The notes below the pieces were generated by a model, which made no database searches, was not told the origin of the DNA, and saw only the letters and a list, made by a program, of their open reading frames with translations. This document shows, one piece after another, positions 1-35,378 of a DNA stretch of 35,378 nucleotides; positions within the stretch are counted from its first letter, which is position 1, and every line of letters begins with the position of its first letter. The stretch spans positions 1 through 35,378 of the forward strand of contig JACPAR010000017.1 in NCBI GenBank assembly GCA_016180725.1, written 5' to 3'. The DNA is from Candidatus Levyibacteriota bacterium (GTDB lineage Bacteria; Patescibacteriota; Microgenomatia; Levybacterales; UBA12049). The position numbers and the translations under genes are program-made.

Positions 1-117
1 AAAGTCAACAGGATTGATAAAACTGTCAGCTTAACTGTAAAAAATTATGACGAAGTAGACGTTAGGCTGGAAAAAAGAGTTAGAAAAATTGAAGAACATA
101 TTGGTTTAACTTCCTAA
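1..117 (+). CDS. 3' end of a truncated CDS (...KVNRIDKTVSLTVKNYDEVDVRLEKRVRKIEEHIGLTS*), unknown protein
   Basis: Open frame from window start to TAA at 115-117. Confidence 0.5.
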   Translation, partial: KVNRIDKTVSLTVKNYDEVDVRLEKRVRKIEEHIGLTS

Positions 118-319
118 AAACAGGAATATTTTCCGCCCTGGAAACATCTTGATAAAAAGCTTCTTGTTTGGACTGCCATATCAATATGTCCGAGGACCGT
201 CCCCAAACTACAAACTATAATAATTCCGTAATAAGAAAAGCTGAACTATTTATTTACAATTCCTTTACATATTCCTCATACTTTATCTCTATAATTTAAG
301 ATATAAATCTACATTATGA

Positions 320-1021
320 ATGTCTATCAATATTCTGCTTACACTTCTTTCTCTTAATGCTGTTTTAGTAATTCTTGAACGCGTCTCTCCAACCACAAAA
401 ATAATTCTTCAGCCTTATTCATTTTTACGCGTTCACGAGGTTTTTCAGATGACGGTTGTAATTATGTTAAGCATAATTATTTCGTTTTTACTTCTTAAAG
501 TAATCTCAAACAATTTTGAAACTCTAAAAAGCAAAAAGGCTGCAATCATTGGCATTCTTTTTACACTTGGAATCTACTTTACCGCCACAGGAAACGGAGC
601 CCATGAGATAGCAAGTTACTTTTTTAATACATTCTGCGACACGAAACATGTAAAAAATGACCCCTGCGGCAGCATGTTTTTTAACGACTATTATTTTGGC
701 AATATTGTCTATTTTGTGGGGCTTTTATTTGGCAATATTTCGCTTATTCTTTTAGAAAGACTGCGGCCGCAAAAAAACGCTTTTACAAAAGACACGCTTA
801 TAACTCTTGGCAATGGATTTATTTATGCGTTAACCCTTTTTGCTTACGCGGCGTTTGATCGGGTAATTATTGGTTTTATCTTTGTAGCCGTTGCTGCAAT
901 TTCCACCACTTCCCTTTTATTTACTGCAAATGCAAAACCAAGACTTTTACCCTTTACTCTTTACTGCTCGTTTGCTTATACACTTGCAGCCATCGCCACA
1001 GCACTTGTTCGGTTTCGATAA
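320..1021 (+). CDS. Hypothetical multi-pass membrane protein
   Basis: Long ORF with repeated hydrophobic segments; TATAAT box about 25-30 nt upstream. Confidence 0.75.
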   Translation: MSINILLTLLSLNAVLVILERVSPTTKIILQPYSFLRVHEVFQMTVVIMLSIIISFLLLKVISNNFETLKSKKAAIIGILFTLGIYFTATGNGAHEIASYFFNTFCDTKHVKNDPCGSMFFNDYYFGNIVYFVGLLFGNISLILLERLRPQKNAFTKDTLITLGNGFIYALTLFAYAAFDRVIIGFIFVAVAAISTTSLLFTANAKPRLLPFTLYCSFAYTLAAIATALVRFR

Positions 1022-1076
1022 AATAAGGAAAAGAGGCTAGAACAAAGTCCCACTGATTTATTTTGATTCGGCATTG

Positions 1077-2039
1077 TTAATCCTGCGAAGGCACCACTGC
1101 GGGAGTGACTTTTTCTTTAGCTACACTTTTCTGAGGTTTTTTTGCCTGCTGAAGTTTTGCAATTCGAAACATTGCAAACATTAAAATTGCCGCTGCCAAA
1201 TATTGGGTTGGTGAAAGAATTGTTTTATACATAAAAGCATCAATAAAAATTGCCAGTATTGGAAATGTCAGTTCCAAAATTGTTGACACTTTTACTTCTG
1301 TTTTTGCCAAACCTTTGTAGTAAATTAAAAGCGCCACCATTCCGGTTGACAAAGCAATAATTACAAATCGCAAAAATTGAGAAAAATCAGGCGAAGCAAA
1401 TTTTGTTCCCTGACCAAATAAAAAGACTGCAAAAAATGCAAAAATAGTGGTTATAACAAATCTTAAACCGGTTGTTACAACGTGTGAATTTTTAAGCAAA
1501 ACCATTCTGGAAAATGCGGTTGAACTCCCCCAGGCAAATGCCGCACCCAAAGCATATAAAGCAGCAATTATTGTCCCCTGGCCTGTTTGTAAATTAACAT
1601 AACCGTTGTTAAAAGTTACAAAATACGCAGCAACAATTGCCAAAGCTGCCCACTTTATGTAACGCCTATCTACTTTTTCTTTTAAAAATATTGCGCCTGC
1701 AGAAATGGCAAATATGGGCTGAAGTTTTTGCAGCAAAAACACAACGCTAAAAGAAATAAAATGAACTTCAACCAAAGCCGTTGTAAACCATAATGTTCCC
1801 AGTAATCCGCTTAAAAGAGATACTATAGAAATTATAAAGATTTCTCTTTTGGTTACACGCTCTTTAGAAAATCCTTTAATTAGAAAAGGTAATAAAATAA
1901 TGGCTCCGATAAGATGTTCGTAAAATACAATTATAACCGGCGCAAGCGTATACAAACTTCTTCTGATAATTCCATCCAATGCCCACAAGACAGCTGCAAT
2001 TACTATAAGTAAGGATGCGGAAAAATGAATATTTTTCAT
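1077..2039 (-). CDS. EamA/DMT-family transporter
   Basis: About 10 hydrophobic helices in two related halves; EamA-like pattern. Confidence 0.85.
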   Translation of the reverse strand: MKNIHFSASLLIVIAAVLWALDGIIRRSLYTLAPVIIVFYEHLIGAIILLPFLIKGFSKERVTKREIFIISIVSLLSGLLGTLWFTTALVEVHFISFSVVFLLQKLQPIFAISAGAIFLKEKVDRRYIKWAALAIVAAYFVTFNNGYVNLQTGQGTIIAALYALGAAFAWGSSTAFSRMVLLKNSHVVTTGLRFVITTIFAFFAVFLFGQGTKFASPDFSQFLRFVIIALSTGMVALLIYYKGLAKTEVKVSTILELTFPILAIFIDAFMYKTILSPTQYLAAAILMFAMFRIAKLQQAKKPQKSVAKEKVTPAVVPSQD

Positions 2040-2056
2040 ATAGAATGTTGAAATAT

Positions 2057-2656
2057 TTAAACAAGCGTTAATCTGTGACCAAGTTTTTTCTTTTTTGTTA
2101 TAAGGTAATTACCATTTACATTGTTAGGAGGAATTTCTAAAGATATGCGATCTGCGATTTTAATTCCATACTCTGTAAGAGATTCTTCTTTGTTGGGATT
2201 GTTTGTTAAAAGACTAATAGCGCTTATCCCTAAATCTTTTAAAATTTCTGCGGCAATTTTATAACTTCGCGCATCAATTGGCAAGCCTAACTTGCTATTT
2301 GCTTCTACCGTATCCAATCCCTGATCTTGCAAAGCATAGGCTTTAATTTTATTTGTAAGACCAACTCCCCTTCCTTCCTGTGGAAGATATAAAATAATAC
2401 CTGTGCCTTTTTTACTAATTATTTCCATGCTCTTTTTAAGTTGTTCTCCGCAATCACACTTAAGCGAAAAAAGTGTATCTCCGGTAAGACATTGTGAATG
2501 GATTCGGGTTAAAACCGGCTCTTTTATGTTTCCCATGGAAAGGACAATATGTTCCTGATTGTCAATTTTTGAAACATAAACATGCAGTTTAAAAACACCA
2601 AAACTTGTAGGCAATTTTGCCATAGCTCTTTTATTTATTATTTTTTTATTATTCAT
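2057..2656 (-). CDS. ribA: GTP cyclohydrolase II
   Basis: HSQCLTGDTLFSLKCDCGEQL and LPQEGRGVGLTNKIKAYALQD motifs; ATGA overlap with ribH stop. Confidence 0.92.
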   Translation of the reverse strand: MNNKKIINKRAMAKLPTSFGVFKLHVYVSKIDNQEHIVLSMGNIKEPVLTRIHSQCLTGDTLFSLKCDCGEQLKKSMEIISKKGTGIILYLPQEGRGVGLTNKIKAYALQDQGLDTVEANSKLGLPIDARSYKIAAEILKDLGISAISLLTNNPNKEESLTEYGIKIADRISLEIPPNNVNGNYLITKKKKLGHRLTLV

Positions 2657-3093
2657 ATTTTACTTAATGCCTCTATCATGGATAATGCTGTCTCTGCAGC
2701 TTCTACTCCCCTATTTTCTTTAACTCTGGTTGCTCTTTCCCACGCATCTTTAAGATCGTACACAGCAAGAACTTCGAAAATAACAGGTATTTCATATTCC
2801 CAAGATACATTCATGCATCCTCTTATGCATTCCTCTGATATAAGTTCAAAGTGATATGTTTCCCCTTTGTGGATAGCACCAAAAACAATAATTGCGTCAA
2901 ACATTTTTTTCTTTGCGAGTTTTTTAACTGCAAGAGGCAATTCAAGCGAGCCGGGAACGCGCGTAGAACTGATATTTTCTTTAGAAACCCCATTTTGCAA
3001 AAGCTTATCAACACAATGCTTTTCAAGCGAATCGGTAATACCGGCGTTGTAATTGCTTCCAACAATAGCGACACGAACATTCTCTTTTTTCAC
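2653..3093 (-). CDS. ribH: 6,7-dimethyl-8-ribityllumazine synthase
   Basis: RVPGSLELPLAVKKLA and FGAIHKGETYHFELISEE motifs; between ribE and ribA. Confidence 0.93.
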   Translation of the reverse strand: MKKENVRVAIVGSNYNAGITDSLEKHCVDKLLQNGVSKENISSTRVPGSLELPLAVKKLAKKKMFDAIIVFGAIHKGETYHFELISEECIRGCMNVSWEYEIPVIFEVLAVYDLKDAWERATRVKENRGVEAAETALSMIEALSKI

Positions 3094-3680
3094 TTCCCTG
3101 CTCCTTTATAAATTTTTTCTACGTACTTAGCCAAAACATCTACTTCAATATTTATTAAATCTCCCATATTAATAGTATGAAGCATTGTGTTTTCCCATGT
3201 AAATGGAATTATTGAAACCGTAAAATAATCAAAAGCAGCATCAACAACAGTAAGAGAGATGCCATTTACCGCAATTGATCCTTTTTCAACAATGTACTGC
3301 GTAATCTCCTTTGAAATTTGGATTTTTAGCAATCTGCTATTTTCTACTTTTTCTATCTTTTCTACCCTACCTACTCCGTCTACGTGGCCTTGAACAAGAT
3401 GCCCGGAAAGAAACGTTGAAAGGGTAGCCGGCAATTCGAGATTAACTAAATTATTTACCTTTAGATTGTCAAGCATCGTTCTTTTTTTCGTTTCCGGCAT
3501 TATCTCTACCGAAAAACTTTGTTTAGTTGGCATTGCATAAACAGTTAGACACACGCCATTTACAGCAACACTCTCGCCAGTTTTAAGCTTTCTGCAAAAT
3601 GACTCATCTGCGTAAAATGAAAAAATATTATTTTCTTTTTTATTAAGTTCTCCTAAATTGTTAATAATTCCTGTAAACAT
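3090..3680 (-). CDS. ribE: Riboflavin synthase alpha chain (start trimmed from ORF 3911 to MFTGII...)
   Basis: Canonical N-terminus MFTGIINNLG and duplicated lumazine-binding domains (SVAVNGVCLTV / SIAVNGISLTV). The upstream part of the ORF is leader RNA. Confidence 0.92.
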   Translation of the reverse strand: MFTGIINNLGELNKKENNIFSFYADESFCRKLKTGESVAVNGVCLTVYAMPTKQSFSVEIMPETKKRTMLDNLKVNNLVNLELPATLSTFLSGHLVQGHVDGVGRVEKIEKVENSRLLKIQISKEITQYIVEKGSIAVNGISLTVVDAAFDYFTVSIIPFTWENTMLHTINMGDLINIEVDVLAKYVEKIYKGAGK

Positions 3681-3703
3681 AACAATGTACGAATTTCGCA
3701 GTT

Positions 3704-3794
3704 GTCCTTGCGACCCCGAGCGAAGCCGAGGGGGAAGCAATCTGTTTTTTGAGATTGCCGCGTCCTCGCCTAAGGCGAGTCCTCGCAATGACGG
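3704..3794. repeat. GTCATTGCGAG-type hairpin repeat, copy 1
   Basis: gtccttgcga...gaagcaatct..agattgccgcg...cctcgcaatgac; same family as 24826-24918 and 33510-33594. Confidence 0.75.
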
Positions 3795-3813
3795 AAAATG
3801 CGAAATCTGTGCA

Positions 3814-3840
3814 ATAAAAAAACCCCGACTCTTCGGGGTT
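3814..3840 (-). terminator. Rho-independent terminator, probable riboswitch expression platform
   Basis: Minus strand AACCCCGAAGAGTCGGGGTTTTTTTTA. Confidence 0.85.
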
Positions 3841-3921
3841 AACAACACCTGTCCAATACAAACAAATGTTTTTCCTTCTTTCACCCCGCTTAGCGAGGTT
3901 AGTACGTTCATGAAACTAAAC

Positions 3922-4098
3922 GTACCATCCAGACTATACTGTCGGCTCTGATTTCTCGCCTCGATTCGAGTCGAAGCGGGTACAGATCATGTCTCAATTT
4001 GATTGAGACTCGTGGGCTTGAAACGTGTTCGCTGCAAGCGAATTTACGTTTCTTTTTACCACCGATTAGGGAATTTCACCCTACCCCAAAGGAAACTT
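3922..4098 (-). promoter_or_regulatory. FMN riboswitch (RFN element)
   Basis: Minus strand GGGGTAGGGTGAAATTCCCTAATCGGTGGTAAA...AAGCCCACGAG...GATCTG...GAAATCAGAGCCGACAGTATAGTCTGGATGG matches the RFN consensus; upstream of ribE. Confidence 0.95.
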
Positions 4099-4103
4099 TC
4101 TAT

Positions 4104-4132
4104 AATATATAACAACTTAAATCTTATGTCAA
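4104..4132 (-). promoter_or_regulatory. Sigma70-type promoter of rib operon
   Basis: Minus strand TTGACA (4127-4132), 17 nt spacer, TATATT (4104-4109), just upstream of the riboswitch. Confidence 0.8.
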
Positions 4133-4208
4133 GCAAAATGACATAGATGAACATAATTAGCCTGACGCTAGATACTAGCGTCTATTTATTAAATTGATAA
4201 CTGAAGTC

Positions 4209-4835
4209 TTACAAAAAAACTCCCGACAATAAACCCATACTTAAACCAAGCAGGGCACCTCCTATAACATCGGTTGTCCAATGCTCACCAAGATACACCC
4301 TGCTCACAAGCATAAGCAAATCGTATGAAAGTACAATTGAAAAAATAAATAACTTTTGGAATTTGGAAAGTTTTTTTGATTTAAACAAAAAAACTGCAAT
4401 AATTGCCGAAATAAATACTGCTCTGCCGGCATGGCCGGATGGATAAGAAAATTCCTGGCGAATATGAAACCTTGGAAACTCCATTATCTTTTCTGTACGT
4501 AATAAAAATTCCGGAGGAGGTAAATGTTCTACAAATATTTTTCCAAAGATTTCAAAAAGATGAAACGCGCCGTAAAAAAACACAGAAAATATGCCGCCTA
4601 ATTTCCTTGCTAAAACCAACAAAATCAGTAAAAATATTGTTACCGGCTCAAAACTTCCGATATCGCTTAGAAACGAAAATATCAGATCAAACCGCTGGCT
4701 GATATTGTCCTGCAGCCGGACAGTTGTATCAAAATCAAATTGGGTAAAAAGATCTTTGTGAGTAAGGTAGGAGAAAAAAACAAAAGAGGCAAAAATAGAA
4801 ATACCAAGAAGAAAGAAGCCTAATTTTCGACTCAT
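4209..4835 (-). CDS. PAP2-superfamily membrane phosphatase
   Basis: PSGHAGRAVF and SRVYLGEHWTTDVIGG motifs. Confidence 0.88.
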   Translation of the reverse strand: MSRKLGFFLLGISIFASFVFFSYLTHKDLFTQFDFDTTVRLQDNISQRFDLIFSFLSDIGSFEPVTIFLLILLVLARKLGGIFSVFFYGAFHLFEIFGKIFVEHLPPPEFLLRTEKIMEFPRFHIRQEFSYPSGHAGRAVFISAIIAVFLFKSKKLSKFQKLFIFSIVLSYDLLMLVSRVYLGEHWTTDVIGGALLGLSMGLLSGVFL

Positions 4836-4882
4836 TAAATTATATTAACATGTTTTAAAAATTCAATCTAGCTATTTATTTT

Positions 4883-5281
4883 TTACCGAGCACGCCTTTT
4901 ATCCGTAAATTCTTTTAGACGGTAGTGAAGCTCTTTAAGATCTCTCCCTCCGCGTACTCCGAATTCATATCCCGCACCAACTGCAGTAGTTATTACTAAT
5001 GCTCCCAAAGTAACTATAAATACCGCGCTTCGCTCTCCGTTAACTACATCTTCCAATAGTTTACGAAGCCAAGGTTTTTCAGCTACTACTTGCTCAACCT
5101 CCACCAATTTTTCCCCAAGATTATCTCCTACATGCGTTTCCTCTCTTATTACAAATTCTGGTTGAGCTCCCCCCCGAACAAGATCTAACCTTCTTCTTGT
5201 ATACTCCGGTCTTAAACCTGCAATAGGAATTATAGTTTGCACTAAACTCATTATCTCGCCGCGAATTCTTTCATTGGCCAT
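4883..5281 (-). CDS. Hypothetical protein with one TM segment
   Basis: 132-aa ORF; segment AVFIVTLGALVITTAVGAGYEFG. Confidence 0.6.
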   Translation of the reverse strand: MANERIRGEIMSLVQTIIPIAGLRPEYTRRRLDLVRGGAQPEFVIREETHVGDNLGEKLVEVEQVVAEKPWLRKLLEDVVNGERSAVFIVTLGALVITTAVGAGYEFGVRGGRDLKELHYRLKEFTDKRRAR

Positions 5282-5328
5282 ACGTGGGGAAGATTATAAC
5301 AAAATTTTAAACCAACCTCAATTATTTC

Positions 5329-6225
5329 TTATAATTTCAAGCCTTTGAGGAATTTGCGGAACTCGCCGTTAATATCCGGATGCTCCAACGCAAGCTCAAC
5401 AACTGTTTTCATATACTCAAGCTTGTTACCGGTATCAAAATACTTTCCTCCCTTTATTTCGGAGGCAAGCACCCGCTTATTGTCTGCCAGCATAAGCTTT
5501 AATGCATCATTATAATACAACTCATCCCCTTCTTTGAGATTGGACAATGCCTGGTCAAGATAATCAAAAATATCAGGGGTAAAAATAAATCCCGAAACAT
5601 TAGCAAGGCTTGATGGCGCTTTTGCCTTACCCGGCTTTTCTATAATAGTATCTACATCTATAAGTCCGTCTGTAATTTGCTTGCCGCCGGCAAAACCATA
5701 TCTTTCGTAGTCTTCATCTTTTGTTGCCTTTACGCTTCCTAATATCGAACAACCATACTGATTGTATATTGTAATCATTTGCTTAAACCTGGAAGGAGAA
5801 GCCAAAATAAAATCATCGCTCCAGGTATAAATAAATGCCTCATCTTCTCCGATAAGATGACGAACGTTCAAAAGCGGAGTACCGTTGCCATAAGGACCCT
5901 TTTGCCTTACATAAACAAAATTTGCCATGCCCGAGATATACTCAACCTGTTCAAGAAGAGGCCTCTTTTTTTCTCCTCCCATTCTTAAGTTTTCTATGAG
6001 GTCGAGATTAGCGGCATCAAAATGATCTTCAATTGTTCGCTTGTGGTATCCTGTAACAAGAATAATATCTGTAATTCCAGCATCAACCAGTTCTTCTACC
6101 ACGTATTGGATAACCGGCTTGTCAACAATCGGAAGCATCTCTTTAGGCATTGCTTTTGTCTGAGGAAGAAACCGGGTGCCAAATCCGGCGGCGGGAATAA
6201 CGGCTTTTCGAATTTTCTTAATCAT
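5329..6225 (-). CDS. galU: UTP-glucose-1-phosphate uridylyltransferase
   Basis: KAVIPAAGFGTRFLPQTKAMPKEMLPIVDKPVIQYVVEE. Confidence 0.95.
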   Translation of the reverse strand: MIKKIRKAVIPAAGFGTRFLPQTKAMPKEMLPIVDKPVIQYVVEELVDAGITDIILVTGYHKRTIEDHFDAANLDLIENLRMGGEKKRPLLEQVEYISGMANFVYVRQKGPYGNGTPLLNVRHLIGEDEAFIYTWSDDFILASPSRFKQMITIYNQYGCSILGSVKATKDEDYERYGFAGGKQITDGLIDVDTIIEKPGKAKAPSSLANVSGFIFTPDIFDYLDQALSNLKEGDELYYNDALKLMLADNKRVLASEIKGGKYFDTGNKLEYMKTVVELALEHPDINGEFRKFLKGLKL

Positions 6226-6474
6226 AGAAATTTTTGACGGTAGACGCTAGATGATAGAATCTAGAATTTGAAGTTTGAAAATAGAAGATAGACTTTCTAT
6301 CCTCTAACTTCTAACCTCAAGATCTATCTTCAATCGCCTATCCTCTATCGTCCATTTATTGTATCTCCTCTCCCCTTTACATGTCAACTGATATTTGTTA
6401 GAATGAAATCGCGGGACAACGCAGAATTCAGCATAGTTTAGCGTTTGAGATCAGCGTAGTTCTGCGTTTATTTT

Positions 6475-6657
6475 ATGACGACGCCATTGACGTTCTTAAA
6501 AGAAACACGCGAGGAATTAAAGAAAGTCACTTGGCCAAGTCAAGCCGAAGTTATAAGATTGACAATCGTTATTATACTCGTCAGTCTTATAGTTGGTTTT
6601 TTTATAGGCGGTATTGATTTCCTTTTTGCAAAAATAATGGAGATATTGGTAAAATAG
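6475..6657 (+). CDS. secE: Preprotein translocase subunit SecE
   Basis: 60 aa, ELKKVTWPSQAEVIRLT then single TM; upstream of nusG. Confidence 0.92.
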   Translation: MTTPLTFLKETREELKKVTWPSQAEVIRLTIVIILVSLIVGFFIGGIDFLFAKIMEILVK

Positions 6658-6659
6658 TT

Positions 6660-6795
6660 TAAAGTTCAAAATTAAAAAATATCCTTCGGTAAAACTCAGG
6701 ATAATATTGAGCGAAGTCGAAGTATTAAAAGTGAAGGTACTTTATTTATAAAATACTTCCTTAATTTTGAACTTTGCATTTTAAACTTTTAATTA
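6660..6795. repeat. Dispersed intergenic repeat R1, copy A
   Basis: atccttcggtaaaactcaggataatattgagcgaagtcgaagtattaaaagtgaaggtactttatttataaaatacttcctt; near-identical to copies B and C. Confidence 0.85.
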
Positions 6796-6802
6796 ATTTA
6801 CT

Positions 6803-7384
6803 ATGGATGATCAAAAAACACAATTAGAACAAAAAGACGAAAAAGTAGAAAATGCATCTAAAGATGCTAAATGGTATATTGTTCATACCTACTCCGGCCA
6901 CGAAGATAAGGTTTCCAAATCCCTGAAGCAAAGGGTTCAGGCGCTTGGGTTTGAAAACAAAATATTCGATATTATCGTCCCAACCAGAAACACCATTAAA
7001 GTATCTCAAGGCAAAAAAGAATCGGTTAAAGAAAAAATCTTCCCCGGTTACGTTTTGGTAAGAATGATTTTAGACGATGAATCCTGGCTTTTGGTCAGAA
7101 CCACTCAAGGAGTAACAGCATTTATTGGAGCAGGCAACAAACCGACGCCTATTTCGGAAAAAGAAGTCGAGGCAATTCAAAAGTTTATGAACTTGGAAGA
7201 GCCGCTTTACAAAACAACTTTTTCTGTCGGCGAAGCAGTAAAAATTACCGATGGGCCGTTTGCAGACTTTTTAGGAACAATTGAATCAATTGATGAAGCA
7301 AGAGGAAAATTAAAAGTACTTGTGTCGATTTTTGGTCGCGAAACACCCGTAGAGCTTGATTTCCTTCAGGTAGCCAAGCTCTAA
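6803..7384 (+). CDS. nusG: Transcription termination/antitermination protein NusG
   Basis: WYIVHTYSGHEDKV, IFPGYVLVRM, GPFADFLGTIESID (KOW) motifs. Confidence 0.95.
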   Translation: MDDQKTQLEQKDEKVENASKDAKWYIVHTYSGHEDKVSKSLKQRVQALGFENKIFDIIVPTRNTIKVSQGKKESVKEKIFPGYVLVRMILDDESWLLVRTTQGVTAFIGAGNKPTPISEKEVEAIQKFMNLEEPLYKTTFSVGEAVKITDGPFADFLGTIESIDEARGKLKVLVSIFGRETPVELDFLQVAKL

Positions 7385-7483
7385 GATTTCAAATTGTAAA
7401 TAGAAAATAGTAAATATACATTTAAAATTTTAAATTTAATATGTATTTTTGCAATTTACTATTTAATATTTTAAATAACTAAG

Positions 7484-7906
7484 ATGGCTAAAAAGATTAA
7501 AACTATTATTAAACTAAATATCCCGGCAGGTGCGGCAACGCCTGCTCCGCCTGTTGGGCCGGCGCTTGGCCAACACGGGCTCCCTATTATGGAGTTTGTT
7601 AAGGCGTTTAACGACAAAACAGCAGAGCAAAAAGGAACAATTTTACCGGCTGTTATTACAGTTTACGAAGACAGAACATTTTCTTTTGTTGTTAAAAAAC
7701 CGCCAATGGCAGAGCTTATTAAAAAAGCGCTTGGCAAAGAAAAAGGATCTCAAAAACCGAGTAAAGAATCTGCGGGTATATTATCTAAAGATCAGGTTAA
7801 AAAAATTGCCGAAACTAAAATGGATGATTTAAATACAACCGATATCGAACAAGCAGCAAAAATTGTTGAAGGAACAGCAAGATCCATGGGAGTGCAGGTT
7901 AAATAA
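7484..7906 (+). CDS. rplK: 50S ribosomal protein L11
   Basis: [25 protein letters not shown]-terminal [10 protein letters not shown]. Confidence 0.96.
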
Positions 7907-8001
7907 AAATTAGGTTGTAGCTTATTAGTTTATAGGTTGTAGTTTGTAGTTCATAGTCATTTTTTCTAAAACCTAAAACCTACAACCTATAAACTAACAA
8001 T

Positions 8002-8844
8002 ATGGGAAAAATTAGAGTAAAAACATTAGGCGACGAAAGCCTAGAGGCAGAACAAAAAAAAGAGACCCGCCTTGCACGCGAGGCGAGGCAGGCAAAAAAA
8101 CGACAGGAAGCAAAGAAGATTACAAAAGCGCCTGGCATGAAGGGTGGCGAGCGCGTTGTGGCAGTTGGTCCGAGTGAGGAAGAATTGGCAGCAACCGAAG
8201 TACCAGAAGTATCAAAAGAGAAACCAAAAAAAGAAAAAAAGGCAAAGTTTGTAAAAAAACGGGCTCGATCAAAGAGCTATCAAGCTGCCACAACAATAAT
8301 TGATAAAACAAAAACCTATCCTCTTTCCGAAGCACTAGAAATTCTTCCCAAAATCGGTCTGGCAAAATTTGACGAAACTGTTGAACTCCACATTAATACT
8401 ATTGAAGCAGGATTAAACGGCGAAGTAACACTTCCGCATGGCAGCGGTAAACAAGTAAAAGTTGCGATTGCCGACGATGCATTAATTGCAGAAATTGAAA
8501 AAGGCAAAATTAATTTTGATGTGCTTTTGGCAGAGCCACAAATAATGTCAAAATTGGCAAAAGTGGCAAAAATTTTAGGCCCCAAGGGACTAATGCCAAA
8601 TCCAAAAAATGGAACAGTTACCCAGAATCCGGAAGAAACGGCTAAAAAGTACGAAGGCGGATTAGTTAGATTTAAAACCGAAACAAAACTTCCCATAATG
8701 CACTTTGCCGTTGGCAAGGTTTCTTTTGGCGATAAAAAATTAACCGAAAATATTCAGGCTGTGTTTTCCGCACTGCCAAAAACAAAAATCAAAAACGCCA
8801 CTCTCAAATCCACAATGAGCCCGGGAATAAAACTCGAGGCCTAA
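8002..8844 (+). CDS. rplA: 50S ribosomal protein L1 with Lys-rich N-terminal extension
   Basis: RSKSYQAATTIIDKTKTYPLSEAL...GPKGLMPNPKNGTV; follows rplK. Confidence 0.95.
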   Translation: MGKIRVKTLGDESLEAEQKKETRLAREARQAKKRQEAKKITKAPGMKGGERVVAVGPSEEELAATEVPEVSKEKPKKEKKAKFVKKRARSKSYQAATTIIDKTKTYPLSEALEILPKIGLAKFDETVELHINTIEAGLNGEVTLPHGSGKQVKVAIADDALIAEIEKGKINFDVLLAEPQIMSKLAKVAKILGPKGLMPNPKNGTVTQNPEETAKKYEGGLVRFKTETKLPIMHFAVGKVSFGDKKLTENIQAVFSALPKTKIKNATLKSTMSPGIKLEA

Positions 8845-8857
8845 TCCCCTGCTCATG

Positions 8858-8874
8858 TCCACCCTTGGGGTGGA
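8858..8874. repeat. REP-like hairpin upstream of RAYT-1
   Basis: TCCACCC-TTG-GGGTGGA, perfect 7-bp stem. Confidence 0.75.
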
Positions 8875-8915
8875 TTCCTATTGACACCCGCGGAAAAAAG
8901 CGCTTTACTTAAGAT

Positions 8916-9566
8916 ATGCCTTCGCGAACTGTTCCATTTGTAAACGGAGAATATTACCATATATTTAATAGAGGCGTTGCAAAAATGCCCATCTTTAACA
9001 ATGCATTTGATTACAAGCGATTTATAAAAACCATACTCTACTATAAAATAGAAGGACCAAAGCCTAAACTTTCACGATTTTTATCTTCCAACATGGATTT
9101 AAGTAAAAAGAGCAAAATTGTTGATATTGTTTGCTATTGTCTTATGCCAAATCACTTCCACTTTCTGTTAAAACAAGTAAAAGATGGTGGCATTACCGAA
9201 TTTATAAGCAAGTTAAGTAATAGCTATACAAAATACATAAATACAAAAAATAATAGGGTTGGGCCACTCTTGCAAGGTGAATTTAAATCCGTATATGTAG
9301 AAGATAATAATCAGCTTCTTCATTTATCTCGATACATCCATCTAAATCCACTCGTTGGTTATATTGTAAAAGATTTAAACCTCTATAAATGGTCTTCTTA
9401 TTTCGAATACATAAACAAAGATGATACAGCGCTTTTTTCCAAAGATATTATTCTTGATCAATTCAAGTCTCCAAAAGAGTACCAACAGTTTGTACTAAAC
9501 CAAGAAGATTATGGAAAACAGTTGGAAATTATTAAACATCAACTCTTAGATTTCGAAAGCAATTAA
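8916..9566 (+). CDS. REP-associated tyrosine transposase-like protein (Y1_Tnp), RAYT-1
   Basis: YHIFNRGV near N-terminus, CYCLMPNHFHFLLKQ (HUH), YIHLNPL. Confidence 0.92.
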   Translation: MPSRTVPFVNGEYYHIFNRGVAKMPIFNNAFDYKRFIKTILYYKIEGPKPKLSRFLSSNMDLSKKSKIVDIVCYCLMPNHFHFLLKQVKDGGITEFISKLSNSYTKYINTKNNRVGPLLQGEFKSVYVEDNNQLLHLSRYIHLNPLVGYIVKDLNLYKWSSYFEYINKDDTALFSKDIILDQFKSPKEYQQFVLNQEDYGKQLEIIKHQLLDFESN

Positions 9567-9618
9567 TTTTTGATAAATTTGACGATATTTAGAACGAAAT
9601 CCGCAGGTGCCTGGCTAA

Positions 9619-9635
9619 TCCACCCCAAGGGTGGA
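9619..9635. repeat. REP-like hairpin downstream of RAYT-1, inverted copy
   Basis: TCCACCC-CAA-GGGTGGA, reverse complement of 8858-8874. Confidence 0.75.
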
Positions 9636-9639
9636 CAAT

Positions 9640-10584
9640 TTATAATACTAGAAGGATTGTGCCGGCGAGCATGACAGAAGCGCCAAGGAGACGCTCTTTA
9701 ATGTGTTTTTCTCCAAAAAACATCGCGCCCAAAAAAATAGTAAAAATTGTAGAAAGTTTAAAAACTGCTGTTACGTAGCCAACATTTGCCAAAGAATATG
9801 CAGTGTAACCGGCTGCATAAGACAAAACTGTTATTGGCGCCGGCAAAATAAACCACAAAAGGTGCCTTTTAAATTGAAAAAAAGCTTTTTTTGTTTTAAA
9901 AAGCAGTAAAGGAAAGAAAAAAATTGTTAGTAAAACAAGTTCCCCAAAAGCTACCATTAAAGGTTGCTGCGGTTTTGTATGAAAAATTGCAGTTTTTTCG
10001 AAAATCGGCGTAATACCAACTAGACTTTGGGCTAAAAGCATTAGTAAAACTCCCCTGTTTGAAAACAAACTTTTAAAAGGCTTTGCAAATCCACCTTTTA
10101 TATCGGCAATATTAAGAAGATACGCGCCCAAAACAATTGCCAATACGCCTAATAATTTAACCACGCTGACGTTTTCCGAAAGCAATAAAAACCCAAAAAT
10201 CATAGCTACAATAGGCGTAAAAGACGCCATCGGAGCTGTTAAAGAAATTGGCGCAAGCTTAATTGCGCTTATATACGAAAGATTTACAAAAATTCCAAGA
10301 CCTGCGGCTATTAAAACAGCAAGCAAAAATGAACTGTCTATTTGCGGAAATCCTTGAAAAAATATAAATGCACCAACAAGAATTGCCGAAATAAGATTTC
10401 CAAAACTAATATAGACCAAAACATCTGTGTCTTTTAGCACTTTTTTTGCAATAAAAATCCCGCCAGACGAACAAAGAGCAAAAAATAACGCAAGCCAAAA
10501 CCACATGGATATATGATAACATGAATATAGACAAGTTGAAGGAATTGGTGGCGGAAGGTATAATAAATTAAGTTTAAAGTTCAA
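9640..10584 (-). CDS. EamA/DMT-family transporter (start may be at MWFWLAL, about 10506)
   Basis: About 10 hydrophobic helices, two EamA-like halves. Confidence 0.82.
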   Translation of the reverse strand: MNFKLNLLYLPPPIPSTCLYSCYHISMWFWLALFFALCSSGGIFIAKKVLKDTDVLVYISFGNLISAILVGAFIFFQGFPQIDSSFLLAVLIAAGLGIFVNLSYISAIKLAPISLTAPMASFTPIVAMIFGFLLLSENVSVVKLLGVLAIVLGAYLLNIADIKGGFAKPFKSLFSNRGVLLMLLAQSLVGITPIFEKTAIFHTKPQQPLMVAFGELVLLTIFFFPLLLFKTKKAFFQFKRHLLWFILPAPITVLSYAAGYTAYSLANVGYVTAVFKLSTIFTIFLGAMFFGEKHIKERLLGASVMLAGTILLVL

Positions 10585-10702
10585 AGTTAAAAATTATCCT
10601 TCGACAAAACTCAGGATAATACTGAGCGAAGTCGAAGTATTAAAAGTGAAGGTACTTTATTTATAAAATATTTCCTTAACTTTGCACTTTAAATTTTGAA
10701 CT
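10571..10702. repeat. Dispersed intergenic repeat R1, copy B
   Basis: Near-identical core to copies A and C. Confidence 0.85.
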
Positions 10703-10715
10703 GAATATCATATCT

Positions 10716-12911
10716 ATGTTTACCCATTTGCAAATTCGAAATTCAAAAGACGACGAAACACCGATTGCGGCGGCAACTCAAATTTTTGCCTCATGCCTGT
10801 CTCATTCGCACGTTCCTTTGTGGAAAAGATTATGGGTTAAACCGCATGTTTATGCCTTTGAAATTTACCTTATTAACCAAACCGTTTATTTTTATGTTAC
10901 AACAGACAAGGATCAGGAAACTTTTGTCGCATCTGTTATTGCTGCAGCGTTTCCAACATCTTCCATTCAAAAAACAGCCGATCCAATGGAGGAAGTTTTT
11001 AAAAGCCCGCGCATTGCTGCCGGCCAGCTGCTTCTTGACAATGATTTTTATTATCCAACAAAAACTTATGCGGATTTTGAAGACATTGATACCTTAGCAG
11101 CTTTAGTTGGATACTTAGGCAAACAGCAGCCGGATATTAATATGGTAGTGCAAATTCTGGTTACAACCGCCTCTTTTGACTGGCAGGCAAGAGCTGTAAA
11201 AAAAGCCGGCCGCATGATTGTTGCAGCGGAAACCAAAGGAGCACCTAACCCGCAAACCGGAACTGCTGCTGCATCGGAACGCTACGCAAGAGACCCTCAA
11301 CAACTTCTTATTATGCAAAAAGCATCTTTTCAGGGAGGAAAAGCCTTAATTAGACTTCTTGCCGGTACACAAGGCCAGGACCCCAAACCATATTTAAAAA
11401 ACCTTGCCGGCACGTTTGGTATTTTTTCTCACGGTGATGGAAATGAATTTGAATATAAACGCTCTATTATTCAGCCGCAACGACTTATAAAAAGAATTAA
11501 AAACCGCACAACCTACTTTTTTGAAAAGCGCCACCAGATTTTAAACGCACAAGAACTTGCCACTATTTGGCATCCGCCGGGCTTTTTGATGGCCGGGGTT
11601 AAAAACATTGCCTGGGGCAAAACTCTTTCCGGTGAACCGCCGGAAAACCTTCCCACCGCATTAACGGCAACTGATGAGCAAAAAAAAGATATTAATTTTT
11701 TTGCAACAACAAATTTTAAAAATCAGGAAACAATTTTTGGCATTAAGTCAGCAGACAGGCGCAAACACGTTTATATTATCGGAAAAACCGGTGCCGGAAA
11801 ATCAACATTGATAGCCAACATGGCAATAGATGACATTAGAAAAGACAGGGGCATTGGCATTATAGATCCTCATGGCGATTTGTCCGAAACAATTCTTGAT
11901 TATATTCCAAAAAGGCGACTTAACGATGTTGTTTATCTTGAACCGTTTGACCAAGAAAGAGTATTTTCTTTGAACGTTTTGGAAGTTAAAAATAAACAGC
12001 ATAAAGACCTGGTTGCAAGCGGAATCGTTTCGATTTTTTATAAAATTTACGGCGATTCATGGGGACCAAGACTTGAATACATTTTGCGAAATGTGATTTT
12101 TACCTTACTAGATACACCGGATGCTACTTTGGTTGATGTTTTGCGCGTTTTGGCAGATGCCGGCTACAGAAAAAGGGTTGTAGAAGGCTTAACCGATCCC
12201 GTTATAAAAGACTTCTGGGAAAAAGAATTTGCCAGAATGCCGGACAGTCTTAAAGCCGAAGCAATCTCTCCGATTCAAAATAAAGTCGGGCAGTTTGTTT
12301 CTTCGAAAATGGTTAGAAATATTATTGGCAGCCCTAAGTCTACAATTAATTTGGAACAGATTATGAATGAGGGAAAAATTTTAATTTTGAATTTATCCCA
12401 AGGGAAACTAGGCGAAGATAACGCGGCGCTTTTGGGTGCGATGATTATTACTCAAATTCAACTCGCTGCCATGAACCGAAGTTTTATGAAAGAAGAAGAT
12501 CGCCGGGATTTTTTTATGTATGTCGACGAGTTTCAAAACTTTGCCACTTCTTCTTTTATTAAGATTTTGTCCGAAGCAAGAAAGTATAGACTGAGCTTAA
12601 CCCTTGCCAATCAATATATGGGGCAATTGGAAGAAGAAGTCCAGCACGCCATTTTTGGCAATGTCGGCACGCTGATTTCTTTTGTAGTTGGAGGAACAGA
12701 CGCCTACCCGTTATCAAAAGAGTTTGCAGAATTGTACACAGAAAGTGATCTTGTTTCGCTAGGAAAATTTGAAATAGTTATGAAGCTTTCTATCGACAAC
12801 ATGACCTCTGCGCCTTTCCCGGCAATGACTTTACCGCTTCCTTCACTTAAAAACGAAAACCGCGAAACTATTATTAGATTGGCAAAAGAGCGCTACGGCC
12901 GAGCTGTATAG
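10716..12911 (+). CDS. Type IV secretion/conjugation-type coupling ATPase (TraD/TraM-recognition family)
   Basis: Walker A GKTGAGKST, Walker B-like GIGIIDPHGD, YVDEFQNFATSSFIKILSEARKYRLSL. Confidence 0.85.
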   Translation: MFTHLQIRNSKDDETPIAAATQIFASCLSHSHVPLWKRLWVKPHVYAFEIYLINQTVYFYVTTDKDQETFVASVIAAAFPTSSIQKTADPMEEVFKSPRIAAGQLLLDNDFYYPTKTYADFEDIDTLAALVGYLGKQQPDINMVVQILVTTASFDWQARAVKKAGRMIVAAETKGAPNPQTGTAAASERYARDPQQLLIMQKASFQGGKALIRLLAGTQGQDPKPYLKNLAGTFGIFSHGDGNEFEYKRSIIQPQRLIKRIKNRTTYFFEKRHQILNAQELATIWHPPGFLMAGVKNIAWGKTLSGEPPENLPTALTATDEQKKDINFFATTNFKNQETIFGIKSADRRKHVYIIGKTGAGKSTLIANMAIDDIRKDRGIGIIDPHGDLSETILDYIPKRRLNDVVYLEPFDQERVFSLNVLEVKNKQHKDLVASGIVSIFYKIYGDSWGPRLEYILRNVIFTLLDTPDATLVDVLRVLADAGYRKRVVEGLTDPVIKDFWEKEFARMPDSLKAEAISPIQNKVGQFVSSKMVRNIIGSPKSTINLEQIMNEGKILILNLSQGKLGEDNAALLGAMIITQIQLAAMNRSFMKEEDRRDFFMYVDEFQNFATSSFIKILSEARKYRLSLTLANQYMGQLEEEVQHAIFGNVGTLISFVVGGTDAYPLSKEFAELYTESDLVSLGKFEIVMKLSIDNMTSAPFPAMTLPLPSLKNENRETIIRLAKERYGRAV

Positions 12912-13305
12912 TACTTATAATTCTTATAATAGTTATAATTGTTATATTCGAACACTTTTAGTGTTCGAATTATATTTAGAGAAAAGGGGCTGGGGAAAAC
13001 GCGAGTCGGCGTTAGGTTGAGCAAGCAAATAGGTTTTGTACCACACTATAAGTCTCATATCAAATTTTGCATCTTTTAAATGCTTCTGTTACAATCAGCC
13101 CATAGTGACAGCATTTTCTGCTGTCTTATATCTTGGACTTTCTTTGATTCACTCAATAAACTTTAATTGCTTAAGTTTACCCTGAGCGAACGAAGTCCTG
13201 AGAGAAATCGAAGGGTCGAAGACCCTGAGATGAACCGAAGGGCGAAGAGAGTCGAAGGGCACATTAAAAATTTGCTGTGAACACTTATTACAAACCTTCC
13301 TTTTT

Positions 13306-13455
13306 GGTGACTGCGGCCTTAAGGATAGTTCAGAGTTTAAAGTGCAAAGTTTAAAGTTAAAGAATATTTATATAAAATAAAGTACCTTCACTTTGAATTT
13401 TTAATCCGATTAAATCGGCTTTTAACTTTTAACTATCTTTTAGGCTGCAGTTACC
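13306..13455. repeat. Large imperfect inverted repeat at 5' edge of GC-rich island 1, containing an inverted partial R1 copy (13333-13436)
   Basis: Arms GGTGACTGCGGCCTTAAGGATAGTT (13306-13330) and AACTATCTTTTAGGCTGCAGTTACC (13431-13455). Confidence 0.75.
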
Positions 13456-13538
13456 GCTTAGAAAGGAGGCATTATTAGCGGAATTTCGTGGTCAAAGACT
13501 GCGAACTGCAAGCACCAACATCTCGCACCGGAGTCACC

Positions 13539-14033
13539 ATGAATTCTTATCTACGACGCAATGCGAGCACTCGATGGCAACTGGTCAGTCTACTTGAAAT
13601 GGTGATCGTGCCTACCGTATGGGCAATCCTCCACATCACCTTCGTGGAGCGATGGTCGGCAGGACTGAGCATGATCACCGTGCTGATCGCCACGCTGATC
13701 GCAATCTGCTTCAGCATCGGCGTCGACGACTATGATTACTTCTACGATAGATATACCCTTGGCGGGCAAATCTTCACGATAGCTCTCGTGCTCGTTCTGG
13801 GTATGATCGCCGGGTGGCTACTAAGTAACGCCGGTATCTGGCGACTCGTCGGTGCCTTCCTGGTGGGTCTTGAGAACGGGCTAGTGACGTCGTACTTCGC
13901 GGAGAAAAAACCGCGTGCACTACGGCGCTGGATCGGCTACCTAGCCTTTATTCCCATTATCTTTCTGGGAATAGTGGGAATAATTGAGATCCTTAGCTGG
14001 GCAGCCAGCACGGCCCGGACCATCATTGGCTGA
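13539..14033 (+). CDS. Island 1 ORF1: hypothetical multi-TM protein (MNSYLRR...)
   Basis: GGAG at 13530-13533 before ATG 13539; several hydrophobic segments. Confidence 0.6.
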   Translation: MNSYLRRNASTRWQLVSLLEMVIVPTVWAILHITFVERWSAGLSMITVLIATLIAICFSIGVDDYDYFYDRYTLGGQIFTIALVLVLGMIAGWLLSNAGIWRLVGAFLVGLENGLVTSYFAEKKPRALRRWIGYLAFIPIIFLGIVGIIEILSWAASTARTIIG

Positions 14034-14086
14034 TCGTTATTCGCCCGGCTCGCCTTTGGCGAGGACCGTTCACTCAAGGAGTTGGC

Positions 14087-14203
14087 ATGAGCGATCCGTT
14101 TTTCCCGGTTCTCTACCTTCTCGCCTGTGCCATCCTTATCGCCAGGGGCGATAAGCTGGCAGGCTGGATCCTTCGCAAGTTCAAGTTCACCAGACCACTC
14201 TGA
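14087..14203 (+). CDS. Island 1 ORF2: 38-aa single-TM protein MSDPFFPVLYLLACAILIARGDKLAGWILRKFKFTRPL
   Basis: AAGGAG upstream of ATG; hydrophobic segment plus basic C-terminus. Confidence 0.5.
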   Translation: MSDPFFPVLYLLACAILIARGDKLAGWILRKFKFTRPL

Positions 14204-14212
14204 GAGGGACGC

Positions 14213-14356
14213 ATGGAACCTTCCCTCGCGACACAAACTGTCTACGTCATGATCGCCGGAGCGTGTATAATCCTGGCCGTGCTGATCCTGATGGCAATTC
14301 TGATCGCCGTCAGGAAAATCAAGCCCCGACCGTTCTTTCCGAAGGAGAAACCATGA
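14213..14356 (+). CDS. Island 1 ORF3: 47-aa single-TM protein MEPSLATQTVYVMIAGACIILAVLILMAILIAVRKIKPRPFFPKEKP
   Basis: 9 nt after ORF2 stop with GAGAGGG upstream; stop overlaps the next start (ATGA). Confidence 0.55.
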   Translation: MEPSLATQTVYVMIAGACIILAVLILMAILIAVRKIKPRPFFPKEKP

Positions 14357-14457
14357 TGATCGACCCTACCCTCCTGCCGCTACTCGCCCTAAGCGCAGCA
14401 ATCCTGCTTGCAGTTCTAGCAGGGTGGCTGCTGAACAAGCTCCGGGGGCGCAGATGA
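14353..14457 (+). CDS. Island 1 ORF4: 34-aa single-TM protein MMIDPTLLPLLALSAAILLAVLAGWLLNKLRGRR
   Basis: AAGGAG upstream; ATGA overlaps at both ends. Confidence 0.55.
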   Translation: MMIDPTLLPLLALSAAILLAVLAGWLLNKLRGRR

Positions 14458-14648
14458 CCATTGTTCACCCGTGGATACTGTGGTGGACTCTGCCACTTCT
14501 CGTTTTAGCCGGCGCGTGCTGGCTCTGCGGGATGTTGATCGAGGCCAACACACCAGAAGAAAGCTCGAACCACAAGCTCTCGCTGTTCGATCGATGGGCC
14601 ATCGTGCTGGTCGTGGCAAGCCTCTTGCCCATCGCTATCTACATGTGA
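14454..14648 (+). CDS. Island 1 ORF5: 64-aa two-TM protein MTIVHPWILWWTLPLL...LPIAIYM
   Basis: ATGA overlap with ORF4 stop (14454-14457); two hydrophobic segments. Confidence 0.55.
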   Translation: MTIVHPWILWWTLPLLVLAGACWLCGMLIEANTPEESSNHKLSLFDRWAIVLVVASLLPIAIYM

Positions 14649-14738
14649 CCCTCGCTTCGCGGGGCAAACCTTACCGGCCCTGCCGGACGCAAAAGGTTCT
14701 GCTTTGCAGAAACGAGGACATCGAGTGTTCACAGCCCC

Positions 14739-14808
14739 GGTGTGGTGGCGCCAAGGACGGCAAGTCTTTCCGCTTCCGCGGAACTTGCTGTTACAGCGCC
14801 ACTACACC
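14739..14808. repeat. Terminal long hairpin of island 1
   Basis: GGTGTGGTGGCGC (14739-14751) / GCGCCACTACACC (14796-14808); internal GCAAG..TTCCGC/GCGGAA.CTTGC. Confidence 0.75.
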
Positions 14809-14951
14809 CCAACCCAATTTGAAACCAACATCACAATACAAACTAACTCCACATTAACCACTAAACCAAAAACAATCCATAAACATAATCTCGGCAATAT
14901 AATTTCTGCGTCTATCTGGCTAATCTGATCAGCCTTATCTGATTCTTCCTC

Positions 14952-14987
14952 TTGACTCCACTGGTACAATAGTTTAAACTAATAGAC
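14952..14987 (+). promoter_or_regulatory. Promoter with overlapping trp-operator-like palindrome upstream of the TrpR-like gene
   Basis: TTGACT-17-TAAACT; GTACAATAGTTTAAACTAATAGAC at 14964-14987. Confidence 0.65.
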
Positions 14988-14990
14988 TAT

Positions 14991-15449
14991 ATGACGAAAG
15001 TTTCTAAAAGGATACTAAACAAAACACTCGAAAACTACATCTTTGAACTATTTATACAAACCATCGCCAATTTAAAAGACAAAAATGAAATTCAAAATTT
15101 TATAAAAGACCTCCTCTCTCCACCAGAGCAGATTATGCTGGTAAAACGCCTTGCAATTGCTATTCTTCTTCAAAAAGGCTACACCTACACCCAAATAGAT
15201 AATACGCTAAAAGTTTCCCGCACTACTATTATGAATGTTTCTTACTGGTTAAAACATGGCAATAGCGGATATAATAAAGCAGTTGAAAAAGTAATGCAGA
15301 ATGTACGTAAAGAAGAATTTTTTGATGCAATAGAAGAAATATTACTGCAACTTACACCACCGAAACGGCTTGATAGTTACGCTTACGAGCAAAAACAAAA
15401 AGCTGGCAAAGCACTTTTTAAACGAAAAGCAAAAAGGGCGCTTCTCTAA
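14991..15449 (+). CDS. TrpR/YerC-YecD-like transcriptional regulator
   Basis: LLSPPEQIMLVKRLAIAILLQKGYTYTQIDNTLKVSRTTIMNVSYWLKHGNSGY, TrpR-superfamily helix-turn-helix. Confidence 0.85.
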   Translation: MTKVSKRILNKTLENYIFELFIQTIANLKDKNEIQNFIKDLLSPPEQIMLVKRLAIAILLQKGYTYTQIDNTLKVSRTTIMNVSYWLKHGNSGYNKAVEKVMQNVRKEEFFDAIEEILLQLTPPKRLDSYAYEQKQKAGKALFKRKAKRALL

Positions 15450-15476
15450 TATAAAAACCATTACAAAAATATAGCG

Positions 15477-15500
15477 GTACAATAGTTTAAACTATTGTAC
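15477..15500. promoter_or_regulatory. Perfect 24-nt palindrome, candidate TrpR-like operator
   Basis: GTACAATAGTTTAAACTATTGTAC; matches the operator at 14964. Confidence 0.6.
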
Positions 15501-15642
15501 TAATAACACTTACTTCTGTAAGGTTTTGATTATGTTAAATTTTATTCATTTCTTTATTCAAATAGCACTTCTTTAAAAAGGAAACAAAAAGGCAAGCTTG
15601 CTTTTCTTGCTTTTTTAACTCTATAATCCCCTTAGTAATTCT

Positions 15643-15675
15643 AATTACAGATTATTTGCATATCTGTAATTTTTC
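15643..15675 (+). terminator. Hairpin followed by T-tract, probable terminator
   Basis: AATTACAGAT..ATCTGTAATTTTT. Confidence 0.55.
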
Positions 15676-15802
15676 ACTTATTTTTCTTCGACCTCTAGAG
15701 TAGACCTTATATTGCTTGGGTTTACCCTGAGCGAAGTTCTGCTCTGCAGAACGAGTCGAAGGGCTCTTTAATAATTTGGTCGGGATTTATTTTGATTATT
15801 TT

Positions 15803-15879
15803 GAATTTGGCCACATTCTTGCAGAGGAAGAATCTAATTTTTAATTCGTTTCCTACTCCGTAAGAACGTGGTCAAATTC
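15803..15879. repeat. Imperfect inverted repeat at 5' edge of GC-rich island 2
   Basis: Arms GAATTTGGCCACATTCTTGCAGAGGAAGAA (15803-15832) and TTCCTACTCCGTAAGAACGTGGTCAAATTC (15850-15879). Confidence 0.75.
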
Positions 15880-15897
15880 TGCACAAAGGAGAAGACA

Positions 15898-16107
15898 GTG
15901 GAGCCCATCAGGGATGTTCTGAGGAAATACCTTCTTCCGGCTGCGTTGCTGGCAACGCTCACCCTTTGGCTATCGGTTTCCTTCATGGAAACCACGCCTT
16001 TGGTAAAAGTGAGCTCTGCTCTTGGCAACACGGCAATGGTACTGGTCACAGGCGCCCTGGCGTGGCTTGCCAGATACCCTGACGGAGGTGATGCATGGAA
16101 ACCATAG
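15898..16107 (+). CDS. Island 2 ORF1: small membrane protein (GTG start)
   Basis: AAAGGAG upstream of GTG; two hydrophobic segments. Confidence 0.55.
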   Translation: MEPIRDVLRKYLLPAALLATLTLWLSVSFMETTPLVKVSSALGNTAMVLVTGALAWLARYPDGGDAWKP

Positions 16108-16235
16108 GGCAAATCCTCTACTATGTCGGGCTGGTCAGCGCCATCGGCGTTGTTGCCTCGGTAGCAAGGGAAACTAAACTACTGAGGAAACTGTTCACAC
16201 GACCTGCCAACCGGCTGCGTTCGCCGATAAGCTAA
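16095..16235 (+). CDS. Island 2 ORF2: 46-aa single-TM protein METIGQILYYVGLVSAIGVVASVARETKLLRKLFTRPANRLRSPIS
   Basis: GGAGGTG upstream; overlaps ORF1 end by 13 nt. Confidence 0.5.
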   Translation: METIGQILYYVGLVSAIGVVASVARETKLLRKLFTRPANRLRSPIS

Positions 16236-16306
16236 TATGTCCTATCGATCGGCATGTGACCCTCGCCCCTAAAAAGGCAGCGGTCGTTCTATCCTTGGAG
16301 GGCACC

Positions 16307-16648
16307 ATGGAATACGCTATCGCTTTTGCGATAAGTATGGCGTTCCCGTACATCGCCGCCGTAAGACGGTTTGGGCTGTTGGGATTTATCGCTGCAACGC
16401 TGGCAAGCGCGGCGATATGGTGGTTTGTAAAACCGCCACTGCTCACGGTAGTCGCGTTTCTGGTCGCCGTAGTAATAGGCGGCACGGTACCAATCCCCAA
16501 GGGCAAACTGGCAGCGATGATCATACCCTTCGCGTGGGGGGTGGCGATCATCCAGCTATCACCACTGATTAGTATGGCGCTGTTCGGGGTCGCTTGCCTA
16601 ACGGCACAGGCAGACTTCGATGATAAGCCGTCGTCGAACGTGGGTTGA
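16307..16648 (+). CDS. Island 2 ORF3: hypothetical multi-TM protein
   Basis: TTGGAGG before ATG; several hydrophobic helices. Confidence 0.6.
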   Translation: MEYAIAFAISMAFPYIAAVRRFGLLGFIAATLASAAIWWFVKPPLLTVVAFLVAVVIGGTVPIPKGKLAAMIIPFAWGVAIIQLSPLISMALFGVACLTAQADFDDKPSSNVG

Positions 16649-16689
16649 CCCTAGCCCACAAGGCAGCGGTCGTTCGGAAGGAGAACGTG

Positions 16690-17013
16690 ATGGACACCAC
16701 TATAATCAACGCGGCCATCGCTGCAAGCGCAGTTATCGTCGGCGCCTGCGGCGGCCTGCTCATCATGTCGATCTTCGGACCTCGGATAATCCAAGAAACT
16801 GTCTTCCGCGGTGCACTCTGGGGTATCCTGATAAGCGGGATGGGCTCCCTAGTCATGTTTCTCGTCTTCAGGGTATCCTTCGGCCATGAGGTAGCAGGAT
16901 TCTTGGCTTTCGTGCTGGCAACAACATGTCTGGCCATGTTGATATCAATGATAATCGCCTGGCGGCGTGCTCACCAGCCCAATCCCGGCCAAGAAATTGG
17001 CCATTCAGGCTAA
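16690..17013 (+). CDS. Island 2 ORF4: hypothetical multi-TM protein
   Basis: AAGGAG before ATG; three hydrophobic helices. Confidence 0.6.
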   Translation: MDTTIINAAIAASAVIVGACGGLLIMSIFGPRIIQETVFRGALWGILISGMGSLVMFLVFRVSFGHEVAGFLAFVLATTCLAMLISMIIAWRRAHQPNPGQEIGHSG

Positions 17014-17029
17014 CCCCTGGGATGGCCGC

Positions 17030-17083
17030 GGTGTGGTGGTGCTCGACAATCGTCGATCTGCTCAACTCCGAGCACCACCACCC
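17030..17083. repeat. Terminal long hairpin of island 2
   Basis: GGTGTGGTGGTGCTCG (17030-17045) / CGAGCACCACCACCC (17069-17083). Confidence 0.75.
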
Positions 17084-17216
17084 GTCCCATCTTAATAATT
17101 AAATACTTAAGCAATATTACTACCTGCACCACATGTCTTACATTTAACCTGCTATAACAATCTAATCTTAAAAACAAAATTTGTTTTTTTTCGTAAACTC
17201 ATCTATAATCCGTAGC

Positions 17217-18386
17217 ATGACAGTAGAAGCAAGATTATTACCACAAGAAGCCGCAATTAGCACAAACGGGCGGGTAATAAGACCCAAGCCCAATGGTCCT
17301 ACAGACCCTACTGAAATTTATTATGAAGAGATAGGCCAAATAGAACTATTGTCTAAAGCAGAAGAAGTGTATTTAGCAGAAAAAATGCAAATGGGAAGAG
17401 CTGCTTTGGAAATTGTAAATCGTGCCTCTCCAATAAATATTAAACCACCTTTTATTGCATGCCGTCTAACTCGGCCTACTTCACAAAAGTTTTTACAGGA
17501 AACTGGTCTGTCTTTCTGTTTAGCGCCTGTTATTAGAGCAAATTCTAAAACAAAAGAAGAAATTGTATGGGGCTACCAAGTTATATCTCTCATTCCTCAA
17601 TACAAAAGAGACGATCCGGCATTACATGAGATTATAAAACGTGGCAAAGAGGCAGAACAAAAGTTTATCGAAGCTAATCTTCGTCTTGTAGTTCATGTAG
17701 CTAAAAAAAATTACATAGGACGTGGCCTAGACCTGCCTGATTTAACTCAGGAGGGAAATCAAGGACTGATGAAGGCAGTTGGAAACTTTGAGTGGTGGAG
17801 AGGAGTTAAATTTTCTTCTCATGCAACGTGGTGGATTAAACAAGCTATTGGAAGAGCAATCGATAACCAATCAAGGATTGTTAGGCTTCCTGTACACGTA
17901 ATTGCATCTATGAAGGATGTTTTAAGAGCAGTCGAAGAACTTACCCAAGAATTAGAACGTGATCCAACAAATGAAGAACTAGCTGCTAAGCTTGATATTT
18001 CACTTAAAAAAGCCGAAGACATCAGAAGACAACTAAGAAACGAGAGAGTTCTTAGTCTTAACGCGCCTGTTGAAGACGAGGAGGGTGCAACAAATACAAC
18101 ATTGGCAGATTTACTCAAAGATTCAAACGCAGAAGATCCGGCTGGAGCTGCAATTAAACAACTCTTGCATAAAGCCGTTGGGGATGTACTAGACAGCCTT
18201 ACTCCTCGTGAAAGAATGATTCTTGAGCTTCGATTCGGATTGAATGACGGAAGACAAAGAACACTTGAGGAAGTTGGATGTGAATTTGGATTAACTCGGG
18301 AAAGAGTTAGGCAAATCGAGGCAAAAGCGCTAACAAAACTTCGACAGCCGGTACGAGCCAGAGAACTTGCGTCCTACCTTGAATAA
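17217..18386 (+). CDS. RNA polymerase sigma-70 family factor (start trimmed to MTVEARLL)
   Basis: NLRLVVHVAKKNYIGRGLDLPDLTQEGNQGLMKAV, WWIKQAIGRAIDNQSR, TPRERMILELRFGL..LEEVGCEFGLTRERVRQIEAKALTKLR. Confidence 0.93.
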   Translation: MTVEARLLPQEAAISTNGRVIRPKPNGPTDPTEIYYEEIGQIELLSKAEEVYLAEKMQMGRAALEIVNRASPINIKPPFIACRLTRPTSQKFLQETGLSFCLAPVIRANSKTKEEIVWGYQVISLIPQYKRDDPALHEIIKRGKEAEQKFIEANLRLVVHVAKKNYIGRGLDLPDLTQEGNQGLMKAVGNFEWWRGVKFSSHATWWIKQAIGRAIDNQSRIVRLPVHVIASMKDVLRAVEELTQELERDPTNEELAAKLDISLKKAEDIRRQLRNERVLSLNAPVEDEEGATNTTLADLLKDSNAEDPAGAAIKQLLHKAVGDVLDSLTPRERMILELRFGLNDGRQRTLEEVGCEFGLTRERVRQIEAKALTKLRQPVRARELASYLE

Positions 18387-18495
18387 CCTATAGCATAAAC
18401 AATGTAGAACTTATCCACATTTTTCTGTTGACAAGATATAAGACCTATATTATTTACTCCTTGACATCAATTAATTAATGCTCTACAGTAAGGCT

Positions 18496-19302
18496 ATGTT
18501 AGAGAGACCTTTATTGCCGGGATCTCCTATAACGCCTACGCCAAAGTCGGAGGAATTTTTGCCGGCGCAGCAACACCATATTCCCCAGTTTGGAGTAATC
18601 ACAAATCCTGCTACGGATGCAGAAACCTTGTCCCATTGGCTTACCGATAGTATTCCCTGGAGTACTTGGAACCAGTTTTCCGAAGAAGTAAAAAATAATC
18701 CTAATGTTTACACAGTTGGAGAACTGGCTCACGACCTTGCCCAAATTTGCAGCGCAAGAGCTATTGGTAAAAATGCTCAGGCTGCTGATTTTGAAAGAGC
18801 CAGAGAAATTAGTCAATACACCGCAATGATTGGCTTACTTATGCAATCACAGCAATCTAAAGCCGGAGCGCCGCTTGAGCTTTCTGCCGGCGACACGCAA
18901 AATCTTGCAGATTTTTTTACGGCTGCAGAAGCAAGAATTCCCGATCTAAGAAATGTTTTAAAAACCGGCAGCTATGCGATTGCATACAATATAAATACCG
19001 AACTTGCTCTTTTTCTTGACGGCGACGAGGCCGGATTAACAAAAGGCCATCGAAAAGATTTGGAAGGTGCTCCGGGCGGCCAGGAAGTTTTAGATGCAAT
19101 AGATAAATTACAGGAAACAATCAAAAAAGAAACTGCAGCAGCTCCTAAAACGCCGAACAACAAACAAGATGGTGATTTTCAAACGGCATTAACACAAGCA
19201 ACTGCAATTATACAAGAGCACGCTAACCGCCCAAATGAAAAAAGATTAACAGCCGATTCTGCGGATGTATTCGTTAGAAGCTTACCTCTAAATCCTTCAT
19301 AA
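18496..19302 (+). CDS. Hypothetical protein (start trimmed to MLERPLLPGSP)
   Basis: Long ORF; TTGACA at about 18460, 17 nt spacer, TACAGT just before this ATG. Confidence 0.65.
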   Translation: MLERPLLPGSPITPTPKSEEFLPAQQHHIPQFGVITNPATDAETLSHWLTDSIPWSTWNQFSEEVKNNPNVYTVGELAHDLAQICSARAIGKNAQAADFERAREISQYTAMIGLLMQSQQSKAGAPLELSAGDTQNLADFFTAAEARIPDLRNVLKTGSYAIAYNINTELALFLDGDEAGLTKGHRKDLEGAPGGQEVLDAIDKLQETIKKETAAAPKTPNNKQDGDFQTALTQATAIIQEHANRPNEKRLTADSADVFVRSLPLNPS

Positions 19303-19325
19303 CAAAAAGATTCACAAAATAACCC

Positions 19326-19355
19326 TTGACTTAGGATTCATTACTTTGATAAAAT
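19326..19355 (+). promoter_or_regulatory. Promoter of rplJ operon
   Basis: TTGACT-18-TAAAAT. Confidence 0.6.
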
Positions 19356-19364
19356 ACTTTTTGT

Positions 19365-19455
19365 CAAAGACAGTAAGCGTTACAATAAGTCTTACCGAGA
19401 TAAATCATGTCACAAATTTTGTGGCGTTTGCACTCTCGGAAGAGAGTGTTTTTTT
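19365..19455 (+). promoter_or_regulatory. Ribosomal L10-leader-like region with terminator (CACTCTCGGAAGAGAGTG-T7)
   Basis: Structured leader directly upstream of rplJ: CCGAGA...CACAAATTTTGTGGCGTTTGCACTCTCGG. Confidence 0.6.
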
Positions 19456-19492
19456 ATGTTCCTTAGCTTTAGCGTAGAAGGGTAATACATTT

Positions 19493-20062
19493 ATGAACAA
19501 AGTAATAAAGAGTCTAGAAAAAAAGAAAACAGTTGTCGCAGAAATTAGCGGCAAAGTAAACCGTGCCAAGGCAATGGTTTTTACCAACTACCAGGGCATG
19601 ACTCACAAGCAAATCGAAGGTTTAAAAAAAGCACTTCGCGGCGTTGATGCCGAACTGACCGTTACCAAAAACACACTTCTTAAAAGAGCAATTGAAGGAA
19701 AAATAGAAGACAAGGAGTTTTTAAATTCTGCTCTGCAGAATCCAACAGCAACCATTTTTGCTTATTCAAATCCTATTTCGCCAATAAAAGAGCTTGCCAA
19801 AATAATTAAAGCTCTTAAGCTTCCTGCCTCGCCTGCCGGCGGGCAAGGCGGGCCATCAATTAAATTTGGAATTATCGAAGGACGCGTGGTTGGAGAATCC
19901 GATGTTACGCGCCTGGCAACTCTTCCCTCCCGCGATGTATTAATTGCCCAGGTTGTCGGCGGACTCAAATCGCCAATTTATGGATTACATCGGGCGTTAT
20001 CGTGGAATCTACAGAAACTAGTAATAACACTAAACGCTATTCAGAAAACAAAAGCAAGTTAA
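19493..20062 (+). CDS. rplJ: 50S ribosomal protein L10
   Basis: AKAMVFTNYQGMTHKQIEGLKKALRGVDAELTVTKNTLLKRAI; followed by rplL. Confidence 0.93.
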   Translation: MNKVIKSLEKKKTVVAEISGKVNRAKAMVFTNYQGMTHKQIEGLKKALRGVDAELTVTKNTLLKRAIEGKIEDKEFLNSALQNPTATIFAYSNPISPIKELAKIIKALKLPASPAGGQGGPSIKFGIIEGRVVGESDVTRLATLPSRDVLIAQVVGGLKSPIYGLHRALSWNLQKLVITLNAIQKTKAS

Positions 20063-20199
20063 AAGTTCAAAATTAAAAATTATCCTTCGGTAAAACTCAG
20101 GATAATACTGAGCGAAGTCGAAGTATTAAAAGTGAAGGTACTTTATTATATATAATAATGATTCCTTGACTTTGCACTTTGAACTTTGAATTTTTAACT
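20058..20199. repeat. Dispersed intergenic repeat R1, copy C
   Basis: Core near-identical to copies A and B; starts at the rplJ stop. Confidence 0.85.
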
Positions 20200-20224
20200 T
20201 AACCGACCGAAGGGAGGTGTAATT

Positions 20225-20617
20225 ATGGCAAAATTAAGTAAAGATGATTTAATAAAGGCAGTCGAAGAAATGTCTGTTTTGGAACTTGCTGATTTGGTAA
20301 AAGCTTTGGAAGAAAAATTCGGCGTTTCGGCAGCTATGATGGCTGCTCCCGCAGCAGCAAATGGAAGTGCAGCCGCGTCAGACGCGGAACCAAAAGAAGA
20401 ACAAACAGTTTTTAACGTTGTTATTGCAAGTTCTGGTGCAAATAAAATTGCGGTAATTAAAGCTTTGCGTGAATTAGTTCCAACGCTGGGACTTAAAGAA
20501 GCAAAAGATTTAGTTGACGCAGCGCCAAAAGAAGTAATAACAGCTGTTAACAAAAAAACAGCGGAGGAAGCTAAGACTAAACTATCAACCGCTGGGGCTA
20601 CAGTGGAACTTAAATAA
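20225..20617 (+). CDS. rplL: 50S ribosomal protein L7/L12
   Basis: [21 protein letters not shown]...[34 protein letters not shown]. Confidence 0.96.
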
Positions 20618-20743
20618 CATACATAATACAAAATACTTAATACTCTTTTGGGGCTTGACAAATACTGTACCAGTTTGTTACGCTAAGAGAGATTTAAATG
20701 TTATAACTATTATAAAGATTATAATCGTTATAGTTCCTAGGCT

Positions 20744-20953
20744 ATGAACAATCAAAACATATCAATTAGTAACCTTCCGGATCTTTTAACTGTCCGCGAA
20801 GTTGCCCAAGTATTAAGAGTTTCTCCGTTAACAATCAAACGCTGGGGTAAAAGAGGAAAACTCCCCGCCATTAGAATTAACTCCCGAGGAGACCGCCGCT
20901 ACAAAAAAGAGGCAGTTTTGTGGCTCTTGGGAATACAACAGAAAGTCGAATAA
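20744..20953 (+). CDS. Excisionase/MerR-type HTH DNA-binding protein
   Basis: LTVREVAQVLRVSPLTIKRWGKRGKLPAIRINSRGDRRYKKEAV. Confidence 0.85.
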   Translation: MNNQNISISNLPDLLTVREVAQVLRVSPLTIKRWGKRGKLPAIRINSRGDRRYKKEAVLWLLGIQQKVE

Positions 20954-20957
20954 GCTT

Positions 20958-21443
20958 ATGGGTGAAGAACAACAACTTCCATTTGCCCACACACCACAAG
21001 AAATTGCAAGAACCCTCATTGATGAATACCCAGCATTTTTTGTTCATACAAGCCCAGAAGAAACAGCACATTATCTACAAATCTACACAGTAGAAGGTAA
21101 AGTACCTGTTAGTGGATTTTATCTGATACTGCTCATAGAAGCAAAGTCTAATAGTCCGTACACACTAGATATTATTATTCCCATGATCGCAAATGGACAT
21201 TTTCCGATATCAGAAACCGAAGAAGCTCAAGTAAGAGGCGCGCTCTTTGATAAAGCCGAGCTTTACATAGCTAACTACAAAAAACAACAGGCACGTCGTG
21301 AACTTGAACTTCCTACTAGACATGGTTGGCTAGACATGGTTGGGGAACCAAATCTTGCGCCTCAAAAAATTGCCGCATTGGAAAAATTCCAAAAGAGTTT
21401 ACTCAAAAGAGCAACGCCCACTCCAAAAGAGATGAGAAAATAG
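20958..21443 (+). CDS. Hypothetical protein
   Basis: 161-aa ORF, 4 nt after the HTH gene. Confidence 0.65.
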   Translation: MGEEQQLPFAHTPQEIARTLIDEYPAFFVHTSPEETAHYLQIYTVEGKVPVSGFYLILLIEAKSNSPYTLDIIIPMIANGHFPISETEEAQVRGALFDKAELYIANYKKQQARRELELPTRHGWLDMVGEPNLAPQKIAALEKFQKSLLKRATPTPKEMRK

Positions 21444-21589
21444 TCAAAAAATAATTTCTAACGCTTTACATTTCAAATCCGCTGGTTCCTCCGATAACTA
21501 ACCCCTCCTAAAAATCAAAAAGCAATAAGATTGTATCCTTTATGTCTTTACAATTATAGAAAACTTCTATACTATAAAATTGCACCCGT

Positions 21590-21718
21590 ATGAACAATAA
21601 TCAAAACGAGCAACCCGTAAAGATAAAAACTGCCTCAAGAGACTTAGCCAAACTGGTAACGCTTGAGCTTGTTTTTCCCCATGGCAGAGGCCGCTCCACT
21701 TACTACACTAAAGTGTAA
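21590..21718 (+). CDS. Small hypothetical protein MNNNQNEQPVKIKTASRDLAKLVTLELVFPHGRGRSTYYTKV
   Basis: 42-codon ORF behind TTTACA / TATACT promoter-like boxes. Confidence 0.35.
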   Translation: MNNNQNEQPVKIKTASRDLAKLVTLELVFPHGRGRSTYYTKV

Positions 21719-21755
21719 AGCTAAAGAAATTGTCGATTAACTCCTTAAATAATCC

Positions 21756-21774
21756 TGCAAGGCGACGCCTTGCA
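21756..21774. repeat. REP-like hairpin upstream of RAYT-2
   Basis: TGCAAGGCG-A-CGCCTTGCA, perfect 9-bp stem. Confidence 0.8.
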
Positions 21775-21804
21775 AAGATGCGGCAAATATGATAGCGTTA
21801 TATT

Positions 21805-22488
21805 ATGCCTTCGCGCAACTCCCGAAAAATATACCAGGAAAATAGTTATTACCATTTGTATAACCGAGGTGTTGAGAAAAGAAGAATCTTTCTCGACCAA
21901 CAGGATTATGCCGTATTTCTATCTTACCTAAAAGAATATCTTTTGCCTAAAGATGAAAAATCTTTGCAAAAAAGATTATCCGATCCTTTAACACCTTCCC
22001 ATGAAAAAGATAAAATTCTTAAATCACTCCGCCTCAACAATTTCTCAAATGACATCATACTACTCGCCTATTGCCTCATGCCGAATCACTTTCATTTTTT
22101 CGTTAAACAAAGGAGTTCTAATGCAATTGACACGCTGATGAACTCGCTCGGCACCAGATATACTATGTACTTTAATAACAAATATAAACGCGTCGGAACA
22201 TTGTACGAAGGTACATACAAAGCTGTTCAGGTTAACAATGAAAGTCAGTTTATCTACCTATCGAAATACATCCATAAACAAGCATTAGCCTTGCAAGGCG
22301 ACGCCTTGCAGGCTCAACCGACGTCGTATGATGACTATTTGGGAAAAAGACAAACCGATTGGGTTAAACCAACAGAAGTTTTATCTTACTTTTCTAAAAA
22401 CAACGCCTCCCTTACTTACCAATCTTTTGTAGAAGAATTAGATGATCTTGCAGACATTCAAGACATCCAGCTAGACAAAGATTTTTAG
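21805..22488 (+). CDS. REP-associated tyrosine transposase-like protein (Y1_Tnp), RAYT-2
   Basis: YYHLYNRGVEKRRIF, AYCLMPNHFHFFVKQ (HUH), KYIHKQAL. Confidence 0.92.
   Translation: MPSRNSRKIYQENSYYHLYNRGVEKRRIFLDQQDYAVFLSYLKEYLLPKDEKSLQKRLSDPLTPSHEKDKILKSLRLNNFSNDIILLAYCLMPNHFHFFVKQRSSNAIDTLMNSLGTRYTMYFNNKYKRVGTLYEGTYKAVQVNNESQFIYLSKYIHKQALALQGDALQAQPTSYDDYLGKRQTDWVKPTEVLSYFSKNNASLTYQSFVEELDDLADIQDIQLDKDF
22292..22310. repeat. REP-like hairpin inside RAYT-2 CDS
   Basis: TGCAAGGCGACGCCTTGCA identical to 21756-21774. Confidence 0.85.
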
Positions 22489-22492
22489 CTTC

Positions 22493-22509
22493 GCAAGGCG
22501 TCGCCTTGC
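22493..22509. repeat. REP-like hairpin 4 nt after RAYT-2 stop
   Basis: GCAAGGCG-T-CGCCTTGC, inverted copy. Confidence 0.8.
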
Positions 22510-22512
22510 ATT

Positions 22513-23547
22513 TTAGACATGACGGCCATACTCTGCCTGGTGCTCTTTTTTGATTTTTTCCTCATCCGGACTTTCAAAATGTGTTTTGATAAATTCAATT
22601 GTTTCTTTTGGATTTTGAGTATTAACAAATATTCCCGTACCAATTTCAAATCCGCCAAGAGATTTTTGTCTTGGTATAAACCTTAAATACCAATCACCGC
22701 CCGGGTAAATATAAAAGTTAAAAGGAAATTCCTGTCCATGACGAAGATCCATAATTCGAATAAGTCTTGAAAGCGTATGCGAAAGATCTTTAATTTCTTC
22801 ATCGGTTATTTCGCCAAATAATCTTCCTCTAACTTTTGGTACCACCCACACCTCATCCGGCCACTGACTGGTAAACGGACAAAAAAGGGTAAAATGTAGT
22901 GTTTCTTGCACTTCCCGCTTTTCCTGTTCATTTAAAACAGCAAGTTCCTCATCGCTGGCAAGCCGTGGAATGTCGAGACGAACTGATATGTCTACTACTG
23001 CGAGTTGAGTATGAGGATGCGGTAAGCTTTCTCCCCCTCCCTCTCCCCTGTTATGAAAAATGTAGACCTGACCTTTATCCTTGTGTGTATTAAACCGCTG
23101 CCGGTAAGTCTGAAGGATAAGCTCAACATGATTAAGCGGCAACTCACCAAAATTTTTGTGGTGATCTGGCGAATGAATTATTATTTCGTGAATCGGAGCA
23201 AAAGGATATTTGTTCGGTACCACCCGTACCAACCAATCAGCTGAAGTCGTTTTCGGAATACTCGGAAGACTCAGACCACCAGAAAGATCAGATTTATCAG
23301 AATAATCAGAAAATTCAGAAATTCTGACACTCTGACCCTCTGATTTTCCGATACTCAGGTTATCCGAGTTTACCGAGTTTTCTGAAACTCGGTAAAGCTC
23401 CTCTTCCTCCCCTTCCCTTCCCGGGCAAAAAGGACAAACCGGCTCCATTCCCTTGGCAACGTCCGGCCGTTTAGCTCTTCTTGGGGCTAAAATAACCCAT
23501 TTTTTAGAAACAGGATTTTGGAGAAATTGGAAATCATCCATTCGCAT
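22513..23547 (-). CDS. galT: Galactose-1-phosphate uridylyltransferase (start trimmed)
   Basis: NPVSKKWVILAPRRAKRP, CPFCPG, VVPNKYPF, NRGEGGGESLPHPHTQL, CPF.. Confidence 0.88.
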   Translation of the reverse strand: MRMDDFQFLQNPVSKKWVILAPRRAKRPDVAKGMEPVCPFCPGREGEEEELYRVSENSVNSDNLSIGKSEGQSVRISEFSDYSDKSDLSGGLSLPSIPKTTSADWLVRVVPNKYPFAPIHEIIIHSPDHHKNFGELPLNHVELILQTYRQRFNTHKDKGQVYIFHNRGEGGGESLPHPHTQLAVVDISVRLDIPRLASDEELAVLNEQEKREVQETLHFTLFCPFTSQWPDEVWVVPKVRGRLFGEITDEEIKDLSHTLSRLIRIMDLRHGQEFPFNFYIYPGGDWYLRFIPRQKSLGGFEIGTGIFVNTQNPKETIEFIKTHFESPDEEKIKKEHQAEYGRHV

Positions 23548-23593
23548 ATAACTATTAAACGATAAGAAACAAACAAATGCAATAGCAAAGAAG

Positions 23594-24733
23594 TTACAAG
23601 AAGGAATAATCGGCAAGCACAGTATTGGATTTATTTTTTTCTTTAATTTGTCCTAAAATCTTCTCGTATATCTTTTCATACCTATCTACCATTCTGTTAA
23701 CGGTAAAATTTTCCTCGACATGTTTTCGACACATTTGCCTATCTATTTCCCCCACCCGTCTAACTGCTTCCACAAGCCCTGCAATCCCCTGCTTTTTGAT
23801 AACCCATGATCCCTTTTTTGGTCTATTTTTATTATCAGGATCTATAATAAACCCCGTCACACCATCTCGCACTACCTCAGAAACACTTCCTCTATTATAG
23901 GCAATAACAGGAGTACCGCACGCCATTGACTCAATCATAACCAAGCCAAAAGGTTCTTCCCAATGAATCGGAAAAAGAGTACACAAGGCATTTTTGTAAA
24001 CCTTAGATTTATCTTTATGAGCAACTTCGCCATTAAACTTTATTAATTTTCCGTCAATAAGAGGCTTAACTTTATTTTGATAATATTCTAAGTTTACAGA
24101 GTTTATAGCAGCAGAAATTTTTAGCTCCATTTTCAATTTCTGAGCCGCTTTTATGGCGTCTATCGGCCCTTTATCCGGAGCCATTCTGCTAATCCAAAAA
24201 AGATAATTTCCCTTTTTTTTGGAATAATTGAATTCATGAATATTTATGCCATTAAAAACAGTTCCTGCGTAATTAAGCTCCGGAAAACCCCGCCTCTGCG
24301 CGCCGCTGATTGAAACAAAATTATGATTTTTAAATCGTGTCAGCGTTTGCATTCTGTCGGGCGACGTAGTTAAGCCATCATAAGAACCATGTATAGTATG
24401 AACAACCGGAGTTTTTATTAATTCTGCCAGAAAAAAAGTTTCAAATTGGCCGTGATTATGAATCATATCAAACTGACCAGCTCTTGCAAAACATTCTATG
24501 TATTGAAGCATTGGAAATAAAGATTTACTTTTAAAATCTATCCTGCCTCTTAAAGATTTTGGCAAACTGGAAAAAAGATTGGCAGAGGTTTTTGAATCGG
24601 CAGGAGCAAAAAGAGTAACCTCGTGACCCCGCCTTACCAACTCTTCTGTAAGATAAGAAACAACTAGTTCCGTTCCCCCATATTTGGGCGGTGGTACAGG
24701 CAGCCATGGCGGCGCAATCTGTGCAATTCTCAT
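23594..24733 (-). CDS. Glycosyltransferase family 4
   Basis: APPWLPVPPPKYGGTELVVSYLTEELVRRGHEVTLFA; EEPFGLVMIESMACGTPVIAYNRGSVSEVV. Confidence 0.9.
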   Translation of the reverse strand: MRIAQIAPPWLPVPPPKYGGTELVVSYLTEELVRRGHEVTLFAPADSKTSANLFSSLPKSLRGRIDFKSKSLFPMLQYIECFARAGQFDMIHNHGQFETFFLAELIKTPVVHTIHGSYDGLTTSPDRMQTLTRFKNHNFVSISGAQRRGFPELNYAGTVFNGINIHEFNYSKKKGNYLFWISRMAPDKGPIDAIKAAQKLKMELKISAAINSVNLEYYQNKVKPLIDGKLIKFNGEVAHKDKSKVYKNALCTLFPIHWEEPFGLVMIESMACGTPVIAYNRGSVSEVVRDGVTGFIIDPDNKNRPKKGSWVIKKQGIAGLVEAVRRVGEIDRQMCRKHVEENFTVNRMVDRYEKIYEKILGQIKEKNKSNTVLADYSFL

Positions 24734-24825
24734 AGAGTAACTTTAAAAAAAATGGTTAAGAAAAGATGCTAAATAAAGAAAGAGTAAAGTAAGAAGAAAA
24801 ACCTTGTTAATTTACGTGCAATTCC

Positions 24826-24918
24826 GTCATTGCGAGCGAAACGAAGTGAAGCGCGGCAATCTCTATCGATGAGATTGCTTCGTCCCCTTCGACTGTCGCT
24901 CAGGGTCCTCGCAATGAC
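24826..24918. repeat. GTCATTGCGAG-type hairpin repeat, copy 2
   Basis: gtcattgcgagcg...gcggcaatctctatcgatgagattgcttcgtc...cctcgcaatgac. Confidence 0.8.
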
Positions 24919-24953
24919 GAACGACTACGAAATTCGTACTAAAGATGAATCAT

Positions 24954-26453
24954 CTATTTCGATGCAATAGATGCCTTAACAAAATCCTGTGCCCACTGAT
25001 AAACATTTTTCTCTTCCAAAGTATTAGCCATATTTTTTAGTCTTTGCACTTTTTCTTCCTTATTCATCTCAAGCCCTCTTTTAATTACGGCGGCAACCTC
25101 ATCTATATCGTATGGATTAACAATAAGCGCCGATGTTAAATCTATGGCCGAACCGGCAAACTGCGACAAAACCAACATCCCGGGGTTATTTGCCGACTCC
25201 GAAGCAATAACAAATTCTTTGGAAACCAAATTCATACCGTCATCAAGCGGCGTAACCAAACAAAGATTTGCCTTCCTATAAAGATTTATAGCCTCTGTTC
25301 TGGTAAACACTTTATAAATAAGATTAATTGGTTGCCAATTTTTATTTCCGTATTTTTCATTAATTCTTTTTGCAATAGAATACAGGTCTTTTTTAAGATC
25401 TTTATAAGACTTAACCTTTTCTCTGGAAGGCGCAATTATGCCAACATATGTTACTTGTCCCCTGGAGCCGGGATTTTTTTCAAAGAATTTATCCAAAGCA
25501 AAAAGTCTTACCCGTAATCCTTTTGTATAGTCAAGTCTGTCAATTCCCAAAATAACCTTATTTTTGTCAAAAAACTTATCAAGTTTACTTCTTTTTTTGG
25601 AAACACCAAGAATATTTTTAATAATCATCGACAAGAGATTTTCTTCACTGTCTTCTTTTTCCACAAAAGATCTTACAACATCCGTATCAATCCCCATAGG
25701 AAGAGAACCAACTGTAGTAATATGGTCGTTATAATGGAGTCTGCCCCGTTCCTCATCAACCCTTAACTCTAACTCGCGCCTGGCGGTATCAATAAAGTTT
25801 TTAGCTTGATATCCTCTATGAAATGCCAAAAAATCGCAGTTTAGCAAACTTTCCAAGATTTCCTTTTTATATGGTAAAACCCTAAAAGCCTCCCAGGTTG
25901 GCCAGGGAATATGCCAAAACATTGCTACAACCGTATCTTTGGACTTATCCAAATATTTTGGTACAAGACTAAGCTGAAAATCGTTAATCCAAATAAAAGT
26001 TTTGCCTTTTATCTCCTCTTTTATTGCCTGGGCAAATCTTTGATTGACTTTTTTGTACCCTTCATACCAATCGTCATTAAACTCAGGTCTTTCGAAAGCA
26101 ACGTGACATAAAGGCCATAATGTTTGTATGGAAAAACCGTCGTAATACTTTTCTGCCTCATCTTCGGGAAAAAATAATCTTTTTAAAGTGTAATCTCCAT
26201 CAGGGTCTTTTACTAAATATTTGCCTTTTGAATCAGCAACCTGTCTATCCTGTGGCGTCTTGCCTCTGGCAATGTAAATAGCTTTCGAAGCTTTGGCAAC
26301 GGGGTCTAAACCAACAGAAACTCCACCTATCGGCAATGTAGAAACAATTTTTCCGTTTTTCTCTCTGTGAATTCTGGTTTGAGCCTCTGCTGCCATTACC
26401 AGCTTAAAGTCCTGCGCAGCAAAAAAATCTCTTAAATCATAAAAGGAAAGCAT
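24954..26453 (-). CDS. otsA: GT20 alpha,alpha-trehalose-phosphate synthase-like
   Basis: GGVSVGLDP, FIWINDFQLSLVPKYL, FWHIPWPTWEAFRVLPYKKEIL, GIDRLDYTKGL, LVTPLDDGMNLVSKEFV. Confidence 0.88.
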   Translation of the reverse strand: MLSFYDLRDFFAAQDFKLVMAAEAQTRIHREKNGKIVSTLPIGGVSVGLDPVAKASKAIYIARGKTPQDRQVADSKGKYLVKDPDGDYTLKRLFFPEDEAEKYYDGFSIQTLWPLCHVAFERPEFNDDWYEGYKKVNQRFAQAIKEEIKGKTFIWINDFQLSLVPKYLDKSKDTVVAMFWHIPWPTWEAFRVLPYKKEILESLLNCDFLAFHRGYQAKNFIDTARRELELRVDEERGRLHYNDHITTVGSLPMGIDTDVVRSFVEKEDSEENLLSMIIKNILGVSKKRSKLDKFFDKNKVILGIDRLDYTKGLRVRLFALDKFFEKNPGSRGQVTYVGIIAPSREKVKSYKDLKKDLYSIAKRINEKYGNKNWQPINLIYKVFTRTEAINLYRKANLCLVTPLDDGMNLVSKEFVIASESANNPGMLVLSQFAGSAIDLTSALIVNPYDIDEVAAVIKRGLEMNKEEKVQRLKNMANTLEEKNVYQWAQDFVKASIASK

Positions 26454-26499
26454 ATCAGTTGTATAAGTATATCATTATCTACCATCTACTTTCTATCGT

Positions 26500-27231
26500 C
26501 TAATTATTTGATCTTAATTTTTCTTTTAAAATCAAAAAGATGAATTCAAGGAGAGCAAGCTGACGCTTGACTCGCCAAGGCTGAACAATTAATCGAAACA
26601 GCCACTCAAATCCTAAAGATCTAATCCACACCGGCGCCCTACTAACATTTCCGCTTAGATAATCAAATGACCCTCCCACTCCAATCATTACCCTGGCCGG
26701 AATCTTATTAATATGGCTAATCATCCATTCTTCCTGTTTTGGAAACCCGAAGGCAACGAAGAGGATATCTATATAACCGTTATAATTTTTATAAAAATTA
26801 TAACGGTTATAATCTTCCCCCGCAAAAGCAACCTTTAAGCCCGGGAATTTGGACACCAAGCACTCGGCAGTAAGCTCTGCTATTTTTGGACCACCCCCAA
26901 GAAATCCCACCGTTATAGGCTTTTTTGAACACTCATTGCACAGCTTTTCCAACAGGTCAACTCCCGTTACCCTCTCGTGAAAACTTTTACCCACGATTTT
27001 ACCTGCCCAAATTACACCAATGCCGTCGGGAAGGGCTAATCGAGCATTGTTAAGTATTTGTCTAAACTCCTTGTTTTTACTTGCATGGACCAAAATTTCC
27101 GGATTTGGGGTTACAACATAGTAGTTTTCACCCTTTTCCTTTAGGCCTTGTATCATATACTCTAGGATTTGTCTTTCTGTTGCGTTTGTTATCCCAACGT
27201 TAAGTAAATTTTTCTTCTCTAACTGTTTCAT
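26500..27231 (-). CDS. WecG/TagA/CpsF (GT26) family glycosyltransferase
   Basis: VTPNPEILVHASKNKEFRQILNNARLALPDGIGVIWA, DILFVAFGFPKQEEWM, GVGGSFDYLSGNVSRAPVWIRSLGFEWLFRL. Confidence 0.9.
   Translation of the reverse strand: MKQLEKKNLLNVGITNATERQILEYMIQGLKEKGENYYVVTPNPEILVHASKNKEFRQILNNARLALPDGIGVIWAGKIVGKSFHERVTGVDLLEKLCNECSKKPITVGFLGGGPKIAELTAECLVSKFPGLKVAFAGEDYNRYNFYKNYNGYIDILFVAFGFPKQEEWMISHINKIPARVMIGVGGSFDYLSGNVSRAPVWIRSLGFEWLFRLIVQPWRVKRQLALLEFIFLILKEKLRSNN
26772..26811. repeat. 40-nt perfect palindrome inside the WecG-like CDS
   Basis: TATAACCGTTATAATTTTTATAAAAATTATAACGGTTATA. Confidence 0.9.
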
Positions 27232-27576
27232 TTAATTATAGGATAAGTTTATCCAGCTTAATCTAAGTTATAATCTATTATTTATGAGCAAAATTATTAC
27301 TCTGGTTTTTGCTTGTCTAATTAAACTAAATCAATAAATGGTATAAAACCTAATCGCCTTTTTATTAACTTTACTATAGCTCTACTTCGTCGTGAAACTT
27401 TGTACCTTTGTCAAACTCTTCATTAAACAAATCCAAAGCTAAAAATTAATATAGGATTTACAAGCGTAGCTTGTAATTTTTAATCAACTAATTATCCAAT
27501 TAACCAATCATCTAATCAACTAATAAATATTTGTTGATTGGCTTATTAACTGATTTGTTGATTTGTTGATTAATAT

Positions 27577-28635
27577 CTATTTCTTACTGATGCTTCTTTT
27601 ATATAGTTCTATGTTTTCTAAAGCCACACCAGTCCCTCTTACTACACACAAAAGTGGATCTTCGGCAATATGGCAAGGAACTCCTGTTATTTGCGTCATT
27701 AGTTTATCTAAGTTTCTAACAAGCGAGGTTCCCCCGGACATAACAACACCTTTATCAATAATGTCGGAAGCCAGTTCCGGGGGCGTTTGCTCCAGTACCC
27801 CTTTAACCGCTTGAATTATGTCCAGCAAAACAGGCTTTATCGCTTCGCTAATCTGAGCCTCTGTAAGTTCGATTGTGCGGGGAAGTCCAGAGACCGTATC
27901 TCTTCCTCTAATTTCTTTGGCGTAGCCGGATCCAGCTTCGCTGGACATTTTTCGTAGATCACTTTTCTCCTCCGGCAAAGCGTTGCCTATGGCAATTTTA
28001 ATTTCTTCGGCTGTCCGCTCGCCAATAAGCAGATTAAATTTTTTCTTGGTGTAGCTGGCTATAGCCTCGTCAATTTTGTTGCCGCCAACCCTAACCGAAT
28101 TGTGCACAACAACTCCGCCAAGCGAAATAACTGCCGCTTCTGTTGAGCCTCCGCCTATATCAACAACCATGTGTCCGGCAGCCTGGGCGATTGGAATTTT
28201 TGCTCCAATGGCCGCAGCAAGCGGTTCTTCTATTAAATAAGCAACTTTTGCCCCGGCCGACATTGTGGCATCTAATACTGCTCTTCTTTCAACCTGGGTT
28301 ACGCCGGATGGAATACAAACCATAACTTCGGGCTTAAAAAATCGCGATCTGCCGCACGACTTGTCGATAAAATAGGAAAGCATTGCCTCCGTAATTGTGT
28401 AATTGGCAATTACGCCGTCGCGAAGAGGTCTTAGGGCAACAATATTTCCCGGGGTTCTGCCCAGCATTTCTTTTGCTTCTTTGCCAACTGCAACCACTCG
28501 GTCTTCTTCGGCTGTTACAGCTACGACTGTGGGCTCGTTGAGAACAATACCCTCTCCGGCAAGGTAAACGAGGGTGTTGGCGGTACCAAGATCTATACCG
28601 ATTTTTTTGTTTGAGAACATCATAAACTTCTTCAA
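27577..28635 (-). CDS. mreB: Rod shape-determining protein MreB
   Basis: KKIGIDLGTANTLVYLAGEGIVLNEPTVVAV; MVVDIGGGSTEAAVISLGG; VMSGGTSLVRNLD. Confidence 0.95.
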   Translation of the reverse strand: MKKFMMFSNKKIGIDLGTANTLVYLAGEGIVLNEPTVVAVTAEEDRVVAVGKEAKEMLGRTPGNIVALRPLRDGVIANYTITEAMLSYFIDKSCGRSRFFKPEVMVCIPSGVTQVERRAVLDATMSAGAKVAYLIEEPLAAAIGAKIPIAQAAGHMVVDIGGGSTEAAVISLGGVVVHNSVRVGGNKIDEAIASYTKKKFNLLIGERTAEEIKIAIGNALPEEKSDLRKMSSEAGSGYAKEIRGRDTVSGLPRTIELTEAQISEAIKPVLLDIIQAVKGVLEQTPPELASDIIDKGVVMSGGTSLVRNLDKLMTQITGVPCHIAEDPLLCVVRGTGVALENIELYKRSISKK

Positions 28636-28636
28636 T

Positions 28637-28664
28637 TGTCATGCCAAACCAAGTTCAGGATGAC
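28637..28664. repeat. Hairpin TTGTCATgCC...GGATGACAA
   Basis: ttgtcatgccaaaccaagttcaggatgacaa. Confidence 0.5.
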
Positions 28665-28804
28665 AAGGATAACCCTATCAAAACATATCCTTAATAGATC
28701 AATTTTCTCCAGATTAGCCTTGATATAGTTGATTATATAGTTCCCTTTTCTATCTTGCAAGAGTTAGTTTGAAATTCATCCGTATAACAGTTATAATATG
28801 TTAG

Positions 28805-30040
28805 ATGAAGAAACAGTTTCTCATTTCTTTTGCAATTTTTTTATTTATTCTCACCGGCACGGCCATTGTAGTTCTTTACGGAAGAGGTTATCGTTTTGGA
28901 CTGGATAACGGAAAATTGGATTTTGCCGGAACGGGCATGCTGGTTTCCACTAGTGATCCCGACGGAGCGCAGGTATTTATTAACGGGCATCTTACTACCG
29001 CAACAAACAATACAATTAATCTTTCTCCCGGAGAATATAATGTACGCATTTTTAAAGACGGGTATTTCCCCTGGGAAAAGAAAATAAAAATAAAAAAAGA
29101 GGTCGTCTCCAAAGCGGAAGCACTGCTTTTTCCAACTGCACCTAAATTGGAAAATATAACTTCTGTTGGCGTTGGCAATCCTGCCTTAGACCCGTCCCAA
29201 ACAAGACTTGCCTACACGGTTTCCTCTCAAACTGCCAGAAAAAACGGCGTATATGTTCTTGATATGACCGGGCGGCCGGTACTTACCCTGCAAAGTTCGT
29301 CTACTCAAATAGTCGACGATACTGTTGATCAATTCTCAACCGCTCTGCTTTCCTGGTCACCCGATGGCAAAGAAATTCTGGCAACTATATCCAGCAGTCT
29401 AAAAAGCCCTACTACATACGCTCTTTCCGCGTCCACATTTAACAATTCCCCACGCGATGTTACAGCCACTCTTGATACTACAGAAAGTCTTTGGCACAAA
29501 GAAAAAATCGAAAAAGAAGAAGTAAGACAAGCTTCTCTTAAATCTGATCTCAGAAAAATAATTTCTGAAGATTTTAAAATTATTTCTTGGTCACCCGACG
29601 AAACTAAAATACTTTATATAGCTTCAAGATCTGCCACTTTGCCTTTTGTTATTACTCCCCGCCATCTTGGCGTTGACACAACACCGGAAGAAAGATCAAT
29701 AAAAGCAAATTCTTTGTATGTTTACGATATTAAAGAGGATAAGAATTTTTCAATTGAGAACTTAAGCCCGCAACCGACTAATTCCGATTTAACCGACGAA
29801 GAAAATAAAGCAGAACAACTTCCATTAACCTGGTTCCCTGACTCGCAACACTTAATTTATGTACATGATAAAAAGATAGACGTTATGGAATATGACGGCA
29901 CAAATTCAACTACTCTTTATGCCGGTCCGTTTGTAGACAATTATGTTTTTCCCTGGCCGAATGGCTCAAAAATGGTTATACTCACGAGTCTTGGAAACGC
30001 TGATATTTCCCCCAACCTCTACACGATAGAGATAAAGTAA
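28805..30040 (+). CDS. PEGA-domain protein with WD40/TolB-like repeats
   Basis: STSDPDGAQVFINGHLTTATNNTINLSPGEYNVRIFKDGYFPWEKKI; repeated SPDG/SPDE motifs. Confidence 0.8.
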   Translation: MKKQFLISFAIFLFILTGTAIVVLYGRGYRFGLDNGKLDFAGTGMLVSTSDPDGAQVFINGHLTTATNNTINLSPGEYNVRIFKDGYFPWEKKIKIKKEVVSKAEALLFPTAPKLENITSVGVGNPALDPSQTRLAYTVSSQTARKNGVYVLDMTGRPVLTLQSSSTQIVDDTVDQFSTALLSWSPDGKEILATISSSLKSPTTYALSASTFNNSPRDVTATLDTTESLWHKEKIEKEEVRQASLKSDLRKIISEDFKIISWSPDETKILYIASRSATLPFVITPRHLGVDTTPEERSIKANSLYVYDIKEDKNFSIENLSPQPTNSDLTDEENKAEQLPLTWFPDSQHLIYVHDKKIDVMEYDGTNSTTLYAGPFVDNYVFPWPNGSKMVILTSLGNADISPNLYTIEIK

Positions 30041-30096
30041 TTTGACGATAGATGATAGAAAATAGAAACTAGAATTTGAGGTTAGATGTTAGTTGT

Positions 30097-30822
30097 TTAC
30101 TTTGGCTTTGCAATAACAAGAAGGCGTTTCCATGTAGTTCCCGGCGGCCAGCAGGTTTGCAGAATTAAAGTTTCCTGGTTTTGTTTTTGACTGTTTACCA
30201 AAGAAGAAACATCGTTTGAGTCAACAATTTTAGTTTCGCTTACTTTATAATTGTACCTATTATTTTCAAAAAACATTACAACTTCATCCCCTATTGTTAA
30301 ATCTTTTAAAAGGTAAAAAACAGCATTGTAACGGCCTACATCCCAAAAATTATCTGTTGAATGGGCAAAGAGGTAAATATTTCCCTTTTTCCCCGGAAAA
30401 ACAGTTCCTTTAGCATGAGCTACTCCTTTTTGTAAAATAGGCAAAAATTCATTTTCGTTTGACGAATCAATGTTTGGAAAAACTTGTGAATTAGCTCCGA
30501 TTTTTGGTATCACAATAGAAAAATTTGTATCTTTTGGTATCAAAACTTGTTCTTTGGGGCCGGACAAAACTTGTGCAAAACCTTTATCGCCAACAATAGA
30601 AGACTGATCAATATTTCTTTGTTTTTCCAAAACTTCACCAAGTAAAGATTTTTGCGGCTCTGCAATCGTATAATGAACACCACGAACCTGGGCAACTCGA
30701 AAATGCGCTTCGTAATAAAGCGAAGGACCAAAAGTTGCCACTACGCCAAAAATTGAGAAAAGCAACAGAAAATTCCCTATGCTTCGAAGTATAATAAATC
30801 GGATAATTTCGGATCTGATCAT
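30097..30822 (-). CDS. Sortase family protein (start trimmed to MIRSEIIRF)
   Basis: N-terminal TM, YLFAHSTDN (His), ETLILQTCWPPGTTWKRLLV (Cys/Arg). Confidence 0.85.
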   Translation of the reverse strand: MIRSEIIRFIILRSIGNFLLLFSIFGVVATFGPSLYYEAHFRVAQVRGVHYTIAEPQKSLLGEVLEKQRNIDQSSIVGDKGFAQVLSGPKEQVLIPKDTNFSIVIPKIGANSQVFPNIDSSNENEFLPILQKGVAHAKGTVFPGKKGNIYLFAHSTDNFWDVGRYNAVFYLLKDLTIGDEVVMFFENNRYNYKVSETKIVDSNDVSSLVNSQKQNQETLILQTCWPPGTTWKRLLVIAKPK

Positions 30823-30897
30823 GGCGTCCCTGAGAGGAATCGAACCTCCAATCTTTCCCTTAGGACGGGACTGCTCTATCCGTTGAGCTACAGGGAC
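30822..30897 (-). tRNA. tRNA-Arg(CCT)
   Basis: GTCCCTGTAGCTCAACGGATAGAGCAGTCCCGTCCTAAGGGAAAGATTGGAGGTTCGATTCCTCTCAGGGACGCCA; acceptor and T arms pair, encoded CCA. Confidence 0.93.
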
Positions 30898-30962
30898 ATA
30901 CAAAATTTCAAATTATTCCAATTTGTATTCTAGCATAAAAGGAGGTAGAATAAAAAAGTTAA

Positions 30963-31037
30963 CGGGGATTGGCGCAGCGGTAGCGCGCACGGTTCGGGAC
31001 CGTGAGGCCGGCAGTTCAAATCTGCCATCCCCGACCA
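30963..31037 (+). tRNA. tRNA-Pro(CGG)
   Basis: CGGGGATTGGCGCAGCGGTAGCGCGCACGGTTCGGGACCGTGAGGCCGGCAGTTCAAATCTGCCATCCCCGACCA. Confidence 0.94.
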
Positions 31038-31070
31038 AACTAATAACCTTATTTATGATATGCTTTCCTC

Positions 31071-31631
31071 ATGGAAGGTTTTAAAAATCTTAGCTCCTAT
31101 ATTCTAGCTACAGTTATTCATGACTTAACAGTAATATTCTACAAACGCCATATCGATCCCCGCTCCAGAACCAAAGATCAGATGGAACAAGCAGCAAGGT
31201 CTGGAAAGCAAAATATAGCAGAAGGTTATACCATGCAAAGCCTAGAAAGCTATATAAAACTTTGCGGAGTAGCCGAAGGCTCAATTAAAGAATTGGCAGC
31301 AGACTACGAAGATTTCCTGCGCCAACATAGTTTTACCACCTGGTCGAAAGACGATCCAAGAATTAGGGTTTTTAGGGCGTTTAGGGCTTTTTGGATTGCT
31401 CCTAACCGCCCCAACACCCCAAACCTCCCTAACAACCCGGAAGAAGCCGCTAATATGCTTTTAACTTTTTGTCAAATGGAGTCCTATTTATTAAAACGGC
31501 AAATAGAAGCTCTAAAAGAAAAATTTGTAAAAGAAGGCGGCTTTAGAGAAAACCTATTTAAGAAAAGGCTGGAAGAAAAACGAATCAACAACCCTAGCAA
31601 CCCGAATCACCCTAACTCTTCGTCCAGGTAG
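31071..31631 (+). CDS. Four-helix-bundle (S23/IVS-like) protein
   Basis: DQMEQAARSGKQNIAEGYTMQSLESYIKLCGVAEGSIKELAADYEDFLRQ. Confidence 0.8.
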   Translation: MEGFKNLSSYILATVIHDLTVIFYKRHIDPRSRTKDQMEQAARSGKQNIAEGYTMQSLESYIKLCGVAEGSIKELAADYEDFLRQHSFTTWSKDDPRIRVFRAFRAFWIAPNRPNTPNLPNNPEEAANMLLTFCQMESYLLKRQIEALKEKFVKEGGFRENLFKKRLEEKRINNPSNPNHPNSSSR

Positions 31632-32071
31632 ATATGTGTAAGGTCGGTTTTTTTCCAGGGGAAAACTTCTGATGGGCTAAACATAAGTGATTCTTCTTTT
31701 TTAGCAATCTCTGCGTTTTCGGAAGCGTGAATAAGGTTGTACTGCTGGCTCATGGCAAAATCGCCCCTGATTGTGCCGGGTTCTGCTTCCCGCGCCTTTG
31801 TAACACCAACTAACTTTCGGATTGTAGCAACCGCCTCAACGCCCTCCCAAAGCATGGCAACAACAGGGTAAGACTTCATGTAGGCTTTAAGGTTGGCAAA
31901 AAACGGCTTGTCTTTGTGGTGCGCGTACCATTCGTCCAAAAGCGCATCGTCTAATGCAATCATTTTAATTGCAATAAGCTGCAGACCCTTCCGCTCGAAA
32001 CGGTGAATAATTTCGCCTGCTACTCCTCTTTGCAAACCATCGGGTTTTATTAATACAACACTTCGTTCCAT
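31607..32071 (-). CDS. ndk: Nucleoside diphosphate kinase
   Basis: MERSVVLIKPDGLQRGVAGEIIHRFERKG; active-site NLIHASEN. Confidence 0.95.
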   Translation of the reverse strand: MERSVVLIKPDGLQRGVAGEIIHRFERKGLQLIAIKMIALDDALLDEWYAHHKDKPFFANLKAYMKSYPVVAMLWEGVEAVATIRKLVGVTKAREAEPGTIRGDFAMSQQYNLIHASENAEIAKKEESLMFSPSEVFPWKKTDLTHIYLDEELG

Positions 32072-32145
32072 ATATTTAGCGTTTAGTTATCAGCGTCTAG
32101 CGTCTAGTTTTTGGAACTGAACGCTGAACGCTAGTTGCTAGACGC

Positions 32146-33450
32146 TTATAAGCTTAACAGCTTTTCAAATCTTTGTCTATCCTCAAAGTCTCCTATTACC
32201 GCAAGATTTAACGTATTGTTAACTATATATGTTTTTGCTACTCTTGCAACCTGATCTGCTGTAACATTTTCTATTTTAGCAATAACCTCATCCGGATTGT
32301 CAATTTCTTTTTCCAAAAGCTCCTGGCTGGCATAAAATCCGGCAACCGATCTGCTGTCTTCCAAATCCAATACCAAATGACCCTTTAAAAACTCCTTTGC
32401 CTTTTTTAATTCCAAACTTTGAACTTTGAACTTTGAACTTTGAACTTTTTTATATTCTTCAAGCATAACTTTTATAGATTCATCAACTCTTTTTAAGTCA
32501 ACTCCGGCAAAAGACACAAGCGTACCGGAATCCATGTAATGCTCCGAACTTGTACGCACATAATAAGCAAGACCGCGTCTTTCCCTAACTTCGTGGAATA
32601 ACCTGCTGCTCATTCCCCCGCCTAAAATTGCTGCCAAAACCGAAAGCGGATATTTGTCCTCATGATCTATCGGAACAGTTCTTACGCCTAAGGCAACATG
32701 CACTTGCTCTGTTTTTTTGTATTTAACCATAGCCTCTGGTTTTACCTGAGCGTCTCCGACCGGTTCATACTTTTTAGTACCAAAAGCGCTCATTGCTCCA
32801 AAGTGCTTTTCGACCAACTTGTTAGTTTTTTCTGAATCAATTCCTCCGGCGACAACAACGGTAATATTATGCGCGCTATACAAACTCTCCATATAGGCAA
32901 GAAAATCTTCCCTTTGAATATTTCTGATTACGTCTTTTTCTCCGGCTATATCCCAACCCATCGGCGTATTCTTATACAAAAGCTGTTCGTAAACATCGCC
33001 AATTTTTCTAACAGGTGTGTCTTCGTAAAGATTTATTTCTTCTAAGATTACTCCCCGCTCTTTGTTTATTTCTACCGGATCAAATTTTGAACGTAAAAGC
33101 ATGTCCGATAAAACATCAAGTGATAGATCGATATGGTTAGAAGATGATTTGATATAGTAACCGGTTGTTTCTTTGCCTGTGAAAGCGTTAAACTCCCCGC
33201 CCATGCCGTCTATTAAAGCTGCAATGTCTTGGGCAGTTGGCCGTTTTTCTGTGCCTTTAAACGCCATGTGTTCTAAAAAGTGGGAAATGCCGTTATTTTG
33301 TTTGGTTTCGTATCTGCTGCCTGCGCCAACCAAAACTAAAACTGTTGCGCTCTCAAAAGACGGCATTGGAATTGTTAAGACTCGAAGACCATTTGATAAT
33401 ACTTTTCGTTGAAATTGCATAGGAGAGTATCTGTTCTGATATTCTACCAT
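32146..33450 (-). CDS. M16-family zinc peptidase
   Basis: GISHFLEHMAFKGTEKRP (HxxEH) and ERGVILEEINLYED. Confidence 0.93.
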   Translation of the reverse strand: MVEYQNRYSPMQFQRKVLSNGLRVLTIPMPSFESATVLVLVGAGSRYETKQNNGISHFLEHMAFKGTEKRPTAQDIAALIDGMGGEFNAFTGKETTGYYIKSSSNHIDLSLDVLSDMLLRSKFDPVEINKERGVILEEINLYEDTPVRKIGDVYEQLLYKNTPMGWDIAGEKDVIRNIQREDFLAYMESLYSAHNITVVVAGGIDSEKTNKLVEKHFGAMSAFGTKKYEPVGDAQVKPEAMVKYKKTEQVHVALGVRTVPIDHEDKYPLSVLAAILGGGMSSRLFHEVRERRGLAYYVRTSSEHYMDSGTLVSFAGVDLKRVDESIKVMLEEYKKVQSSKFKVQSLELKKAKEFLKGHLVLDLEDSRSVAGFYASQELLEKEIDNPDEVIAKIENVTADQVARVAKTYIVNNTLNLAVIGDFEDRQRFEKLLSL

Positions 33451-33509
33451 TTAAAACCCATCTTGCCAAGAGGATAAAATGTAACCGTTCAGGATTTGAC
33501 AAAGAAATC

Positions 33510-33594
33510 GTCATTGCGAGGAGGAAGTGAAACGACCGACGAAGCAATCTTGTCCATGAAGGAGATTGCTTCGGCCTAGCGGCCTCGCAATGAC
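33510..33594. repeat. GTCATTGCGAG-type hairpin repeat, copy 3
   Basis: gtcattgcgaggagg...cgaagcaatcttgtccatgaaggagattgcttcg...cctcgcaatgac. Confidence 0.8.
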
Positions 33595-34167
33595 GCGGTT
33601 TTGGAAACTCCTGAACGAATACGCCAAAACTAAAGAAAAACTAAAAGACGAGTACCACCCATTCTACAAACTCAGGGTCAGCAAGTACCACGGATACCAA
33701 TTCTCCCCGTGATACGCGTGATACCCTTGATACCCTTGATACCCGTGGTACTCTTACCAGTGTCTCATAGTCTTTTGACTTCCTCTCTCCTTTTTGCTAA
33801 GATCAATTTCCTGCTTTTGCAGAGCAACAAAAAAACAACCCCAGGCGCTTTGCTTGCCTGTGGTTTGTTAAGTTATTAAAATATTCTGCAAGCAGAACTT
33901 GCTCTTTAACAAGATGCGATGAGTCCTGCACCTAAGTGGTGCGGGATCTATTCATAACAGCAAGTAGGTGGAGCATTGCATATCAATAGCAAAAATTAAA
34001 TATTAAATAGCAAATATACATTGTAAATTTAAAATATTTGATTTTTGATATTTTATATCTTAATTGGCATGCAGTGTTCAGTTTATTGGTTGGGCCGGAG
34101 CAATCTTGCTCCTGTCCTGGATCGCCGCGGCTGGCATCAATCGCAGAAGTGAATAAGGAGAAAAAAC

Positions 34168-34488
34168 ATGCCAAAAACACTAGGCTCGATAGCCACAAGA
34201 GATGTCCGACAGGTAATTAAAGTTGGACCTAGGCGGCTGCATCTGCAGTCTTCCGAGGGGGGTTCAACGGCTTCCTTCCTGGCCTACGCCGATAGCACCG
34301 GCCCCATCAGCGTGGCCAAAGTCTGCGAAAACGGACATGTATCGTTAAAGTTCTGCGTTCATGTCGGAGACAGGAGGTTCCCCAGCGATCCCACCTATGG
34401 AGTAGCTCAACTACCCCGTCGGGCACTTCGCATGAAGGCTACTCTGACCATCGTGTCTCACGACACAGCAGAGGAGCCTGCAAGCTAG
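34168..34488 (+). CDS. Island 3 ORF1: hypothetical soluble protein
   Basis: AAGGAG before ATG; GC-rich, codon usage unlike neighbours. Confidence 0.55.
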   Translation: MPKTLGSIATRDVRQVIKVGPRRLHLQSSEGGSTASFLAYADSTGPISVAKVCENGHVSLKFCVHVGDRRFPSDPTYGVAQLPRRALRMKATLTIVSHDTAEEPAS

Positions 34489-34540
34489 CAACCTATCGTA
34501 CCGAAACGCCGCATTTCCTTTCCGGCTCTTGGAGGAGAAC

Positions 34541-34864
34541 ATGCTCATAGAAACTGTCCGCTGTGATCAATTCACTGCGGAGGTACAGCAAGGATTAAAC
34601 AAGCACGGTCGGCCCATCCTCAAGGTGGTTTTCCGGCAAGATAACCGCTGCATTTGCGAATGGTATACCGGCTATAAGCTGGAACCTTCCGATGCAACGG
34701 CTCTTATGATAATCATCCAGCAGAGGGTGTTCGACTGCCCCGACGACGACTACGCCCGGGCCAATCTGGTGCCGTTCGCGCGCAAGATCCTGACTGTTTT
34801 GGTTCGGGTCAAAGAGTTTGAGCGACTCGGCTTCCTAAACCTGGAGGAATTCTGGAAGGTGTGA
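34541..34864 (+). CDS. Island 3 ORF2: hypothetical soluble protein (MLIETVRCDQF...)
   Basis: TTGGAGGAG before ATG 34541. Confidence 0.6.
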   Translation: MLIETVRCDQFTAEVQQGLNKHGRPILKVVFRQDNRCICEWYTGYKLEPSDATALMIIIQQRVFDCPDDDYARANLVPFARKILTVLVRVKEFERLGFLNLEEFWKV

Positions 34865-34912
34865 GACGCACCCATCATGGAATCGACGGTGAGCTAGCCA
34901 CAGCGTCAAAGA

Positions 34913-34937
34913 CCCGCATGGTCTTTCGCTTCTTCTG
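34913..34937 (+). terminator. Hairpin after island 3 ORF2, possible terminator
   Basis: AAAGACC-CGCAT-GGTCTTT followed by a modest T-rich stretch. Confidence 0.4.
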
Positions 34938-35072
34938 GGTCAGACCTGCGCTTCTGCAAACGTGGCGGCCTACCACGCCTGCTGGGAAAACAACCGAATA
35001 GACATCGCATCCGCTTGGGAGGCCAAAAGCCGCCCGGGCGACCCCGTCATAAGGATGGGAAAAGAGCAAGGA

Positions 35073-35185
35073 GATACGTGAGGGGAGAAAATTCAAAAAA
35101 GGGGTTTGTCTGGCGCCGCGCCGACACGCTGTGGCGCCTACGGCACCACCCCTTTTGCGAAATTTCGCTACCACCCTCACGTATC
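35073..35185. repeat. Large nested inverted repeat at the end of island 3
   Basis: GATACGTGAGGG (35073-35084)/CCCTCACGTATC (35174-35185); AAAAGGGGT/ACCCCTTTT and GGCGCC/GGCGCC nested inside. Confidence 0.8.
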
Positions 35186-35220
35186 AACCTTGTTTGGTAA
35201 AAGGCCAGGGTGTCCCTCGA

Positions 35221-35378
35221 TTACATCTTTTCCGGAGCCTGAATTCCCAAAAGATACAGGCCATTTTTGAGAATTTGACCAACCGCCGCAGTCAACGCAA
35301 TTCTAAACTCCCTAATCTCCCGCATTTCCCCGCTCTCCCCAACGAGTATCTGGTGCTTTTGGTAAAAAAGGTTAAATG
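35221..35378 (-). CDS. argS: Arginyl-tRNA synthetase, C-terminal part (truncated at window end)
   Basis: Minus-strand FNLFYQKHQILV...REFRIALTAAVGQILKNGLYLLGIQAPEKM*. Confidence 0.82.
   Translation of the reverse strand, partial: FNLFYQKHQILVGESGEMREIREFRIALTAAVGQILKNGLYLLGIQAPEKM

Follow-up and report, generated by a model that had tools for sequence, protein, structure and literature searches.

How does a strongly AT-rich genome come to hold a short, GC-rich block of tiny membrane-protein genes, and how would such foreign-looking DNA be expressed? This question was raised by a locus within a window of 35,378 nucleotides (the whole stretch of DNA that was analyzed) from a Levybacteria-like Microgenomates (Patescibacteria) genome, in which an abrupt shift from AT-rich to GC-rich DNA had been proposed. 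The shift was confirmed: GC content per 1 kb climbs from 0.38 to 0.55 and then returns, the block (island 1) having a GC content of ~0.55 vs. a genome mean of 0.365. GC3 of its ORFs is 0.64-0.74, compared with 0.287 +/- 0.047 (sd) and a maximum of 0.453 in the host (n = 459 ORFs >600 nt). Island composition is far outside that of host genes, as for horizontally acquired DNA, and the high GC3 is what genes from a GC-richer source are expected to show. Stretches exceeding 50% GC in the host (758 kb of the 768.6 kb genome) are mainly rRNA and five islands, three of which lie in the window, plus a few more short stretches.

Island 1 carries five intact plus-strand frames, all hydrophobic as originally described, of 164, 38, 47, 34 and 64 aa (about 165 aa had been given for the first). 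ORF1 (13539-14033) encodes an orphan protein with 4-5 TM segments, which would be 181 aa long if translated from a GTG at 13488; ORF2 (14087-14203), ORF3 (14213-14356) and ORF4 (14353-14457) encode peptides with one TM and a basic C-terminus, and ORF5 (14454-14648) a product with 2 TM. Counting Kyte-Doolittle peaks gave 4 TM for ORF1, 1 each for ORF2-4, in agreement with their earlier description, and 2 for ORF5. The ATGA overlaps said to join the last three ORFs are exact, at 14353-14356 and 14454-14457. Shine-Dalgarno sequences, described as strong, mostly are: AAGGAG precedes ORF2 and ORF4, GGAG ORF1 and GAGAGGG ORF3, but a good one is missing 5' of ORF5, whose translation start for this reason presumably relies on coupling to ORF4. 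Four ORFs having a Shine-Dalgarno sequence, an ATG and a TM segment were counted in island 1, against a maximum of 1 when the entire island was dinucleotide-shuffled 2000 times; none was found on its minus strand. The idea that the islands are structured RNAs was also tried and rejected: the mean folding z of their interiors, about -0.7 to -1.5, is close to that of an aldolase gene in the island of a relative (-0.8, locus L155), and codon periodicity is clear, for which reasons coding is preferred. No Rfam match was obtained, and a genome-wide scan of local folding did not discriminate. True coding, translational coupling and foreign composition are thus supported for island 1.

The absence of a recognized family held up, since the island proteins gave no significant match in Pfam, PHROGs, NCBIfam, PADLOC, phages, plasmids, IMG/VR, GTDB contigs (a scan that detects close relatives only) or related genomes. 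For ORF1 there were no relatives in 100 related genomes and two insignificant matches in nine named relatives, none in IMG/VR, GTDB contigs, plasmids or phages (INPHARED), and only insignificant matches in profile libraries; a single protein from island 2 and another from island 3 likewise had no relatives in 289 genomes of the class. Single-sequence AlphaFold models of ORF1 (5 helices, low confidence, pLDDT 62) and of ORF2 from island 3 (pLDDT 57) were, at these values, too poor for fold searches. Two of the functions first suggested, a toxin or holin module and phage or conjugative cargo, found no backing here, with no match in PHROGs, phages, plasmids, IMG/VR or PADLOC. Inside the islands we detected no phage hallmark gene or phage homologue, no replication, capsid or secretion gene and no Zot gene, and no match to a curated toxin-antitoxin or defence family (Pfam, NCBIfam, PADLOC). 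No integron integrase adjoins the islands, the sole tyrosine recombinase found being on another contig, and the RYYYAAC/GTTRRRY arrangement (attC) was not seen in the 3' hairpins on inspection by eye.

The most informative part of the locus was missed by the original prediction, and is the rRNA-like leader upstream of 13306. The GC-rich block given as 13306-14810 is real, but the leader reaches about 240 nt further left, to a predicted promoter at 13066. Left of it lies a VirD4/TraG-like gene, conserved in Microgenomates, which is probably a separate transcription unit because a hairpin with a T-containing tail follows it (12946-12970). The unit of island 1 appears to start near 13066, with a putative sigma-70 promoter on the plus strand (13066-13095, TTTGCA-18-TACAAT with an extended -10 TG) that matches the consensus, such matches being no commoner across the region than in shuffles. 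Downstream on the same strand come a terminator-like hairpin (13107-13125), also found at the same place in the host rrn leader, the boxB-like part of an rRNA-leader module, a GTTTACCCTGA...GAAGGG hairpin (13175-13258), and the boxA variant GCACATTAAAAATT (13259-13272), which is not the exact consensus and gains plausibility as a boxA from the form GCACATTAACAAATT found in the 16S leader of another genome (G068). A long left hairpin (13306-13455, no strand assigned) follows, its loop containing an AT-rich host dispersed repeat; this hairpin element (AGTTCAAAGTTTAAAGTGCAAAG...AAAGTACCTTCACTTT) is present at 13326-13405 and in about 17 other places of the genome, often just 5' of gene starts.

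The upstream DNA common to islands 1 and 2 is non-random and corresponds to the leader that precedes 16S rRNA in the host itself. The module consists of GTTTACCCTGA, a hairpin closed by CCCT/AGGG and then GGGCnCnTTAAnAA (boxA); it reads GTTTACCCTGAAGCTGTAAAGCTGAAGGGCTCTTTAACAATT in the host rRNA leader and GTTTACCCTGAGCGAAGTTCTGCTCTGCAGAACGAGTCGAAGGGCTCTTTAATAATT in island 2, and in island 1 has the same ends as the host module, while its middle is longer and its boxA is the variant GGGCACATTAAAAATT. Leaders of both islands are near-identical in sequence to the host 16S leader and, like it, have the hairpin before boxA. When 2.0 Mb were scanned (own genome, complete relative G006 and related loci), GTTTACC[CT]-N-GGGCnCnTTAAnAA sites were found only in 16S leaders (own genome and G020), in a G009 copy on a contig that stops short of any 16S gene, and ahead of islands 1 and 2. 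The leaders of islands 1 and 2 show strong homology to rRNA leaders. Both NusB and Rho are encoded in the genome, and no leader-trailer helix like that of 16S precursors rose above shuffles. As a separate observation, 16S leaders of the family (L045:1060-1260 on the minus strand, L217 and L219) carry an intrinsic-terminator-like hairpin, CCCGCC...GGCGGG plus a T run, between promoter and boxA.

The islands had been delimited on composition before any search for boxA. The motif GCTCTTTAA[CT]AA occurs 5 times in the own genome vs. 0.8 expected by chance, namely in the 16S leader, in the leaders of islands 2 and 3, once within a long open frame and once ~40 nt 5' of a gene for an exported protein; we estimated at about 2e-5 the chance that two of the four non-rRNA sites fall <=500 nt upstream of one of five islands. 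For KGCTCTTTAACAA there were 21 sites in 62 family genomes vs. 6 for the backwards control, the explained ones either preceding 16S rRNA, 23S rRNA, island 3 or the GC-rich island of another Levybacteria genome (G018, locus L154) or lying in a tmRNA, and the remaining ones being mostly in AT-rich DNA. BoxA is thus exact in islands 2 and 3 and in the G018 island and a variant in island 1; island 4 is without a clear boxA, and the leader of island 5 falls off the contig. Related loci L153 and L155 have boxA-like variants at the same place, a weaker, post hoc observation. From boxA to the first start codon there are about 265 nt in island 1, 122 nt in island 2 and 255 nt in island 3. The boxA-like GCTCTTTAATAA at L021:8714-8725 (minus strand), ~40 nt 5' of an AT-rich exported-protein gene, may reflect Nus regulation or chance.

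Island 2 (about 15.6-17.1 kb) adds four TM proteins. Its plus-strand leader comprises a putative promoter (15598-15627, TTGCTT-18-TATAAT), a terminator-like hairpin (15644-15674) and the rRNA-leader module (15720-15776, GTTTACCCTGA-hairpin-GGGCTCTTTAATAATT, boxA at 15763), and is followed by a left hairpin (15803-15879, no strand assigned), by ORF1 (15898-16107, 69 aa, GTG start, TM), ORF2 (16095-16235, 46 aa, TM), ORF3 (16307-16648, 113 aa, 3 TM) and ORF4 (16690-17013, 107 aa, 3 TM, orphan), all on the plus strand, and by a plus-strand 3' hairpin (17030-17083). Island 3 (about 33.8-35.2 kb), also on the plus strand, encodes two soluble orphans, ORF1 (34168-34488, 106 aa) and ORF2 (34541-34864, 107 aa), preceded by a putative promoter (33775-33803, TTGACT-17-TAAGAT) and an exact boxA (GCTCTTTAACAA, 33901-33912) and followed by a 3' hairpin (35073-35185). 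Islands 4 and 5 are on contigs C20 (22.3-23.3 kb) and C8 (4.5-5.4 kb), respectively. Two neighbouring genes deserve separate mention. At the gene of a YerC/TrpR-like regulator (14991-15449), a perfect 18-nt inverted repeat, GTACAATAGTTTAAACTA, occurs twice, once in the promoter region (14964-14981) and once just 3' of the gene (15483-15500), and is likely an autoregulatory operator; synteny via this gene was tried and discarded, its relatives sitting elsewhere. Directly after island 2, at 17208-18383, a second sigma-70 factor is encoded, which shares only about 52% identity with the housekeeping factor on contig C12.

Relatives of the VirD4-like gene show 87%, 81% and 72% identity in Candidatus Levyibacteriota/Levybacteria and about 69% in Roizmanbacteria, and several of the contigs bearing it also bear GC-rich islands. 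In L155 (4520-5730) the cargo is a class I fructose-bisphosphate aldolase, in the same layout and directly 3' of the VirD4-like gene; in L153 it is two tiny TM proteins just upstream of rplJ, in L154 an exported protein, and in L157 and L159 one-TM exported proteins. In L153 the content of the interval from VirD4 to rplJ differs and no clean empty site was seen; the donor of the islands was not found. A composition scan of G006 gave no such GC-rich island. Turnover of the islands was seen only as absence from relatives. In the two Roizmanbacteria genomes a 140-nt leader (79% identical, L157:1380-1525 and L159:3160-3320) without an Rfam match stands before fast-diverging exported proteins; we considered it as a mobile leader and rejected this, since it is single copy in each genome and thus represents an orthologous locus.

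At its 3' end island 1 has a GC-rich hairpin on the plus strand (GGTGTGGTGGCGC...GCGCCACTACACC, 14739-14808, z -5.1). All seven island 3' ends tested, those of relatives included, fold at z <= -4.5, whereas among 42 host 3' ends about 10% fall below z -4. The long left (5') hairpin is less distinctive, as host intergenic DNA often folds.

We consider it probable, from the sequence features described, that island 1 is an accessory, likely acquired operon of small membrane proteins transcribed with rRNA-type Nus/boxA antitermination. The same leader could instead serve to keep the island down, with Nus at boxA reducing translation, bringing Rho termination and silencing costly foreign membrane proteins. 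In favour of this, overproduced membrane peptides can be toxic. Repression of this kind is published for E. coli suhB, and Nus factors also target a ParE-like toxin gene in Citrobacter koseri (PMC5725501); however, the published repressing boxA is <~50 nt from the start codon, closer than in islands 1 to 3, and islands 1 and 2 keep the whole rRNA-leader order, leaving repression unlikely, if the least so of the alternatives. An early operon of a phage or satellite, with boxA as a nut-like site and tiny TM proteins for lysis, exclusion or a coat-like role, is a less probable origin still. Lambdoid phages do have nut sites with a boxA ahead of series of tiny genes, and single-TM peptides with basic C-termini resemble the minor or major coat proteins of filamentous phages. 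But the searches reported above gave no PHROG, INPHARED or IMG/VR relative, and the islands showed neither Zot nor replication nor capsid genes. The leader module is absent from viral contigs, the four matches to a looser pattern there looking like chance, and the leader resembles the host's own 16S leader.

Two further explanations concern how the islands got there. They may be hairpin-bounded mobile cassettes mobilized in trans by the window's REP-type Y1 (HUH) transposases, and indeed there are hairpins at both ends, the cargo differs in relatives (class I aldolase in L155, TM peptides in L153) and two such transposase genes (8916-9566 and 21805-22488, below the NCBIfam cut-off) flank the island region; the end hairpins, however, lack sequence conservation, host intergenic DNA commonly has long 5' hairpins and no target-site signature was found, so we regard this as improbable, to the same degree as a phage origin. 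An assembly or binning artefact, in which the contig had taken in GC-rich DNA from a different organism, would account for the abrupt change of composition and for the lack of relatives, and a chimeric contig had been named as what would overturn the original prediction. Yet three islands lie on one contig, each after host-type leader DNA; rRNA-leader DNA of host type abuts islands 1 and 2, and the same layout is met in independent assemblies of other species. A chimera is unlikely because island-like units recur there with different cargo, and of all alternatives an artefact is the one to which we give the least credence.

Under antitermination of rRNA type, island 1 would work as its own unit: a sigma-70 promoter (about 13066), an early hairpin, the CCCT...AGGG hairpin, boxA, the long hairpin, the ORFs and the 3' GC-rich hairpin. 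NusB/S10 would bind boxA in the nascent RNA and modify RNA polymerase, making it resistant to Rho and to pausing as it crosses DNA that is rich in GC and hairpins and poorly adapted to the host. The foreign operon would then be transcribed in full, as full-length messages. Coupled translation could yield the peptides in a fixed ratio, perhaps for one membrane complex, although a small complex of ORF1-5 is a guess that we would not expect to hold. Nus recruitment, antitermination, promoter use, acquisition and complex formation are what we infer from this arrangement.

Islands 1 and 2 share with rRNA operon leaders (boxB/boxA, Nus complex) the order of promoter, hairpin, CCCT...AGGG hairpin and boxA; what lies 3' differs, being 16S rRNA in one case and foreign-looking genes of small membrane proteins in the other. 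BoxA is likewise known in the 5' region of protein genes (suhB, prsA, rpsJ and a ParE-like toxin gene), where close to a gene it can repress (Baniulyte et al. 2017, PMC5725501); those sites are near the start codon and repress suhB, whereas in the islands boxA is 120-265 nt upstream, within an rRNA-like leader and linked to GC-rich accessory DNA. CRISPR-array leaders also have boxA (Stringer et al., as cited in PMC7862264) and, going by that citing account, resemble the islands in having it on a non-rRNA transcript otherwise cut short, but the arrays are untranslated and the islands coding. Genomic islands of Patescibacteria (PMC12455944) are similarly compositionally foreign DNA in a reduced genome; the passages considered deal with general HGT and a restriction-modification island and describe no rRNA-type leader, which islands 1 and 2 here have. 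A limited literature search found no paper on antitermination leaders in Patescibacteria. For this reason the complete rRNA-like leader on GC-rich orphan operons appears to be new, boxA beyond rRNA being already known.

In bacteria, as established for model species, Rho commonly ends transcription early on poorly translated foreign DNA. We tentatively propose, as a possibility well short of even, that Microgenomates have a general route by which accessory cassettes of orphan membrane or exported proteins carry a copy of the rRNA leader and are shielded from Rho by the Nus complex. If true, this would be a counter to Rho-based silencing of foreign genes, with expression tied to that of rRNA, and would illustrate how new GC-rich genes can be expressed in a streamlined symbiont. 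A boxA plus hairpin followed by a GC-rich stretch would then offer a simple sequence handle with which such genes could be sought across the thousands of Patescibacteria genomes that hold accessory proteins without homologues.
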